The notes under the pieces: model-generated
The model's input: the letters and a program-made list of their open reading frames with translations, nothing else
What the model was told of the DNA's origin: nothing
Databases searched by the model: none
Translations under genes and position numbers: made by a program
Part shown: piece by piece, positions 1 to 64,000 of the stretch
Numbering within the stretch: position 1 is the first letter of the stretch
How the letters are laid out: each line of letters begins with the position of its first letter
Source: Affinundibacterium seohonense
Lineage (GTDB): Bacteria; Pseudomonadota; Gammaproteobacteria; Burkholderiales; Burkholderiaceae_D
Assembly: GCF_014284305.1 (NCBI RefSeq)
Contig: NZ_JACOFW010000003.1
Span: forward strand, 148,476-212,475
Reading direction: 5' to 3'
DNA length: 64,000 nucleotides

Positions 1-1
1 T

Positions 2-106
2 AGTGATGACTTTCAGAAGCCGCTGCAACTCTTAGCAAAATCGATCGCGTTTATCGATCCGATTTCGGGTGAACAACGGGAATTTCATAGCCAACTTCAA
101 CTTTAA
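2..106 (+). CDS. C-terminal end of a probable RNA pseudouridine synthase (RluA family)
   Basis: Only the last 34 codons are in the window, in an open frame that enters from the left edge and ends with TAA. The peptide contains FIDPISGEQREF followed by a short tail. This resembles the C-terminal strand of RluA/RluC/TruC-type pseudouridine synthases, which read approximately LHA-x-x-L-x-F-x-HP-x-(S/T)-G-E near their end. The catalytic domain lies outside the window, so substrate and subfamily cannot be judged. The call rests on this one tail motif. Confidence 0.5.
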   Translation, partial: SDDFQKPLQLLAKSIAFIDPISGEQREFHSQLQL

Positions 107-279
107 GCGGCATTGTCTTGCTGAGAATTTTCCGATTTTTAAGTCGCTTTTCTAAGGCAGAGCGTTAGTTCGCATAGTCTGCAATCAGCGTCATGGTGCT
201 GAAACCAGCGATTGACACAAATCAAATCAAGTGCAAGGCGGTTGACAAGAATCCTAGCGCGAAGTATTATCTCACTTCT

Positions 280-356
280 CGGAGTGTAGCGCAGCCCGGT
301 AGCGCACCTGGTTTGGGACCAGGGGGTCCAAGGTTCGAATCCTTGTACTCCGACCA
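280..356 (+). tRNA. tRNA-Pro (anticodon TGG), copy 1
   Basis: A 77-base cloverleaf with encoded CCA end. The acceptor stem pairs CGGAGTG with TACTCCG. The anticodon loop holds TTTGGGA with anticodon TGG, and the T arm contains GGTTCGAATCC. It is identical to the copy 164 bases downstream and is followed directly by a hairpin terminator. Confidence 0.97.
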
Positions 357-362
357 AATTTG

Positions 363-394
363 AAGGATCGTTGAGAAATCGACGATCCTTTTTA
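363..394 (+). terminator. Rho-independent terminator after the first tRNA-Pro
   Basis: The stem AAGGATCGT pairs with ACGATCCTT around a short loop and runs into a T tract. It lies 6 bases after the CCA end of the first tRNA-Pro. Confidence 0.8.
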
Positions 395-443
395 GTTTCA
401 CCAATTTCGAGAAAGTAATCGACTCGATTTGTTAGCAGTTTTT

Positions 444-520
444 CGGAGTGTAGCGCAGCCCGGTAGCGCACCTGGTTTGGGACCAGGGGGTCCAAGGTTC
501 GAATCCTTGTACTCCGACCA
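444..520 (+). tRNA. tRNA-Pro (anticodon TGG), copy 2
   Basis: A second 77-base tRNA-Pro(TGG) with the same sequence as the upstream copy, including the encoded CCA. The two genes have unrelated spacer sequence and separate terminators, so they appear to be a local duplication of the gene with independent 3' ends. Confidence 0.97.
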
Positions 521-525
521 AGATG

Positions 526-557
526 AAGCCTCGTTGAGAAATCAGCGAGGCTTTTTT
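526..557 (+). terminator. Rho-independent terminator after the second tRNA-Pro
   Basis: The stem AAGCCTCG pairs with CGAGGCTT and is followed by six T residues. It begins 6 bases after the tRNA end. Confidence 0.85.
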
Positions 558-610
558 GTTTCCCCAAGCTTTGTTTCGTGCTCAGAATCACGCTATCGGC
601 ATCACGCTAG

Positions 611-1735
611 CTAGACAACATGAAAACGCGCCAACACACGAATCGCCTCACCTACTTGCTTGACTTCGTGAATGATCAAATTTTTTGCCTGATCGACTTT
701 CTGCAATTCAGGCAATGCGAACATCGATGCACCCTGACCAAGTAATTTGGGAGCCAAATACAACAATAATTCGTCAACACATCCGGCCTCGATCAAGGCA
801 CCACTAAGCTTAGCACCTGCTTCAACATGCACCTCATTGATTTGCTGCTGGCCTAAGGCAAGCAGCACTTCTGGCAAGTTGACCTGAGTCCTTGCGTCCT
901 GCTGCCTCTCCGGCAGACAATGCAAATCCACGCCGAAATCAATCAAATGACGCTCTACTTCCACATCACGTGTTGCATGAAAAAGCGTGGCCTTCGAATT
1001 CTTCAGAATCTGTGCGCCAATCGGGGTTCGTAGTTGAGAATCCACGATAACTTTGCGCGGTTGAAAACTTGGCTGCTCACTGCCACCAGGCAAACGCACA
1101 TTGAGACGTGGATCATCCGCAAGGACTGTCCCAATTCCAGTCAATATGACGTCAGCACGGGCGCGCCAACGATGTCCATCCTCACGAGCCGCAGCATCGG
1201 TAATCCACTGGCTACTACCATTCGGCAATGCCGTGAAGCCATCGAGACTCGCCGCCATCTTCAAACGCACCCACGGCAAGCCGGTCTCCATACGCTTAAA
1301 GAAACCCAGATTCATTTCGCGCGCTTCTGTCGCCATTAAGCCATCTTCAACCTCAATGCCGGCCTCACGCAACATCGCAAAGCCTCGCCCCGCGACTTGT
1401 GGATTCGCATCCTTCAGCGCAGCAACGACACGCGCCACACCTGCCTCAATCAAGGCATTTACGCATGGCGGCGTTCTACCAAAATGACTGCAGGGTTCTA
1501 GACTGACATAGGCCGTTGCGCCGCGCATATCCTTGCCGCGACTGACAGCGTCGCGTATCGCCATCACCTCGGCATGTGCTTGACCGACCGGCTGGGTACA
1601 ACCGCTTCCCACTATCTCCCCGTCTTTCACCAACACACAACCCACCTTAGGATTAGGCGAGGTCGCCATCGTTGCCGTGGAAGCTAACTCCAAGGCAAGA
1701 CGCATGTATTCATGATCTTGGGGTGAAAATGGCAT
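611..1735 (-). CDS. ribD: Riboflavin biosynthesis protein RibD (deaminase/reductase)
   Basis: A bifunctional cytosolic enzyme of riboflavin synthesis. It deaminates 2,5-diamino-6-ribosylamino-4(3H)-pyrimidinone 5'-phosphate and then reduces the ribosyl side chain with NADPH. The N-terminal cytidine-deaminase-like domain (about residues 1-145) has the zinc motif HAEV near residue 54 and PCSHFGRTPPC near residue 81. The C-terminal reductase domain (about 150-370) begins with the typical VRLKMAASLDG. At 374 residues it has normal family length. Its ATG overlaps the stop codon of the upstream apbC gene by one base (TAATG), so the two are probably co-transcribed. Other rib genes are not in the window. 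Confidence 0.96.
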   Translation of the reverse strand: MPFSPQDHEYMRLALELASTATMATSPNPKVGCVLVKDGEIVGSGCTQPVGQAHAEVMAIRDAVSRGKDMRGATAYVSLEPCSHFGRTPPCVNALIEAGVARVVAALKDANPQVAGRGFAMLREAGIEVEDGLMATEAREMNLGFFKRMETGLPWVRLKMAASLDGFTALPNGSSQWITDAAAREDGHRWRARADVILTGIGTVLADDPRLNVRLPGGSEQPSFQPRKVIVDSQLRTPIGAQILKNSKATLFHATRDVEVERHLIDFGVDLHCLPERQQDARTQVNLPEVLLALGQQQINEVHVEAGAKLSGALIEAGCVDELLLYLAPKLLGQGASMFALPELQKVDQAKNLIIHEVKQVGEAIRVLARFHVV

Positions 1736-2838
1736 TAAGTATTTTGTACGGTAATGGTTGGGAATTTGCTGCTCATATCCTTGGCTTTTTCGGCCACTTT
1801 GATCGCCACTTTGCGCGCGATATTTTTGTAAATTTGCGCAATCTCGCCGTCAGGTTCTGCCACCACGGTTGGTTTACCCGAGTCTGCTTGCTGGCGAATC
1901 GCCATGGTCAATGGCAAGCCACCTAGAAATTCAACGCCGTATTCTGCACACATTTTTTCGCCGCCGCCAGCGCCAAATATCGCTTCGGTATGACCACAGT
2001 TGGAACAAACGTGCGTACTCATATTTTCAACAATACCCAAAATAGGAATCCCGACTTTTTCGAACATTTTCAAGCCTTTACGCGCATCTAACAAGGCAAT
2101 GTCTTGCGGTGTGGTGACGATGACTGCGCCAGTCACTGGCACTTTTTGCGAGAGCGTCAATTGAATGTCGCCAGTACCTGGCGGCATATCGACGATCAAA
2201 TAATCCAGATCGCGCCAATTCGTCAGCTCCAGCAATTGCTGCAATGCCTGCGTCACCATAGGGCCGCGCCACACCATCGGAGAATCGGGATCCACCATAA
2301 AACCGATCGAAGACACTTGCACTCCGTAATTTTCAAGTGGCTCCATAGTCTTGCCATCAGCCGATTCTGGACGACCATCGATACCCATCATCATCGGTTG
2401 CGACGGGCCATAGATATCGGCATCCAGCAAGCCAACCGAAGCGCCTTCTGCCGCCAAGGCCAATGCCAAATTCACTGCGGTTGTCGATTTACCGACACCG
2501 CCTTTACCCGAGGCAACGGCAATGATGTTTTTCACATTTGGCATTAATTTGATGCCGCGCTGTACCGCGTGGGCAACGATCTTACTACTCACGCTAACCT
2601 GAACCTGCTGAACACCTGGTAGGCCAGAAACAGCCTTCTTAATTAAATCAGACACCAAAGCAAATTGACTTTTCGCCGGATAAGCCAACTCAACATCGAG
2701 GCTAAGGATGCCAGCTTGCACTTGTATATTCTTAATAGACTTGGTCGACATGAAGTCTTTTTGCGTATTCGGATCGATCACCGATGACAAAATAGCCTTA
2801 ACTTGCTCAACTTCTTGATTTTGATTTATGACAGACAT
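1735..2838 (-). CDS. apbC: Iron-sulfur carrier protein ApbC/Mrp (P-loop ATPase)
   Basis: An Mrp/NBP35-family ATPase that binds and transfers Fe-S clusters to apoproteins in the cytosol. An N-terminal DUF59/MIP18-like domain (roughly residues 10-90) precedes the P-loop GKGGVGKST, a deviant Walker A motif. A CxxC pair (CSNCG) near residue 275 is the cluster ligand of this family. The frame is open to 2850, but the in-frame ATG at 2838 has GGAG at good spacing, so that start is chosen (367 residues). It lies directly upstream of ribD with a one-base overlap. Confidence 0.95.
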   Translation of the reverse strand: MSVINQNQEVEQVKAILSSVIDPNTQKDFMSTKSIKNIQVQAGILSLDVELAYPAKSQFALVSDLIKKAVSGLPGVQQVQVSVSSKIVAHAVQRGIKLMPNVKNIIAVASGKGGVGKSTTAVNLALALAAEGASVGLLDADIYGPSQPMMMGIDGRPESADGKTMEPLENYGVQVSSIGFMVDPDSPMVWRGPMVTQALQQLLELTNWRDLDYLIVDMPPGTGDIQLTLSQKVPVTGAVIVTTPQDIALLDARKGLKMFEKVGIPILGIVENMSTHVCSNCGHTEAIFGAGGGEKMCAEYGVEFLGGLPLTMAIRQQADSGKPTVVAEPDGEIAQIYKNIARKVAIKVAEKAKDMSSKFPTITVQNT

Positions 2839-3052
2839 GCGATTCTCCATTCAATTTCCGCAAGTCTAACGTAAATTGATCACAGACTTTCAGATAACCC
2901 TGCCACCAAGCCGTGTTTTATTCCGCGAGAATCGACGCAATTCGACTCCCAAACTGACACTTTTTTGCAGGCGCTGACAACATTCTGACAAATTTTGTCA
3001 GTAAATTTCAAAAAGATTACGCTTTAACGCTGAAAAACCCGCATTTAAGAAC

Positions 3053-3068
3053 TGGCACAGCTATTGCA
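3053..3068 (+). promoter_or_regulatory. Sigma-54 promoter of pilA
   Basis: TGGCACAGCTATTGCA matches the RpoN consensus TGGCAC-N5-TTGCA, with exactly ten bases between the GG of the -24 element and the GC of the -12 element. It lies 61 bases upstream of the pilA start codon. Type IV pilin genes are commonly transcribed by RpoN under PilS/PilR control, so the assignment is consistent; the PilR site itself was not identified. Confidence 0.88.
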
Positions 3069-3128
3069 CTAATAAAATCGTAGCAAGCGGTAACACCGAA
3101 TCTTTAACTTAATCCAAGGAGCATTATT

Positions 3129-3554
3129 ATGAAATTCCAGCGCGTACAACAAGGTTTTACATTGATCGAATTGATGATCGTTGTTGCAATTATCGGTATT
3201 TTGGCTGCGGTTGCATTGCCAGCGTACCAAGATTACACAATTCGTGGTCGTGTAACAGAATTGGCAATTGTTGGAGCCAGTTTCAAAGGAACAGTTACTG
3301 AAAATATTTCAAACAACGGCGGCACTTTACCAGTAAATGCATGCCTAGGAATTGTAGATACAACAACAGCAACAAAGAATTTAGTCTCAGCGGCATGCAC
3401 ACCGGCGACTGGCGTAATTACCGTGACAGGTACTGCTGCGACACAAAATACTGTCCTCATTTATACTCCAACAGCTGCTTCAGATATTATCAGCTGGAAG
3501 TGCACCACAACGACACCGATCAAATATGTACCAGCAGAATGCCGCGCACCATAA
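3129..3554 (+). CDS. pilA: Type IV pilin, PilA-like major subunit
   Basis: Encodes a 141-residue type IVa prepilin. A short basic leader ends in QQG before [20 protein letters not shown], the class III signal and N-terminal hydrophobic helix. Cleavage by PilD after the glycine would leave an N-methylated phenylalanine, and the conserved Glu5 is present. The C-terminal half has cysteine pairs (ACLG and AACT, then WKCT and ECRAP), the last two forming the usual D-region disulfide. A strong AGGAG site lies 8 bases upstream, and there is a sigma-54 promoter and a clear terminator, so the gene is a single transcription unit. It is likely the pilus subunit for twitching, adhesion or DNA uptake. Confidence 0.93.
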
Positions 3555-3605
3555 TAAGATAATATTTATCTAGTTACCTTATAGATAAATAGTTTATTTT
3601 AGTTA

Positions 3606-3639
3606 AACCCCCGACCATACTTTTGTTCGGGGGTTTTTT
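3606..3639 (+). terminator. Rho-independent terminator of pilA
   Basis: The stem AACCCCCGA pairs with TCGGGGGTT and runs into six T residues, about 50 bases after the pilA stop codon. Confidence 0.9.
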
Positions 3640-3919
3640 ACATGCCGATCAAACGATCAGCGCGTCTGAGAAAAAGTCAAAAACGTTTTTAGAAAAATTG
3701 ATGGCGAAAAGCTTGCTTATAGAATTCATGCCTAATCTTAAGGAATGCTAATGCATGGCAGTCCCTTTTATTTAGAAACCACATTCCCGTTTGTTTTTTC
3801 AATATCCAAGCTTAAATTTACCTATTAGCAGTGCATTAATAGAGCTAAGAATTCATACGAATTCATAGCTTCACTGCTAAAATACCCACTTTATTCCTCA
3901 AATAAAGCAATCATCCATT
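3640..3919. other. Intergenic region between pilA and metG
   Basis: These 280 AT-rich bases hold no convincing gene. GAATTCAT occurs three times on the + strand. The metG promoter is presumably here, but no clean -35/-10 pair was picked out. Confidence 0.4.
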
Positions 3920-6028
3920 ATGAACCGCAAGCTGTTCGTCACCACCGCCCTTCCTTACGCTAACGCTCCCTTCCACCTCGGTCACATCATGGAATACATC
4001 CAGGCTGATATCTGGGTACGTCACCAACGAATGTCGGGCCACGAAGTCAATTTCGTTTGCGCGGATGATGCACATGGTGCGCCGATCATGATTGCCGCCG
4101 AAAAAGCGGGCATTACACCACAAGAATTCGTCGGCCAAATCGCAGCGGGTCGCAAACAATATCTAGACGGTTTCCATATTGAATTCGACAACTGGCATTC
4201 GACCGATGGTGCCGAAAACCACGAATTGTCTCAAGACATCTATCGCAAGCTCAAAGCGGCCGGCTTTATCACGAGCAAAACGATTGAACAATTTTATGAT
4301 CCAGTCAAAAACATGTTTTTGCCAGATCGTTACATCAAAGGCGAGTGCCCGAAATGTGGCGCTAAGGATCAATACGGCGATTCATGCGAAGTGTGTTCCG
4401 CCGTCTATGCACCGACAGATTTGAAGTCCCCGTACTCGGTGTTGACTGGTGCAACGCCTATCATGAAATCGTCTGAACATTTTTTCTTTAAATTATCTGA
4501 CGAGAAATGCGTAGAATTTTTGCGCGGCTGGGCTTTGCAAGACAATCGTCTGCAATCAGAAGTCGCCAATAAATGCAAAGAATGGCTAGAAGGTGAAGGC
4601 GGTCTCGGCGATTGGGATATCAGTCGCGATGCGCCGTATTTCGGCATCGAGATTCCTGATCAACCAGGCAAATATTTTTATGTATGGCTCGATGCGCCAG
4701 TCGGCTACCTCGCGTCACTCAAAAATTATTTCAATAAAACCGGACGTGATTTTGATGCCTTTATGGCAGATCCGACTACCGAGCAGATTCATTTTATCGG
4801 TAAGGATATTACTTACTTCCATACTTTGTTCTGGCCTGCCATGTTGAAATTCTCTGGTTATAAAACACCAGACAATGTGTATGCACATGGTTTCGTAACG
4901 GTCTCCGGCGAAAAAATGTCTAAGTCACGCGGCACCGGCATTTCCCCATTACGCTACCTCGACATCGGGATGAATCCAGAATGGCTGCGTTACTACTTCG
5001 CAGCAAAACTCAATGCCAAGGTCGAAGATTTGGATATGAATCCGGATGACTTCGTAGCACGCGTCAATTCGGATTTGATCGGCAAGTACATCAACATCGC
5101 AAGTCGTGCAGCGGGCTTTATTACTAAGCGTTTTAACGGCGTCGTCAATACAGCATGGGCGACAAGTGATGATGCGTTCATCCAAAATCTACGCAAAGTC
5201 TCAGGCGATATTCAAGCTTTGTATGAAGCGCGCGAATTTGGCAAGGCCTTGCGCGCGGTCATGGAGCAAGCCGACATCATCAATGCCTATGTGGATGCAA
5301 ACAAACCTTGGGAATTGGCAAAGCAAGCAGAGAATGATGCAAAGCTACAAGAAGTTTGCAGCCGCTTGTTAGAAGCTTTCCGTATTTTGACCGTATTCTT
5401 AAAACCGGTGTTGCCACAGCTAGCAAGTCAAGTTGAAGCGCAATTGAATATTGCTCCGCTCAACTGGGCTAGCGTCAATACGCCACTACCAGATCAGCAC
5501 AACATCAATCCTTACGTGCATTTAATGCAGCGCGTTGATATTAAGATTTTTGATCAATTGTTTGATGCGCCAGTGCCAGTTGTTGCGTCTAATGCTGTTG
5601 CAGCAACTTTGACTGAAACCCATCCCCTCCCTAGCCCTCCCCTTGAAGGAGAGGGAATCGTCAGTGGCGCTATTGAGGATATAGCGCCTGAGATTAAAAT
5701 TGATGACTTCGCCAAGATCGATTTACGTATCGCTAAAATCGTCAACTGCGAACACGTTGAAGGCTCGGACAAGCTCTTACGTCTGACACTAGATGTGGGC
5801 GAAGGCAAAACACGTAATGTATTCTCCGGTATCAAGTCTGCCTATCAGCCAGAACAATTAATCGGCAAATTCACCGTCATGGTCGCCAATTTGGCACCAC
5901 GTAAGATGAAATTTGGCATGTCCGAAGGAATGGTCTTAGCGGCTTCTGCAGCTGACGAGAAAACCAATCCAGGTTTATATATTCTTGAAGCATGGCCTGG
6001 TGCAGAGCCGGGTATGCGCGTTCGTTAA
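3920..6028 (+). CDS. metG: Methionine-tRNA ligase
   Basis: A class I methionyl-tRNA synthetase of 702 residues that charges tRNA-Met in the cytosol. The HIGH motif is HLGH (near residue 19) and the KMSKS motif is KMSKS (near residue 333). A four-cysteine zinc knuckle (CPKC and CEVC) is near residues 145-160. The C-terminal EMAP/Trbp111-like tRNA-binding domain starts near [11 protein letters not shown] (about residue 590) and is the dimerising form seen in long MetG proteins. The linker just before it contains [13 protein letters not shown], which is the translated copy of a REP-like palindrome dispersed in this genome (see the repeat at 5620-5657). Confidence 0.98.
5620..5657 (+). repeat. 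REP-like GC-rich palindrome inside metG
   Basis: The sequence CATCCCCTCCCTAGCCCTCC followed by CCTTGAAGGAGAGGGA belongs to the same family as the intergenic palindromes at 37748, 39566 and 63264. The hairpin core is CCCTCCCCTTGAAGGAGAGGG, preceded by a C-rich tail. Here it is in frame and translated as part of the linker between the anticodon-binding domain and the C-terminal tRNA-binding domain of MetG. Confidence 0.8.
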
Positions 6029-6043
6029 TTTCTCTTTTACGCT

Positions 6044-6520
6044 ATGGACATCGTCATACGCGAAGCCAATACGGAAGATGCGCCTCTCTTGGCGCATCTG
6101 ACCCGAACTTGCTGGGCAGGTAAAGTAGCAGCGACCTCGTCCGGACATCATGAGAGTAGTGACAAAGTCGCCGAAGAATTGAATCAAGGCGGTGGCTTTA
6201 TTTTGCTAGTGGATGAAGAGCCTGCCGGTTCGGTGCGCTGGCTCCCCGTCGATGGTGAAACCAGCACCTGGGAAATGCGTCGTATGGGCATCCTTCCTGC
6301 TTTCCGTGGTGAAGCTCTCTCGCAACATTTACTCGAAGCCGTCATTCATCAGGCACAAACCTCCGGTGTAGAGGAATTGCGTCTAGGCGTGCGTACCGAC
6401 CAACCACGTTTGGTTGATTTATATACGGCCTACGAATTTGAACTTGCACCTGAACTCGAATACGCGCATGCCAACCCGAATGAACCTATGCCGCATGTGA
6501 TGCGACGATTTCTCCGTTAA
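6044..6520 (+). CDS. GNAT-family N-acetyltransferase
   Basis: A 158-residue single-domain acetyltransferase. The order of elements fits GNAT: an N-terminal MDIVIREANTEDAPLL start, the central strand WEMRRMGILPAFRGEALSQHLL with a modified acetyl-CoA loop (normally Q/R-x-x-G-x-G/A), and a C-terminal GVEELRLGVRTDQPRLVDLY helix-strand. The substrate cannot be told. It lies 15 bases after metG on the same strand and may be read through from it. Confidence 0.8.
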   Translation: MDIVIREANTEDAPLLAHLTRTCWAGKVAATSSGHHESSDKVAEELNQGGGFILLVDEEPAGSVRWLPVDGETSTWEMRRMGILPAFRGEALSQHLLEAVIHQAQTSGVEELRLGVRTDQPRLVDLYTAYEFELAPELEYAHANPNEPMPHVMRRFLR

Positions 6521-6578
6521 TCATTGATCTTCGACTCCTGAGCAATCTCAAGACTCGACACCTCCCACTGGAAACAAT

Positions 6579-8375
6579 ATGAGCCCAACTATCCCACAGC
6601 GATTAGCAGATTTGCGAATGGCAATGTCAAAACACGCCGTACAAGCCTGTTTAATTCCCTCTGCCGATCCGCATTTATCCGAATATTTACCCACCCGTTG
6701 GCAAGGCCGTGAAGTCTTTTCTGGATTTACAGGCTCTGTCGCGACCTTGATCGTGACCTCCGATTTTGCTGGTCTGTGGGTCGATAGTCGTTACTGGTCA
6801 CAAGCGGAAATTGAATTGGCTGGAACCGGCATCACGATGATGAAAATTCAATCCGCTGCAGCGACCGCTCACATTGATTGGCTGGCACAGCATTTACAAG
6901 CCGGCCAAACGCTAATCGTCGATGGCAATGTATTAGGCTTAGCCAGTGCCCGCGCTTTGCAAGCCGCGTTAGAACCTAAGCAAATTATTCTCAATACCCA
7001 ACTCGATATCTTGGATGAAGTCTGGAGTGATCGTCCCGCCTTACCAGATGCCCCCATCTACGAGCATCTCGCTCCTTTTGCCGTGGTCAACCGCGCCGAC
7101 AAACTTGCCGCCGTGCGTGAACAAATGCAAGCTAAAGGGGCGAACTGGCATTTTGTCTCAACCGTCGATGACATCGCTTGGCTCTTCAATTTGCGTGGCG
7201 CTGACGTTAACTATAATCCTGTCTTTGTGTCCCATGCATTGATAGGCTTGGATAGTGCAACCTTGTTTGTGCCACTGAATAAAGTATCTCCACAAATCAC
7301 TGCGAGTTTGTCCAAGGACGGCATCACTTGCCAGCCTTACGAAAACGCAGCCAGAGCACTACAAAATCTCAATGCCAGCGCGACCCTGTTGATCGATCCA
7401 CGCCGCATTACTTATGGTTTTCAGCAAGCAATTGCGAAAGACGTCAAGGTCGTGGAAGCACTCAATCCCTCGGTCTATAACAAATCTCGCAAACATCCTG
7501 CAGAAGCGCAATTCGTGCGTGAAGCGATGGAGCAAGATGGTGCAGCCTTATGTGAATTTTTTGCGTGGTTTGAACAAGCACAAGGACAACAACGCATCAC
7601 AGAAATCACCATCGATGAACAAATCTGCGCGGCTCGTGCGCGTCAGCCGCATTTCATTTCACCGAGTTTTGGCACTATTGCTGGATTCAACGGCAATGGC
7701 GCAATGCCACATTACCGCGCCACCGCGAGTTCGCATGCGGTCATCGAAGGTGACGGCTTATTGCTAATTGATTCCGGCGGCCAGTATCTGAACGGCACCA
7801 CCGACATCACCCGCGTGGTTCCGGTTGGCACCGTTTCCGCAGAGCAGAAGCGTGATTTCACGCTAGTATTAAAAGGCATGATCGCGCTCTCGCGCATGCA
7901 ATTCCCCTACGGGACTTATTCCACGTCACTCGACACAATTGCCCGTGCGCCGATGTGGGCGGAAGGCATAAATTACGGTCACGGGACGGGACATGGCGTT
8001 GGTTATTTCCTCAATGTGCACGAAGGTCCACAGTCCATTTCTGGGGCGATTCCAAATAGCGATATGGTGATGGAAATTGGCATGATCACTTCCAACGAAC
8101 CGGGAATTTATCGCCCAGGAAAATGGGGTGCGCGCATAGAAAATCTCTTGCTTTGTGTACCCGCACAAAACACTGAATTCGGAGAATATCTGCAATTCGA
8201 AAGTTTAACCCTGTGTCCTATCGACACCCGTTGTATCGCGCTCGATTTGATGTCGCAAGATGAAATTGATTGGCTCAATGCCTACCATCAAGACGTCTTA
8301 CATCGCCTCTCACCACGCGTACAAGGCGATGCTCTCACTTGGCTCAAACAACGCACGATGGCGATCAGCAAATAA
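6579..8375 (+). CDS. Aminopeptidase P family metallopeptidase (M24B)
   Basis: A 598-residue Xaa-Pro aminopeptidase of the long, three-domain type. Two creatinase-like N-terminal domains (about residues 8-130 and 155-295) precede the pita-bread catalytic domain (about 305-525) and a small C-terminal domain. The metal ligands of M24 peptidases are visible: two aspartates in LLIDSGGQYLNGTTDITR, a histidine in GTGHGVG, and glutamates in SNEPGIY and ARIENLL. The enzyme should remove N-terminal residues preceding proline, in the cytosol, since no signal peptide is seen. It lies in a same-strand run between two GNAT genes. Confidence 0.93.
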   Translation: MSPTIPQRLADLRMAMSKHAVQACLIPSADPHLSEYLPTRWQGREVFSGFTGSVATLIVTSDFAGLWVDSRYWSQAEIELAGTGITMMKIQSAAATAHIDWLAQHLQAGQTLIVDGNVLGLASARALQAALEPKQIILNTQLDILDEVWSDRPALPDAPIYEHLAPFAVVNRADKLAAVREQMQAKGANWHFVSTVDDIAWLFNLRGADVNYNPVFVSHALIGLDSATLFVPLNKVSPQITASLSKDGITCQPYENAARALQNLNASATLLIDPRRITYGFQQAIAKDVKVVEALNPSVYNKSRKHPAEAQFVREAMEQDGAALCEFFAWFEQAQGQQRITEITIDEQICAARARQPHFISPSFGTIAGFNGNGAMPHYRATASSHAVIEGDGLLLIDSGGQYLNGTTDITRVVPVGTVSAEQKRDFTLVLKGMIALSRMQFPYGTYSTSLDTIARAPMWAEGINYGHGTGHGVGYFLNVHEGPQSISGAIPNSDMVMEIGMITSNEPGIYRPGKWGARIENLLLCVPAQNTEFGEYLQFESLTLCPIDTRCIALDLMSQDEIDWLNAYHQDVLHRLSPRVQGDALTWLKQRTMAISK

Positions 8376-8387
8376 AAAGGTCTATGT

Positions 8388-8909
8388 ATGAGCGATACAC
8401 CGAGTTACCTTGTCGTACCAGCGAACAAAGACGATTTTGCTGGCATCAAAACACTCTACTTACAAGTAGCGCGACAAGGTGGCGGGATCGCTCGTACTGA
8501 AGATGAAATTACCGACGACTATATTCGTCACAATTTGGATACCGCACTAGCACGTGGCATCAGTTATATTGCCAAAGCCGGATCAACGGTAGTCGCTGAA
8601 ATCCATGCTTACATCCCCGTACCAAAATTATTTTCCCACGTACTCTCCGACCTCACTATTGCCGTTCATCCTGATTATCAAGGCGTGGGCGTTGGTAGAG
8701 CGATTTTCACTGCTTTATTGGACACCGTTGAAAACCAGCATCCCAACATTTTGCGTGTCGAGTTATTTGTACGTGAATCCAATCTCAAAGCGCAGGCGTT
8801 TTATCAAAGTTTAGGATTTCAAATCGAAGGCCATTTCGCACAACGTGTACGCCGCCCCGACGGAAATCTAGAAGCCGATATTCCTATGGCGTGGTTACGC
8901 CCCGCATAA
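8388..8909 (+). CDS. GNAT-family N-acetyltransferase
   Basis: A 173-residue acetyltransferase starting 12 bases after the peptidase gene, in the same transcription unit. The acetyl-CoA-binding segment is VHPDYQGVGVGRAIF, a good match to the GNAT motif A (Q-x-x-G-x-G). It is followed by RVELFVRESNLKAQAFYQSLGF, the typical motif B region with N and Y residues. The substrate is unknown. Confidence 0.88.
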   Translation: MSDTPSYLVVPANKDDFAGIKTLYLQVARQGGGIARTEDEITDDYIRHNLDTALARGISYIAKAGSTVVAEIHAYIPVPKLFSHVLSDLTIAVHPDYQGVGVGRAIFTALLDTVENQHPNILRVELFVRESNLKAQAFYQSLGFQIEGHFAQRVRRPDGNLEADIPMAWLRPA

Positions 8910-8913
8910 GCCC

Positions 8914-9753
8914 TCATTGTTGCTGAGCGACTGGGGCAAATAGTTTGCGAAACGCGATCAAGGCCGCGGGATGATAAATCGTCGCATGCGTTTCTTTGGC
9001 AAAATGTTCGTAAGTCCAATTTAAGCCCTTCGGTTGCTGAAGCTTCAGCATCTCTGCAAAGCTCTTAATCACCTGCTCCATCCCGCGTTGTCCGCTGCTG
9101 GCAAAATATAGGTTCTTTGCTAGTTGAGGATTTGTCTTTAATTTTTCAGCAAACCTCGCCGTCAAGGCTTGGTCATTCCACCATAAGCTAGGATCGATTG
9201 CGATATAGGTTTGAAACATCTCAGGCGTATGAAACAAGGTCTCAATCGTGAACAGTCCCGCCAAAGATTCACCCACTAATGCGCGTTCTTGCGTCGTGCG
9301 ATAACGCTGCTCAATTTCAGGAATTAACTCTTTCGTTAAGAAATGGCGATACAAGTCTGCGCCACCCAAATTAGGAATCGCTTTTTTATCCAAGTCGCTA
9401 TCACTAGGCCCTGTCAAATCGCGACGACGTACGGTGTTTTCAATCCCTACCAGAATAAATGGACGCATCGTGCCATTGGCAATCGAGACTTGCATCAGAC
9501 CAGCGATATGTAGAAAGTCTTCGGCAACACCACCATCGGGCATGTATACGACGGGGTAGGATTTTGATCGGTCTTGTTGATAGCCGTCAGGTAAATAGAC
9601 ATTAATCCGTCTGGTTTCTTGCATGGTTTTAGAGACTAGCTCTATGGATTCGCCTATGACTAGGGGATTGACTGTGACTTGGGCTGTGGCGGCGTAAGTA
9701 ATTGTTAGGCTGGTGGTTAATAGGATGATGGTGATTAGGTGTTTGATGTGCAT
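8914..9753 (-). CDS. Secreted alpha/beta hydrolase, esterase D/enterochelin-esterase-like
   Basis: A 279-residue protein with a Sec signal peptide (hydrophobic segment about residues 5-24, likely cleavage after AYAATA). The mature part has the putative-esterase (PF00756) fold: YPVVYMPDGG near residue 67, the nucleophile elbow GESLAG near residue 163, DPSLWW near residue 188 and a histidine in the C-terminal KETHATI. Relatives include IroE/Fes-type enzymes and S-formylglutathione hydrolase-like esterases. The periplasmic location suggests hydrolysis of an imported or extracellular ester. It converges on the GNAT gene, with only four bases between the stops. Confidence 0.82.
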   Translation of the reverse strand: MHIKHLITIILLTTSLTITYAATAQVTVNPLVIGESIELVSKTMQETRRINVYLPDGYQQDRSKSYPVVYMPDGGVAEDFLHIAGLMQVSIANGTMRPFILVGIENTVRRRDLTGPSDSDLDKKAIPNLGGADLYRHFLTKELIPEIEQRYRTTQERALVGESLAGLFTIETLFHTPEMFQTYIAIDPSLWWNDQALTARFAEKLKTNPQLAKNLYFASSGQRGMEQVIKSFAEMLKLQQPKGLNWTYEHFAKETHATIYHPAALIAFRKLFAPVAQQQ

Positions 9754-9838
9754 GGTGCTCTCTCAGCTTGATCCTTGAATTGTAGATTGTCGTTGGTTGT
9801 ATCTGTTTAGTGTTTTTTCTGTTGATTTACTGCCTGTA

Positions 9839-10371
9839 GGTCGGGGGTGGCCCGACAGCCACTCACTTTTCTTGCTTCGCCAAGAAAAGTAAGCAAAAGA
9901 AGGCGACCACGCTGCCCCTGCCCTTCGGGTTCCCAATTATGCAGGACAAAAAATGGGAAAGTGTTGAAACTCGCCTTCGGCTCAGACAGCAACACTTTCT
10001 TTATCCATTTTCTGTCCTGCACAATTGGCAGTGTCAGAAGTGGATGGAAGTCAAAAGCAACGGCAACTTCAAAACAATCAGCATCGACGGTTAATCATTT
10101 TTCGTCTGGCAGTTATAGGTCGTTGTTTTTGACTTTGTTTTTGACTTTGTTTTTGCCTTTGACCTACCCCCGTTTGAGACGATGTAATTTGTGCTTCGCA
10201 GAAAATGGATAAGAAAGTGTTGCTGTCTGAGCGCAGCGAGTTTCAACACTTTCCCATTTTTTGTCCTGCACAATTGGGTAGCCGAAGGCCAGTGGCAGCG
10301 TGGTCGCCTTTTTTGGGTTACCTTTTTTGGCGAGACAAAAAAGGTAACTGGCTGTCGGGCCACACCCGACC
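9839..10371. repeat. Composite hairpin element A (about 530 bp, two inverted arms)
   Basis: The ends are inverted copies: GGTCGGGGGTGGCCCGACAG at the left and a matching CTGTCGGGCCACACCCGACC at the right. Each arm of about 200 bases carries three nested hairpins: GTCGGG/CCCGAC, a CTTTTCTTG/CAAGAAAAG type stem, and a long stem built around GGGAAAGTGTTG/CAACACTTTC closed by TGTCCTGCAC pairing. A T-rich centre of about 100 bases separates the arms. A diverged copy in the opposite orientation is at 38914-39460. The small open frames here run through the hairpins and are not credible genes. Confidence 0.9.
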
Positions 10372-10488
10372 TGAGGAGGTCAAACACCCCAACGTCACAT
10401 TTTCGCAGCACCACACATGCTTCCAAACAAAACAACCGATGTTGGGCTTCACTACGTTCAGCGCCAACCTACAAAACCAAAATCAAAC

Positions 10489-12099
10489 TTATCGCTTCTT
10501 CATAATCGAGCCCAACACCCCACGAATAATCTCACGTCCAACCTGCGAACCAATGGTACGCACTGCCGACTTCACCATCGTCTCTGCCACATTATCGCGA
10601 CGACGTATCCCAGATCCACCAAACAAATTCCCAAACATACCGCCTAAAGCGCCCGCAATTCCACCGCCCTCAGCTTCTTGTTGTGCGGGTGCAGGCTGTT
10701 GAGAGTGCGGTTGGGGAGACTGTGTTGACTGCGAACCGGCCGAACGTCCCCAAGCTTCATTATCATTAGCAACTGGCGGCGTCGCCTGGCTACTGCCTTC
10801 GCTAGTTTGTGACACACGGCCTTTAATTTTTTCATAGGCGGATTCCCGATCAATCGCTTTTTCATAAACGCCAGCAACGATAGAGTTGGCGATGATAGCC
10901 TGCCTTTGTTCATGCGTAATTGCGCCAATTTGTGATGCTGGTGGCACGATAAAACCGCGCTGTACGATATTCGGACGACCTTTCTCATCAAGGAAAGAAA
11001 TCAAGGCCTCACCGACACCAAGCTCACTAATCACGGCAGCAGTATCGAGCTCAGGATTCGGTCGGAATGTTTCCGCAGCGGCTTGCACTGCTTTTTGATC
11101 ACGAGGGGTATATGCGCGCAATGCGTGTTGCACGCGATTACCTAATTGGCCCAACACAGTATCGGGGATATCCAGCGGGTTTTGCGTCACGAAATAAACG
11201 CCAACGCCCTTGGATCGAATTAACCTGACCACTTGCTCGATTTTTTGCAATAAGACTTTTGGCGCTTCATCGAATAAAAGATGCGCTTCGTCGAAGAAAA
11301 ATACCATCTTAGGTTGTGCGACATCACCGACTTCTGGCATATTTTCGTAGAGCTCGGACAACATCCATAGCAAGAAAGTCGAATACAACCGTGGCGATTG
11401 CAAGAGTTGATCTGCCGCCAGAATATTAATAAAACCTTTGCCGTTCGTATCGGTTTGCATCATGTCGTCAAGATTGAGCATAGGCTCGCCGAAAAATTCC
11501 TCGCCACCTTGTTCGGCCATCGCCAACAAAGCACGTTGAATTGCGCCTATGCTGGCAGCGGAAATGTTGCCGTATTCGGTTTGAAATTCAGAGGCGTTGT
11601 CACCCAAATATTGCAGCATGGCGCGCAAATCTTTAACATCCAATAATAACAATCCATTGTCATCGGCAATTTTAAAGGCGAGTTGCAATACGCCCTCTTG
11701 CGTTTCGTTCAAATTCAGCATGCGACCGAGCAACAACGGTCCTAGGTCAGAAATCGTGGCACGCACCGGATGACCTTGTTTACCGAATACATCCCAGAAA
11801 GTCACTGGGCAGGCTTGCCATTCTGGCGCTTCGACACCTAGCATCTGCAGGCGCTGTTGCATCTTTGGCGACAATTGGCCTGCCTGCGACATCCCCGACA
11901 AATCACCTTTCACGTCGGCCATAAAGACTGGCACACCAATATCCGAAAAAGACTGTGCCAGTACTTGTAAGGTCACGGTTTTGCCTGTGCCTGTAGCGCC
12001 AGTAATGCAGCCATGGCGATTCGCCCAGTCGGAAAGCAAATGGAGATCAATAGTTTGATTTTTTGCAATGGATTTGGCGACTAAGAGTGGTTTTGACAT
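10489..12099 (-). CDS. HerA-like helicase/NTPase, DUF853 (YjgR) family
   Basis: A 536-residue P-loop NTPase of the HerA/FtsK-like group, similar in layout to E. coli YjgR. The start [19 protein letters not shown] holds Walker A near residue 30. Walker B is [16 protein letters not shown], and a further motif is [11 protein letters not shown]. The C-terminal 90 residues are rich in S, Q, P and A and end with a glycine-rich segment [14 protein letters not shown]. The open frame extends to 12183, but the ATG at 12099 has an AGG site and matches the start of YjgR-type proteins. The function is unproven; ATPases of this kind are thought to move DNA or act with nucleases. It is transcribed alone. 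Confidence 0.88.
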
Positions 12100-12356
12100 G
12101 ATTTGCCTGGGGTGAAATTGAATAAAAAGAGATAATTGTTCAAATCGACTTCGAAAACTTATGCAAACCATGCCGCCCGACAAAGCTCTGGGCGGTTTTG
12201 CATAAGTGCTCTATGTTAGAATAGCGGTCTTCATTATAAAACCAATCCTTTGCAAAGTTTCCATCGCGACATGTCTGAATTGTTAGCGAATGATAAAAAT
12301 TACCGCAAGTCAGTGTAAATAAGTGCAAAGAATTGCCAATTTTAGAAAGAGCAATC

Positions 12357-13082
12357 ATGGCAGGACATAGTAAATGGGCCAACATCAAGCATAAAAAAGC
12401 CGCAACTGACGCGAAGCGCGGCAAGATTTGGACACGCTTGATTAAAGAAATTACGGTTGCAGCGCGTATGGGTGGCGAAGATGTCAACTCCAACCCACGC
12501 TTACGCTTAGCAGTCGATAAATCCTTCGATGCAAATATGCCAAAAGAAAACGTCACGCGCGCGATTCAACGCGGTGCGGGTACGCTGGAAGGCGCCAACT
12601 ATGAAGAAATTCGCTATGAAGGCTATGGCATAGGCGGCGCGGCGATTATCGTTGACTGTATGACTGATAACCGTGTGCGTACTGTGGCTGAAGTCCGCCA
12701 TGCGTTCAATAAGTTTGGCGGCAACATGGGCGCAGAAGGTTCTGTCGCGTTCTTGTTTACTCATTGCGGTCAAATGTTTTTTGCTCCTGGCACTAATGAA
12801 GATGCATTGATGGAAGCAGCCTTAGAAGCTGGTGCTGATGATGTGGTCACCGATGACGAAGGCGGCATTGAAGTCACTTGCCCGCCACACGACTTATCCG
12901 CGCTTAAAGATGCTTTAGAAAAAGCGGGCTTTAAACCAGAAGTCGCAGAAGTCGTGATGAAGCCGCAAACAGAAACGGTGTTCACTGGTGATGATGCTAT
13001 CAAAATGCAAAAAATTATTGATGCGCTAGAAAATCTTGATGACGTACAAGAAGTATTTACCAACGCCATCATCGAAGATTAA
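12357..13082 (+). CDS. yebC: YebC/PmpR-family regulatory protein
   Basis: A 241-residue member of the TACO1/YebC family. The characteristic start [14 protein letters not shown] is at 12357 and decides the start against an upstream in-frame ATG at 12333. Family members act as DNA-binding regulators or help ribosomes through difficult stretches such as polyproline. The central [17 protein letters not shown] and the C-terminal acidic part are typical. It stands upstream of purD on the same strand. Confidence 0.96.
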
Positions 13083-13153
13083 GTTTGGCGTCTCGCATCC
13101 CGCATTTGCGTGGCAAATCAAGATCAATTGATATTTAAGTTCAAGAGTAAAAA

Positions 13154-14428
13154 ATGAAAATTCTCGTGGTCGGCTCCGGTGGTCGTGAACATGCATTAGC
13201 GTGGAAATTAGCGCAATCAGAACGTGCGCAAACAATTTTTGTTGCGCCTGGCAATGGCGGTACAGAGCTCGATAGAAATCTAAAGAATATCAATATTACT
13301 GATCCGCACGCCTTAGCAGAATTTGCGATTCAAGAACACATCGGCCTCACAGTGGTGGGACCTGAAGTGCCACTCGCGGCGGGTATCGTGAATATTTTCC
13401 GTGAAAAAGGCTTGAAAATTTTTGGCCCAACGAAAGAAGCGGCACAGCTTGAAAGCTCGAAAGATTTCGCTAAAGCTTTCATGCACCGCCACCATATTCC
13501 AACCGCGGAATACCAAACTTTTTCCGACTTGCAAGCAGCGCATGACTACCTGAATCAAAAAGGCGCACCTATCGTCATCAAGGCCGACGGTTTAGCTGCT
13601 GGTAAAGGCGTCGTCGTTGCGATGACCGCTGAAGAAGCCCATGCTGCCGTTGATATGATGTTGTCCGACAATAAGCTCGGTGATGCGGGTGCGCGTGTTG
13701 TGATCGAAGAATTTTTGGCAGGCGAAGAAGCGAGCTTTATCGTGATGGTCGATGGCAAAAATATTCTGCCTTTAGCAACTAGCCAAGATCACAAACGCTT
13801 GCTCGATCAAGATCAAGGTCCAAACACCGGCGGTATGGGTGCGTATTCCCCAGCACCGATCGTGACGCCACAATTGCATGCTCGCGTGATGCGCGAAATC
13901 ATTCAGCCGACGGTACAAGGCATGGCAAAAGATGGCATCGTATTTACTGGCTTTTTGTATGCTGGTTTGATGATCGATGATCAAGGCAATCCTAAGACTT
14001 TGGAGTTTAATTGCCGCATGGGCGATCCAGAGACGCAACCGATTATGTCGCGTCTCAAAACCGATTTGATCACGGTGATGGAACATGCAGTGAATGGCAC
14101 ACTTGACACGGTCGAACTCGAATGGGATAGACGTACTGCAATGGGCGTAGTCATGGCAGCTGCTGGCTACCCTGATGCGCCAGAGAAAGGCGCCGATATC
14201 ACGGGCATTCCTGCTGAAACTGCTGATTGCATTACTTTCCATGCGGGCACGGCATTAGCTGGCGGCAAGCTTAGCGTATCTGGTGGTCGTGTGTTATGTG
14301 TGGTTGGTCTTGGCGATACGGTCAAAACTGCACAGAAACATGCCTACGATGTTATTGAAAAAATCCAATTCAAAGGCGCGCAATATCGTAAAGATATTGG
14401 ATGGCGTGCACTGAATCGTAAACACTGA
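13154..14428 (+). CDS. purD: Phosphoribosylamine-glycine ligase
   Basis: GAR synthetase, the second step of purine synthesis: it joins 5-phosphoribosylamine and glycine using ATP. At 424 residues it has standard length. Family hallmarks are the N-terminal VVGSGGREHALAWKL, the ATP-grasp segments GAPIVIKADGLAAGKGVVVA and GPNTGGMGAYSPAP, and the metal-binding LEFNCRMGDPETQ. The gene follows yebC by 71 bases. A three-copy 13 bp tandem repeat begins just before its stop codon. Confidence 0.98.
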   Translation: MKILVVGSGGREHALAWKLAQSERAQTIFVAPGNGGTELDRNLKNINITDPHALAEFAIQEHIGLTVVGPEVPLAAGIVNIFREKGLKIFGPTKEAAQLESSKDFAKAFMHRHHIPTAEYQTFSDLQAAHDYLNQKGAPIVIKADGLAAGKGVVVAMTAEEAHAAVDMMLSDNKLGDAGARVVIEEFLAGEEASFIVMVDGKNILPLATSQDHKRLLDQDQGPNTGGMGAYSPAPIVTPQLHARVMREIIQPTVQGMAKDGIVFTGFLYAGLMIDDQGNPKTLEFNCRMGDPETQPIMSRLKTDLITVMEHAVNGTLDTVELEWDRRTAMGVVMAAAGYPDAPEKGADITGIPAETADCITFHAGTALAGGKLSVSGGRVLCVVGLGDTVKTAQKHAYDVIEKIQFKGAQYRKDIGWRALNRKH

Positions 14429-14455
14429 GCGTAAACACTGATCGTAAGCACTGAA
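14417..14455 (+). repeat. Three tandem copies of a 13 bp unit across the purD stop
   Basis: CGTAAACACTGAG, CGTAAACACTGAT and CGTAAGCACTGAA follow each other without gaps. The first copy contains the purD stop codon TGA, so the repeat supplies the end of the gene plus 27 bases of trailer. Confidence 0.8.
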
Positions 14456-14466
14456 CTTCGGGTATT

Positions 14467-14541
14467 GTCATTCCCGCGTAGGCGGGAATCCAGTGACGTA
14501 ACTGCTTAAAGACACTGAATCCCTGCCTTCGCAGGGATGAC
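14467..14541. repeat. Inverted pair of dRS3-like repeats
   Basis: GTCATTCCCGCGTAGGCGGG, continuing AATCCAGTG, is mirrored about 30 bases later by CACTGAATCCCTGCCTTCGC, continuing AGGGATGAC. Each half is itself a palindrome of the ATTCCC-N8-GGGAAT kind, like the dRS3 units of Neisseria and similar dispersed repeats in other proteobacteria. The pair fills the purD-hemF spacer. Confidence 0.75.
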
Positions 14542-14639
14542 GCTAAAATATTCTAGGTTCTACCCACTACATATCGCGACACCTTTGCTTTTCCTACGAA
14601 CCACTACGTTGGAAGGCTTATAGAAATTATTTACAAATC

Positions 14640-15539
14640 ATGACCGACGCTAATTCCGTTAAAGAGTATTTACTAGGCTTACAAGCTTCCATAGTCTCAG
14701 CTATGGAAGAAGTCGATGGCTGCCGTTTTATCACCGATAGCTGGGAACGTCCTGAAGGTGGTGGCGGGATTTCACGGGTCATTGAAGAAGGTAATGTATT
14801 TGAACGCGGCGGTGTGAATTTTTCCCATGTCATGGGCAAAAATCTTCCGCCATCAGCAGCGGCAAGTCGCCCAGAATTAGCCGGTCGTCAATGGGAAGCC
14901 ATGGGCGTGTCTTTGGTACTGCATCCGCGCAATCCGTATGCGCCGACAGTCCACATGAACGTGCGCTTTTTCACTACCTATGCCGAAGGTAAAGATCCGG
15001 TGTGGTGGTTTGGCGGCGGCATGGATCTGACGCCGTATTACGGTTTTGAAGAAGATGCGAAACATTTCCATCAAACTTGCAAAGATGCCTTAACACCTTT
15101 CGGTGCGGACTTGCATCCTCGGTTTAAAAAATGGTGTGACGAGTATTTTTATCTCAAACATCGCAAAGAAGCACGCGGCGTCGGTGGTATTTTCTTTGAT
15201 GATTTTAATGAACAATCGTTTGAGCAAAGTTTTGCCATGACCAAGAGTGTTGGCGATGGATTTGTCAAAGCGTATCGCCCGATTCTCGAACGCCGTAAAG
15301 ATATTGCCTTTGGCGAAATCGAACGTGACTTCCAGGCATATCGTCGAGGCCGTTATGTGGAATTCAATCTGGTATTCGATCGCGGCACTTTATTTGGGCT
15401 GCAATCGGGTGGTCGTACTGAATCGATCTTGATGTCGATGCCACCGATCGTGAAATGGCGCTACGATTGGAAGCCTGAAGCGGGTAGCGCAGAAGCCAAA
15501 TTGGCGACTGACTTTTTGGTACACAAGGAATGGGTGTAA
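14640..15539 (+). CDS. hemF: Oxygen-dependent coproporphyrinogen III oxidase
   Basis: An aerobic enzyme of haem synthesis that decarboxylates coproporphyrinogen III to protoporphyrinogen IX, using O2. At 299 residues it has normal length. It contains the family signature [19 protein letters not shown] near residue 120, the [17 protein letters not shown] substrate-site region, and the end segment [19 protein letters not shown]. Its stop overlaps the nadD start region by 10 bases, so hemF-nadD is an operon. Confidence 0.98.
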
Positions 15540-16258
15540 AATCCGCTCCTTCCAATTCTGCCGCAGCAACAACTATCCAACGCTCGGTGTTGGTCTTTGG
15601 CGGTAGTTTTGATCCCGTCCACAATGGACATGTCGCTCTGGTGCAGCATTTTGCAAAACTGCTCAAGGTCGACGAAGTGCGCTTAGTCCCAGCAGGCCAA
15701 CCTTGGCAAAAAGCAGGTTTAAAGGCAAGCGCCGAACAAAGAATTAAGATGTTGGAGTTGGCATTTGATGAGCAATTATCTGTGCCCTACAGCATCGACC
15801 GACAAGAGGTAGAACGTGCCGCTGCGCAGATTCCCAGCTACACGGTTGAAACTCTAACTAACATGCGATCTCAATGGGGTAATGCTCAGTCAAATGAGGA
15901 GATCGCGCTTATTTTGCTAATTGGTGCCGACCAATTTCACAATTTCGCAACGTGGAAAAACTGGCAACAAATTTTTAAATTGGCACATATCGTCGTTGCC
16001 GCAAGACCAGGCTACAGCTTGCAACTCGACACATTACCCAGCGAATTTGCCGCGCTCTGGCAGCAAGCAAATGGCGCTATTGAAGATCTTAAGCAATGCT
16101 CTTTTGGCAAAACCTGGCTAGAAACTAATCTAGCTTGGGATATTTCTGCAACACGAATTCGCGACGAATTGCAGCAACAAGGGCAAACCAAGGAAACCAC
16201 CTCGCTAATTCCACGCAAGGTGTTAGACTACCTTCAAAACGAGTGGATTTACAATTAG
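15530..16258 (+). CDS. nadD: Nicotinate-nucleotide adenylyltransferase
   Basis: Adenylates nicotinate mononucleotide in NAD synthesis. The nucleotidyltransferase signature [11 protein letters not shown] is near residue 24, and the second motif [10 protein letters not shown] is near residue 205. The protein is 242 residues and has about 17 extra N-terminal residues before the first strand; the start at 15530 overlaps hemF by 10 bases and has no good ribosome site, suggesting translational coupling. The order hemF-nadD-rsfS is common in Burkholderiales. Confidence 0.96.
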
Positions 16259-16360
16259 CGCTAACCTCAGTGAATCAACAGCACGAATTACAGTAGGATC
16301 GGCTTCAAACTCACGATGAAGCAGGCACCAAGAATTCAAAATTTAGATAGATAGGGCATT

Positions 16361-17059
16361 ATGGATATCAAAAAACTACAAACTTTAGTCTTCGACGCAT
16401 TGGAAGACGTGAAAGGTCAAGACATTCAGGTCTTTGACACCACTGAAATCACCAGCTTGTTTGACCGCGTTTGCGTGGTATCTGGCACCTCTAACCGTCA
16501 AACCAAAGCACTTGCTGCGGCAGTGCGCGATAAGGTCAAAGAAAACGGTGGCAACATCGTCGGTATGGAAGGTGAAGGCACGGGTGAGTGGGTACTGGTC
16601 GATCTGGGCGATATGGTCGTTCATATCATGCAACCAGCGATTCGTGCTTACTACCGTTTAGAAGAACTCTGGGGCGGTAAAGAAGTCAAAATGGGTGCTG
16701 CTAAGCGTACTTCCAAAATGACGGCTGGCCCTATGGATGAAGAGAAGCCAAAACGCACACGTTCTAAAGCAGCTCCAGTTGAAGTGACGCCAGATATGAT
16801 GGCAATTCAAACGACTGTGGAAGATGAGAAACCAAAACGCAAACCACGCGTGAGCAAAGTGGCGGCGGAGTTGGCAGGTGAAAAACCAGCTCGCAAGCCA
16901 CGTGCTTCTGCAACTGGCGATGCCGCAGTGAAAAAACCACGTGCAGCGAAGATCCCGACTGGTGGTCGTATCAAAGTTGCAGCAACGAAAACTGCCACAG
17001 CATCGTCGAAAGAAGCAGCCGCGAAAAAAGCGACTACGCGTCGTAAAACCGCTGAGTAA
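16361..17059 (+). CDS. rsfS: Ribosomal silencing factor RsfS with long basic tail
   Basis: The first 110 residues are a standard RsfS/YbeB/Iojap domain (QDIQVFDTTEITSLFDRVCV, GEGTGEWVLVDLGDMVVHIM), which binds ribosomal protein uL14 and blocks subunit joining in starvation. Residues from about 115 to 232 form an extra lysine-, alanine- and proline-rich tail with repeated KPKR, KPR and KK clusters, resembling histone H1 or other nucleic-acid-binding tails. Most RsfS proteins end near residue 105-135. A clear terminator follows. Confidence 0.94.
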   Translation: MDIKKLQTLVFDALEDVKGQDIQVFDTTEITSLFDRVCVVSGTSNRQTKALAAAVRDKVKENGGNIVGMEGEGTGEWVLVDLGDMVVHIMQPAIRAYYRLEELWGGKEVKMGAAKRTSKMTAGPMDEEKPKRTRSKAAPVEVTPDMMAIQTTVEDEKPKRKPRVSKVAAELAGEKPARKPRASATGDAAVKKPRAAKIPTGGRIKVAATKTATASSKEAAAKKATTRRKTAE

Positions 17060-17087
17060 TTTTGATTGCAAGAAATTCTTGAAAAGA

Positions 17088-17123
17088 ACGGGGAATAATC
17101 AATTCGGTTATTCCCCATTTTTT
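17088..17123 (+). terminator. Rho-independent terminator of rsfS
   Basis: The stem GGGGAATAA pairs with TTATTCCCC and is followed by an ATTTTTT tract, 30 bases after the rsfS stop. Confidence 0.88.
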
Positions 17124-17272
17124 ATGGACCATCAACATATTTTCATCTCTTTCTCAAATCCCCCGTTGTGAGCGGTCACAACACAACGCCAACTTGCGCG
17201 AGCCCTATTAAAACAACAGAAGCTAGTGCCAAAACGAGTGCCATAGCGAAGTACAGTGCGGACATTCCAGAC

Positions 17273-17836
17273 CTAGGGTAACTCCCTACTTAGCGCGCCA
17301 ATTGGCTTATTTTTGAGGAGACTCCAGCCGGACGACAAACTGTCTTGTCGTTTCGTATCATTTTGCTGCACGGTGTAGGTCCATAAAATTTCAGTGAAAC
17401 TAAGCTTAAATTGCTCCGTCGGCAAATCATCAGGATGCGTTTGCAATTGAATCTCGCTCACCAAGGCGTCTTTCAGCGTAATCGTGATGATATTTGCGGT
17501 TTTATCGCCAGAATTGCGGGCAATAAATATCTTGGTTGGTTGATCTGCACCGGCTCCTATCACAGCAGCGCGCAAACAATAGTCATACAGTTTCACCGAT
17601 GTGTTATCGACATATTTCACCAGCGTGAATTCAGTGATCACCGGACGACCCGAGGTGCGAGCTTGATTACTGACATCTGTGGTTACTTGCTGCTTCATAC
17701 CTTGATGTAGTGACACTAGCTCAATACAAAATCCGGTCGGCCCGGTACCTCTGTCAAAACGGGAGTTAACAGTCTCGGCGTTGTCGCTGCCGCTAAATAT
17801 GCTCTGATCACCCGGCTGTAATAAAATTAAATCCAT
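17273..17836 (-). CDS. hcp: Hcp-family T6SS tube protein
   Basis: A 187-residue protein of the Hcp1 family (PF05638), whose hexameric rings form the inner tube of type VI secretion systems. Recognisable are FTLVKYVDNTSVKLYDYCL, the following strands with IITITLKDALVSEIQ, and the near-terminal FKLSFTEILWTYTVQ. It is somewhat longer than usual, with about 20 extra C-terminal residues. It lies 32 bases downstream of the TssB-TssC fusion gene on the same strand, as in the common tssB-tssC-hcp order. It has no signal peptide. No other T6SS gene is in the window. Confidence 0.85.
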   Translation of the reverse strand: MDLILLQPGDQSIFSGSDNAETVNSRFDRGTGPTGFCIELVSLHQGMKQQVTTDVSNQARTSGRPVITEFTLVKYVDNTSVKLYDYCLRAAVIGAGADQPTKIFIARNSGDKTANIITITLKDALVSEIQLQTHPDDLPTEQFKLSFTEILWTYTVQQNDTKRQDSLSSGWSLLKNKPIGALSRELP

Positions 17837-17868
17837 AGCAACTCCTAAAATAGGTCAACGTACTGGAT

Positions 17869-19965
17869 TTAACTTGGAAGATTGGCGACCAAACGAATCG
17901 AAGCGGCCAATTCTTCCAATTGAAAGTGCGGTTTCAAAAACACCGTGGCGCGATAGTAACCAGGCTCGCCCGGCACGTCTGTGACCACCACACAGGCTTC
18001 GCGTAATGGGTAGGCTGCTTTCGCTTCCTGCGAGGCGTTATCGTCCAGCAGCACATAATTGGCAATCCAAGCATTAAGGTAGCTTTCGACATTGCCTCTT
18101 GTCAGGAAACCTCCAATCTTCTCGCGCATAATCACTTTTATATAATGCGCAAAACGTGAGGCAGCCAGCATATAGGGCAGCATCGCCGAGATTTTTGCGT
18201 TCGCAATGGCCGAGTCAGAAAAATGTTTCTTTGGCAAATTAGTGGTTTGACTGCAAAAAAAGGCGGCTTTGCCAGTGTCCTTGCAATGACACAGAGAAAT
18301 GAAACCCATATCATTTAATTCTTTTTCACGCCTATCGCTAATATATATTTCGGTCGGACAAAATAATTCGGTCGCACCGCTGGTGGTAGTGTCGGTGTAA
18401 CTTGCCAAGCCTTCGACCAAGCCGCCCCCCTCTACGCCACAAATGGCCGCCGTCCAGTTATATAAAGAAAACGCATTGGTAATGCGCTCGGCCAGCAAAT
18501 ATGCCGGATTGCCCCACAAAAGATGATCGGCCTCTGGATCGGCATAGCTGATGGCTTCGCCGGTTTTGGAAAAGCGAATCGGATTGAGTGCGCTGACACC
18601 TTCTTCGTCAAAATTGACGCCCTCACACGGTGTAGCATTGCGTTTCCCAGGTGCGCCATAAGGTAGGCGCAACAAGACACGCGGCAAGGTCAAGGTGACA
18701 TAGCGCGAATGTTCCATTTCACGAAACGCGTTCCACCCGTTCAGTTCGTGACTTTCAAAAGTCTCCTTGAAATCAGGTGGCTCGTCTAACTGATCAAAGC
18801 CACTCAAACGGTACAGCTCCTGTGATGCTTGGGCGATGAAGGGCGCATGCGCCGCAGCTGCCACCTCTGCTATTTTCCCCAAAAAATCCAAGTCACTGCC
18901 GCTATTGCCGAATGCATAATCACCCACTAGCAAGCTGTAAGGATAGCCGCCGTAGGTGCCGTATTCGGCTTCATAGATCAGTTTGAACAAGGTGTTTTGG
19001 TCAAATTCGACCGTGTTCATCATATCCCTGCGTAACTCTTCTTTTGTGGCATGGAAAACGCGCAGCTTGAGCGTGGCGCTTGTTTCGGTATTCATCACCA
19101 AATAGTGCAGGCCGCGCCAAGTCGCTTCGATTTGCTTGAAGCCTGGGCAGTGCATTACGGCTGATAGTGTACTGCTGAGTTTTTTATCAATCAGAGCCAG
19201 CAGTTCATCGATCACTGCAATCGCACCTCGCTGCTTCGCTTGCGTCATACGAGCGGCAGCAGACGCATCGCTCTCCGAAAAATACAAGTTCATTTGTTTA
19301 ACGAAAGGAGCTAGCGTCATCTTCCACGCTTCAACATTCGAGCTAGAGATTTTGGCTAACTGAGTTGCACATTTCTCCATAGCATCAGCATTGATCGCGT
19401 CAACTGTGTCACTCACGGGAACGGCGGCAATTGGCGGGTCGACATTGGTTTTCGCCTCAACCGAGTTGGTTGCCTCTACCTTCGCTACTGCCGGTCTTCT
19501 CGGTTGCGCTACATCGATTAAGGCATCGAGTGGACGTGCAAGAGCATCATCTAATTCCACGTTGGATTGGAGATCACGAATTTGGCTGCGTTCATTGTGA
19601 AGGCTTTTGAGTGATGGCAAGGCATCAATCACTTTCATCGGCTCAAATGCGTCGATGTTGGAGAAGCTCATTACCTGATCAAGCGAATTACCGCTGAGGT
19701 GGCTGCTGAGGGGTTTTAAATTCACCCGTGGCAAAATGGTGGCCATCACGTCGTTGAAATTGTCACGATCAATGTCGATCATGCTACGCTTTTTTAAGGG
19801 TACTTGCGTATCCGGCTCTTCCCAACTGCCCTTTAAGTCAGCGAAAATACCCACAATAAAAGGCAACTCTTTTTTTTCGATGGCCCCGCCAGTTTCCACA
19901 TCGTAGGTAATTTTTACCCGCGGTGGCCTCACACGCAGGAGTTTTTTTTGCACACTTTCAGTCAT
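17869..19965 (-). CDS. tssBC: Fused T6SS contractile sheath protein TssB-TssC
   Basis: One 698-residue chain carries both sheath subunits. Residues 1 to about 150 match TssB (KKLLRVRPPRVKITYDVETG, ELPFIVGIFADL, IDIDRDNFNDVMATILPR). A linker rich in A, V, P and T (about 155-205) leads into a complete TssC (FKQIEATWRGLHYLVMNTET, YGTYGGYPYSLLVGDY, and the end PGYYRATVFLKPHFQLEELA). TssB and TssC are normally separate proteins that form the VipA/VipB-like sheath. The frame is uninterrupted through the junction, so this is a true fusion at sequence level. The downstream hcp gene completes a tube-and-sheath pair. Confidence 0.9.
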   Translation of the reverse strand: MTESVQKKLLRVRPPRVKITYDVETGGAIEKKELPFIVGIFADLKGSWEEPDTQVPLKKRSMIDIDRDNFNDVMATILPRVNLKPLSSHLSGNSLDQVMSFSNIDAFEPMKVIDALPSLKSLHNERSQIRDLQSNVELDDALARPLDALIDVAQPRRPAVAKVEATNSVEAKTNVDPPIAAVPVSDTVDAINADAMEKCATQLAKISSSNVEAWKMTLAPFVKQMNLYFSESDASAAARMTQAKQRGAIAVIDELLALIDKKLSSTLSAVMHCPGFKQIEATWRGLHYLVMNTETSATLKLRVFHATKEELRRDMMNTVEFDQNTLFKLIYEAEYGTYGGYPYSLLVGDYAFGNSGSDLDFLGKIAEVAAAAHAPFIAQASQELYRLSGFDQLDEPPDFKETFESHELNGWNAFREMEHSRYVTLTLPRVLLRLPYGAPGKRNATPCEGVNFDEEGVSALNPIRFSKTGEAISYADPEADHLLWGNPAYLLAERITNAFSLYNWTAAICGVEGGGLVEGLASYTDTTTSGATELFCPTEIYISDRREKELNDMGFISLCHCKDTGKAAFFCSQTTNLPKKHFSDSAIANAKISAMLPYMLAASRFAHYIKVIMREKIGGFLTRGNVESYLNAWIANYVLLDDNASQEAKAAYPLREACVVVTDVPGEPGYYRATVFLKPHFQLEELAASIRLVANLPS

Positions 19966-20379
19966 ATTTTAGCCTAGCTCTCACGTCATAGATAAAAGTC
20001 GATTACCGCTCAGACTGCATGCCATGGCAGTAAAAAAGTGCTACGAGCCCACTGTTGCCATCTTCCGTTACCGCCGTTGCGCAGCCAGAGACCATCGTAA
20101 TACTGCTGATAAAAGGGAATGCCGAGCGATTTGTCGCCACCCTACGACATCCCGTTTACTGACAGCAAAATACATGCGAGCCGCGCTGGTACAAAGACGC
20201 TATTGACGGATAGAAAACTGAAACCACCGAGCCGAAATATTCTACCTTAACCCCGTGAGCATAAGTGCAAGTTTCAGTCCATTCAGATCTGTTTACACAT
20301 CACTTTTTCACGCGCAATATAACTGGGGATAACTGGAATCAGATCAAATTACATGATTGAATATTCATTTTCATGTTCT
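19966..20379. other. Spacer upstream of the sheath-fusion gene
   Basis: About 410 bases with no credible complete gene. On the minus strand a short open stretch around 20025-20135 reads GIPFYQQYYDGLWLRNGG with coding-like composition but is closed by stops on both sides, so it may be a gene remnant. The promoter of the tssBC-hcp unit should be here but was not identified. Confidence 0.35.
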
Positions 20380-20413
20380 AAAAAAAACTGGGGAATGTCC
20401 TGCGACACTCCCC
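20380..20413 (-). terminator. Rho-independent terminator of nemA
   Basis: Read on the minus strand, GGGGAGTGTC pairs with GACATTCCCC around a 4-base loop and runs into TTTTTTT. It lies 65 bases after the nemA stop codon. Confidence 0.88.
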
Positions 20414-20478
20414 AATTAGTAGCAATCAATTTTTCAGCATGCGACTCAACAAACTACGCAACATACGAAATAGAAAAA

Positions 20479-21546
20479 TTATGCCGCATCATTCAACACT
20501 GGATAATCGGTATAGCCGACCGCGCCAGGTGTATAGAACGTAGAAGAATCTGGCGCATTCAATGCTGCACCAGCCTTGATACGTGCAGGCAAATCTGGAT
20601 TTGCTAAGAAGCCGGTACCAAAGGCGACTGCATCTAACAAATTATTTGTGATCGCTGCTTCTGCTTCTTCACCGGTATAGCCCATGTTACCAATCAATAC
20701 GCCTTTGTAATTCGCACGTGCAACTGGCATCACGTCGGCTTTTTGCACTTGGAAAAAATCGGCGCGCATTACATGTAAATAAGCGAGATTGAAGTCATTC
20801 AAACGTTGGCTCAAATACGTGGTCCAAGCGACTGGGTCGCTATCGATCATGCTGTTGTAACTATTTAATGGCGACAAACGTAAACCCACTTTATCTGAAC
20901 CAATTGCCGCACTAACTGCCGTAATCACTTCACATAAAAAGCGGGCACGGTTTTCTAAACTACCGCCGTAGATGTCTGTACGTTTGTTGGAACCATCACG
21001 TAAAAATTGGTCGATCAAATAACCGTTCGCGCCATGAATCTCAACGCCATCAAAGCCAGCAGCAATCGCATTTTTTGCACCTTGGGCAAAATCCTTCACG
21101 ATACTTTGAATCTGATCGATCGTCAGTTCTTGTGGTACGACGTGCGCTGCCTTGCCATCCACCGTATGCACTTCGCCTTCGATAGCAATGGCACTTGGAG
21201 CGAAAGTTGGCGCACCATTGTTATACGCTGGATGAGCGGCACGGCCAGCGTGCCAAATCTGCATCACGATCTTGCCGCCTTTGTCGTGCACGGCGCTCGT
21301 CACTAATTTCCAAGCTTCGATTTGCTCGGCACTGTAAATGCCAGGTTCAGCCGCAAATGCCGACGTGTTCGGCGTCACCATCGTGCATTCCGTAATGATC
21401 AAACCTGCGCTCGCACGTTGCGCATAATACTCGGCCATCAAGGCATTTGGTAAATGCTCAACACCTGCGCGCGTGCGTGTCAACGGGGCCATCAACATAC
21501 GGTTATTCAATTCTAATGAGCCAGCTTTGAGTGAGGTAAATAACAT
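20479..21546 (-). CDS. nemA: Old yellow enzyme, NemA-like alkene reductase
   Basis: A 355-residue FMN-dependent, NAD(P)H-using reductase of activated alkenes such as N-ethylmaleimide and nitro compounds. The TIM barrel starts with LELNNRMLMAPLTRTRA. The substrate histidine/asparagine pair is in GVEIHGANGYLIDQFLRDG, followed by RTDIYGGSLENRARF, all typical of the OYE family. The open frame reaches 21615, but the ATG at 21546 has an AGGA site and fits the family start MLFTSLKAG. It follows its likely repressor gene nemR by 90 bases. Confidence 0.93.
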   Translation of the reverse strand: MLFTSLKAGSLELNNRMLMAPLTRTRAGVEHLPNALMAEYYAQRASAGLIITECTMVTPNTSAFAAEPGIYSAEQIEAWKLVTSAVHDKGGKIVMQIWHAGRAAHPAYNNGAPTFAPSAIAIEGEVHTVDGKAAHVVPQELTIDQIQSIVKDFAQGAKNAIAAGFDGVEIHGANGYLIDQFLRDGSNKRTDIYGGSLENRARFLCEVITAVSAAIGSDKVGLRLSPLNSYNSMIDSDPVAWTTYLSQRLNDFNLAYLHVMRADFFQVQKADVMPVARANYKGVLIGNMGYTGEEAEAAITNNLLDAVAFGTGFLANPDLPARIKAGAALNAPDSSTFYTPGAVGYTDYPVLNDAA

Positions 21547-21636
21547 GGAATATCCTTTAATAAATAGACGCGTGATGCGTACGGTAAAACTGAAAATAGG
21601 TAAATCTAAAAACAAGTAAATCTAAGAACTATTGGT

Positions 21637-22230
21637 CTACGTTGAAAGACCTAACAAGTGTTTGGTTGATCGCATGGCGGACTCCAAAGCACTAGGATCG
21701 CGTCGAAGCTTGGTAAGCAAACTGGCACCGAACCACATTTCGTAGAGCGTTTCGGCACACACTGCCGCATCGAGCGAAGTCGGTAATGAGCCGTCGGCTC
21801 TTCCCTCCTCTACACACTGGGCGAGGCGCGCAATCACACGATCGGTGCCCTGATGCAAAGCGAGACGCATGGCTTCTGACAAATCGGAAACTTCGCCAGC
21901 TAACTTCACCGCCAAGCATTGACACTGCATATCTTTATCCGCCAAAGAAGTCAGCCAACCATTCCAATACTGCATAAAACGACTTGCTGCGGATTCGCCA
22001 TTGGCCTTCAGTAGCTGCTCAACTTCCAACAAATAATCTTCAAAGTAGCTGGCAATCAAAGCTTCACCAAATAATTCCTTGGATTTGAAGTAATGATAAA
22101 ACGAGCCTTTAGGCACATCCGCAGCCTGCAAAACTTCATTCAAGCCAACCGCGACAAAACCTTTCCCCAAAATAATGGGTTTAGCCGTATCGAGAATGTG
22201 TTGCCGAATATTTAAGCGTATTGGTTTCAT
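21637..22230 (-). CDS. nemR: TetR-family repressor, NemR-like
   Basis: A 197-residue TetR regulator. The N-terminal helix-turn-helix is IRQHILDTAKPIILGKGFVA then LQAADVPKGSFYHYFKSKE, followed by an all-helical ligand domain with cysteines (MQCQCLAVKLAGEVSDL) in the region where NemR senses electrophiles. E. coli NemR controls nemA and responds to N-ethylmaleimide, methylglyoxal and hypochlorite. The pairing with nemA and a palindrome just upstream support the call. Confidence 0.9.
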   Translation of the reverse strand: MKPIRLNIRQHILDTAKPIILGKGFVAVGLNEVLQAADVPKGSFYHYFKSKELFGEALIASYFEDYLLEVEQLLKANGESAASRFMQYWNGWLTSLADKDMQCQCLAVKLAGEVSDLSEAMRLALHQGTDRVIARLAQCVEEGRADGSLPTSLDAAVCAETLYEMWFGASLLTKLRRDPSALESAMRSTKHLLGLST

Positions 22231-22250
22231 GCGTTGAATTGTAACGCAAA

Positions 22251-22269
22251 TTAGACCAGTCGTCTTGAA
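22251..22269. promoter_or_regulatory. Candidate NemR operator
   Basis: TTAGACCAGTCGTCTTGAA contains AGAC-N5-GTCT, an inverted repeat similar in form to the TAGAC-GTCTA box of NemR. It lies about 20 bases upstream of the nemR start, between nemR and the divergent rlmH gene. Confidence 0.6.
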
Positions 22270-22370
22270 AGTGAATTTTCCTTGAGTTTCTTGGTGTATT
22301 TAGTCTGAATCCGATAAAGACAAGGGGAGCGCCGTATAATTGCAAAATCGTATAAATCACACTCATCAAC

Positions 22371-22841
22371 ATGCAACTCATCATCGCCGCCGTCGGCCAC
22401 AAAATGCCCTCTTGGATAGAAAATGGCTTTCAGGAATACGCCAAACGTATGCCGCCTGAAGCCCGGATTTTTCTCAAAGAAATCAAACCGATCGAACGCT
22501 CAGGCAGCAAAACCGCCGAAACTGTGATGGCATTGGAGAGAGAAAAAATTGAGGCGGTGATCCCCAAGAATGCCAAAATCATTGCACTCGATGAACGCGG
22601 CAAGGATTTGACCTCCGTCGGCCTAGCCAAACAACTGACCGATTGGCAGCAAGAAGGTCGTGATGTGGTGTTTGTCATCGGCGGTGCGGACGGTTTAGAC
22701 GCAGAATTCAAGGCAAAAGCTGACGGTTTGATTCGTATCTCGAGTTTAACTTTGCCGCATGGCATGGTGCGTGTATTATTAGCAGAACAACTCTACCGCG
22801 CCTGGTCGATTACTCAGAATCACCCTTACCATCGGGTATAA
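22371..22841 (+). CDS. rlmH: 23S rRNA (pseudouridine1915-N3)-methyltransferase
   Basis: A 156-residue SPOUT methyltransferase of the large-subunit helix 69. The sequence shows [20 protein letters not shown], the knot segment [14 protein letters not shown], and the end [20 protein letters not shown] followed by W, the family signature. It precedes maf by 38 bases; rsfS, its usual upstream partner, lies 5.3 kb away. Confidence 0.97.
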
Positions 22842-22879
22842 AAAACGTAGCGACCGCGCCCCGCATCAGGATTTTAGCT

Positions 22880-23491
22880 ATGTCGCACCACCAAAAAATT
22901 TATCTCGCGTCTAAAAGCCCTCGCCGGCGTGAATTGCTACGCCAAGTCAGCATCGACTTTGAGGTTTTACTATTACGTGACGCGCCTCCACGTGGCCCCG
23001 ATGTCACTGAAATCGTGCTTCCGGGCGAATTACCTGATGCCTATGTCGCCCGTGTCACGCAAGAAAAAGCACAAGCAGCATGGGATGCGATGTTATCGCG
23101 ACGCTTATTTCCGCATCCCGTACTGGCCGCCGATACAACCGTCGTCATCGCTCAAGAAATCTTAGGCAAACCCGCCAATCGTGAAGAGGCCATTGCCATG
23201 CTGAGCAAACTCGCTGGCAACACGCATCAAGTGCTCACAAGCATCGCGATCAAGTATCAACATCAGCTTTTACAATGCACGCAAACTTCCGAAGTGACAT
23301 TTGCCGCATTAACCGACGCGCAAATCGCTGCCTATTGCGACAGCACCGAGCCTTATGACAAGGCAGGCGGCTATGGCATACAAGGCATGGCGGCGCGTTT
23401 TATCACACATATCAGCGGCAGTTATTCCGGCATTATGGGTCTCCCTTTATACGAGACCACCGCCCTACTCGACCGCTTCAAACTGAATTAA
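22880..23491 (+). CDS. maf: Maf-family nucleotide pyrophosphatase
   Basis: A 203-residue house-cleaning NTP pyrophosphatase. The Maf signature LASKSPRRRELLRQ is at the N terminus, followed by VLAADTTVVI and the C-terminal DKAGGYGIQGMAARFI and SGSYSGIMGLPLYET. The pattern resembles the dTTP/UTP-specific YhdE branch. It sits between rlmH and rng, 27 bases before rng, in one operon. Confidence 0.95.
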   Translation: MSHHQKIYLASKSPRRRELLRQVSIDFEVLLLRDAPPRGPDVTEIVLPGELPDAYVARVTQEKAQAAWDAMLSRRLFPHPVLAADTTVVIAQEILGKPANREEAIAMLSKLAGNTHQVLTSIAIKYQHQLLQCTQTSEVTFAALTDAQIAAYCDSTEPYDKAGGYGIQGMAARFITHISGSYSGIMGLPLYETTALLDRFKLN

Positions 23492-23518
23492 ACTTTAAAA
23501 TCCAATAGAAACCTAGCC

Positions 23519-24994
23519 ATGAGCGAAAATCTTTTAATCAACGTCACGCCGCAAGAAACCCGCGTGGCCCTGATTTTTCAGGGAGCAGTACAAGAGTTGC
23601 ATATCGAACGCACGCTATCGCGCGGTCTGGTCGGCAATATTTATTTGGGTAAAGTCGTGCGCGTTTTGCCCGGCATGCAATCAGCCTTTATCGACATTGG
23701 CCTCGAACGTGCCGCGTTTTTACACGTCGCAGATATCTGGGATGCACGTCCACAGGGGCATGAGGGTAATTCCAATAATGTGCCACTCACTCCCATCGAA
23801 AAACTCCTATACGATGGTCAGGCAGTCACGGTGCAAGTCGTCAAAGACCCAATCGGCACCAAGGGCGCGCGCCTCTCGACGCAAATCTCGATTGCAGGTC
23901 GCATGTTGGTATTTTTGCCGCAAGACTCCCACATCGGCATTTCACAACGCATAGAGAACGAAGAAGAACGCGAAGCCTTACGCACCAAAGTGCAAGGCTT
24001 AATGTTGGAAGATGAAAAAGGCGGCTTCATCGTGCGCACCATGGCAGAAGATGCTTCCGAAGAAGATCTGCGCGCCGACATCGAATACCTGCGCCGCACT
24101 TGGTCCACCATCACCAAGCTCGCCAAGACCAAACCGCCGTGCAGCCTTTTGCATCAAGATTTGAATCTAGCGCAACGCGTTTTGCGGGATTTCGTCAACG
24201 AAGAAACCAGCAGCATACAAGTCGATTCCCGCGAAAATTTTTTGATGCTGCAAGAATTCGGTCGCACTTACACGCCATCCGTATTGCCCAAGCTCCAGCA
24301 CTACACAGGTGAGCGTCCGTTATTTGATCTCTACAGCGTCGAAGAAGAAATCGAACGCGCGCTCGGTCGTCGCGTCAATCTCAAATCCGGCGGCTACTTG
24401 ATCATCGATCAAACCGAAGCCATGACCACCATCGACGTCAACACCGGCAGCTTTGTAGCAGGTCGCAATTTTGATGATACGATTTTCAAGACTAATCTCG
24501 AAGCAGCACTCGCGATTGCCCGTCAACTCCGCCTGCGCAATTTAGGCGGCATCATCATCCTCGACTTGATCGACATGGAAAGTCAGGAACACAAAGATGC
24601 TGTTTTGGCGGAACTCAACAAAGCCCTAGCACGTGACCGCACCAAACTTTCGGTTTCCACGTTCTCCGCATTAGGCTTAGTCGAAGTCACACGCAAACGC
24701 ACACGCGAGTCGCTGTCACACGTCCTCTGCGAACCTTGCCCCGCTTGCAGCGGCAAAGGCCAAGTCAAGACCGCCCGCACCATCTGCTACGAAATCCTGC
24801 GCGAACTTTTGCGTGAAGCCAAACAATTCAACCCAAGAGAATTCCGCATCATGGCATCGCAAGTTGTGGTTGATATGTTTTTGGAAGAAGAGTCGCAACA
24901 TCTGGCAATGCTGGGGGATTTCATTGGTAAGCCGATTTCACTGCAGGTGGAGAATGTGTTTCATCAGGAGCAGTACGATATTATTTTGATGTGA
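23519..24994 (+). CDS. rng: Ribonuclease G
   Basis: A 491-residue endoribonuclease of the RNase E/G family that matures the 5' end of 16S rRNA. It has an S1-like segment early (YLGKVVRVLPGMQSAFIDIG), the catalytic DNase I-like part with TTIDVNTGSFVAGRNFDDTI supplying aspartates for Mg2+, and the Zn-link cysteines CEPCPACSGKG near residue 410. It is the last gene of the rlmH-maf-rng unit. Confidence 0.97.
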   Translation: MSENLLINVTPQETRVALIFQGAVQELHIERTLSRGLVGNIYLGKVVRVLPGMQSAFIDIGLERAAFLHVADIWDARPQGHEGNSNNVPLTPIEKLLYDGQAVTVQVVKDPIGTKGARLSTQISIAGRMLVFLPQDSHIGISQRIENEEEREALRTKVQGLMLEDEKGGFIVRTMAEDASEEDLRADIEYLRRTWSTITKLAKTKPPCSLLHQDLNLAQRVLRDFVNEETSSIQVDSRENFLMLQEFGRTYTPSVLPKLQHYTGERPLFDLYSVEEEIERALGRRVNLKSGGYLIIDQTEAMTTIDVNTGSFVAGRNFDDTIFKTNLEAALAIARQLRLRNLGGIIILDLIDMESQEHKDAVLAELNKALARDRTKLSVSTFSALGLVEVTRKRTRESLSHVLCEPCPACSGKGQVKTARTICYEILRELLREAKQFNPREFRIMASQVVVDMFLEEESQHLAMLGDFIGKPISLQVENVFHQEQYDIILM

Positions 24995-25094
24995 TGTTTC
25001 GATAAATTTCTATAACGATGCAATATCAGTCACTCTTGGTGGCTGATACTTTCAGTGCACCCTTCAATTCAATCATACACTTCATCAATAGTTC

Positions 25095-25751
25095 TCATGT
25101 TGAGACTAAACCTTCAAGATTGTGTAACCACGCATCAAAATGTGGACACTCAGCTCGTATAGCATCCAAACCAATGTCACATGCAATTAAAGGACCATGA
25201 AATGTCTTTTGATACCCAGACATGGCAGATAGAATTCGTTTCGATGGAGCTGTATGCGGACCATCGTTAATATCCTCCGGCGCATTCTTTTTTCGAGCTA
25301 AAATCAAGGGTTCCAATACCCTATCATCATCAGTCCACTGCTTAAAAACTTCCAACTTAGAAAACAGCAAAGCCTCAAATTCATGTACAAGTAAGTTAGG
25401 AATAAAGTTGGGTAAATTAACTACCAAAGCCAACTCGTCTTCCAGAAATTTTGCCTTTTGCCGCCCATTTCCACTCATTGGATAAACCGGACTTCTTTTC
25501 CCAGGGAAATCCTCTGGTAGTGCGTAAAGATCAAAAAGCGTTGTTACATAAGCAGCCTCATCTTGCTTACACAATTTCTCAATTTGAGGTCTCGTTTTTG
25601 CAAAGCTAATCATTCCTCCTTTATGTCCAGCGCTTGTACTGACAATAATTGGGGTTAGATAGAGACCTATTCTGGCATAAAACGGTACCATCAGTTCATT
25701 AACAAATGCCTCCTCCGTCTGCCCTTCCACTAATAGATAAACACGGCTCAT
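25095..25751 (-). CDS. DUF4276-family TOPRIM-like protein, partner of the AAA ATPase
   Basis: A 218-residue protein whose N terminus MSRVYLLVEGQTEEAFVNEL is the DUF4276 start: an acidic TOPRIM-like motif with E after LLVEG. Later motifs are TLFDLYALPEDFPG and LLVHEFEALLFSK, conserved acidic and histidine residues of this family. Related TOPRIM-like proteins act as nucleases next to ATPases in phage-defence loci, which is the inferred role. The frame is open to 25817, but the ATG at 25751 has GGAGG and overlaps the ATPase stop as ATGA, so that start is chosen. Confidence 0.85.
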   Translation of the reverse strand: MSRVYLLVEGQTEEAFVNELMVPFYARIGLYLTPIIVSTSAGHKGGMISFAKTRPQIEKLCKQDEAAYVTTLFDLYALPEDFPGKRSPVYPMSGNGRQKAKFLEDELALVVNLPNFIPNLLVHEFEALLFSKLEVFKQWTDDDRVLEPLILARKKNAPEDINDGPHTAPSKRILSAMSGYQKTFHGPLIACDIGLDAIRAECPHFDAWLHNLEGLVST

Positions 25752-26854
25752 CGCCCCGGCCTCCCACCTAGCAGATTTTTCTTCCAAAGGTCTCCAAGGT
25801 TGTATTCCGATAGCCATTCAGCCAATTTCACAACGTCGGGACGGCTAAAAATTGACTCACCGCCACGCTTATCTACAACAATTAGATCTTGGGCTTCGAA
25901 TTCATTCACTAACTCTACCGATTGCGTCGAAACGATCAACTGGTGCTCTTGAGAAGCAGACTTCATTAGTCCACCAAGCACTTTAATTGCGAAAGGATGC
26001 AAGCCAAGCTCAGGTTCGTCGATCAACACGGTTTTTGGCATAAACTCTTCGGGTTGCAGCAACACCGAAACCAAACAAATAAAACGCAAAGTACCGTCAG
26101 ATAACGCACTTGCACTAAACGGCTCATCTTGTCCCTGTTCTGTCCATTCAAGTTGGATCTTATCTTTATTATCAACGGTAGCACGTAAGTAAAAATCACC
26201 AAAGAACGGGGCAGCCAAGCGTATTGCTTTCACAATACGTTGATAATGCTCCGTATGATGATTTTTCAATCGCAACAAAAACGCAGCTAAGTTGCGGGCA
26301 TCCTCCCTTAAATATTCATTATCGTTCACATTATGAATCTGTTTAACTAAAGCACTGTGGCTTGTATCATGGAAGTGGTAGAGGCGCCAGCTCCGCATGG
26401 CTGGTATGACATAAGCATAAATTGCAGTTCTCCCTTTCTGACTCTCAGCATACGACTCGAAATGGCCTGAGGCTGGTCGCCAGTCTCCATGTTCATTCCA
26501 CCAAAGTGCCTCTCTATGGAAAACCATTCGATTATCAAGGGTTGGCCGTAAGCTAAAACGATAGCCATTATTTCCGAAGTACAGTTCTGCCCTCAGTTCT
26601 TCGGTTTTTTTTCTCCCATAATGCAGCATTGCATCAGGTCCACCGGCTTGTCCTACAGTTGTTTGTAACTGTTGATCGAGTATCCGACCAATTAGGCGAA
26701 AAAAACCGATGAAATTCGATTTACCAGCGCCGTTAGCACCTATCAGAACGTTTAATCTCCCCAACTCCAAATTGCATGTAGCAATGGACTTATATCCGCA
26801 TATGACAAGTCGGGATATCTGATCAGAGTCATTCACTTGTTTCATTTTGTTCAA
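25748..26854 (-). CDS. AAA-family (ABC-type fold) ATPase, defence-like
   Basis: A 368-residue ATPase of the AAA_15/AAA_21 group related to OLD and RecF heads. Walker A is GANGAGKSN near residue 39, the signature-like segment is SALSDGTLRF, Walker B is VLIDEPELGLHP near residue 290, and the H-loop region is HQLIVSTQSVELVNEF. It lacks a coiled-coil arm of any length and a nuclease domain. Translation is coupled by ATGA to a DUF4276 protein. ATPase plus TOPRIM-like pairs are a recurring design in anti-phage systems such as PARIS and Gabija-like loci; membership of a named system is not claimed. Confidence 0.87.
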   Translation of the reverse strand: MNKMKQVNDSDQISRLVICGYKSIATCNLELGRLNVLIGANGAGKSNFIGFFRLIGRILDQQLQTTVGQAGGPDAMLHYGRKKTEELRAELYFGNNGYRFSLRPTLDNRMVFHREALWWNEHGDWRPASGHFESYAESQKGRTAIYAYVIPAMRSWRLYHFHDTSHSALVKQIHNVNDNEYLREDARNLAAFLLRLKNHHTEHYQRIVKAIRLAAPFFGDFYLRATVDNKDKIQLEWTEQGQDEPFSASALSDGTLRFICLVSVLLQPEEFMPKTVLIDEPELGLHPFAIKVLGGLMKSASQEHQLIVSTQSVELVNEFEAQDLIVVDKRGGESIFSRPDVVKLAEWLSEYNLGDLWKKNLLGGRPGR

Positions 26855-27064
26855 ACTTCATATTTAGCGTTCATAGGCTCATCACATTAATCTGCTTTAT
26901 TAAAAATAACAGGTCGATGCCATTTATAGAGTTATTTTATCAACCAATGTAAACCATTCAATCATTCTGGATTTTACCAATCAAGTAACCAAACAATTAA
27001 CATCTAATTCAACTGTATGGAATAATCTCATTTTTATCAATACTTGTGTCCATAAAAAGCGAAC

Positions 27065-27433
27065 TCAATCAGTATCGCGTTGAACGGTTTCGATTCCAAA
27101 AATACGAATGTGTTGCGAGAGCCAATCATAGTATGCACGTCGAGATTCAACATGCGCAGGTTTGTCATGATGTCGTCCCGCCTTAACTTGCAACTCACTT
27201 GGCGGCTCTATGCGAATATCAATATCTTCCGAAAAGCGATGGATAATGCCAAAGCCCTTAGATAATGACGTACCGCCCTTCAACTCGAACTGGAATTGCG
27301 ACTACTGCAAACCCCACAGGCAATGCATAATCCAATAGTCCTTTTCAACGAGTACGGGCGCTATCCCGCGCTTCTGCGCAACAATGGAAAGAAGCTCGTT
27401 AAAGTCGCTGCGAGTATGCAAAAGCTCAAGCAT
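27065..27433 (-). pseudogene. Broken AbiEii-type nucleotidyltransferase toxin
   Basis: From the ATG at 27433 the frame reads LVEKDYWIMHCLWGLQ and then meets TAG at 27304-27302. The same frame continues as FELKGGTSLSKGFGIIHRFS and EDIDIRI, the GG-T-S-L and D-x-D nucleotidyltransferase core of AbiEii toxins, until TGA at 27065. The stop sits where a glutamine (CAG) codon is plausible. The total of about 122 codons is well short of the usual 230 or more residues, so the C-terminal part is also missing. The ATG overlaps the end of the upstream AbiEi-like gene, as in intact abiE operons. Confidence 0.85.
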
Positions 27434-28088
27434 GATCAGATGAAAAACGCCAAGCTATAAAACGTTTCTTTGTAGCGACAGAAGCGAAGGCAGAAACAGC
27501 ACGCTTCAACTTAGCCTGATCGAATAAAGGTAGTTTTCGCTCAACCATTTGAAGCACTTGGTTCTTATCCTCTGCGAATTCATCCAAATTATTAATCACA
27601 TCAACCAACAAAAATTCAGAAGTAAGCTTTTTCGGAAACCGTGGCTTAACTCGAAAATCAAACTGACGATTTCCAAACGAAAACACGCCGTGCCGTTTGT
27701 GATTGTAGACAATGGTTTTGTTATAAAGCTGCGTAGTTCCTACGCCCAAAGCGTTATAACTTGATGGGGAGAACACCAAAAAATCCTTGTCACGCAAAAA
27801 AGCAGTGACCAATTCATGATCATCCGGTGGAAGTACACCAAACACCGATTTTTTAGGCACGTAGTAAAGCCCTTGCGCCAAGCGCTTCAAAAAACCATCA
27901 GCAACTAATTCGCTCAGGTGCCGATCAACCGCATTAGATACCTGCGCCAAATCCTCACGACGATACACCTTGCCAGCGTGCAAAGTCCTCGCCACTTGCC
28001 TCAAGGCGCTTTGTTTTGACCGCAATGGGCGTTCTAAAGTCGTATTTACTAGTTCCACCGAATGAATCCTCATTGACGTTTCATGCAA
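27426..28088 (-). CDS. AbiEi-type antitoxin / DUF6088 regulator
   Basis: About 220 residues. A winged-helix N-terminal part (RREDLAQVSNAVDRHLSELV then GFLKRLAQGLYYVPK) is typical of AbiEi antitoxins and DUF6088 proteins, which repress their own operon. The following region has SSYNALGVGTTQLYNKTIVY. The first codon at 28088 is TTG; the ATG at 28073 is an equally good start. The next gene on the strand is the broken AbiEii toxin, so this antitoxin now appears to be an orphan. Confidence 0.85.
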   Translation of the reverse strand: MHETSMRIHSVELVNTTLERPLRSKQSALRQVARTLHAGKVYRREDLAQVSNAVDRHLSELVADGFLKRLAQGLYYVPKKSVFGVLPPDDHELVTAFLRDKDFLVFSPSSYNALGVGTTQLYNKTIVYNHKRHGVFSFGNRQFDFRVKPRFPKKLTSEFLLVDVINNLDEFAEDKNQVLQMVERKLPLFDQAKLKRAVSAFASVATKKRFIAWRFSSDHA

Positions 28089-28298
28089 ATTATAGCCATT
28101 ATCAGCTTATTTTGCTGGAATATGCAAAGTTTCTTTAGCGTTTGCTCTAAGCAGCCACAAGAGTGAGCACGCTTTTTGTGCCAACGCGGATTGTTTTATT
28201 CATCCATAGCCACATCTATTCGCACCCAATCAAGTACACACAAATATGTGCTACACTCATTTATGTGTATTTATTCTTATACTTATTAAGAGGTCATT

Positions 28299-28646
28299 AT
28301 GGCTGAAACAGTTAACTTTACCGGCTCAGTAGACCGTGAATTACTCAAGCGCGCCAAGATTATTGCTGCAAAATCTGACACCTCGATCAACGCCCTTTTC
28401 AATGCAGAGTTGCGTTATTTGGTTGAAACATTTGAAGCGGCTGAGGCATCGGATAATCAGAATTTCAAGACTTTATTAGATTTTTCTTTGGGGCGTATTG
28501 ACGACCATGCTGCCATGGCTGCATTGGGAATTGATAGTGATGAGGATTTATTTTTGTTGATGGCACAGGCACACTTGCCGATGCCACGCTTGCCTGACTC
28601 AACGACTCAGAGCATGGTAGATAGTCTTCACGCTTTATTACCTTGA
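28299..28646 (+). CDS. Ribbon-helix-helix antitoxin-like protein
   Basis: A 115-residue protein with an N-terminal Arc/CopG-like segment: VNFTGSVDRELLKRAKIIAA followed by KSDTSINALFNAELRYLVET. The rest is helical and acidic and could bind the partner. A strong site AAGAGG precedes the ATG. Its stop overlaps the ATG of the next gene (TGATG), the coupling usual for toxin-antitoxin pairs. Confidence 0.75.
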   Translation: MAETVNFTGSVDRELLKRAKIIAAKSDTSINALFNAELRYLVETFEAAEASDNQNFKTLLDFSLGRIDDHAAMAALGIDSDEDLFLLMAQAHLPMPRLPDSTTQSMVDSLHALLP

Positions 28647-29188
28647 TGGAGTTGGATTTGAGAGAGACAACTCCTGTTCTACTACTACCCGATGCTGGAC
28701 CGTTGATTACGCTTGCTTACGCAGAAGCGTTGGATGCTATTTTCAAACCGGGCTGGTCAGTGCAGCTCGTTGACATGGTGCTATACGAGCTGACACGCAA
28801 TCAAACACCCACTAGTCAAATAATTTCTGATTGGGTCAAGACAAATAAACTGCCGATCGTGGAAACAAAAACGCTCAAACACTTTAAGCAGAATCTTGCA
28901 TCGGCCTCAGCACCTCAAAAGAAATCAAATCTCGGTGAATTCGCGATCCAAGAAGCGATGAATGAATTTGCGCTACGGATTCCTCCCCCGACTGGCGTAT
29001 TTCTATTTGAAGATCACAAAATCGCGCGTGCCAGTTTTCTATTGCCTGACAACTGCCGTAAAATTAGCACGCGTGCATTTCTACTTTTTTTAGAACAAAA
29101 AGGATGGTTGGAATCAGCAGCGGAAATTGAACGGAAAGCGATTATTAATGGACGTAATTTCTCTCAATTACGATTCCCGCCTGCTTAA
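28646..29188 (+). CDS. PIN-like toxin of a toxin-antitoxin pair
   Basis: A 180-residue protein resembling PIN-domain ribonucleases. It begins with PVLLLPDAGPLITLAYAEAL (first acidic residue D), then LVDMVLYELT, an acidic helix LGEFAIQEAM, and VFLFEDHKIARASF near the end. The four acidic positions are in the right order for a PIN active site. The start at ATG 28646 overlaps the antitoxin stop as TGATG; a TTG one codon earlier is also in frame. The target RNA is unknown. Confidence 0.75.
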   Translation: MELDLRETTPVLLLPDAGPLITLAYAEALDAIFKPGWSVQLVDMVLYELTRNQTPTSQIISDWVKTNKLPIVETKTLKHFKQNLASASAPQKKSNLGEFAIQEAMNEFALRIPPPTGVFLFEDHKIARASFLLPDNCRKISTRAFLLFLEQKGWLESAAEIERKAIINGRNFSQLRFPPA

Positions 29189-29209
29189 TTTGGATATTGT
29201 CCCCAAAGC

Positions 29210-29782
29210 TCAAACAAAATATTTCGCCGCTCGCTCCAACGCACTCACATCCTGCACAATCTCCCCAGGGCGATTGCCATAACCAATCAAACTGCCATTC
29301 CACGGCATGTCCATATACCCCGCTGTCAAGCGCAGGCTATCGACTAAAGCTTGCGCGTAGCTTTGATCTTCATCCGCTGTCACTGTGACATTCCACAAAC
29401 GACGACCGCGCATTTTTTCTTTGAAGTCATAACCAGGTACGCGCATCCAACCAGACCAGTGATCGAGGTATTTCTTGGCTGACGCTGGCAGGCTATACCA
29501 GTATAGCGGCGTCACAAACACCAAATCCGTCGCAGATAAAGTGGCGTCGAGCAATTCACGCATTGCGCCTTGTGGCGCAGGATACTCGCCGTCGCCAGTA
29601 TGCCGTTGGTCGACAAAATCCGGCATGTCGTAATCATGTAGATTGATCCATTCTTGCTTGACCTCGGCAGGCAAGAACTTTGCCGCGTAGCGAGCTAATT
29701 GTTCGGTATTGCCTTGCGCTCGACTGCTCGCAAGTAAAAATAAAAAACGTCGTGGATGGGATGTGATCTGTGTGTTCTTCAT
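29210..29782 (-). CDS. NAD(P)H-dependent FMN reductase-like oxidoreductase
   Basis: A 190-residue flavodoxin-fold protein. The phosphate-binding loop is LLASSRAQGNTEQLARY near residue 15, followed by INLHDYDMPDFVDQRH and the FMN-contact region VFVTPLYWYSLPASAKKYLD. It fits the NADPH-dependent FMN reductase/quinone reductase superfamily. The open frame extends to 29917, but the ATG at 29782 has GGAG and starts the real fold. A LysR gene is divergent 117 bases away and probably regulates it. Confidence 0.88.
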   Translation of the reverse strand: MKNTQITSHPRRFLFLLASSRAQGNTEQLARYAAKFLPAEVKQEWINLHDYDMPDFVDQRHTGDGEYPAPQGAMRELLDATLSATDLVFVTPLYWYSLPASAKKYLDHWSGWMRVPGYDFKEKMRGRRLWNVTVTADEDQSYAQALVDSLRLTAGYMDMPWNGSLIGYGNRPGEIVQDVSALERAAKYFV

Positions 29783-29899
29783 GGTTTGCTCCAAATAATT
29801 CAGTATTAAAAACTCGATGGAGTCGCAGTGTAGGTGTCGCTGATGCCGCTGACAAATGATGATTTTTGCGATTCGGATTAGTTCTGCTAAACTGAACTC

Positions 29900-30961
29900 A
29901 TGACGAAATCTATCCACATCCGCTCTGCTCCACTCGGCGCCATTCGTGCTTTTGAGGCGGCCGCACGGCTTGGTAGTTTTAAATTAGCAGCACAGGAACT
30001 CTCGGTGACACCCGCCGCGATTAGCCATCAGCTCGCGGCTTTAGAAGACTATTTAGGCACCGCGCTATTTGTACGTTCGAATCGTTTGGTACAACTGACA
30101 GCGAAGGGCCAACAATTATCCGAGCAAGTGAGCGCTTCGTTTTTACAATTGCAAATCGCCTTGGAGCAAGCACGTGCTCCCGATAGTGATAGCCAAGTTT
30201 TGGTGGTAAGTGCTGCGCCATCCATCGCAGCGAAATGGCTGGTGCCGCGCTTGAGTCGTTTTCATACGCAATATCCTGAAATCGATTTGCGCTTATCGTC
30301 TGAAAATCAAACGCATGATTTGATCAAAGATACCAGCATTGATGTGGTATTGCGCTATGGCAAAGGTGGCTACGAGCAGGCATCAAGTGGCACAAAGAAA
30401 ACTCGATTGCATGCGGAAAAATTGTGGGAAGAGACTTACTTATTTCCAGTATGTAGCCCGACGTATTTGCGTAACGTGACGACATCTACGAAAAAATCTA
30501 AGCACAGTTCACTGCAAAGTTTGACGGATTTGACTACCCACACACTGCTTCGCTTACCACTACCACCCGATCATGAAACCGGTGAAGTAGGTGAACGCTG
30601 GCAAGCTTGGTTGAACAGTCTCACCGAATTCAAAACCTTGGTTGAAAGCGATCAAACCGCTCTACTTGCGCATGCGAAGAAAGGTCCATTCTACAGTCAT
30701 GAACATTTAGCCATCGACACCGCCAAATCGCATCATGGGATTGGTCTCGCGCTAGACGTGTTAGTGATTGAGGATTTATTGGAAAAGAAACTAGTGCGTC
30801 CGCTTGCCATCCGCAGTCGTGATCCGTATTCACACTGGCTACTTTATCGCGAACAAGATGCGCAACGAGCGAGTGTTCAAGCGTTTGCGCAATGGATCAG
30901 AGAAGAAGCTGCCTTATCATTAAAAACACTTTCGACCTGTCGTTCGCGCTCATGGGCTTAG
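29900..30961 (+). CDS. LysR-family transcriptional regulator (GcvA-like)
   Basis: A 353-residue LysR regulator. The winged helix-turn-helix is APLGAIRAFEAAARLGSFKL then AAQELSVTPAAISHQLAALE with LGTALFVRSNR, which resembles GcvA-type members. The effector domain follows from about residue 90 and carries an unusual insert of charged residues near 190-215. It is divergent from the flavin reductase gene, the classical arrangement for LysR control of a neighbour. Confidence 0.92.
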   Translation: MTKSIHIRSAPLGAIRAFEAAARLGSFKLAAQELSVTPAAISHQLAALEDYLGTALFVRSNRLVQLTAKGQQLSEQVSASFLQLQIALEQARAPDSDSQVLVVSAAPSIAAKWLVPRLSRFHTQYPEIDLRLSSENQTHDLIKDTSIDVVLRYGKGGYEQASSGTKKTRLHAEKLWEETYLFPVCSPTYLRNVTTSTKKSKHSSLQSLTDLTTHTLLRLPLPPDHETGEVGERWQAWLNSLTEFKTLVESDQTALLAHAKKGPFYSHEHLAIDTAKSHHGIGLALDVLVIEDLLEKKLVRPLAIRSRDPYSHWLLYREQDAQRASVQAFAQWIREEAALSLKTLSTCRSRSWA

Positions 30962-31029
30962 AGGATAATCCCAAGAATGATCGTCTTTTCGCTTGAGCAA
31001 AAGTCCAATAAAAATTAAATAAAAGTCAT

Positions 31030-31539
31030 ATGAAATCAAGTGTCGTTATCAGTTCTTACTCAGAAGAATGGCCGCGTATTTTTGCACAAATCCGCGAAGA
31101 GTTATTCACGGTCTTTTCTTCGACAAACACCCAGATTGAACATATTGGCAGTACCGCGGTGATTGGGCTTTGTGCCAAACCCGTAATTGATATTCTGCTT
31201 GGCACAAACGCACTAAGCGAGATTGAATCAAAGATCACTTCTTTAGAAGCGCTCGGATTTGACTATGTCTCCAAATATGAAAAAGAGATTCCGACACGAC
31301 GTTACTTTGTGAAGTCTCCAGCAAACAGTTTGCGCATTCACTTACATGGCGTAGAAATCGGTTCACGTATTTGGTGCGAGCATCTACGGTTTCGTGACTT
31401 ATTGCGTGCAGATTCCGCGTTGCGTTCTGAGTATCAGCAATTAAAACGGCGCCTCGCTGCGCAATATGTTGATGATAAGGCTGCTTATACGGATGCCAAA
31501 GCGCCTTTCATTCAATCCGTATTGAAGACCTCGTCGTAA
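31030..31539 (+). CDS. GrpB family protein (UPF0157)
   Basis: A 169-residue protein of the GrpB group, which has a nucleotidyltransferase-like fold of unknown role. Signature parts are IEHIGSTAVIGLCAKPVIDI, then RIHLHGVEIGSRIW with LRFRDLLRADSALRSEY. It appears to be a lone gene, with no functional link to its neighbours visible. Confidence 0.9.
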   Translation: MKSSVVISSYSEEWPRIFAQIREELFTVFSSTNTQIEHIGSTAVIGLCAKPVIDILLGTNALSEIESKITSLEALGFDYVSKYEKEIPTRRYFVKSPANSLRIHLHGVEIGSRIWCEHLRFRDLLRADSALRSEYQQLKRRLAAQYVDDKAAYTDAKAPFIQSVLKTSS

Positions 31540-31743
31540 GCAGGAAAGACTGAAGTTTGTAGCAAAAAAAGTGTCCACACAAAATACAAATAGACGACAA
31601 ATTAAAGCTAGCAAAAGCAGCCTTTTCAACAGAGAATCCTGATCATGATTGTGGTGTGAAATTATGGTGCAGCTATAGAGCGCGCATATCAGCTTTCGGG
31701 TAGCAAGATACTTTCAATTAGATTCAAATTTCTAGGATTTTGT

Positions 31744-32955
31744 ATGCATCGTTTCGATTCCAGTTTTGTTGATACAGAAGGTTTGACGCAAGCGCTCAGG
31801 CTAATGACTTCAAGAAGTACAGAAGTGTCTGATCTGCCAACTAACTTACCACTTGTTGGTCTAGGAGAAGTTGAAGTATTGAATTTGCTTGCACCTCAGG
31901 TACTTGGTCACGCTGCACAGCTAGGTGCACATACATCGATGGCACACATGGACCCACCAACTCCATGGATTACTTGGGCGATGGCAATGTGGAATGCCAG
32001 TCTCAACCAAAATTTGCTGCATGAAGCAACTTCACCGTTTGCCACCCAAGCGGAAAAGCAGGTATTCGATTGGCTAGTCCCGTATTTTGATATGCAGGGA
32101 GGTCACTTTTGCTCAGGCTCTACCATCGCTAACTTAACTGGCATTTGGGCTGCGCGTGATGTTGCGGGAATTCGAAAAGTGGTGACATCGCAAGCAGCTC
32201 ATCTGAGTGTAGAAAAAGCGTGTCGCCTACTTGGTTTAGAGCTGGTCAAAGTTGGTCTTGATACACAGGGACGCTTGGATGTTGATCAACTCCCCAATTT
32301 AGAAAAAGCCTGCTTGGTATTGAACGCTGGCACTACCGCAACGGGCGCGATTGATCCCCTAACACTAAGTGGTGTCGCCGCATGGACGCACATCGATGCG
32401 GCATGGGCTGGACCACTGCGCTTGAGTCCCAAGTATTCTGATCGTTTGAGCGGCATAGAGAAAGCTGACTCGGTGGCGATCTCTGCCCATAAATGGCTAT
32501 TTCAACCCAAAGACTCCGCCATGATTATGTTCCGCGACTTAAGCACGGCAAATCAAGCAATCAGTTTTGGCGGCGGATATTTGGCGAAACCCAATGTCGG
32601 CGTGCAAGGATCACGTTCTGCTGCTGCAATTCCTTTACTTGCGACGCTGTTAGCGTGGGGACAGAATGGTCTTGCACAACGACTTGAATTTTTGATGCAA
32701 GCTGCTGATACGCTCGCCCAGAATATCGAACAAACAGACCATCTTGAGTTGTGGAATCCACCCCAAACGGCAGTTAATGTCTTTCGACCACGTCATCTAT
32801 CCACCTCAGAATTTCTTGCTGCACTGCCTGCTGGTATGTTGTCTAGCTGTGTATTGGACGGGCAAATGTGGTGTCGCTCAGTTGCTGCAAATCCGCTAGT
32901 CGATGTTGATCTTGTCACTGCGCAGATCATCGCGGCTAGTCAAAAAAGAACGTAA
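31744..32955 (+). CDS. Group II PLP-dependent decarboxylase-like protein
   Basis: A 403-residue PLP enzyme of the glutamate/aromatic-L-amino-acid decarboxylase type. Seen are AHMDPPTPW (substrate end), GHFCSGSTIANLTGIWAARD, NAGTTATGAIDPL, AWTHIDAAWAGPLRLS with the PLP aspartate, and SAHKWLFQPKDSAMIM with the Schiff-base lysine. It is shorter than the usual 470-500 residues. Likely substrates are acidic or diamino acids, but the sequence does not fix this. It stands alone. Confidence 0.88.
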   Translation: MHRFDSSFVDTEGLTQALRLMTSRSTEVSDLPTNLPLVGLGEVEVLNLLAPQVLGHAAQLGAHTSMAHMDPPTPWITWAMAMWNASLNQNLLHEATSPFATQAEKQVFDWLVPYFDMQGGHFCSGSTIANLTGIWAARDVAGIRKVVTSQAAHLSVEKACRLLGLELVKVGLDTQGRLDVDQLPNLEKACLVLNAGTTATGAIDPLTLSGVAAWTHIDAAWAGPLRLSPKYSDRLSGIEKADSVAISAHKWLFQPKDSAMIMFRDLSTANQAISFGGGYLAKPNVGVQGSRSAAAIPLLATLLAWGQNGLAQRLEFLMQAADTLAQNIEQTDHLELWNPPQTAVNVFRPRHLSTSEFLAALPAGMLSSCVLDGQMWCRSVAANPLVDVDLVTAQIIAASQKRT

Positions 32956-33130
32956 CTTCAGAATTTCAAAAGCGACTTGGCTACAAAGAGTCTTTGTCGA
33001 CTTAGACTAATCAGGACATTTCACGTCAACATGAAAAATATCCTAGACGATCGCACAATCACAAGCCTCCTACTTAGTCATTAAGACTGACTTAAAAACT
33101 GATCGTCATTTAAATTAAGCTTGATTCTAT
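32956..33130. other. Spacer after the PLP decarboxylase
   Basis: AT-rich sequence without an open frame of interest. It leads into the candidate ArsR operator and the MITE-like element described separately. Confidence 0.4.
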
Positions 33131-33158
33131 ATTTCGATAAATATAGAATTATCGAAAT
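33131..33158. promoter_or_regulatory. Candidate ArsR operator upstream of the ars operon
   Basis: ATTTCGATAA, eight spacer bases, then TTATCGAAAT form a perfect 10 bp inverted repeat in AT-rich sequence. It lies 147 bases upstream of arsR, with a mobile element between. ArsR repressors bind such AT-rich palindromes over their own promoter. Confidence 0.6.
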
Positions 33159-33175
33159 CAAACAAATTTTGATTA

Positions 33176-33274
33176 GGGCTTACGCAAAATTGCGCTAGCT
33201 AGGCGCGTCGCCGAAAGTACAAATTGTACGGCGAGGCGACTGTAAAGACGCTAGCGTCTGTTTTGCGTAAACCC
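33176..33274. mobile_element. MITE-like element with GATTA target duplication
   Basis: A 99-base element with imperfect inverted ends: GGGCTTACGCAAAA at the left and TTTTGCGTAAACCC at the right. Inside are GTACAAATTGTAC and GCGTCGCC/GGCGAGGC palindromes. It is flanked by GATTA on both sides (33171-33175 and 33275-33279), which looks like a 5 bp target-site duplication. No protein is encoded. Confidence 0.8.
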
Positions 33275-33304
33275 GATTAATGAAACCCAATCTCAAAAGC
33301 ATAC

Positions 33305-33634
33305 ATGGAAACCAAATCCGCCATCACCGCCCTCGCCGCACTGGCACAAGAATCACGGCTAGCAATATTTCGTTTGTTGGTCGCCGTTGGTCCTGAAGGC
33401 TTAGCCGCTAGCAAAATTGCTGAGCAACTTGAGGTGCCTTCTTCTTCTTTATCCTTCCATCTAAAAGAGCTGTCGCATGCTGGCTTGATCATGGCGCGAC
33501 AGGATGGGAGGTTCATCATTTACTCGGCTAACTTTGCAGTCATGAACGAGTTATTAGGATTCCTGACAGAAAGCTGCTGCGGTGGCAATCCTTGCTCGAC
33601 CAATTCCACACTAGCTTGTGATGCTGCAAACTAA
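33305..33634 (+). CDS. arsR: ArsR-family arsenic-responsive repressor
   Basis: A 109-residue winged-helix repressor: LAALAQESRLAIFRLLVAVG, then SKIAEQLEVPSSSLSFHLKE with LSHAGLIMARQDGR. A C-terminal ESCCGGNPC cysteine group is a likely As(III) sensor, as in the ArsR types with C-terminal thiols. It leads a six-gene ars operon on the same strand. Confidence 0.95.
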   Translation: METKSAITALAALAQESRLAIFRLLVAVGPEGLAASKIAEQLEVPSSSLSFHLKELSHAGLIMARQDGRFIIYSANFAVMNELLGFLTESCCGGNPCSTNSTLACDAAN

Positions 33635-33679
33635 AAAACACGCATATCTACTATTTCTACTTTTCTCGGTAAAACCAAC

Positions 33680-34180
33680 ATGACAGACAAAACCTTTAAT
33701 GTGCTCTTTTTGTGTACCGGTAACTCAGCACGCAGCGTGATGGCGGAAGCCTTAATTACGACCATGGGTCATGGACGCTTTCAAGGCTATTCTGCGGGCA
33801 GTTTTCCAAATGGCACGGTGAATCCTTTTGCGATTGAGCAAATTGAGCACACAGATTATCCCGTCACGAATTTACGCAGCAAAAGTTGGGATGAGCTTGC
33901 TGCGGCCGATGCGCCTCAAATGGATTTCATTATCACCGTATGTGATAACGCTGCTGGCGAAGTCTGTCCGATTTGGCCAGGGCATCCTTTGACTGCGCAC
34001 TGGGGTTTCGAAGACCCTGCTGCATTAAACGGTAGTGATGAAGAAAAGCGCGCACTGTTTCACAAAGTTTTCCGTCAAATCATGGCACGCATCAGCATTT
34101 TTGTGAGCTTGCCGTTGTCCATGCTAGAGAAAAATGCGATTCACCACGAGATGAAAAAAATCGGAGAAACCCAAGTATGA
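33680..34180 (+). CDS. arsC: Arsenate reductase, low-molecular-weight phosphatase type (first copy)
   Basis: A 166-residue protein with the P-loop LCTGNSARSVMAEAL. The family reduces As(V) to As(III), either with thioredoxin or mycothiol/glutathione relays. Additional cysteines in TVCDNAAGEVC are conserved in this class, as is the HWGFEDPA segment. It lies between arsR and aqpS and overlaps the aqpS start by 4 bases. Confidence 0.93.
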   Translation: MTDKTFNVLFLCTGNSARSVMAEALITTMGHGRFQGYSAGSFPNGTVNPFAIEQIEHTDYPVTNLRSKSWDELAAADAPQMDFIITVCDNAAGEVCPIWPGHPLTAHWGFEDPAALNGSDEEKRALFHKVFRQIMARISIFVSLPLSMLEKNAIHHEMKKIGETQV

Positions 34181-34854
34181 CCGCTGGCAATTCTATGTTA
34201 AAAAAACTCGTCGCTGAATTTCTGGGAACCGCATTTTTACTCGCCGTTGTGGTCGGCTCAGGCATCATGGCGCAAACACTTTCTAGCGGAAATACTGCTA
34301 TCGCTTTATTAGCGAATGCACTGGCGACCGGAGCAGGTTTAATTGCTTTAATTCTGATGTTTGGTAATTTATCCGGCGCACATTTTAATCCTGTGGTGAC
34401 CTTGTCCGAAGCATGGCAAAAGAACTTACCTACACAGTTCATCCTCCCTTACATCGTCGCGCAAATTCTTGGCGCTTTTGCGGGAGTCGCAGCAGCGCAT
34501 GGTATGTTTGATTTGCACATATTTTTTGCATCGACACATATACGTACAGGCGCATCACAATGGTGGAGTGAATGCATTGCGACGTTTGGTTTAATCGCCG
34601 TCATCATCAGCACCTCTCGTACGCGACCTGCCACTACGCCATTCGCAGTAGCGGCCTATATCACGGCGGCGTATTGGTTCACTTCCTCTACATCCTTTGC
34701 CAATCCAGCTGTGACTTTAGCGCGCTCAATGAGCGATACTTTTGCTGGCATACGCCCTGTCGATGCGCCGGGCTTTATTGTGGCGCAGTTAGTCGGTGCT
34801 GCTTGTGCGACTGTTTTATTTAACTGGTTGTATCCGAAATCCTCCTCTCAATAA
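34177..34854 (+). CDS. aqpS: Aquaglyceroporin, AqpS-like arsenite channel
   Basis: A 225-residue MIP channel with about six membrane helices and the two half-helix boxes: SGAHFNPVVTLSEA near residue 68 and SFANPAVTLARSM near residue 178. In ars operons AqpS carries As(III), formed by ArsC, out of the cell down its gradient. The ATG overlaps the upstream arsC stop, indicating translational coupling. It may stand in for an ArsB or Acr3 pump, neither of which is in the window. Confidence 0.92.
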   Translation: MTAGNSMLKKLVAEFLGTAFLLAVVVGSGIMAQTLSSGNTAIALLANALATGAGLIALILMFGNLSGAHFNPVVTLSEAWQKNLPTQFILPYIVAQILGAFAGVAAAHGMFDLHIFFASTHIRTGASQWWSECIATFGLIAVIISTSRTRPATTPFAVAAYITAAYWFTSSTSFANPAVTLARSMSDTFAGIRPVDAPGFIVAQLVGAACATVLFNWLYPKSSSQ

Positions 34855-34877
34855 TTGTCACTCAGGATCATCACATC

Positions 34878-35357
34878 ATGAACGTTTTATTTCTCTGCAC
34901 GGGTAATTCTTGCCGCTCCATTTTGGGCGAAGCGACATTCAATCACTTAGCACCAGCGGGTTGGCGCGCGATGAGCGCGGGTAGTAAGCCGACTGGGCAA
35001 GTGCATCCTCGTTCGCTGGCATTATTGGCGCGTGAAGGTATTAACACCGAAGGCTATTTCAGCAAATCTTGGGATAACTTACCCGCGACACCCGACATCG
35101 TCATCACGGTCTGCGCAAGCGCAGCAGGCGAAACTTGCCCTGCGTATCTAGGGCCTGTATTACGCACGCATTGGGGTGTGGAAGATCCCGCCCATGCGAC
35201 CGGTACCGATGCCGAAATCGATGCGAGTTTTATGCAGGCCTATCGTATTTTGCGCGCTCGGATTGAAGCTTTCTTGGCTTTACCGCTCGACACCTTGCAG
35301 CACGATAAAGCTGCGTTAAAGGCAGAGATGGATAAGATCGCCAATATCATGGCTTAA
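34878..35357 (+). CDS. arsC: Arsenate reductase, low-molecular-weight phosphatase type (second copy)
   Basis: A 159-residue paralogue of the upstream arsC. The P-loop is LCTGNSCRSILGEA, with the additional cysteines in TVCASAAGETC and the HWGVEDPA segment. The two copies differ widely, so this is not a recent duplication. It lies 23 bases after aqpS. Confidence 0.93.
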   Translation: MNVLFLCTGNSCRSILGEATFNHLAPAGWRAMSAGSKPTGQVHPRSLALLAREGINTEGYFSKSWDNLPATPDIVITVCASAAGETCPAYLGPVLRTHWGVEDPAHATGTDAEIDASFMQAYRILRARIEAFLALPLDTLQHDKAALKAEMDKIANIMA

Positions 35358-35451
35358 TCCACCAACTATGCGTTAGCGCAAAGTGTGACTGGATCTATAT
35401 GCTGTAATGTGCATCGATTCGGTATGTCAACATTGAAACTGGAAAAGCAGT

Positions 35452-35838
35452 ATGAAAACCCTACAAATCTTTGACCCCGCCATGTGCTGCAATACGGGTG
35501 TCTGCGGTGTCGATGCAGATCAACAATTAGTCAGCTTTGCCGCGGATATCGATTGGGCAAAGAAGCAAGGTGCGCAAATAGAGCGCTTTAATCTGGCACA
35601 ACAACCGATGGCATTTGCTGAGAACGCAGTCGTAAAAAGTTTTTTAGAGCGTTCGGGTCAAGAAGGTTTACCTTTGATTTTGCTCGATGGTGAAATCGCG
35701 CTCACGAATCGTTATCCACGTCGTGCGGAGTTGGCACGTTGGCTTGGTTTAAGCATCTTGCCTGTTTCTGTTAGCACAAGCACTAGCGCAAACTCGACAG
35801 CGTCTGCGCCTTGTTGTGGTGAAGGTCAAAGTTGTTAG
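35452..35838 (+). CDS. arsD: Arsenical metallochaperone ArsD
   Basis: A 128-residue protein with the ArsD cysteine set CCNTGVCG near residue 12 and a second vicinal pair near the C terminus (PCCGEGQSC). It delivers As(III) to ArsA and raises its affinity. The fold continues with QGAQIERFNLAQQP and LPLILLDGEIA. It immediately precedes arsA. Confidence 0.95.
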   Translation: MKTLQIFDPAMCCNTGVCGVDADQQLVSFAADIDWAKKQGAQIERFNLAQQPMAFAENAVVKSFLERSGQEGLPLILLDGEIALTNRYPRRAELARWLGLSILPVSVSTSTSANSTASAPCCGEGQSC

Positions 35839-35891
35839 CCTCCATTTTCGTTTTACCGAATTGATGCATTTATTCACGACTGGAGTCGCTT

Positions 35892-37694
35892 GTGAAATTT
35901 CTTGAACAAACCCCTGCGTTTCTATTTTTCACAGGTAAAGGTGGCGTGGGAAAAACCTCGCTCGCCTGTGCGACGGCCATTTACTTGGCGGATCTTGGCA
36001 AACGCGTGCTGTTAGTCAGCACCGATCCAGCGTCGAATGTCGGCCAAGTGTTTGGCATCGCGATCGGCAATCACATCACGCCTGTGAGTGCAGTTGCAAA
36101 TTTATCTGCTCTAGAAATTGATCCGCAAGCAGCAGCGCAAATCTATCGCGACAAGATCGTTGGCCCGGTGCGTGGGGTCTTACCAGATGCAGTAGTCAAC
36201 AGCATCGAAGAACAATTGTCTGGGGCGTGTACCACCGAGATTGCCGCTTTTGATGAGTTCACGGGTTTGCTCACCAATCAATCTTTGATCAGCCAATTTG
36301 ATCACATCCTATTCGATACAGCGCCAACGGGTCATACCATACGCATGTTGCAATTGCCTGGTGCATGGTCCGACTTCTTAGAAGAAGGCAAAGGCGATGC
36401 ATCGTGCTTGGGCCCGCTAGCTGGATTAGAAAAGCAACGCGAGCAATATCATGCTGCGGTGGAAGCCTTAGCTGATCCACAACGCACACGCATGGTCTTG
36501 GTTGCGCGTGCGCAAACGGCGGCTTTACGTGAGGCAGCACGCACACACGAAGAATTAGCAGCGATTGGATTTCAACATCAATATTTAGTGATCAATGGCG
36601 TGATGCCAGAAACCGAGGCGGCACATGACAAGTTGGCAGCAGCCATCGTGCAACGTGAACAAAGCACGCTAAACGCGATGCCTGCAGTGTTGGTCAATGC
36701 ACCGATTGACTATGTTCCTTTGCTAGGCTTCAACTTAGTTGGCTTGCCTGCGCTGCGTGCTTTGTTGAACCCATCTTCTGCGGCAATACCGACGAGCGAA
36801 ATATCAACAAGCGAAATATCAACTACGCCAAGCTGCCCAAACTTATCCAGCTTGATTGATGATTTAACAGCCGATGGTCATGGTTTGATTATGACTATGG
36901 GCAAAGGCGGTGTCGGCAAAACCACAGTGGCAGCGGCACTCGCAGTTGAGTTGGCGCGTCGTGGTCATGCAGTACATTTAACGACCTCCGATCCCGCAGC
37001 ACATGTGTTGGCGGCACTCGGTGGCGAAGTCGAGAATATGAGCGTCAGTCGTATCGATCCACAAGCCGCGACGGAAGCTTATCGCGCGCAAGTGATGGCG
37101 AGTAAAGGGAAACATCTGGATGATGCTGGTCGCGCCCTATTGGAAGAAGATCTGCGCTCGCCATGTACCGAAGAGATTGCCGTGTTTCAAGCTTTCTCAC
37201 GCGTGATTCGTGAAGCCGGAAAAAAGTTTGTCGTAATGGATACCGCGCCGACGGGGCATACTTTGTTATTGCTCGATGCAACGGGTGCTTATCACCGCGA
37301 AATCGCGCGTCAAATGGAAAGCACTGGGGTGCGTTTTAATACGCCGATGATGCAACTACAAGATCCGCAGCAAACCAAGATACTAATTGTCACGCTGGCA
37401 GAAACCACGCCGGTGTTGGAAGCGGCAAGCTTGCAGCATGATTTACGACGTGCGGGGATTGAGCCTTGGGCTTGGGTCATTAACAATAGCCTCGCCTTAG
37501 CGCATCCCACATCAGCCTTATTGCAACAACGGGCACACAATGAATTAGCGCAGATTCAAGCAGTGTCGGAACAACATGCTAAGCGCTGGGCGGTGATTGC
37601 CTTACAAGAACAAGAGCCAGTTGGGGCTGCGCGTTTACAGGCTTTGTTGAAAAACCCCATTGAAGAAGCTGTCAACAGCACTTATCTCTCCTAG
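35892..37694 (+). CDS. arsA: Arsenite-stimulated ATPase ArsA
   Basis: A 600-residue ATPase with two homologous halves. The first P-loop is FFTGKGGVGKTSLA near residue 15 and the second is GKGGVGKTTVA near residue 338. Each half has a DTAPTGHT signal sequence (near residues 142 and 454). Cysteines CTTEIAAF and CTEEIAVF are the As(III) ligands. A GTG at 35892 is used as start. ArsA normally energises ArsB or Acr3; here only AqpS is nearby, so the partner must be elsewhere or unusual. Confidence 0.95.
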   Translation: MKFLEQTPAFLFFTGKGGVGKTSLACATAIYLADLGKRVLLVSTDPASNVGQVFGIAIGNHITPVSAVANLSALEIDPQAAAQIYRDKIVGPVRGVLPDAVVNSIEEQLSGACTTEIAAFDEFTGLLTNQSLISQFDHILFDTAPTGHTIRMLQLPGAWSDFLEEGKGDASCLGPLAGLEKQREQYHAAVEALADPQRTRMVLVARAQTAALREAARTHEELAAIGFQHQYLVINGVMPETEAAHDKLAAAIVQREQSTLNAMPAVLVNAPIDYVPLLGFNLVGLPALRALLNPSSAAIPTSEISTSEISTTPSCPNLSSLIDDLTADGHGLIMTMGKGGVGKTTVAAALAVELARRGHAVHLTTSDPAAHVLAALGGEVENMSVSRIDPQAATEAYRAQVMASKGKHLDDAGRALLEEDLRSPCTEEIAVFQAFSRVIREAGKKFVVMDTAPTGHTLLLLDATGAYHREIARQMESTGVRFNTPMMQLQDPQQTKILIVTLAETTPVLEAASLQHDLRRAGIEPWAWVINNSLALAHPTSALLQQRAHNELAQIQAVSEQHAKRWAVIALQEQEPVGAARLQALLKNPIEEAVNSTYLS

Positions 37695-37747
37695 GTTCCT
37701 CTCCTTCAAAGCAGTGGTAACGATACAAGTTGCAGCCACACAGATAG

Positions 37748-37788
37748 TTCCCTCCCCTTCAAGGGGAGGGCTAGGGTGGGGATGGGGT
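37748..37788. repeat. REP-like GC-rich palindrome with tail
   Basis: CCCTCCCCTTCAAGGGGAGG followed by GCTAGGGTGGGGATGGGG. The hairpin core is a 9-10 bp stem, and the tail is G-rich. It is the same type as the copy inside metG. With the copy at 37870 it forms an inverted pair in the arsA-GntR spacer. Confidence 0.8.
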
Positions 37789-37869
37789 GTTTGAGTCATT
37801 TCAGAACTTTGTCGTCTTTTAAATGCGATTGATTAATGGCAATTGAACTGCGCCATTTGAATCTGAACC

Positions 37870-37911
37870 TCCCTCACCCCTACCCTCTCCCGCATGCGGG
37901 AGAGGGGGGGG
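37870..37911. repeat. REP-like GC-rich palindrome with tail (inverted)
   Basis: The C-rich tail CTCACCCCTA precedes a perfect stem CCCTCTCCCG/CGGGAGAGGG around CATG. Orientation is opposite to the copy at 37748, giving a tail-to-tail pair about 80 bases apart. Confidence 0.8.
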
Positions 37912-37993
37912 TAATATCCATATCGTACAACCAAGATTCATTGATCTGGTTTTTCACTTTTTCTCAACATAGAAACCCATTTCAACAGTGAGG

Positions 37994-38017
37994 ACTTATC
38001 GGTTATCATACAAGAAA
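37994..38017. promoter_or_regulatory. Possible operator of the kdg regulator
   Basis: Read on the minus strand, TTGTATGATAACCGATAAGT resembles TTGTACGATGACGTATCACT upstream of kdgD. Both lie shortly upstream of a start in the kdg region, here before the GntR gene. Evidence is limited to this two-site similarity. Confidence 0.4.
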
Positions 38018-38084
38018 TGACTAAGCCTCCATCCTACCGCATTTCGTTTTGGTTTAGTCTCAACAAACAAAGATCAATTTCAAT

Positions 38085-38828
38085 ATGACCAGCACAAACG
38101 CCAACCCAGTCCCCATTCGCAGCAAACCACGTAATCTTGCCAGCGCAGTGGTCGATCACTTAACGACACGCGTTAAGAGCGATGATTTAAAAGTTGGAGA
38201 AAAGCTGCCGACAGAATCGGAAATCATGCAGGTTTATGGCGTCAGCCGCACCGTTGTGCGTGAGGCGATTTCGCAACTGAAAGCAGCCGGCTTAGTCGAA
38301 ACGCGGCACGGCATTGGCACTTTTGTACTCGCACCTTCGCATCATCTGGGCTTACAAAATTCGTCGATCGTGACGGTACGCGACGTACTCGCGGTATTAG
38401 AAATTCGCATCAGTTTGGAAACCGAAGCCGCTTGGCATGCCGCCGCGCGCCGCAGTGAAGCACAGGTCGAAGAGATGCGCGCGGTCCTGCAACAAATGCG
38501 CGCCACGGTCGAGTCTGGCGCACATTCCGTCGATGCCGATGTGCGCTTTCACTTATTGATTGCCCAAGCGACTGGCAATCCTTATTTTGTTGAGTTACTT
38601 GGGCATTTGGGACACACCTTGATTCCGCGTGCACGTTTGAATACCGCGCAACTCAATCAAGATGATCCATCTGCTTATTTGGTGCGCGTGCATCATGAGC
38701 ATGAGGATATTTTTAATGCGATTTTGCGTAAAGATCCTGAGGCAGCGCGGGCGGCTATGCGGACGCATTTGAGTAATAGTCGGGAGAGATTGAGGTTGGC
38801 GCAGGAGGTGATTGAGGGGGCGGGCTGA
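38085..38828 (+). CDS. GntR/FadR-family regulator with FCD domain
   Basis: A 247-residue regulator. The N-terminal winged helix has KLPTESEIMQVYGVSRTVVR and ISQLKAAGLVETRHGIGTFV. The FCD ligand domain follows (VLEIRISLETEAAWHAAARR, then HLLIAQATGNPYFVELLGHL, and HEHEDIFNAI), with the metal-type histidines. Such proteins often regulate sugar-acid catabolism. It lies upstream of kdgD on the same strand, about 1 kb away, with element B between, and is the probable regulator of the kdgD cluster. Confidence 0.92.
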   Translation: MTSTNANPVPIRSKPRNLASAVVDHLTTRVKSDDLKVGEKLPTESEIMQVYGVSRTVVREAISQLKAAGLVETRHGIGTFVLAPSHHLGLQNSSIVTVRDVLAVLEIRISLETEAAWHAAARRSEAQVEEMRAVLQQMRATVESGAHSVDADVRFHLLIAQATGNPYFVELLGHLGHTLIPRARLNTAQLNQDDPSAYLVRVHHEHEDIFNAILRKDPEAARAAMRTHLSNSRERLRLAQEVIEGAG

Positions 38829-38913
38829 TTTTCTTTTCTTCTTTTAAATCATTAAATTCGGGCTCTACACTGTCTGTATTCCCACCAATTGTCAGCTATT
38901 TTCATCGTTCACA

Positions 38914-39460
38914 GGTCGGGTGTGGCCCGACAGCCAATCACCTTTTTTGCTTCGCCAAAAAAGGTAATCCAAAAAAGGCGACCGTAGACTCGCCCCTTCG
39001 GGGTGCTTACGCTTCGCTTCAGCATAATTTGTGCGTCACAAAAAATGGGAAAGTGTTGAAACTCGCTGCGCTCAGACAGCAACACTTTCTTATCCATTTT
39101 TTGCGAAGCACAAATTACATCGTCTCAAACGGGGGTAGGTCAAAAACAAAGTCAAAAACGACGACCAACAACCGACATTAGAAAATGAAGGTTCGATGAT
39201 ACTGATTGTTTTAGTGTTGCCGTTGCTTTTGGTGTTGTAGTTGATTTTGATCTTCATCCACTTCTGACACTGCCAATTGTGCAGGACAGAAAATGGATAA
39301 AGAAAGTGTCGTTGTCTGAGCGAAGCGAGTTTCGACACTTTCCCATTTTTTGTCCTGCACAATTGGGAAGCCGAAGGCCAGTGGCAGCGTGGTCGCCTTT
39401 CTTTGCTTCCTTTCTTTGGCGAAGCAAAGAAAGGAAGTGGCTGTCGGGCCACACCCGACC
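38914..39460. repeat. Composite hairpin element B (about 550 bp, two inverted arms)
   Basis: The diverged copy of the element at 9839-10371, in the opposite orientation. Outer ends are GGTCGGGTGTGGCCCGACAG and its complement CTGTCGGGCCACACCCGACC. The inner flank after the left arm (CAAATTACATCGTCTCAAAC) matches the complement of the inner flank of the right arm of element A, and the right arm flank (ACTTCTGACACTGCCAATTG) matches that of A's left arm. Stem sequences are better conserved than loops. Open frames in it are artefacts of the hairpins. Confidence 0.9.
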
Positions 39461-39565
39461 TTCGGACCACAAACCATTCGCGAAAATAAACATTACCCAA
39501 GAAAATTCAGCCCCAAAAAAATAACCAAACTTGCTGAAAACTTTCGCCCGAGTCCCTAGTAATTA

Positions 39566-39602
39566 CCCATCCCCATCCCAGCCTTCCCCTTGAAGGGGAA
39601 GG
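39566..39602. repeat. REP-like GC-rich palindrome
   Basis: A C-rich tail CCCATCCCCATCCCAG precedes the stem CCTTCCCCTT/AAGGGGAAGG. It is the same family and tail type as the metG copy, between element B and kdgD. Confidence 0.78.
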
Positions 39603-39692
39603 TGCGCCAAAACATTCAAGCAAATCCTTTCATTAAGAACAACAAAATCTTCACCATCAATAAATTCGAAAAAACCCTTTGCAAAAACCAAT

Positions 39693-39722
39693 TTTAAGTT
39701 GTACGATGACGTATCACTTAAA
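39693..39722. promoter_or_regulatory. Possible operator upstream of kdgD
   Basis: TTTAAGT and ACTTAAA are inverted repeats 16 bases apart; between them is a second inverted pair, TACG and CGTA. It lies 61 bases upstream of the kdgD start. A related sequence lies upstream of the GntR gene at 38085. Confidence 0.45.
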
Positions 39723-39782
39723 TTTAGACCCATGATTTTTTCCAATTCCACCCAATTTCCTGCATTTATCACTGGAGACACT

Positions 39783-40694
39783 ATGCACCCGCAAGAACTC
39801 AAACAAATCCTCTCGTCTGGACTCTTATCCTTTCCTATCACCGACTTCGATGAAAATGATGACTTCCGTGCTGATACTTATGCTGAACGTCTGGAGTGGT
39901 TAGCGCCGTATGGTGCGAGTGCTTTGTTTGCCGCGGGTGGGACAGGTGAATTCTTTTCTTTGACACCAGGCGAATACAGCGATGTGATCCGTACTGCAGT
40001 TGATACTTGCCGTGGCAAAGTGCCAATTTTGGCGGGTGTCGGTGGCCCCACACGCACTGCGATTGCGTTAGCGCAGGATGCGCAGCGTTTAGGTGCTCAG
40101 GGTTTGTTGTTGTTGCCGCATTATTTAACCGAAGCTAGCCAAGATGGCTTGATCGAGCATGTTGCCGAAGTTTGTAAATCCGTCAGTATTGGTGTGGTTG
40201 TCTACAACCGTGCTAATTGCCGCTTGACACCAGACTCTTTGGAAAAACTAGCAGCACGTTGCCCAAATCTCATCGGTTTTAAAGACGGTGTCGGTGACAT
40301 CGAATTGATGGTGTCCATCTGGCGCCGTATGGGTGATCGCTTCAGCTATCTCGGCGGTTTACCGACAGCAGAGATTTTTGCTGGTGCTTACAAAGCGATC
40401 GGCACACCAGTGTATTCGTCTGCGGTATTCAATTTCGTTCCGAAATTGGCAATGGATTTTTACCATGCAACTGCGGCCGATGACTTCGCAACGACGAATC
40501 GTTTAATCGATGAATTCTTCCTCCCATACCTCGATATCCGTAATCGTAAGGCTGGCTATGCAGTGAGTATCGTCAAAGCTGGTGCACGCTTAGTTGGTCG
40601 CAGCGGCGGTCCAGTGCGTGCACCGTTGACTGACCTAACAGCGGAAGAAGATGAAATGCTGTTAAAGTTAATTCGCGCGCAAGGTCCGCAATAA
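39783..40694 (+). CDS. kdgD: 5-dehydro-4-deoxyglucarate dehydratase
   Basis: A 303-residue TIM-barrel enzyme of the DHDPS/NAL superfamily. It removes water and CO2 from 5-keto-4-deoxy-D-glucarate, giving 2,5-dioxovalerate. The start [25 protein letters not shown], the tyrosine in VVVYNRANC and the Schiff-base lysine in [11 protein letters not shown] are typical of KDGDH. The frame is open to 39699, but the ATG at 39783 has GGAG and matches the family start. It is the first gene of the cluster leading to 2-oxoglutarate. Confidence 0.95.
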
Positions 40695-40813
40695 ACGTCG
40701 AAGTCAGCGTAAAAATAAGCACGAATGATGACGATTTCCATCAAGACTGGGCGCAATCGCCCAGTTAAAATGAAATGTTCATCAACGTAAGATTACGAAT
40801 CAAGGAGTAATGC

Positions 40814-42394
40814 ATGCAAATCACAGGAAGCATGGTCATCGGCCAGGAATCCCTATTCGGTAGTGCGGGCACGATCAAAGCGATCAATCCCGCCACTAAC
40901 AGCGAATTCGAACCCGCATTTGGTTTGGCGACCAAAGAGGATGTCGATCAAGCATGTCAATTGGCAGCAGCCACATTCGATAGCTATCGTGAAACCACCC
41001 CGGAGCAACGAGCGACATTTTTAGAGAAAATTGCTGAAAATATTTTAGCACTGGGTAACACGCTAATCGAACGTGCGCATCAAGAAACTGGCTTGCCAGT
41101 AGCGCGTTTGGAAGGCGAACGTGGTCGCACGATGAATCAATTGCGATTGTTCGCCAAAGTTGTGCGCGATGGTGCCTATCTGTCTGCAACACTTGATTCT
41201 GCCTTGCCAGAACGCGTTCCGCCACGTCCTGATTTACGTTTGCGTAAAATTGGATTAGGCCCAGTTGCGGTCTTCGGCGCAAGTAACTTCCCGTTAGCAT
41301 TCTCCGTTGCTGGTGGTGATACTGCATCCGCTCTCGCAGCAGGTTGCCCAGTGGTTGTCAAAGCACATAGCGCGCATCTCGGTACGTCCGAATTAGTCGG
41401 TAAAGCGATACAGCAAGCTGCGAAAGATTGTGGTTTGACCGGCGTATTCTCCATGTTAATTGGTGATGGTCGTCAGATCGGCCAAAGTTTAGTCGCCCAC
41501 CCTGCAATCAAAGCCGTCGGCTTCACTGGCTCTCGTCAAGGTGGTATGGCGTTGGTGCGTACTGCCGCAGCACGTGCGGAACCGATTCCTGTATATGCGG
41601 AGATGAGTAGTATCAATCCTGTTTTCTTACTGCCCGATGCATTAAAAACCAAGGGTGCGAGCATTGCGCAAGGTTTCGCCGATTCATTGACGATGGGTGC
41701 GGGACAATTCTGTACCAATCCTGGCATGGTCATCGCGTTAGACAGTCCAGAGTTACAGGGCTTTATTGATAAAGCAAGTGCGGCATTACAGGCAAAACCT
41801 GCAGCCACGATGTTAACGCCAGGCATTCATCAAGCCTACAGCTCAGGTGTTGAACGCTTAAATCAAGTCAGTGGAGTCGCGGTTTTGGCACAAGGTCAAG
41901 AAGCGACGACACCGTGTGCAGCACGCGCTAATCTGGCAGTCTGCCATGCAAAAGATTTCTTAAATAATATTGCATTGCATGATGAAGTTTTTGGTCCATC
42001 TTCGCTCTTGATTCGCTGCAAAGACCTGACCGAAATGCAAGCAATTGCTGAACACATCGAAGGCCAATTAACGGCGACTGTGCACGCAACCGCAGCAGAT
42101 TACGCGATTGCTAAATCCTTGTTACCGACCTTGGAACGTAAAGCTGGTCGTATCTTGTTTAATGGTTTTCCAACAGGTGTCGAAGTCTGTCACGCGATGG
42201 TGCATGGTGGTCCTTTCCCATCGACTTCGGACAGCCGTTCAACTTCGGTTGGTGCCAGTGCGATTGATCGTTTCTTGCGTCCAGTTTGTTATCAAGAGTT
42301 CCCTGCTGAACTCTTGCCAACCAGCTTGCAAGATGCCAATCCTTACGGTATCCCACGTGTGGTCAATGGTGAATTGACCGTGCAAGCCAAGTAA
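40814..42394 (+). CDS. 2,5-dioxovalerate dehydrogenase (aldehyde dehydrogenase)
   Basis: A 526-residue aldehyde dehydrogenase similar to alpha-ketoglutaric semialdehyde dehydrogenases, which oxidise 2,5-dioxovalerate to 2-oxoglutarate. Motifs are [20 protein letters not shown] with the N of the active site, [14 protein letters not shown], the cofactor segment [13 protein letters not shown], a catalytic cysteine in [10 protein letters not shown], and the long form of about 525 residues. It directly follows kdgD, whose product is its likely substrate. Confidence 0.93.
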
Positions 42395-42406
42395 TCTGTA
42401 AAAGAG

Positions 42407-42434
42407 TTCCCTCTCCTGTATTCGGGAGGGGAAA
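42407..42434. repeat. Degenerate REP-like palindrome
   Basis: TTCCCTCTCCTGTATTCGGG followed by AGGGGAAA: an imperfect stem of the same GC-rich family, without the usual tail. It lies just after the aldehyde dehydrogenase stop and could act as a weak terminator. Confidence 0.6.
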
Positions 42435-42442
42435 TCAAAAAA

Positions 42443-42526
42443 TGTAGGGCGGGCGCAACCCGCGCCGCCTGTCGATGGCTCACGCCTGCGCAATTTTTAA
42501 ACGACGTGAATTGCACCAGCCCTACA
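42443..42526. repeat. 84-base element with TGTAGGGC inverted ends
   Basis: TGTAGGGC at the left end and GCCCTACA at the right are perfect 8 bp inverted repeats; the left part has GCGGGCGCAACCCGCGC. The layout suggests a small non-autonomous repeat. It covers the spacer before the MFS gene, and part of it would be translated if an upstream start at 42475 were used. Confidence 0.55.
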
Positions 42527-42591
42527 AATCGAAATCTAAATCGAAATTCAAATTAACAGCACTGCCAAAAACAATAAAACCGGAGACACCT

Positions 42592-43977
42592 ATGTCAACA
42601 CATGCACAAGTCCATGCCACAGGCATAGGCAAATACCGATGGACCATCTGCGCACTTTTGTTTTTTGCGACGACCATCAATTATTTAGATCGTCAGGTCT
42701 TGAGCTTATTGGCACCTGACTTGAGCAAAGAGTTTGGTTGGACGAATAGCGATTATGCGAACATCACCGCTGCGTTTCAATTTGTGTATGCGATTTCCAT
42801 GTTGTTTGCAGGTCGTTTCATTGACAAAATCGGAACAAAAAAAGCCTTTGTTCTCGCCATTACCGTATGGTCTCTTGGTGCCATCATGCATGCGTATGCG
42901 ATCTTTTTTGGTGAAGCCATCAACAGTATCGCGACTGCACTAGGACTCGCAGCCGTTCCCGTCTCGATCGCAGGTTTTATGATTTCTCGTGCCGTTTTGG
43001 CGTTAGGTGAAGCAGGTAACTTCCCAGCAGCGATTAAAGCAACCGCAGAATATTTCCCTAAAAAAGAACGCTCTTTTGCAACTGGCATATTCAATTCTGG
43101 TGCCAACATTGGTGCCGTGCTGGCACCGATCACCGTGCCCTTGATTGCTGCAGCATGGGGTTGGCAGGCGACCTTCATTATCGTTGGCGCAATTGGTTTT
43201 ATTTGGCTTGGTGCATGGATGGTGTTCTATGACAAACCAGAAGAGCAAAAACGTTTGTCCGCAGAAGAACTCGCTTACATCAATCATGATCAATTGACAG
43301 ATGGCGTGGTCGAGAGTAATGACGATGGCAAGAAATTTTCTTGGTTCCAATTACTCGCGTATCGTCAGACTTGGGCATTCGCCTTTGGCAAATTTATGAC
43401 CGATGGCGTTTGGTGGTTTTTCTTATTTTGGTTGCCTAAATATCTTGCTGCGCAATACGGTATGAAAACGACCGAATTCGTGATTCCATTGGCAGTGTTA
43501 TACAGCATGACCATGGTCGGCAGTATCGGTGGTGGTTGGTTACCAACCTACTTTATCAATCGCGGTGATGCGCCTTATGATGGTCGCATGAAGGCGATGT
43601 TGATGATTGCGATTTTCCCGCTGGTCGTTTTATTGGCGCAACCGCTCGGCTATCTAAGCTTCTGGGTACCCGTGATTTTGATCGGTATCGGCGCTTCGGC
43701 CCATCAAGCTTGGTCAGCAAATATTTTCACGACAGTGTCTGATATGTTCCCGAAAAAAGCCGTCGCCTCTGTTGTCGGTATTGGTGGTATGGCGGGTGGT
43801 TTAGGCGGCGTTTTGATCACAAAACTCGGTGGCTGGTTGTTTGACTACTACGGAAGCCAAGGCCAATTGCAAACTGGCTACACGATCATGTTTGCGATCT
43901 GTGCACTCGCCTATTTAGTCGCTTGGACTGTAATGAAAACATTGGTACCAAAGTACAAAGTGATTAACGATCTCTAA
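42592..43977 (+). CDS. MFS transporter, hexuronate/anion:cation symporter type
   Basis: A 461-residue inner-membrane permease with about 12 helices, similar to ExuT/GudP-type transporters. The first helix region is WTICALLFFATTINYLDRQV, with the ACS-family motif LDRQVLSLL, and helix 4-5 has ALGEAGNFPAAIKATAEYFP. The ATG at 42592 has GGAG; the open frame extends to 42475 through a repeat and is rejected. It probably imports galacturonate or a related sugar acid, since kdgD, the dehydrogenase and a lactonase surround it. Confidence 0.92.
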   Translation: MSTHAQVHATGIGKYRWTICALLFFATTINYLDRQVLSLLAPDLSKEFGWTNSDYANITAAFQFVYAISMLFAGRFIDKIGTKKAFVLAITVWSLGAIMHAYAIFFGEAINSIATALGLAAVPVSIAGFMISRAVLALGEAGNFPAAIKATAEYFPKKERSFATGIFNSGANIGAVLAPITVPLIAAAWGWQATFIIVGAIGFIWLGAWMVFYDKPEEQKRLSAEELAYINHDQLTDGVVESNDDGKKFSWFQLLAYRQTWAFAFGKFMTDGVWWFFLFWLPKYLAAQYGMKTTEFVIPLAVLYSMTMVGSIGGGWLPTYFINRGDAPYDGRMKAMLMIAIFPLVVLLAQPLGYLSFWVPVILIGIGASAHQAWSANIFTTVSDMFPKKAVASVVGIGGMAGGLGGVLITKLGGWLFDYYGSQGQLQTGYTIMFAICALAYLVAWTVMKTLVPKYKVINDL

Positions 43978-43978
43978 T

Positions 43979-44890
43979 ATGCCAAACGTGCTTACTCCTG
44001 ACATCATTCGCGTTACGACGCCACAGACAAACATCCGCTGTGGCGTCGGTGAAAGCCCCATCTGGATTGCGCACGAAGCAGCCTGGTATTGGGTCGATAT
44101 CACAGCAAAGACTATCTGGCGTTTAGATGCTAGGAGCGGCGCAGTATCAAGCTGGAGCACTGCTGAAATGATAGGCTGCATGGCTCCTCAAGCTAGTGGC
44201 GGCTTTATAGCGGGAATGGAAAGCGGCGTATTTCATCTCAACGTAGTGGCAGGTGGAATCGTCGACGCACAACATCTAGCAGCGCCAGCAACATCGGCAA
44301 TGGGAATGCGTTTCAACGATGGTCGCTGTGATCGCCAAGGTCGATTTTGGAGCGGCACCATGTTGATCGATATGTCAGTGCCACGAGCTGCTGGACATTT
44401 ATATCGCTATACCAAAGAACAAGGCATCTCAGCTCCCTTCATCTCGAATTTATTTGTCCAAAATGGGCTCGCGTGGTCACCAGATGGTCGCACCATGTAC
44501 CTTTCTGATTCACATCCAAACAGCCAACTGATCTGGGCGTTTGACTACGATACAAATAGCGGCACGCCCCACAATCAACGCCTCTTTGTTGATATGAAAA
44601 CGATGGATGGTCGTCCCGATGGCGCGGCTATCGACATTGAAGGTTGTTATTGGATTTGCGCCAATGACGCCGGATTGGTTTTGCGCTTTACCCCAGAAGG
44701 AAAACTCGATCGACAAATCGCGGTGCCAATGAAAAAACCAACCATGTGCTGTTTCGGTGGTGACAAACTGGACACCTTGATGGTTGCGTCCATCGCAGCA
44801 GGGCAAGCGGCGGATGACGAATGGGCTGGTGCCACTATCCTGCTCAATCCGGGTGTCCAAGGCTATGCAGAAACCGCTTTTGCTGGATAA
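43979..44890 (+). CDS. SMP-30/gluconolactonase family protein, probable sugar-acid lactonase
   Basis: A 303-residue six-bladed propeller enzyme. Metal ligands are visible: E in VGESPIWIAHEAAWYW, N and D in MRFNDGRCDRQGRFWSG, N in FVQNGLAWSPDGRTMYLSDS. It lacks a signal peptide, so it acts in the cytosol. Uronate dehydrogenase forms galactaro-1,5-lactone, and a lactonase of this family would open it to galactarate before GarD; that specific role is an inference from the context. Its ATG is one base after the transporter stop. Confidence 0.87.
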   Translation: MPNVLTPDIIRVTTPQTNIRCGVGESPIWIAHEAAWYWVDITAKTIWRLDARSGAVSSWSTAEMIGCMAPQASGGFIAGMESGVFHLNVVAGGIVDAQHLAAPATSAMGMRFNDGRCDRQGRFWSGTMLIDMSVPRAAGHLYRYTKEQGISAPFISNLFVQNGLAWSPDGRTMYLSDSHPNSQLIWAFDYDTNSGTPHNQRLFVDMKTMDGRPDGAAIDIEGCYWICANDAGLVLRFTPEGKLDRQIAVPMKKPTMCCFGGDKLDTLMVASIAAGQAADDEWAGATILLNPGVQGYAETAFAG

Positions 44891-44952
44891 GCGTCGCTGA
44901 AATCTGTAGCGACATCAATCGTACATACGCAAGAACTCTGCTAAGGAATTCC

Positions 44953-46689
44953 ATGAACTGCTTTGACAAAGCACTCTGCTGCTTGTTTTCGTCGATCTTA
45001 TTGCTTGCTTCGCCAGTGCATGCTCAGAATAAAAATCGACACGATACAAAACAAGTCTGGGAACCTGATCTCGGCAATGGCCGCTATCGTAATCCGATTA
45101 TTCATGCAGACTATTCTGATCCCGATGTGATCCGCGTCGGCAACCAGTACTACATGATTGCATCGAGCTTCAACAGCGCGCCGGGTCTTCCATTGTTGCA
45201 ATCGAGCGATATGATTCACTGGAATCTGGTCGGACACGCCTTGCAGAATTTGATACCAAATGAGACCTTCTCGACGCCGCAACATGGTAAAGGCGTATGG
45301 GCACCGAGCCTACGTTTTCATGATGACAAATTTTGGATCTTTTATCCTGATCCAGACTTCGGCATTTATGTCATGACCGCGAAGAACTTTGCTGGACCGT
45401 GGACATCACCACATCTACTCGTTGCCGGTAAAGGTTTAATCGATCCGACACCATTATGGGACGATGATGGTAAGGCTTGGCTTCTGCATGCATGGGCGAA
45501 AAGCCGTGCGGGATTTAATAATCAACTCACTTTGCGTGCAATGACTGCAGACGCCAGCAAACTCCTCGATGACAAAGGCACGCTGGTTGTTGACGGCAAT
45601 CTTCTACCTGGCTATAAAACCTTAGAAGGTCCAAAGTTTTATAAGCGCAAGGGCTGGTACTATATTTTTGCGCCCGCAGGTGGTGTTGAATTTGGTTGGC
45701 AATCGGTATTCCGTTCTAAAAATATTCAAGGCCCTTACGAAGATAAAATCGTTTTGGCACAAGGAGATAGCAAGATCAATGGTCCGCATCAAGGTGCATG
45801 GGTCAATGCGGAAGATGGACGTGATTGGTTCTATCATTTTCAAGATAAGCGCGCCTATGGCCGGATCGTCCATTTACAACCAATGCGATGGGAGCAAGAT
45901 TGGCCAGTGATGGGTAACATGAATGTGAAAACGGGCATAGGTGAGCCAGTAATGGAATGGGAAAAACCCGTCATATCAACGACCGCCGCATCTCGCAACA
46001 ATCCAGCAACGTCAGATGACTTCACGTCAAGTGATCTCGAATTGCAATGGCAGTGGCAAGCAAATTGGTCGCCTAGCTGGTTTTCGCTGAGTGCACGACA
46101 TGGCTACTTAAGACTGTTTAGTTTGCCATGGTCGTCTGACAAAAGCTTAGCTCAGTATCCGGCACTACTAATGCAAAAACTGCCCGCAGAAACCTTCACC
46201 GTCGATACGTCAATTACATTAAATCCAAACGTAATAGGACTCACAGCAGGTTTGAGCCTCTTTGGCATGGACTACGCTTGGCTAGGTTTGAAGAATACCG
46301 GGCAGGAAAAACAAGTGAAGCAAACAATCATCTACGCGGAATGCAAAAACAGTCAACAATCGTGTAGCGAGCATCAAATAGAGATCGCCGATCTTGGTTC
46401 AACGAATGCAAGTACCGAGACAGAGCTAAAGCTCTATCTACGCCTGCAAGTCAAACCGGGAGCGCAAGCCTTGTGGTTTTATAGCGTCGATGGTAGGACC
46501 TATCATTCTGTACTGCCGGACAACGTCACCTTTCAAGCTAAACCCGGACGCTGGGTTGGCGCAAAGTTAGGCTTATTCAGTTTGCAGACAATCCCGACAT
46601 CCAACTTCAGTTCGCTCAATAAGCCAGTGAACGATTCGAAATCGAGTCATGTCTATGCGGACTTTAGTCCAGTGCAATTTCAACGCTAG
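44953..46689 (+). CDS. Glycoside hydrolase family 43 protein
   Basis: A 578-residue secreted protein. The signal peptide is about residues 1-24 (ALCCLFSSILLLASPVHAQ). The GH43 five-bladed propeller follows: base aspartate in YSDPDVIRVGNQYYMIASSF, second aspartate in LIDPTPLWDDDGKAW, acid glutamate in LEGPKFYKRKGWYYIFAPAG. The C-terminal beta-sandwich (from about residue 370) is DUF1349/GH43_C2-like. Relatives act as arabinofuranosidases or xylosidases; here it may trim arabinan side chains of pectin. AAGGAA precedes the ATG. Confidence 0.92.
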   Translation: MNCFDKALCCLFSSILLLASPVHAQNKNRHDTKQVWEPDLGNGRYRNPIIHADYSDPDVIRVGNQYYMIASSFNSAPGLPLLQSSDMIHWNLVGHALQNLIPNETFSTPQHGKGVWAPSLRFHDDKFWIFYPDPDFGIYVMTAKNFAGPWTSPHLLVAGKGLIDPTPLWDDDGKAWLLHAWAKSRAGFNNQLTLRAMTADASKLLDDKGTLVVDGNLLPGYKTLEGPKFYKRKGWYYIFAPAGGVEFGWQSVFRSKNIQGPYEDKIVLAQGDSKINGPHQGAWVNAEDGRDWFYHFQDKRAYGRIVHLQPMRWEQDWPVMGNMNVKTGIGEPVMEWEKPVISTTAASRNNPATSDDFTSSDLELQWQWQANWSPSWFSLSARHGYLRLFSLPWSSDKSLAQYPALLMQKLPAETFTVDTSITLNPNVIGLTAGLSLFGMDYAWLGLKNTGQEKQVKQTIIYAECKNSQQSCSEHQIEIADLGSTNASTETELKLYLRLQVKPGAQALWFYSVDGRTYHSVLPDNVTFQAKPGRWVGAKLGLFSLQTIPTSNFSSLNKPVNDSKSSHVYADFSPVQFQR

Positions 46690-46868
46690 TGAGAAGATCC
46701 GAAGAGGCTTTTCAACAAATCGGAACGCTTACCGGATTCAGTCATATCCAGCCAAATTTCTCCAGTAAATTGCGGCGTTTCCTTGGGAACGAGAATCAAT
46801 ATCAACGTACTCAAGGACATACTCTGCGCACTTTGAGTCGCGGAAGCAACCGGCTTCATTAGACCACA
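46690..46868. other. Spacer between GH43 and the hybrid kinase
   Basis: A 179-base convergent spacer. No hairpin with a T run was found and no short gene is evident. Confidence 0.3.
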
Positions 46869-49800
46869 TCAATGCCTTAACAAAGCTTGACTCAGAATTC
46901 TTTCAGCTTGTGCGAAGTTTAATTCACTCATGTTTTTTTCTATAAGAAGGAATGCTTCCATTGATATTTTTTGGCTTAGCGTTTCCTTTAGGGTATCAAA
47001 AACATCGCAAGCAGCGAGATCATTCTGTTGAAGATACTGTCTAAATTGTTCCATTCTTGCGGACTCGTCATCGATGGAGAGTGCCGTTAGGTTTGGCGTG
47101 CTTAGACCTAAGCGTTTTTCACTTAGCCAATGCTGTGCTGCCTCAATTGTTTTCCGCAATTCCTGTTCGACAGACGTCAATAACATGTCAACATTGGCGC
47201 CACCATCCCGAATCTCGTTTTCAGCCCGTAAGGTTTGCATCGCAAAAACCTTGGCACCAAGTGTCCCCACAGACCCTCGCATCGTATGGAGCACTCTAGT
47301 GGCGACTTCTGGCTGTTGTGCTTCAAACGCACGCCTAACGTCGAGCATTTGCGTACTAGCGCGCTCTACCATAGAACTGATCGAATCTAATATCCGTTGC
47401 AAGTGTTTAGGATCAGCCGCAGCTAAAATTTCCAATGAGCGAGGATCAAAAACTGATGAATCCGAAGGATTTGCGGAAGTGGTCGCTAATAAGTCTTCCT
47501 TCACTTTCTCGTTTTCCATTTTTGCCTGATTCAATGCCATTGGCAAGACCTTCGAAATTGCCAAAAACATTTGTTCGACGTCGATCGGCTTCCCGACAAA
47601 ATCATTCATTCCAACTTGTAAGCAACGATCGCGTTCAGAGCTCATGACACCTGCCGTCATTGCGATGACCGGAATTTGCAGATGCAATTCATTACGTATG
47701 ATGCGCGTCGCGCTAATACCATCCATGATGGGCATTTGCACATCCATCAAGACTGCGTGATATTTGTCTGCGTGACTTCGCAAATGTTCGACCGCAAGAT
47801 AGCCGTTTTCTAACACATCAACGGTCGCACCACCCTGCTCTAAAAAGCCTTTAGCAACAATTTGATTAAAAGGATTGTCTTCTACCAAAAGTAACTTTGC
47901 GCCTTGAATTTGATTGGCTCGTGTCAATATCGCTTTACTATAACGGGGCATCACTTCTAGGCCAGAACATAACAGGATCGCTTCATGCACGGTATCAAAT
48001 ACGCTTGATCCCGTGATCGGCTTCATCAAAATTGCATCGGCATAATCTGCAGCTTGCTCTTGTAGCATTCTGTCTCGACTAAATGCGCTAACCATAATGA
48101 TTAATGGTGTTTTGCCCTTAGGGAGTATGTCACGCAACAACTTGATGGTGACTAAGCCATCCATCATCGGCATTTGCCAATCAACGATAATGGCATCAAA
48201 ATGTCTTCCTTCGGCGAGTCGAGCACTTACGATATCAATCGCCTGTTGTCCATTCGTCGCAGATTCCGTATTCCAATTCCATGAACGCACTGTCTTGCAG
48301 ATGTAATGATTGCTCGTGGAATTATCGTCGACGACCAAAAGATCTAGTCGTTTTTGAGTGGCAGAGCTCACAGTCGTCGTATCATTGACAGCAATCATCG
48401 GCACCGTAATCTGAAATTCACTGCCAATGCCAAACCGACTTTTCACGTCCATGTCGCCGCCCATGAGATTGACAATACTCTTCGATATCGACAGTCCTAA
48501 ACCTGTTCCACCAAACTTTCTCGTAGTAGAGGCGTCGGCTTGAGAGAAAGGCTGAAATAATTTTTGTAGCTGCTGTTTATCCATTCCTATGCCAGTGTCA
48601 CTGACTGTGATTTTTAACCAAACGCGATTAGTCTCAAGATCGACCTTATCTTGAATCGTATCGACGAAAACGGCGACCTCGCCTTTCTCCGTAAACTTCA
48701 GTGCATTGCTCGTCAAATTAGTCAGTACCTGCTGCAATCGCAGTTGGTCACCGATCAAGCGCTTTGGCACATCTACGCCCATTCCGATGGCAACCTCAAC
48801 ATCTTTTTCTGCTACGGACACCGCCATCATGCTTGCTAGTGCGCCGAGTACATCGTCAAGAAGAAACTCGGTATTCGACAGTTCTAAGCGATTCGCCTCG
48901 ATTTTAGAAAAATCCAAAATATCATTCAAAATCCCCATCAATGACTGCCCGGAAACTTTGATCATATCTAAATATTTGCGCTGTTCAGAACTCAGGTTCG
49001 TTGTAGCAAGCAATTGCGACATGCCGAGCACCGCATTCATCGGCGTGCGAATTTCATGACTCATATTGGCAACGAAATCACTCTTCGCCTGACTAGTCTG
49101 TTCTGCGCTTTCTTTAGCTTGAATCAGCAAACGCTGTAGTTCTTTTTCATCAGAAATATTGTTCGCGATACCAAGGAACCCGACTATTTTTTCATCTAAG
49201 CCAAAGATCGCTGTCACCACGAGTCGTACTGGAATCTTTTTCCCGGATTTGTGCACATAAGTCCACTCGCGCTTTTCGTTAATACCCAACGTGGCTTTCA
49301 GAATAAATACGTCAAAACCTTCAACAGGGCGACCAAGTTCTGCACTCAATTCTCGGCCTCGCTGCATAACTTCCTCGGGTAGATGCAGCACGGCCGGCGT
49401 TATTTTGTGCTCCATTTCGGCTGCGCTGTAACCCAACATTTTTTCAGCGCCAGCACTGAAAAGTGTAATCGTCCCTTGCAAATCAGTGGCGATAATAGAA
49501 AATTCCGTCGCTGAATCAATCACTGCCTGGAGGCGCTCTTGTGCAATGTATTCTGCTCGTTGCGCCTTCTTGATGTCAGTAATATCGCTGACGAAGGCAT
49601 AAACCCCTTCAATTTTCCCATCACGAAAACTTGGTACATAAGACGCTAGACTGTCGCGAGCAACGCCATTCGGACTCACGATGGTACGTTCAAACATTTG
49701 CGGTTCACCACGCAATGCCGCTTCCATGTAAGGAATATTTTTTTCGTATAAAGCGTCACCAACCACGTCGCGCACATGCATGCCTAGTATGTCCTCGGGT

Positions 49801-50840
49801 TTCCAACCAAAATAGTCTATGTATGCGCTATTCGCGAAGCGGTTTTTTAATTCTAAGTCCCAAAAGCCAATCATCGCGGGGACATTATTCACAATCATTT
49901 GTAACTCAAGATGTTTACGCTGCAAGGCAGCCTCAGTTTCCAGTCGTTGCTTGTCCTGACGCCGAAATAAATTCATGCTTCCGACCAAAATCAATACCGG
50001 AATAAAAGTCACCAAAATCGGTAAGTAGCTCAAGAACGACAACACATTGCTGGAATCAAACGCTTTTTGAAAATAACCTAAATGCAACATCACAGCAATC
50101 ACTAACGACTGCAAGAAAATCAATCCAGAAACGACGACTGATGTTGTATTGATGGCGGCAAACACCAAAGGGATGACTAAATAAATGAAAGGAAAAGGTA
50201 AGTAACGAAGCGCAAAAAAACTAACGAAAAGAACGCTAATGGCATAAAAGAGAGACGATTTTTTTGTATCTAACATTAAGTAATCGTGATTTATTGAAAC
50301 CCATCTGCGTCTTAGCAACAGCAGTAATGGCAACAGAGAGATCGTTCCAACCGAAGAGCTAACAAACCATGTCGGCAAAATCACTGCAAATGGTGCGAAG
50401 CCCAAGAGGGCTAAGGTGCTAGCACCAACTACGGCACCGATTCCGCTCGGCAAAAGGCAAACAGCGAATACAAATCGCAGCATCGCATCTGGTGACTGTT
50501 CAAAGTCCGATTGCATCTTCAGTCGAGCAGCCGACCAAGGAGCGACTAGCATTTCAACGACGTTTGGAATGACAAAGGCGATCGACAGCCACCACGAATT
50601 CCCCATCACCCAATTCGCAAAAAAATTGGCGCCAGCGAAAATCACGGTGAGATACCATTTCTCCTTATTTTGAAACTGCAACAAACAAGCGATGGCCAAG
50701 GCATTGGCATACCAAAAGTGCGCGACATTGCCCGCTTCTTTTGAAAAATGGATGGAGATCGACGCCAGAATAAAATATACCAAGCCAATCGCTAAGGCCT
50801 TCGTGGTGAAAAATCGATTACCTGTCGAAAAGTTTGTCAT
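46869..50840 (-). CDS. MASE1 hybrid histidine kinase with two receivers and HPt
   Basis: A 1323-residue membrane sensor. Residues about 10-290 form a MASE1 multi-helix domain. Two PAS domains follow (about 310-430, 440-560). The dimerisation domain has SHEIRTPMNAVLGM with H near 595, then HATPase parts DILDFSKIEANRLEL, TGIGMDKQQLQKLF and FGGTGLGLSI. Receiver 1 has VDWQMPMMDG (D near 885), receiver 2 has MDVQMPIMDG (D near 1031), and the HPt has LHTMRGSVGTLGA (H near 1183). A TTG at 50855 is also in frame; the ATG at 50840 is preferred. It lies 43 bases after the REC-GGEEF gene, likely its output partner. Confidence 0.93.
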   Translation of the reverse strand: MTNFSTGNRFFTTKALAIGLVYFILASISIHFSKEAGNVAHFWYANALAIACLLQFQNKEKWYLTVIFAGANFFANWVMGNSWWLSIAFVIPNVVEMLVAPWSAARLKMQSDFEQSPDAMLRFVFAVCLLPSGIGAVVGASTLALLGFAPFAVILPTWFVSSSVGTISLLPLLLLLRRRWVSINHDYLMLDTKKSSLFYAISVLFVSFFALRYLPFPFIYLVIPLVFAAINTTSVVVSGLIFLQSLVIAVMLHLGYFQKAFDSSNVLSFLSYLPILVTFIPVLILVGSMNLFRRQDKQRLETEAALQRKHLELQMIVNNVPAMIGFWDLELKNRFANSAYIDYFGWKPEDILGMHVRDVVGDALYEKNIPYMEAALRGEPQMFERTIVSPNGVARDSLASYVPSFRDGKIEGVYAFVSDITDIKKAQRAEYIAQERLQAVIDSATEFSIIATDLQGTITLFSAGAEKMLGYSAAEMEHKITPAVLHLPEEVMQRGRELSAELGRPVEGFDVFILKATLGINEKREWTYVHKSGKKIPVRLVVTAIFGLDEKIVGFLGIANNISDEKELQRLLIQAKESAEQTSQAKSDFVANMSHEIRTPMNAVLGMSQLLATTNLSSEQRKYLDMIKVSGQSLMGILNDILDFSKIEANRLELSNTEFLLDDVLGALASMMAVSVAEKDVEVAIGMGVDVPKRLIGDQLRLQQVLTNLTSNALKFTEKGEVAVFVDTIQDKVDLETNRVWLKITVSDTGIGMDKQQLQKLFQPFSQADASTTRKFGGTGLGLSISKSIVNLMGGDMDVKSRFGIGSEFQITVPMIAVNDTTTVSSATQKRLDLLVVDDNSTSNHYICKTVRSWNWNTESATNGQQAIDIVSARLAEGRHFDAIIVDWQMPMMDGLVTIKLLRDILPKGKTPLIIMVSAFSRDRMLQEQAADYADAILMKPITGSSVFDTVHEAILLCSGLEVMPRYSKAILTRANQIQGAKLLLVEDNPFNQIVAKGFLEQGGATVDVLENGYLAVEHLRSHADKYHAVLMDVQMPIMDGISATRIIRNELHLQIPVIAMTAGVMSSERDRCLQVGMNDFVGKPIDVEQMFLAISKVLPMALNQAKMENEKVKEDLLATTSANPSDSSVFDPRSLEILAAADPKHLQRILDSISSMVERASTQMLDVRRAFEAQQPEVATRVLHTMRGSVGTLGAKVFAMQTLRAENEIRDGGANVDMLLTSVEQELRKTIEAAQHWLSEKRLGLSTPNLTALSIDDESARMEQFRQYLQQNDLAACDVFDTLKETLSQKISMEAFLLIEKNMSELNFAQAERILSQALLRH

Positions 50841-50883
50841 CCGATATTTTCCCAATAAATAATAACTAAGCCCTGCCTAGTTC

Positions 50884-51822
50884 TTACTGCGATTGACTTT
50901 GATCTTGCCGCGAAAAAATTTCAAAACGGTTCCGATTAAGTGTCTTTGCCCGGTAGAGAGCTTGATCAGCATGATCAAGCAATGATTGGGGTGAGGAATC
51001 TATTGTCGGAATAGCATAAGCTAGTCCAACGCTAATGGTAATGTATTGGTAGATTTCCGAGGTACTGTGTGGTATCTCTAAGACACGGATTGACTCACAA
51101 ATCATCTGACCATACTGCTGCAAAGTTTGCTCATTAATTTGTGGCAACACCACAACAAATTCCTCACCACCATAGCGGGCAACAAATTCACCGGGTCGTT
51201 TGGTGACGGCTTCGATTGCTTGCGCAACTGCCTTTAAAGCGATATCTCCTGCAGCATGTCCATAAGTATCGTTGTATCGTTTGAAGTAATCGATGTCGAC
51301 AAGGGCGATCCCTAATGGCAATTGGTGACGCTGCAATCGACTGTATTCGGCCTCGATGGCTTTATCAAAATAGCGACGGTTATACAGCCCCGTCAATGCA
51401 TCGTGCTGAGCCAGTAACTCCAATGCAGCAGAATCATGTATCAGACGTAAATGGGTTCGTACACGCGCTTGCACAACCGGTGGATTGAGCGGCTTCGTAA
51501 TGAAATCGACCGCGCCTGCATTTAAGCAGGCGATTTCTGTATCCATCCCCGTATTAGCAGTGACGAAGATAATTGCGCTTTTACTGGTCGCCTCATCGTT
51601 TTTTAAGTAGCGGCATACTTCATAGCCATCCATGGGTTGCATACCCACGTCAAGAAGAATCAAATCGGGCTTCTGCTCTTTCGCTATTTGTAGACCTTGA
51701 TCACCATTGACTGCAAATAGAATTTTGCCAAAGTCTTTTAAGATATGACTCAACATGCGAATCAAATTCACATCATCATCAATAATTAAAATAGTGCTTT
51801 CTTTAGGTAAATAAGCAGGCAT
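50884..51822 (-). CDS. Response regulator with GGEEF domain (diguanylate cyclase)
   Basis: A 312-residue REC-GGEEF protein. The receiver has IIDDDVNLIRM, phosphoacceptor D in LILLDVGMQPMDG near residue 56 and a K in FITKPLNPP. The GGEEF domain begins HDALTGLYNRRYFD, with the metal region VDIDYFKRYNDTYGH and the active GGEEF in ARYGGEEFVVVLP. The position of the inhibitory RxxD site reads RPGE, so classical product inhibition may be weak. It probably makes cyclic di-GMP when phosphorylated by the adjacent hybrid kinase. Confidence 0.94.
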   Translation of the reverse strand: MPAYLPKESTILIIDDDVNLIRMLSHILKDFGKILFAVNGDQGLQIAKEQKPDLILLDVGMQPMDGYEVCRYLKNDEATSKSAIIFVTANTGMDTEIACLNAGAVDFITKPLNPPVVQARVRTHLRLIHDSAALELLAQHDALTGLYNRRYFDKAIEAEYSRLQRHQLPLGIALVDIDYFKRYNDTYGHAAGDIALKAVAQAIEAVTKRPGEFVARYGGEEFVVVLPQINEQTLQQYGQMICESIRVLEIPHSTSEIYQYITISVGLAYAIPTIDSSPQSLLDHADQALYRAKTLNRNRFEIFSRQDQSQSQ

Positions 51823-51973
51823 ACGCTAACTTTTTGTCTAGATCGTTTTTAGGAAAAACTATTATTTCCAAAATACAACGATACATGAATTAAGTGGTAA
51901 AGCCAAACAAAGTTCCGCTAAACGTGGCAATAACTCCGATTTAGCCATCACGCGAAGCAATTCATCAAGGATG
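51823..51973. other. Spacer between the pectinase operon and the REC-GGEEF gene
   Basis: A 151-base AT-rich gap. It likely contains the promoter for the REC-GGEEF and kinase genes; no clear signal was picked out. Confidence 0.3.
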
Positions 51974-53920
51974 TTATCCCCGCTTATAGAGCACACTATT
52001 GATCATCACATTTTTCAAAACTAGACCCTTTACGTTATATAAATAGAGAGGACTTACCTTGTTGACTGGTGCACCAAAATCACAATCTTCAATCAGAACT
52101 TGGCTCACTGGCAAAATCTTTGGCGCAGGCTGTGGTCCATTGTAATCAGAAGCGACCGGGCCCAATATCACTAAAGCTTGATAACAAGAATACTGGCTAT
52201 TCGCTGGTAGGTTCGCCTGTTTGACACTGACATTCCCAACCTTGACCTTGGCGATATGGATATGACTCACTTCGGGTGGTCGGGTGCGCACATTGTCCGC
52301 AACGGGGGCGTAGTCACAATCGAACACGATGACCCCACCTGCTGCACTAGCGATCGTTTTTTTGGCGAACGGTGAGTTGGGTAAAAATGCATAATACGAT
52401 GGACTCGTTTGTACACCATTCGGTATCGAGACATTCCGCACATAAAAATGTTTAAGAAATCCACCGCGATTCATATTCGTTTTCAGACGTATCGCGATAT
52501 TCAATGGATTACTCGCCCAATGCTTATTCTCGAACAACAGATTTTGCGCATAAATATGTTGGATGCCACCGGCCATCTCACTTCCCAGCGTGATCGCGCC
52601 ATGCCCACTCTGCATCGTGCAATTTTGAATCACAATATGCTGAGATGGGCCGTATTGTGTATCGCGGTTTTTACCTGCTTTGATCGCAATACAATCGTCA
52701 CCCGAATCGAAGGTGCAGGATTCGACCAAGACATATTCACAAGCTTCAGGATCAAAACCATCACTATTCGGACCATGACTATTCGCTAGTACTTTGTCGA
52801 TTTTTAGATCGCGACAATTGACCGGATGATGCACCCAAAACGGGGAGTCCTTCGCTTGATAGCCACGCAATAAGACCTTGTCACACCCGATCAATTGAAT
52901 CAACGGCGGACGCAGATAATGTCCCAGTCCAAATACCCGCTTGGGCAAAGGGATATTCGCCTCGGATAGGGCTGGCAAATAAGCCGCGTCCGCTCGCCAG
53001 CGATCACCTTCCCCTTGAATCAGTTTAGCTTGCGGCTCCGAGATCGAGGTCAATTCAGCCAAAGCATTCGCATTCAAACTATTCACTGCATTCTCGGACA
53101 TCTTGCCTGCTTTAGCATTAGGAATTGAACCTTGACCGATCGAGTTGATGGTGCGCTGTTTGCCTTTCCAAGTCCACCAACAATCACCATCCTCATTAAA
53201 GGGCACGCCACCTTGACCGTCCAAGACACTGGTCCAATCCTCTCCAGTCAAGGCAATATTTGTTTGAGCAAAGGAATACACCATCGGCGAGTAATTCAAG
53301 CAGTCATTACTTTGCCAACGCGAAATAACTAAACGACCACGTTCACCACAATCGACACTGCCATACTTCGCATAGTCAGTGGGTTGATGACTAAAATAAA
53401 TATGCGCACCTGCTTGCAAATGCACATGAACGTTCGATAACAAGACAATCGGACCCGCGCAATACCAATCACCTTTCGGGATCACTACGCGACCGCCGCC
53501 CGCTTGGTGACAAGCTTGAATCGCCGTGGTGATCGCTGGATAGATATCAGCCGCATCTGCTACTGGACTTGCCAGCGCGCCCTGCTCTTCAAATGATTTC
53601 CAAGCTTGTACTTGGCGTAATGTGCAGGTTTTGGCTCCATAGTGCGTGATCAAAAAATCTTCATCACGAAACACAAGTTCTTTTTGAAAGCGATCGACAA
53701 TGGCTTGCGCCGCTTGCCAAGGTGCTTTCATCCATCCATCTTTGTTGTATGCTGCCGAAGATGAATGCTGAGCGCCTTGTCCAGCCATCGCAGAACCGGC
53801 GAGCGTCGTGCTACTGATTGCCAATCCACTCTGAGAAATTTGACGTAAAAATTGACGGCGTCCAGCACCTACTTTTTGATCTGACTTTTTTACTACCATT
53901 GGATTTTTTGCGTTTTTCAT
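51974..53920 (-). CDS. Glycoside hydrolase family 28 protein (polygalacturonase-like), Tat signal
   Basis: A 648-residue beta-helix enzyme. The N terminus has GRRQFLRQISQSG, a twin-arginine signal, followed by an alanine-rich hydrophobic stretch. The GH28 catalytic set is present: NSDGFDPEACEYVLVESCTF then DSGDDCIAIKAGKN (three aspartates), SGHGAITLGSEM (histidine) and IAIRLKTNMNRGG. It should cut alpha-1,4-galacturonan in an exo or endo manner. The first codon overlaps the stop of the upstream GH28-CE8 gene (ATGA). Folded export fits a periplasmic or outer-surface role. Confidence 0.93.
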   Translation of the reverse strand: MKNAKNPMVVKKSDQKVGAGRRQFLRQISQSGLAISSTTLAGSAMAGQGAQHSSSAAYNKDGWMKAPWQAAQAIVDRFQKELVFRDEDFLITHYGAKTCTLRQVQAWKSFEEQGALASPVADAADIYPAITTAIQACHQAGGGRVVIPKGDWYCAGPIVLLSNVHVHLQAGAHIYFSHQPTDYAKYGSVDCGERGRLVISRWQSNDCLNYSPMVYSFAQTNIALTGEDWTSVLDGQGGVPFNEDGDCWWTWKGKQRTINSIGQGSIPNAKAGKMSENAVNSLNANALAELTSISEPQAKLIQGEGDRWRADAAYLPALSEANIPLPKRVFGLGHYLRPPLIQLIGCDKVLLRGYQAKDSPFWVHHPVNCRDLKIDKVLANSHGPNSDGFDPEACEYVLVESCTFDSGDDCIAIKAGKNRDTQYGPSQHIVIQNCTMQSGHGAITLGSEMAGGIQHIYAQNLLFENKHWASNPLNIAIRLKTNMNRGGFLKHFYVRNVSIPNGVQTSPSYYAFLPNSPFAKKTIASAAGGVIVFDCDYAPVADNVRTRPPEVSHIHIAKVKVGNVSVKQANLPANSQYSCYQALVILGPVASDYNGPQPAPKILPVSQVLIEDCDFGAPVNKVSPLYLYNVKGLVLKNVMINSVLYKRG

Positions 53921-56703
53921 TGTTGTCTCGCTGCCGTACTAGGCGTCAGTTGAACGTTATTAAATTCGCCCAAAAAGCTAGCAGCGACGCCTGGAGCCAG
54001 ACTATCCGGATCCCGATATCCTAGTTCCTGATCTGGTTGCAAGCCTGCATCTAGCAGATTGCGCCAGTAGTCCGACACTGAAAACTGCACAGGTCGAAAA
54101 GCCAAGCTGCCTTTTTTATTCCAATCAGCCCACGGGTGTTGCGCCTGTATGTGTGCACCAATTCTCGAATTAATAATGACTGTTTTACCGACCGTTTCTA
54201 ACACCTTTTTCGAGATGGTTCCGATTGGTGCCTGATAACCATCGAGATCGGCCAAAGTGCAGCGATAAGATACGACGTTAATGGTCGCGTATGGCGTACA
54301 TTTTTGTGTATGGAACCATTGTCGACCTAAATAAAACTTGCCCGCCAATGCGTTCGTACTACCATCATTGGTAAAGTCGACTTCATTAAAAACAAAGCCA
54401 TAAGGTGTGCGTATATTGGTATTCGGCGCGGTGACGTAAGACGTTGAGCGATCGCCTAGAGACTTAATTTCGGAACGATAGAAGTACGCCGTGGTATCAC
54501 CAAAAATAAAATCCACATTACCTTCGACATAAGAACGATGAAAGAAACTACGTGCAGTATGTGCAATCGCACTTGATTTCAAAAACAAAGTATCTTGAAA
54601 ACCAAGTATGCGCACATTGTCAAATTGCACCTTGTCTGCGCCTTCAAGCATTAAGGCAACTGCTTGATGCTGTACCACTACGACAGGAGCAGTGCCGGCG
54701 GTCGCTCCGCACACGGTATTAGGGCACTCAGCATTGGTATCGACCTGATCTTTATTGTAGGTGTTTTGGAAGGTGATATTTTTCGCTTGGAATCCATGTC
54801 CACGTATCCATGCAATCGCCGAACCACTGGTGCCTATCACAGGGCGGTCTTTTAATGATGCGTACATCTCTTGAATACTACGATCAACTTGCGCGAACTG
54901 TGCGCCATAGCGGTGAATGTATGCGCTGCCTAATAGTGCCGCGTGCGCACTAGCGGCAATCTTGGTTTTCTGCGCATCACTTGCCTCAGCATACAAGGTG
55001 ATCGGCAACGCTGTTACTGGCACGTACATCAATTCGCGATAAGTTCCTGGCTTGACCAGGATATATAAGCGTGGTTTATTCGACCGCGCAGCAACGAGTT
55101 GACGTCCATCCAACACAGCTTGATTGATGGCAGCCTGCACAGTGGTAAATTGCGTTTTGCCATCCGCGACCACATTCGCGTCCACCACGTAATCGACTGG
55201 CAAATTAGCTGAGTTCACCAAATCCTCTTGCAAAGGATTCCAAGGATCGATCACCGGCTTGTCCGCTGGACCTGTGGTGCGCATGACATTGTCTATCGTG
55301 TAGGCTTGTGCCTGCTGACTAGTCAATTGTGGACGAAAGTTGATTGGTGTGTGCGCAGGGAATTCGGGAAATCGATTCGCACAAGCTGAGCCAGATGAGG
55401 CATCCCAGACAACATTGTCTGCCTTATCTGTGATCGCGACGTTTCTTTGATCGATCGTCAAATTTGCGAACTGGATCAACTGCGGTGAATTTGCGACAAT
55501 GCTACTTTGCTTAAATTCCACAGACAAAGGATGTGCAGCGTCGAAAGCGCGTAAGACGATACGTCCAGCGCTAATGCTATGGACGCGGTCAAACACGATA
55601 TCGCGATACACGGGGATTTTATCGCCCATCGCCTTTTGATCGTAACGTGTATCCAGATCAATTGGACGTTTGCTATTGCGTATACAAACATCTTCGTAAC
55701 GGACCTGCTCCACCACACCACCGCGTGAGGCATCGCTCTTGATTCGCAATCCAGAGGTGGTGCCATCTAAACTCAGATTTTTCACCAAAATACGTCGTAC
55801 ACCGCTATTGGTTTCACTTCCAATCGACATGCCATGACCACTATAAAAATGGTTATTGATGATAGAGACATTTTCAGTCACCCCACTATTGCCGCCCTTG
55901 ATCGCGATATTGTCATCTCCCGTACGAATGTAGCTGTGCGCGATGGTGATATTGCGGGAAGAGATCGGATCAATGCCGTCGGTATTGCGTGCATCAGCAG
56001 GCGTATCGATCTTGACACCCCATGCGGTGAATCCATCGGATTGACTGACTGTCACATGAAAATTGGGGGAGTTACGTAGGCGTATGCGATAAAAGGTAAT
56101 GTCTTCTGATTTCTTAATTTCGATCAAACGCGGAATATTGTGTTCATTTTTTTCACGCTGCGCGCGGCGTGCCATTTGCCACCAAGTTTCGGTTTTTCCC
56201 TGTACGATTTGTCCACCTTGTCCATCGATGACCCCATCGCCATAGATACCACTGCCGCGTGCTTTATCTATCGTGATAAATGGCATGCATGTACGACCTT
56301 TCTCGGCGTTGACACCGCAAGTGTTTCCGCCTTTGTCATACAAAGTCGCGTCGGTGCTTGCGTACAAAGTTGCATCGCGATCAATCATTAATCCGACCCC
56401 ACTTGGAATTTGTATTGGTCCAGAGTGAAAACTATCTTTCTCATTATTCGCTGCAAGTTGTACTGCGTGCCCTGCTGGGCACGCATGCAAAGCAGTCTGA
56501 ATTCTTGTGGTGTCTAATTGGCGTAATCCTTCAGCATAAACTTGTGTTGCGGTGAGTACCGTACACACTGCGGGCATACGTGGCTCGCTAACCTGCCGAG
56601 TATCTTGTGCCCACGTAATTGGGACATGCAATGTACTCACAAGCGCGAGAAGGAATAAACGATGCTGCTTTGGTATTGGATTCATTTGATTGATCTGTTT
56701 CAT
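53917..56703 (-). CDS. Fusion of GH28 polygalacturonase and CE8 pectinesterase
   Basis: A 928-residue secreted protein with a Sec signal (about residues 10-32). The N-terminal GH28 half has NTDGIDPISSRNITIAHSYI, RTGDDNIAIKGG, FYSGHGMSIGSET and SGLRIKSDASRGG. The C-terminal half from about residue 500 is a pectinesterase: FQAKNITFQNTY, QAVALMLEGADKVQF, GFQDTLFLKS, VEGNVDFIFGDTTAYF and YLGRQWF carry the QD, D and RQW active residues. One chain would remove methyl esters and then release galacturonate. Ribosome site GGGGAA precedes the ATG; the gene lies 5 bases after the CE12 gene. Confidence 0.94.
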   Translation of the reverse strand: MKQINQMNPIPKQHRLFLLALVSTLHVPITWAQDTRQVSEPRMPAVCTVLTATQVYAEGLRQLDTTRIQTALHACPAGHAVQLAANNEKDSFHSGPIQIPSGVGLMIDRDATLYASTDATLYDKGGNTCGVNAEKGRTCMPFITIDKARGSGIYGDGVIDGQGGQIVQGKTETWWQMARRAQREKNEHNIPRLIEIKKSEDITFYRIRLRNSPNFHVTVSQSDGFTAWGVKIDTPADARNTDGIDPISSRNITIAHSYIRTGDDNIAIKGGNSGVTENVSIINNHFYSGHGMSIGSETNSGVRRILVKNLSLDGTTSGLRIKSDASRGGVVEQVRYEDVCIRNSKRPIDLDTRYDQKAMGDKIPVYRDIVFDRVHSISAGRIVLRAFDAAHPLSVEFKQSSIVANSPQLIQFANLTIDQRNVAITDKADNVVWDASSGSACANRFPEFPAHTPINFRPQLTSQQAQAYTIDNVMRTTGPADKPVIDPWNPLQEDLVNSANLPVDYVVDANVVADGKTQFTTVQAAINQAVLDGRQLVAARSNKPRLYILVKPGTYRELMYVPVTALPITLYAEASDAQKTKIAASAHAALLGSAYIHRYGAQFAQVDRSIQEMYASLKDRPVIGTSGSAIAWIRGHGFQAKNITFQNTYNKDQVDTNAECPNTVCGATAGTAPVVVVQHQAVALMLEGADKVQFDNVRILGFQDTLFLKSSAIAHTARSFFHRSYVEGNVDFIFGDTTAYFYRSEIKSLGDRSTSYVTAPNTNIRTPYGFVFNEVDFTNDGSTNALAGKFYLGRQWFHTQKCTPYATINVVSYRCTLADLDGYQAPIGTISKKVLETVGKTVIINSRIGAHIQAQHPWADWNKKGSLAFRPVQFSVSDYWRNLLDAGLQPDQELGYRDPDSLAPGVAASFLGEFNNVQLTPSTAARQQ

Positions 56704-56708
56704 ATTGA

Positions 56709-57527
56709 TTATTCCCCAACCGGTTTGAAGAACGCACTGATGGCAATGATGTGCTGACGCATTTGACGTTCAAGCATATTCGCAAAGTAGGTAGCGCCTT
56801 TGATGCCTACATGGGTACGATCAAAAGCCGATTTCGCTGCACCTTGTGGCTCTAGCTTATTCGGATCAGACAACGCATGCGCATCGACTTTTGGAGGTGG
56901 TGGCGCGACCGCCAACGTGTCTGCCTCGGCCTCGCCCATTGCTTGTACGGCGGCATGACTCTCTGCATTGAGAGGTAAAAGCAAGGTGTGCGTTTCCTGC
57001 GCCACTTTCTCTATCGCATCGGCCCAAGGCTTCAAATTGTTTTCCAAGACACCTTCGCGAAAACTACGTCGAGTCAATGGCGTAACCAAAACAGGCACAC
57101 CGCCCCACTGCTTTACCTCGCTCACATAGCGCGTCATATTGACTGGAAATTCGCTCACTAAATCAGTTGAACGTCCTGGCTTACCAGGTTGGTCGTTATG
57201 TCCAAACTGAATCAAAACATAAGTCGCAATACCACTGCTGGCCGATTCGGTCAGCAATTCTTGCACACGATTCCATAAGCCTTCCGCGCGAAAACTACCA
57301 GAGCTGCGACCACCGCGCGCCAAATTCACACAATCGACTTGGGGTTTAAAACGCGCGCACAGCGCATCGCCATAACCACTTTTTGTCGCCATCGTCGAGT
57401 CACCCACGAGGATCACGCGTAGGGCTGGGTTCGCTGCTAATACTTGTGTTTGGGCACTCACTAAATTGCTCATGGCAACAACGAAGCCAAAACAGCTGAT
57501 GCCGAAAATAGTACGAATACGATTCAT
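56709..57527 (-). CDS. Rhamnogalacturonan acetylesterase-like SGNH hydrolase (CE12)
   Basis: A 272-residue secreted esterase. The signal peptide is about residues 1-26. The SGNH blocks are visible: ILVGDSTMATKSGYGDAL (serine), NLARGGRSSGSFRAEG (glycine), IQFGHNDQPG (asparagine) and DRTHVGIKGATYF (aspartate and histidine). This pattern is characteristic of CE12 rhamnogalacturonan acetylesterases, which deacetylate pectin. The start at 57527 has AAGG; an earlier ATG at 57545 lacks a site. It opens the three-gene pectinase operon. Confidence 0.92.
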   Translation of the reverse strand: MNRIRTIFGISCFGFVVAMSNLVSAQTQVLAANPALRVILVGDSTMATKSGYGDALCARFKPQVDCVNLARGGRSSGSFRAEGLWNRVQELLTESASSGIATYVLIQFGHNDQPGKPGRSTDLVSEFPVNMTRYVSEVKQWGGVPVLVTPLTRRSFREGVLENNLKPWADAIEKVAQETHTLLLPLNAESHAAVQAMGEAEADTLAVAPPPPKVDAHALSDPNKLEPQGAAKSAFDRTHVGIKGATYFANMLERQMRQHIIAISAFFKPVGE

Positions 57528-57585
57528 GATGTAGCCTTGTTTCATAGGGAGTTCATCTTTACGATTAAGATATTTTTTATCTGCG

Positions 57586-57640
57586 TAAAAAAGCCCAGTA
57601 TCACCTTGATCACCTTGATCAATTTGAATACTGGGCTTTA
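57586..57640 (-). terminator. Terminator of the TonB-dependent receptor gene
   Basis: AAAGCCCAGTAT pairs with ATACTGGGCTTT across a 26-base loop that holds two direct ATCACCTTG copies. On the minus strand the stem is followed by six T residues. It lies about 30 bases after the receptor stop codon. Confidence 0.8.
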
Positions 57641-57672
57641 CACATGTTAGAACTTAAAAAGCTCTCTCTAGT

Positions 57673-60381
57673 TTAGAAAGTATAAGTCACACGGGTATTG
57701 AAAGCGCGACCTAATGGACTAGCCGCACTACTCAAATAGCCGGTATAACCACTGTGATTGGTCACTGGCGGATTTACGTCAAACAAATTGTTGACACCAA
57801 ACACAATACTCAAGTTTTTAAAGCCTTTGTAGCTCATGGTAAAGTTGTACATCGTGTAGGCTTCAATATCGCGATAGTACTGTGCTGCTACCAGATTCTG
57901 ATCGTGATAACCGGTGTTGTAGTTTTGAGTTAACTGAGAAGACCAGTTACCCTTAGACCACGACAAAGCAAGGTTATGCTTCCAACGGAAGGTGATAATT
58001 GGCAAGCTACTCGTCGTACCATTGCTCGCCAAACCGAAGCGACCGATATTCGAAACAAACTCCCCACCTTTTTCCAATTGATTATCGAATTGTGTCAAGT
58101 AGGTCCCGTTCAACTGCACTTTGAACGTCCCTAAATCGGATTTAGGGAAGGTGTAATTGGTGGCCACGTCAATCCCTGCTGCCTTTTGCCCGCCCAAATT
58201 CATTGTCGTGTTTTTGATGTACAACAATTTTCCCGTCGCATCTCGCACAAAGAATTCTGCATACTTGCTTGGATTTAAGAAATAAGCTTGCTCAGGCAAA
58301 TTCGCCAGCATGTCATCCATATTCACACGCCAGTAATCGAACGACATGGTCAGATTTTTCATCGGTTCGAGCACTACACCTAAAGTGCCACCAACGGAAG
58401 TCTCTGGTACTAATTCCGCATTACTACCTGTTTGTTTCGGCAACTTCACGTTACATACTGTCGCTGCCACCAAACCTGGCAAGGGCTTACCCGTGTTAGC
58501 AATCGCCGGTGTCGCACTTGGGCATTGCAAAGGATCATCCCAGTTCGATGATGTCGTTGTCGTCGCGCCTGGCAAACGATAGCCGTAACGATCAAACAAA
58601 GTTGGCGCGCGGAAACCAGTATTTGCCGAGCCGCGGAACATAATTGTTGAGTTTGGTTGATAACGGAAGCTCGCCTTAGGATTGATGGTATTGCCAAAAT
58701 CGCTGAAATGATCGTCACGCAACGCTAAGTTAAGATTTAATTCCTTAGTTACAGGAATTTCCAATTCCGCAAACAAAGCAGCCACATTGCGAGCGCCCTG
58801 ACCACGAGATGGTGTCGATGCAGCGTAGGTCGCGGCTAGACCCACATCAGTCTTCACATCTTCTGTCGTATCGCGATGAAAATCTGCACCCAATGCCAAG
58901 CCAACAGAGCCAGCGGACAAAGTCATAATCGGTTTACTCACTGTCAATTCCACGCCTGTGAAAGTACTTTGAGAAACACGTAACTTCTGGCCATTGAGCG
59001 AAATACTATCAAGGTAAGCTTTACCCGTGGCGTCTTGAACACCGAAAGGATTGAGCACACCGCTGGTAATGCCAGACAATAACTTCGGACCATCTAAAGA
59101 ACCTGAATCAAGATAGCCAATACGATCACTGACGCCGATCACTAAACCAGCTTTGTAATCCCAGCCGCCAATTACACCTTCATCCGAAAAATTCAGACGC
59201 TGATTAATTTGTTCATCCTTCGTTTGATAAATGCCCGCATCCGCCACGCTCCATGTGACCAACAGCGGTGCCCCGTTGGTACCAGCAACCGCTGGCACAC
59301 CGCCGCTACCACCCGGATACCATTTACTCGTGGCAGGCAACAAGGCTGTTACGCCGTTGGCAGCCAAACTTGTGGTCGGAATCTTGGTTCCAAAAATTTG
59401 ACCTTGACCACGTGAGTAGTCAATCGAGAATAAATGATCGTCCGAAATTTTCTTGGTGGCTTTCGCAAAAAAGGTCAATTGCTCACGGCCATAAATCGCG
59501 GTGTTGTAAGTGCTGTTATCGATCACACAGGTGTTCTTACCACCTTTAATGGAATACGGTGCCAAACAACCTGTCGCATAGTAAGGGTTCGCCGCGACGA
59601 ATGCCTTGTTACTAGGAATCGTAAAGTTAGCAGGACTCGCGAAACCACCACTCGCTAAAGAAGGCGCACGACCTATGCTGGTCAACAATTCTGTCGACGT
59701 GAGTTCGGCGCGATCCGATGCGGCCAAACGACTGCGACGAAGTCCATCCATAGTGGCATAAATATTCCAACCGTCTTTTTGCAAGTCACCAGCACCAACT
59801 GTAAAACTGATACGTTTTTCATCACCACCACCATCTCGTTGCGGATTCAGAATCTGACCAGTAATCGAGGCACCTTTAAAGTCACGCTTGGTAATAAAGT
59901 TAACCACACCGCCAATCGCATCCGAACCATAGATCGACGACGCACCGTCATTCAAAATCTCAACGCGTGCAATCGCACTCATCGGAATCACATCGAGATT
60001 GGCATAGCCATCGGCAATCGCTTCGTTCGCAAGGCGACGACCGTTCAACAACACCAAGGTGCGGTTCACACCCAAACCACGCAAATTGACATTGGTACCT
60101 GAGCCAGCATTCGACGGCGCTAAGGAATTTGATTGCGGCAAAGCCATCATCAAATCTGCCAAGGTTGTCATTCCACGTTTTTCAAATTCTTCACCAGATA
60201 CGCTGGTGATCGGTAACGATGCTTCACTCGCTAGGCGCTTGATGGAAGAGCCGGTAACCTCGACGCGTAGGGGTTCCTGCGCGGAAGCTTGCTGCATCAG
60301 ACCGATGACTGCAATGGTAATTGCGGACAAGGCCAAGTGTTTTACTGGTGATTTCTTTGGATTTTTCATACTAGCTTGCAT
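57673..60381 (-). CDS. TonB-dependent outer-membrane receptor
   Basis: A 902-residue outer-membrane protein. After a signal peptide (about 1-34, HLALSAITIAVIGLMQQASA) comes the plug domain with VEVTGSSIKRLASEASLPIT, FEKRGMTTLADLMMALPQS and LRGLGVNRTLVLLNGRRLAN. The barrel ends in the sequence ATYTF-like NTRVTYTF with terminal phenylalanine. It is of the long proteobacterial type, often used for oligosaccharides, and its place before the pectinase operon suggests uptake of oligogalacturonides. AGGAG precedes ATG 60381. The upstream region has two palindromes of the adjacent GntR type. Confidence 0.93.
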   Translation of the reverse strand: MQASMKNPKKSPVKHLALSAITIAVIGLMQQASAQEPLRVEVTGSSIKRLASEASLPITSVSGEEFEKRGMTTLADLMMALPQSNSLAPSNAGSGTNVNLRGLGVNRTLVLLNGRRLANEAIADGYANLDVIPMSAIARVEILNDGASSIYGSDAIGGVVNFITKRDFKGASITGQILNPQRDGGGDEKRISFTVGAGDLQKDGWNIYATMDGLRRSRLAASDRAELTSTELLTSIGRAPSLASGGFASPANFTIPSNKAFVAANPYYATGCLAPYSIKGGKNTCVIDNSTYNTAIYGREQLTFFAKATKKISDDHLFSIDYSRGQGQIFGTKIPTTSLAANGVTALLPATSKWYPGGSGGVPAVAGTNGAPLLVTWSVADAGIYQTKDEQINQRLNFSDEGVIGGWDYKAGLVIGVSDRIGYLDSGSLDGPKLLSGITSGVLNPFGVQDATGKAYLDSISLNGQKLRVSQSTFTGVELTVSKPIMTLSAGSVGLALGADFHRDTTEDVKTDVGLAATYAASTPSRGQGARNVAALFAELEIPVTKELNLNLALRDDHFSDFGNTINPKASFRYQPNSTIMFRGSANTGFRAPTLFDRYGYRLPGATTTTSSNWDDPLQCPSATPAIANTGKPLPGLVAATVCNVKLPKQTGSNAELVPETSVGGTLGVVLEPMKNLTMSFDYWRVNMDDMLANLPEQAYFLNPSKYAEFFVRDATGKLLYIKNTTMNLGGQKAAGIDVATNYTFPKSDLGTFKVQLNGTYLTQFDNQLEKGGEFVSNIGRFGLASNGTTSSLPIITFRWKHNLALSWSKGNWSSQLTQNYNTGYHDQNLVAAQYYRDIEAYTMYNFTMSYKGFKNLSIVFGVNNLFDVNPPVTNHSGYTGYLSSAASPLGRAFNTRVTYTF

Positions 60382-60443
60382 CACTGTCTCCTACTATTTA
60401 TCAATTGAAGCCCATCCATCGCCGAGTATTTTTTCTCTTTGTA

Positions 60444-60454
60444 TGGTGAGACCT
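60444..60454. promoter_or_regulatory. Candidate FadR-type operator 1 before the receptor
   Basis: Read on the minus strand, AGGTCTCACCA matches TGGTCTGACCA at 9 of 11 positions. It lies 63 bases upstream of the TonB receptor start. Confidence 0.5.
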
Positions 60455-60513
60455 TAGTCGGCGTACCTCGCGTACCCGTTGCCGTCGCGACGAAGGGCAG
60501 TCTTGCTGCACCG

Positions 60514-60524
60514 AGGTCTGACCG
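60514..60524. promoter_or_regulatory. Candidate FadR-type operator 2 before the receptor
   Basis: AGGTCTGACCG holds the GGTC-T-GACC palindrome and matches TGGTCTGACCA at 9 of 11 positions, in the 173-base receptor-GntR spacer. Confidence 0.5.
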
Positions 60525-60554
60525 GTCACTATTTACTACAAATTCTTTTACCAA

Positions 60555-61247
60555 TTACCCACGTGAAAACGTTCTCGTTACACGCTCAAGATGCGCTCGC
60601 ATGGCGCGTCTTGCTTCTGCGGGATCATGCGCGACAATCGCTTGCAAAATTTGGCGATGATCGCCCAAAGTTTGTTGACGTAACTCATCCGTCTGAAAAT
60701 GTTCCTTCAAGCGATGCCACAAACTTCCGCGTTGATTCCATAAATAATCCATAGTGCCGACCAAGGCACTGTTACCAGTTGCCCTTGCAATAGACAAATG
60801 AAAATCACGATCCGCCTGCTCATGACTTGCTGGATTGTGATGGTGCTTTTCCATTTCTAACAGCGCTTTCCAAATCGCATCAATGGCCGCATCTGTCGCA
60901 ACGCGGGCCGCAATCGCTGCAACTTCGGCTTCAATCAAGCGCCGCGCCGACAAGACTTCAAAAGGCCCGGGGCCGACTTCAGGAATCGCCTCCTCAATTT
61001 TGTCATCGCATAAATACACACCAGAACCGCCACGCACCTCCAGCACCCCACCCAACTCCAAGGCCAAGACAGCCTCGCGCAACGAGGCACGGCTCACCTG
61101 CAGTTGTGATGCCAGTTCACGCTCAGAAGGTAAGCGTTCTCCAGCAGTCAAACCAGTTTCAAGAATCAAGCTTTGAATACGGTCTGCCACGACGCGATAA
61201 AGTCGCGGCTCGTGGTCTATCGTGGAATACGGTTTTTTGCTTATCAT
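60555..61247 (-). CDS. GntR/FadR-family regulator with FCD domain (uronate regulator)
   Basis: About 230 residues from the start used here. The winged helix has RLYRVVADRIQSLILETGLT, GERLPSERELASQLQVSRAS and LREAVLALELGGVLEVRGG. The FCD domain has FEVLSARRLIEAEVAAIAAR and FHLSIARATGNSALVGTMDY. Upstream ATG 61319 and TTG 61346 are in frame but have no ribosome site and overlap a likely operator, so 61247 is preferred with reserve. Placed between the receptor and garD, with operator-like palindromes before both, it probably controls galacturonate use. Confidence 0.88.
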   Translation of the reverse strand: MISKKPYSTIDHEPRLYRVVADRIQSLILETGLTAGERLPSERELASQLQVSRASLREAVLALELGGVLEVRGGSGVYLCDDKIEEAIPEVGPGPFEVLSARRLIEAEVAAIAARVATDAAIDAIWKALLEMEKHHHNPASHEQADRDFHLSIARATGNSALVGTMDYLWNQRGSLWHRLKEHFQTDELRQQTLGDHRQILQAIVAHDPAEARRAMRAHLERVTRTFSRG

Positions 61248-61326
61248 CCGATGGTTCTTGGCTTCACATTCATTAGCGACTTTCCCTTGTCTCGTTTTTG
61301 CCGCATTTGGTAAGACCATTCTAATG

Positions 61327-61387
61327 TGGTTAGACCAATTTTGCAATGTGGACTAGCCAAATTATTTTTTTGGTGGCATACTCACCA
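61327..61387. promoter_or_regulatory. Cluster of three palindromes in the GntR-garD spacer
   Basis: TGGTTAGACCA (61327), TGGACTAGCCA (61349) and TGGTGGCATACTCACCA (61371) follow each other at about 22-25 bases centre to centre. The first matches the complement of TGGTCTGACCA at 10 of 11 positions. They overlap the presumed promoter of the GntR gene, as expected for autoregulation. Confidence 0.6.
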
Positions 61388-61559
61388 CATCAAGAAAGCT
61401 CCACAGAGAGTCGAAATGGATATCGCTACAAGGCGAATCTTTTTCCTTAAACCATACATTAGCCCTGTAATTACCAAGAAAATTGAGGCTGCGGCATGGC
61501 ACGCCAAATCCGCCAAAAATAAGAGAATCACGTTTTTGCACACACAGAAAAACACAGCC

Positions 61560-61574
61560 ACTGGCCTGACCAGT
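61560..61574. promoter_or_regulatory. Candidate operator upstream of garD
   Basis: ACTGGCCTGACCAGT is a palindrome with 5 bp arms. Its core TGGCCTGACCA matches TGGTCTGACCA at 10 of 11 positions. It lies 87 bases upstream of the garD start. Confidence 0.6.
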
Positions 61575-61661
61575 ACTTTCTCAATTGAAATTTAGGCGTT
61601 GACGTGCACTGCAATTTAGGTAAAAAGATCCACGAATAAAAAGACTGGAAGAGAGGAAAAG

Positions 61662-63224
61662 ATGGCTGCAGATACACAGACCCCCTTATTCATACGCATG
61701 CATGAAAGGGATAATGTCGCCATCGTCGTCAATGACGGCGGCCTGCCAGCGGGGACACAGTTTCAAAATGGCTTAACGCTATTAGAAGCCGTACCGCAAG
61801 GGCACAAAGTCGCACTGATTGACATCGCTAAAGGTGATGCAATTACCCGCTATAACGTCACCATCGGCTACGCGCTAGCCGGCATTGCAGCTGGTAGCTG
61901 GATACAAGAAGCCTTGGTGCAATTGCCACCAGCGCGCGAACTACAAAATTTGCCGATCGCCAATCGCAAACCGCCTGAGATGCCCGCATTAGAAGGCTAC
62001 ACTTTTCAGGGGTTCCGTAATCCTGATGGCAGTGTCGGAACCCGTAATATTCTGGCGATCACCACCACCGTGCAATGTGTGGCTGGGGTTGTCGAGTATG
62101 CGGTGAAACGAATTAAAGAGGAGTTGTTACCAAAGTTTTCCAACGTCGACGATGTCGTCGGCCTTGAACACACCTATGGCTGCGGGGTTGCGATCGATGC
62201 CCCAGATGCGATGATACCGATACGCACCGTACGCAATATCAGTCTCAATCCCAACTTTGGTGGACAAACCATGGTGGTCAGCTTGGGCTGCGAAAAACTC
62301 CAGCCTACGCGCCTTTTCCCCAAGTCCATCATCCCGATTCAGACACAGACTCAAGAACAGGCAGAGCCTGATGTCGTATGTTTGCAAGATGCTGGACATA
62401 TCGGCTTTCAAAGCATGATCACTAGCATCATGCAAACGGCGGAAAAACATTTAATCAAGCTCAATCAACGTCAACGCGAAACTTGTCCTGCTTCCGAATT
62501 GGTGGTCGGCGTGCAATGCGGTGGCAGTGACGCCTTCTCTGGCGTGACGGCAAATCCAGCAGTCGGTTACGCGACAGATTTATTAGTGCGCGCTGGCGCT
62601 ACTGTGATGTTTTCTGAAGTAACTGAAGTGCGTGACGGCATTGATCAATTGACCTCGCGCGCGGCTACACCAGAGATCGCTGAAGCGATGATACGTGAGA
62701 TGGATTGGTATGATCAGTACTTAAAACGTGGTGGCGTTGATCGCAGTGCAAATACCACGCCAGGCAATAAAAAAGGTGGCCTCTCCAATATCGTTGAAAA
62801 AGCCATGGGCTCAATCGTCAAATCTGGTAGCGCAGCGATTAGCGGGGTTCTCTCACCTGGCGAAAAATTAACGCAAAAAGGCTTAATCTATGCCGCCACA
62901 CCTGCCAGCGATTTTATCTGCGGCACATTGCAAACGGCTGCTGGGATGAATTTGCATATTTTCACAACGGGTCGTGGCACACCTTACGGCTTAGCTGCAG
63001 TACCCGTCATTAAAGTCGCCACCCGCAATGATTTAGCCAGACGCTGGCATGATCTGATGGATATCAATGCAGGCCGTATCGCAAGCGGCGAAGCGACGAT
63101 AGAAGAACTGGGTTGGGAGCTATTTCATTTCATGTTAGAAGTCGCTAGCGGAAAAAAAACCTGGGCAGAATATTGGAAACTGCACAATGCGCTAGTGTTG
63201 TTTAATCCTGCACCGATTACTTGA
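61662..63224 (+). CDS. garD: Galactarate dehydratase
   Basis: A 520-residue enzyme of the UxaA/GarD family that dehydrates galactarate to 5-keto-4-deoxyglucarate, the KdgD substrate. The N-terminal SAF domain has [15 protein letters not shown] and [11 protein letters not shown]. The main domain shows [60 protein letters not shown] and [19 protein letters not shown], all close to E. coli GarD in length and order. AGAGG precedes the ATG. The gene is divergent from the GntR regulator and precedes udh. Confidence 0.95.
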
Positions 63225-63263
63225 AATTGTGACTGACAATACAAAAATAATTACCGTGATAAG

Positions 63264-63314
63264 TTCCCTCTCCCGCATGCGGGAGAGGGTTAGGGTGAGG
63301 GTGAGGGCGAGGGT
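63264..63314. repeat. REP-like GC-rich palindrome with long G-rich tail
   Basis: TTCCCTCTCCCGCATGCGGG followed by AGAGGGTTAGGGTGAGGGTG and more GAGGG. The stem is a perfect CCCTCTCCCG/CGGGAGAGGG pair, and the tail is extended by short G-rich direct repeats. Located in the garD-udh spacer. Confidence 0.82.
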
Positions 63315-63401
63315 GATTCAGGAACGAATATCAACTGAAGATATCTAAATTTTTCACGAAATTTTGATTTAGTTTTTCAAATGTCTTTGGTCAAAACTGA
63401 A

Positions 63402-63446
63402 CTCCCCTCATCCCCAACCCTTCTCCCGCCAGCGGGAGAAGGGAGT
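63402..63446. repeat. REP-like GC-rich palindrome, inverted partner
   Basis: A C-rich tail CTCCCCTCATCCCCAACCC precedes the stem TTCTCCCGCC/GCGGGAGAAG. It faces the copy at 63264 in the opposite sense, 30 bases before the udh start. Confidence 0.8.
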
Positions 63447-63475
63447 TTAGCAACATAAACTAGCTGAGTACAAAT

Positions 63476-64000
63476 ATGACGACAAACCAAAAACCATTCA
63501 AACGTATCTTATTAACTGGCGCAGCCGGCGGTCTAGGACGTATTTTGCGTGAGCGGATCAAGCCTTGGGCCGAGATCTTACGCTTGAGCGATATCAGCGA
63601 CATGGGTGCAGCACAAGAAGGTGAAGAAGTGGTGCAATGCGATCTGGCCGACAAAGCCGCAGTCCATGCATTAATGGAAGGGGTTGATGTCGTTCTGCAT
63701 TTTGGCGGCATCTCGACTGAAAATAACTTCGAAGCCATCATGAGCGCGAATATTCAGGGTACCTACAATATTTACGAAGCCGTCCATCAAGCTGGCGTGA
63801 AACGCGTGGTATTTGCGAGTTCCAATCACGCGGTTGGTTTTTATAAAACCACGGATTACATCGACGCCAATAGTCCACGTCGTCCTGATGGCATGTACGG
63901 CATTAGCAAATGTTTCGGTGAAGATTTATCGCGTTATTACTACGATCGTTTTGGCATTGAAACAGTGTGCCTGCGCATCGGCTCCTCATTCCCCGAACCG
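63476..64000 (+). CDS. udh: Uronate dehydrogenase (partial, runs off the window)
   Basis: The first 175 codons of an NAD-dependent SDR/epimerase-type enzyme. The Rossmann start is RILLTGAAGGLGRILRERI, followed by QCDLADKAAVHALMEGVDVV, LHFGGISTENNFEAIM, ANIQGTYNIYEAV and the catalytic Y/K in YGISKCFGEDL. This matches uronate dehydrogenase, which oxidises galacturonate or glucuronate to the aldarolactone. Its place after garD completes an oxidative galacturonate route. The 3' end is beyond position 64000. Confidence 0.92.
   Translation, partial: MTTNQKPFKRILLTGAAGGLGRILRERIKPWAEILRLSDISDMGAAQEGEEVVQCDLADKAAVHALMEGVDVVLHFGGISTENNFEAIMSANIQGTYNIYEAVHQAGVKRVVFASSNHAVGFYKTTDYIDANSPRRPDGMYGISKCFGEDLSRYYYDRFGIETVCLRIGSSFPEP

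What the first reader, a model, noticed from the sequence alone, without database searches (positions are those of the whole stretch)
17273..19965. Isolated T6SS sheath-and-tube module with TssB and TssC fused in one chain
The 698-residue chain contains a complete TssB region, a short low-complexity linker and a complete TssC region without stop or frameshift, followed by hcp. No baseplate, membrane complex, VgrG or ClpV gene is in the window. Sheath subunits are normally separate proteins and T6SS genes normally cluster. A one-chain sheath protomer with its own tube protein, placed alone in a housekeeping operon, could be an orphan contractile device, a structure used with a distant T6SS, or a reduced remnant under selection.
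Basis: partly seen in the sequence, partly recalled or inferred. Interest (0 to 1): 0.78.

Follow-up and report, generated by a model that had tools for sequence, protein, structure and literature searches.

The report
Stranded fused T6SS sheath and tube
This bacterium has kept only the sheath (its two usual subunits joined in one protein) and the inner tube of a bacterial injection machine and lacks its base, anchor and spike; relatives show that the joined sheath belongs to a little-described branch of the machine that seems to work without the usual recycling motor.

Summary
Window 17869-19965 (-) encodes one uninterrupted 698-aa chain with TssB and TssC regions, followed by hcp (17273-17836). 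The genome (99% complete) has no other TssC and no detected TssK, TssF, TssM, VgrG hub or ClpV.

The fusion is not unique. It marks a T6SS branch in beta-, gamma- and alphaproteobacteria, usually beside a complete cluster (gene order of Burkholderia T6SS-5, minus clpV). All 12 genomes searched whose only TssK is this branch's type lack ClpV, and the ClpV-binding motif before TssC occurs in 45 of 55 separate TssCs but 2 of 62 fusions.

The isolated sheath+tube pair is the odd part. It recurs in two congeners (one shared event) and, locally, in two other families. In the congeners both frames stayed open with dN/dS about 0.22 (about 29 stops expected if neutral), although TssC lost about 16% of positions invariant in complete systems (window copy: 11%).

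Best reading: remnant of a ClpV-less fused-sheath T6SS, unable to inject, kept under weakened or altered selection, perhaps as a self-assembling sheath/tube polymer. Slow decay is a serious rival: one isolated pair (G646) already has a broken hcp.

The parts
17869..19965 (-). tssBC: one gene for the fused sheath protomer, 698 aa (stop codon included)
19513..19935 (-). TssB (VipA) region, residues 11-151
   Evidence: Pfam PF05591
19258..19512 (-). Linker between the TssB and TssC cores, about residues 152-236; residues 157-184 are modelled as disordered
17878..19209 (-). TssC region: VipB residues 253-575 and VipB_2 residues 586-696
   Evidence: Pfam PF05943 and PF18945
17273..17836 (-). hcp: tail-tube protein, 187 aa, 33 bases downstream of tssBC

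Best explanation
Shown by comparison: the 698-aa chain belongs to a distinct T6SS branch in which TssB and TssC are one chain, ClpV is absent from genomes that have only this branch, and the ClpV-binding motif ahead of TssC has been lost. In this genome the searched parts of the machine (baseplate TssK and TssF, membrane protein TssM, VgrG hub) are gone and only sheath and tube remain. Shown for two congeners and inferred for the window: the pair is still kept intact by purifying selection, weaker than in most complete systems. Inferred: without baseplate, spike and membrane anchor it cannot inject. A ready-paired TssB-TssC chain with no ClpV to take it apart most likely self-assembles into polysheath-like tubules, with or without Hcp inside, and acts as a cytoplasmic structure and not as a secretion device.
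For: 51 of the 80 related loci kept are open fusions, 38 of these with an Hcp like the window's in the fetched stretch. Complete clusters: [TssBC]-Hcp-TssE-F-G-VgrG hub-DUF2169-pentapeptide-DUF3540-PAAR-like-(J?)-K-L-M. ClpV over its cut-off in 15 of 32 fusion genomes, and in 0 of the 12 whose only TssK is the divergent type. LL[DENQS]x[ILV] ahead of the TssC core: 45 of 55 separate TssCs, 2 of 62 fusion rows. No TssK, TssF, TssM N-domain, VgrG hub or ClpV in G000. G198 and G247 carry the same two-gene remnant with a shared junction, tssBC dS 0.425 in the range of the flanks, dN/dS 0.22 for tssBC and 0.24 for hcp, and no stops against a simulated mean of 29 (minimum 16 in 300 runs). In the tree the window's sheath falls with complete relatives and not with G198/G247, so its isolation looks like a separate event. 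[quoted passage not shown]
Against: TssC positions invariant in complete beta systems are changed in 10.6% (G000), 16.2% (G198) and 15.6% (G247) of cases, against at most 4.8% in any of 23 complete systems: constraint is relaxed. The changed TssC positions do not overlap between the two lineages beyond chance, so there is no sign of a shared new task. The strong sigma-54 site seen upstream of tssBC in the nearest complete relatives is not found for the three remnants. One isolated pair in another family, G646, has a frameshifted and truncated hcp. dN/dS of 0.22 is above 11 of 12 usable complete-system pairs for TssC, but one pair (L034/L035) is similar at 0.19, and hcp at 0.24 is only a little above the highest complete pairs at 0.18-0.20. 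Canonical sheath assembly in V. cholerae falls 140-fold without TssE (PMC5797969). Selection on the window copy was not measured; expression is unknown.
Confidence: 0.5

Rival explanations
1. Functionless remnant in slow decay: the T6SS was lost and the two genes that stand first in the operon have simply not broken yet.
For: Changed invariant TssC positions in G000, G198 and G247; no strong sigma-54 site upstream; isolated pairs recur and one (G646) has a broken hcp.
Against: G198 and G247 share the junction, so the pair has diverged for dS 0.425 with dN/dS 0.22 and no stops, where about 29 were expected. The window copy is open over 885 codons and its TssB keeps all invariant positions.
Confidence: 0.37
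2. The pair works with T6SS parts encoded elsewhere in the genome.
For: G247, a congener with the same kind of remnant, does have a separate canonical T6SS on other contigs.
Against: G000 and G198 have no TssK, TssM N-domain, VgrG hub or ClpV, and G000 has no TssF.
Confidence: 0.04
3. Assembly or sequencing artefact: the rest of the cluster is missing from the draft, or the fusion is an error.
For: The genome is a draft of 163 contigs.
Against: The pair sits inside a contig with long flanks on both sides; 51 of 80 related loci have the same fusion; two congeners show the same isolation.
Confidence: 0.03
4. A stand-alone tail device such as a phage tail, pyocin or extracellular contractile injection system.
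For: Sheath plus tube is the core of all contractile tails.
Against: Both genes match T6SS-specific families and the model's nine significant PDB matches are all T6SS sheaths; no other tail gene was noticed in the window, and no VgrG/GPD hub is in the genome.
Confidence: 0.02

Closest known systems
Burkholderia T6SS-5 (PMC6335564, passages read)
   Same: Complete fused-sheath clusters of betaproteobacteria have the same gene order: tssB, tssC, hcp, tssE, F, G, vgrG, two pentapeptide-repeat genes, DUF3540, PAAR-like, tssJ, K, L, M (TssJ by position only).
   Different: T6SS-5 has separate tssB and tssC and a clpV; the fused-sheath clusters have one tssBC and no clpV. The window has only tssBC and hcp. 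Kinship to T6SS-5 by phylogeny was not tested.
TssCL of roseobacters (PMC9515649, passages read)
   Same: TssB (VipA) and TssC (VipB) domains in one protein.
   Different: TssCL is about 1,684 aa with two VipA and one VipB, and sits beside separate tssB and tssC; here the fusion has one of each and is the only sheath gene. The paper states TssCL was not detected outside Alphaproteobacteria.
Canonical T6SS sheath VipA/VipB and Hcp (PDB 3j9g, 5mxn and others)
   Same: Domain content and fold of the sheath; Hcp tube.
   Different: Two separate proteins recycled by ClpV through an N-terminal helix of TssC (PMC5048182, PMC4239648, passages).
Francisella T6SS, which lacks ClpV and uses ClpB (PMC10433429 passage; PMC7182274 and PMC6063899 seen as listings)
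   Same: A T6SS without ClpV.
   Different: From what I recall it has separate sheath proteins IglA and IglB (PMC2660368 passages name them as two proteins) and a complete apparatus.

Membership tests
T6SS sheath proteins (TssB and TssC) | VipA and VipB/VipB_2 regions over curated cut-offs | tested here: met
T6SS tube protein (Hcp/TssD) | PF05638 over its cut-off | tested here: met
   (67.9 bits against 23.5); the narrower TIGR03344 stays below its cut-off
Working T6SS | Baseplate, membrane complex and VgrG genes in the genome | tested here: not met
   no TssK, TssF, TssM N-domain or VgrG hub in G000; TssE, G, J, L not sought genome-wide
Fused-sheath T6SS branch | TssB and TssC in one open frame, followed by the branch's Hcp | tested here: met
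Fused-sheath T6SS branch | Complete cluster tssE-M beside it | tested here: not met
Roseobacter TssCL | Two VipA plus one VipB, about 1,684 aa, beside separate tssB and tssC | tested here: not met
   definition from PMC9515649
Self-assembling polysheath | Tubules form without baseplate and without ClpV | not testable with these tools
   needs expression and electron microscopy

The most novel reading that the evidence does not exclude
A fused, ClpV-free sheath plus its tube has been turned, more than once, into a stand-alone cytoplasmic polymer with a job other than secretion: part of a contractile tail domesticated as a cell structure.
Probability: 0.22. Interest if true: 0.8.

Novelty: new variant of a known kind. 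Interest (0 to 1): 0.6.

Why it matters
The best-studied T6SS sheaths are built from two proteins and recycled by ClpV or, in Francisella, ClpB. A branch with a one-chain protomer, no ClpV and no ClpV-binding motif is a natural test of whether sheath recycling by a dedicated motor is needed at all, and offers a simpler protomer for structural work. The stranded sheath+tube pairs raise the question of what a contractile sheath is good for when it cannot fire.

Tried and rejected
Considered and set aside: sequencing artefact (the fusion is open in 51 of 80 related loci); phage tail or eCIS (matches are to T6SS families); partner genes elsewhere in G000.

Led nowhere: remnants of tssE-M or of the sigma-54 activator in the window (tblastn; blastn and tblastx of the two intergenic stretches). 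A weak 24-residue similarity to the activator gene of G218 beside hcp in G247 (E 0.02) was not confirmed at DNA level (scores at the level of shuffles) and is not used. Loss of the same TssC positions in the two lineages: not beyond chance; one Hcp position is shared (p 0.04, not corrected). A degenerate sigma-54-like site 316 bp upstream of tssBC in the window is reached by shuffled sequence in 24% of cases. The strong sigma-54 site is not universal: it is absent from G339, Chitiniphilus, Chitinolyticbacter and Dyella loci, and only 2 of 13 further complete loci have it at 9/10 or better. The AlphaFold model has low confidence (mean pLDDT 65.4) and was used only for nearest folds and the disordered linker. 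The idea that the G198/G247 sheath simply sped up after a deletion from a G218-like state was dropped: in 4 of 5 flanking genes G218 and G247 are the closest pair (dS 0.14-0.31; the fifth gives 0.33 against 0.27 for G198/G247), yet their tssBC dS is 0.82, so the complete cluster of G218 is probably a later replacement.

Rows dropped: in the tree, 11 of 117 rows: L005, L006, L038, L114 and L123 (repeats of genomes kept under other ids), L040 (close relative of L037), L047, L101 and L103 (TssB stretch partial or odd), L116 and L119 (separate genes of the same genus). The 62 fusion rows include at least five such repeats. In one search the stretch scanned reached five residues into the TssC core for separate genes but not for fusions. 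Alphaproteobacterial fusions were left out of the invariant-column tests. Three of 15 complete pairs had saturated dS for TssC, and several of the usable ones have dS above 1.

Full report
OBSERVATION. The chain described is there: 698 codons on the minus strand at 17869-19965 with no stop, and hcp (187 aa) at 17273-17836. Pfam gives VipA (11-151), VipB (253-575) and VipB_2 (586-696) in the one chain and Hcp in the second gene. NCBIfam has both sheath-subunit models over their cut-offs in the chain; the TssC model is matched from position 35 on. The source genome G000 is 4.87 Mb and 99.04% complete. It holds one VipB, one Hcp, no TssK, no TssF, no TssM N-domain, no VgrG hub and no ClpV above the curated cut-off; its best hit to the ClpV model scores 817 bits against a cut-off of 885 and is probably ClpB. 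TssE, TssG, TssJ and TssL were sought only in the window, without a hit.

PLACE. The pair is not in the housekeeping operon but opposite to it, between rsfS and an Oxidored_FMN gene and a TetR-type gene that precede rlmH. Eleven relatives were fetched around rlmH: in four (G176, G344, G218, G247) rsfS and rlmH are neighbours, in four (G209, G165, G132, G227) the rsfS block is inverted, and in three (G234, G335, G331) rsfS was not in the stretch; none had hcp, tssBC or the two flanking genes there. So the pair was probably inserted or moved here; it is not the stump of a cluster known at this site. The genus is probably in Oxalobacteraceae: G339, same genus, has a contig of the same length (94,971) and match position as the record of L057, named Oxalobacteraceae bacterium nzgw559.

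THE FUSION IS A FAMILY. Of the 80 best related loci kept from genome contigs, 51 carry TssB and TssC in one open frame, 38 of them with an Hcp close to the window's in the fetched stretch. They come from Trinickia, Robbsia, Herbaspirillum, Janthinobacterium, Chitiniphilus, Chitinolyticbacter, Dyella, Rhodanobacter, Marinomonas, Thalassomonas, Thalassolituus, Rhodocyclaceae, SAR324 and alphaproteobacterial MAGs such as Holosporales. In a FastTree tree of 106 sequences (midpoint root, support values not examined) the 53 fusions and 5 alphaproteobacterial separate pairs form one group apart from the other 48 separate pairs. The linker runs from 29 to 343 residues.

COMPLETE CLUSTERS LACK CLPV. 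Beside most betaproteobacterial and gammaproteobacterial fusions lies a T6SS cluster. In G218 the order is [TssBC]-Hcp-TssE-F-G-VgrG hub-DUF2169/pentapeptide-pentapeptide-DUF3540-PAAR-like-(TssJ?)-K-L-M (Pfam; PAAR-like and the Trinickia TssE confirmed; no family matched the presumed TssJ; order in other loci). This is the order of Burkholderia T6SS-5 as listed in PMC6335564 (passages) with tssB and tssC fused and clpV missing. Marine gammaproteobacteria have [TssBC]-Hcp-(E)-F-G-(J?)-K-L-M. In the alphaproteobacterial loci my single-sequence searches recognised no other tss gene. TssK was found in 40 of 43 fusion genomes searched; the three without are G000, G198 and one alphaproteobacterial MAG (G322). 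ClpV passes its cut-off in 15 of 32 fusion genomes. Twelve genomes were in both searches and have the divergent, low-scoring TssK as their only one (G218, G287, G305, G309, G310, G316, G317, G318, G319, G320, G328, G329): none has ClpV over the cut-off. Of the 15 with ClpV, 14 also have a canonical TssK; G308 has two low-scoring TssKs. G325 has a canonical TssK without ClpV. The TssC helix that binds ClpV carries an LLDEII-type motif in one class of T6SS (PMC4239648, passages; see also PMC5048182, passages). A motif LL[DENQS]x[ILV] ahead of the TssC core occurs in 45 of 55 separate TssCs and in 2 of 62 fusion rows. PMC4239648 also describes canonical TssCs that lack the motif and still use ClpV, so motif loss alone would not prove ClpV independence.

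ISOLATED PAIRS. In the genus, 43 genomes were searched and five carry the fusion. G218 and G339 have complete clusters. G000, G198 and G247 have only tssBC and hcp in the fetched stretches. G198 has no TssK, TssM N-domain, VgrG hub or ClpV; G247 has a separate canonical system on other contigs. G198 and G247 hold the pair where G218 has its cluster and share the stretch that joins hcp to the neighbouring gene. In 4 of 5 flanking genes G218 and G247 are the closest pair (dS 0.14-0.31; fifth gene 0.33), yet tssBC dS is 0.82 between them and 0.425 between G198 and G247, whose flanks lie at 0.25-0.46. So the reduced pair was probably already in the common ancestor of G198 and G247, and G218 received its complete cluster later. 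The window's sheath groups with complete relatives (G001, G287, Trinickia, Robbsia, Janthinobacterium) and not with G198/G247, so its isolation looks independent. In an order-level sample of 399 genomes there were 15 further fusion loci: 13 have TssE after hcp, 2 do not. Those two, G646 and G658, show no TssE-M match within the 18 kb fetched; the rest of their genomes was not searched. G658's pair is intact. G646's hcp is frameshifted near its start and cut short.

SELECTION. Between G198 and G247 dN/dS is 0.22 for tssBC and 0.24 for hcp; six flanking genes give 0.02-0.09. Of 15 complete-system pairs, 12 have usable dS for TssC: 11 give 0.014-0.09 and one (L034/L035) 0.19; for Hcp the range is 0-0.20. 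Under no constraint the observed divergence would leave about 29 stops (minimum 16 in 300 runs); there are none. Constraint is therefore real but weaker than usual. In TssC, positions invariant in 23 complete beta systems are changed in 10.6% (G000), 16.2% (G198) and 15.6% (G247), against at most 4.8% in any complete system; with 36 complete systems the figures are 9.8, 16.7 and 16.1% against at most 3.4%, while G646 and G658 stand at 0.7 and 2.1%. TssB of the window keeps all of its invariant positions, and Hcp of the three remnants is within the range of complete systems. The changed TssC positions of G000 and of G198/G247 overlap no more than by chance, which points to relaxation and not to a shared new task. 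A sigma-54 site (9 or 10 of 10 key bases) lies upstream of tssBC in the nearest complete relatives (G001, G287, G218, G129, two Trinickia, Robbsia, Janthinobacterium) but not in G339; the three remnants have only chance-level sites. G218 has a sigma-54 activator gene at the far end of its cluster. Among 13 further complete loci only 2 have the strong site, so this is a trait of part of the branch.

HOW IT WORKS. In the complete systems I infer an ordinary contractile T6SS whose protomer comes ready-paired and whose sheath is used once or cleared by another protease or chaperone. The review PMC10433429 (passages) notes that V. cholerae without clpV still fires infrequent single productive rounds, so such a system is plausible. 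In the window there is nothing known to nucleate, anchor or tip the tail. [quoted passage not shown] the same paper reports a 140-fold fall of normal sheath assembly without TssE. My best guess is therefore a self-assembling tubule, still selected in G198/G247 and possibly in G000. A function beyond that is not shown. Slow decay is the main rival and is already visible in G646.

WHAT IS KNOWN. A TssB-TssC fusion, TssCL, is in print for roseobacters (PMC9515649, passages), but with two VipA domains, about 1,684 aa, and with separate tssB and tssC kept. Seven answered searches of the paper library on fused sheaths or missing ClpV and two on accessory genes and taxa (56, 65) showed me, in listings and in the passages I read of eight papers, no description of a fused sheath as the only sheath gene or as the mark of a ClpV-less T6SS. 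Most listed papers were seen only as listings; two with the words 'fused TssB' or 'fusion of TssB' (PMC10781749, PMC5614524) were not opened. Papers outside that library were not searched.

VERDICT. Its fused sheath is ordinary within a little-described branch of T6SS; its isolation is the unusual part and is recurrent. I file it as a new variant of a known kind.

Noticed in passing
L056, L064, L097, L098, L099: Five alphaproteobacterial loci have separate tssB and tssC although they fall inside the fused group in the tree, so the fusion may have been split again or arisen more than once.
   Followed up: no
L069, L073, L074, L079, L080, L085, L088, L105, L109: Fused TssBC in alphaproteobacterial MAGs, several named as Holosporales-type endosymbionts, with no other tss gene recognised in the locus by single-sequence searches; in the genome of L069 a TssK was found, outside the fetched locus.
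   Followed up: partly
L218:9700-10320: Isolated pair of G646: hcp is frameshifted near its start and truncated while tssBC is open and conserved.
   Followed up: partly
G218:C34:14781-16670: A ClpV-like sequence of 728 bits with two internal stops, possibly the remains of a canonical T6SS in a genome that now has only the fused-sheath system.
   Followed up: no
L179, L180, L181, L183: In four congeners the block with hemF, nadD and rsfS is inverted relative to rlmH compared with the window.
   Followed up: no
L004, L007, L008, L046, L057, L095: The TssB-TssC linker is 166-343 residues long in some species, in parts alanine-rich; what it does on the sheath is unknown.
   Followed up: no
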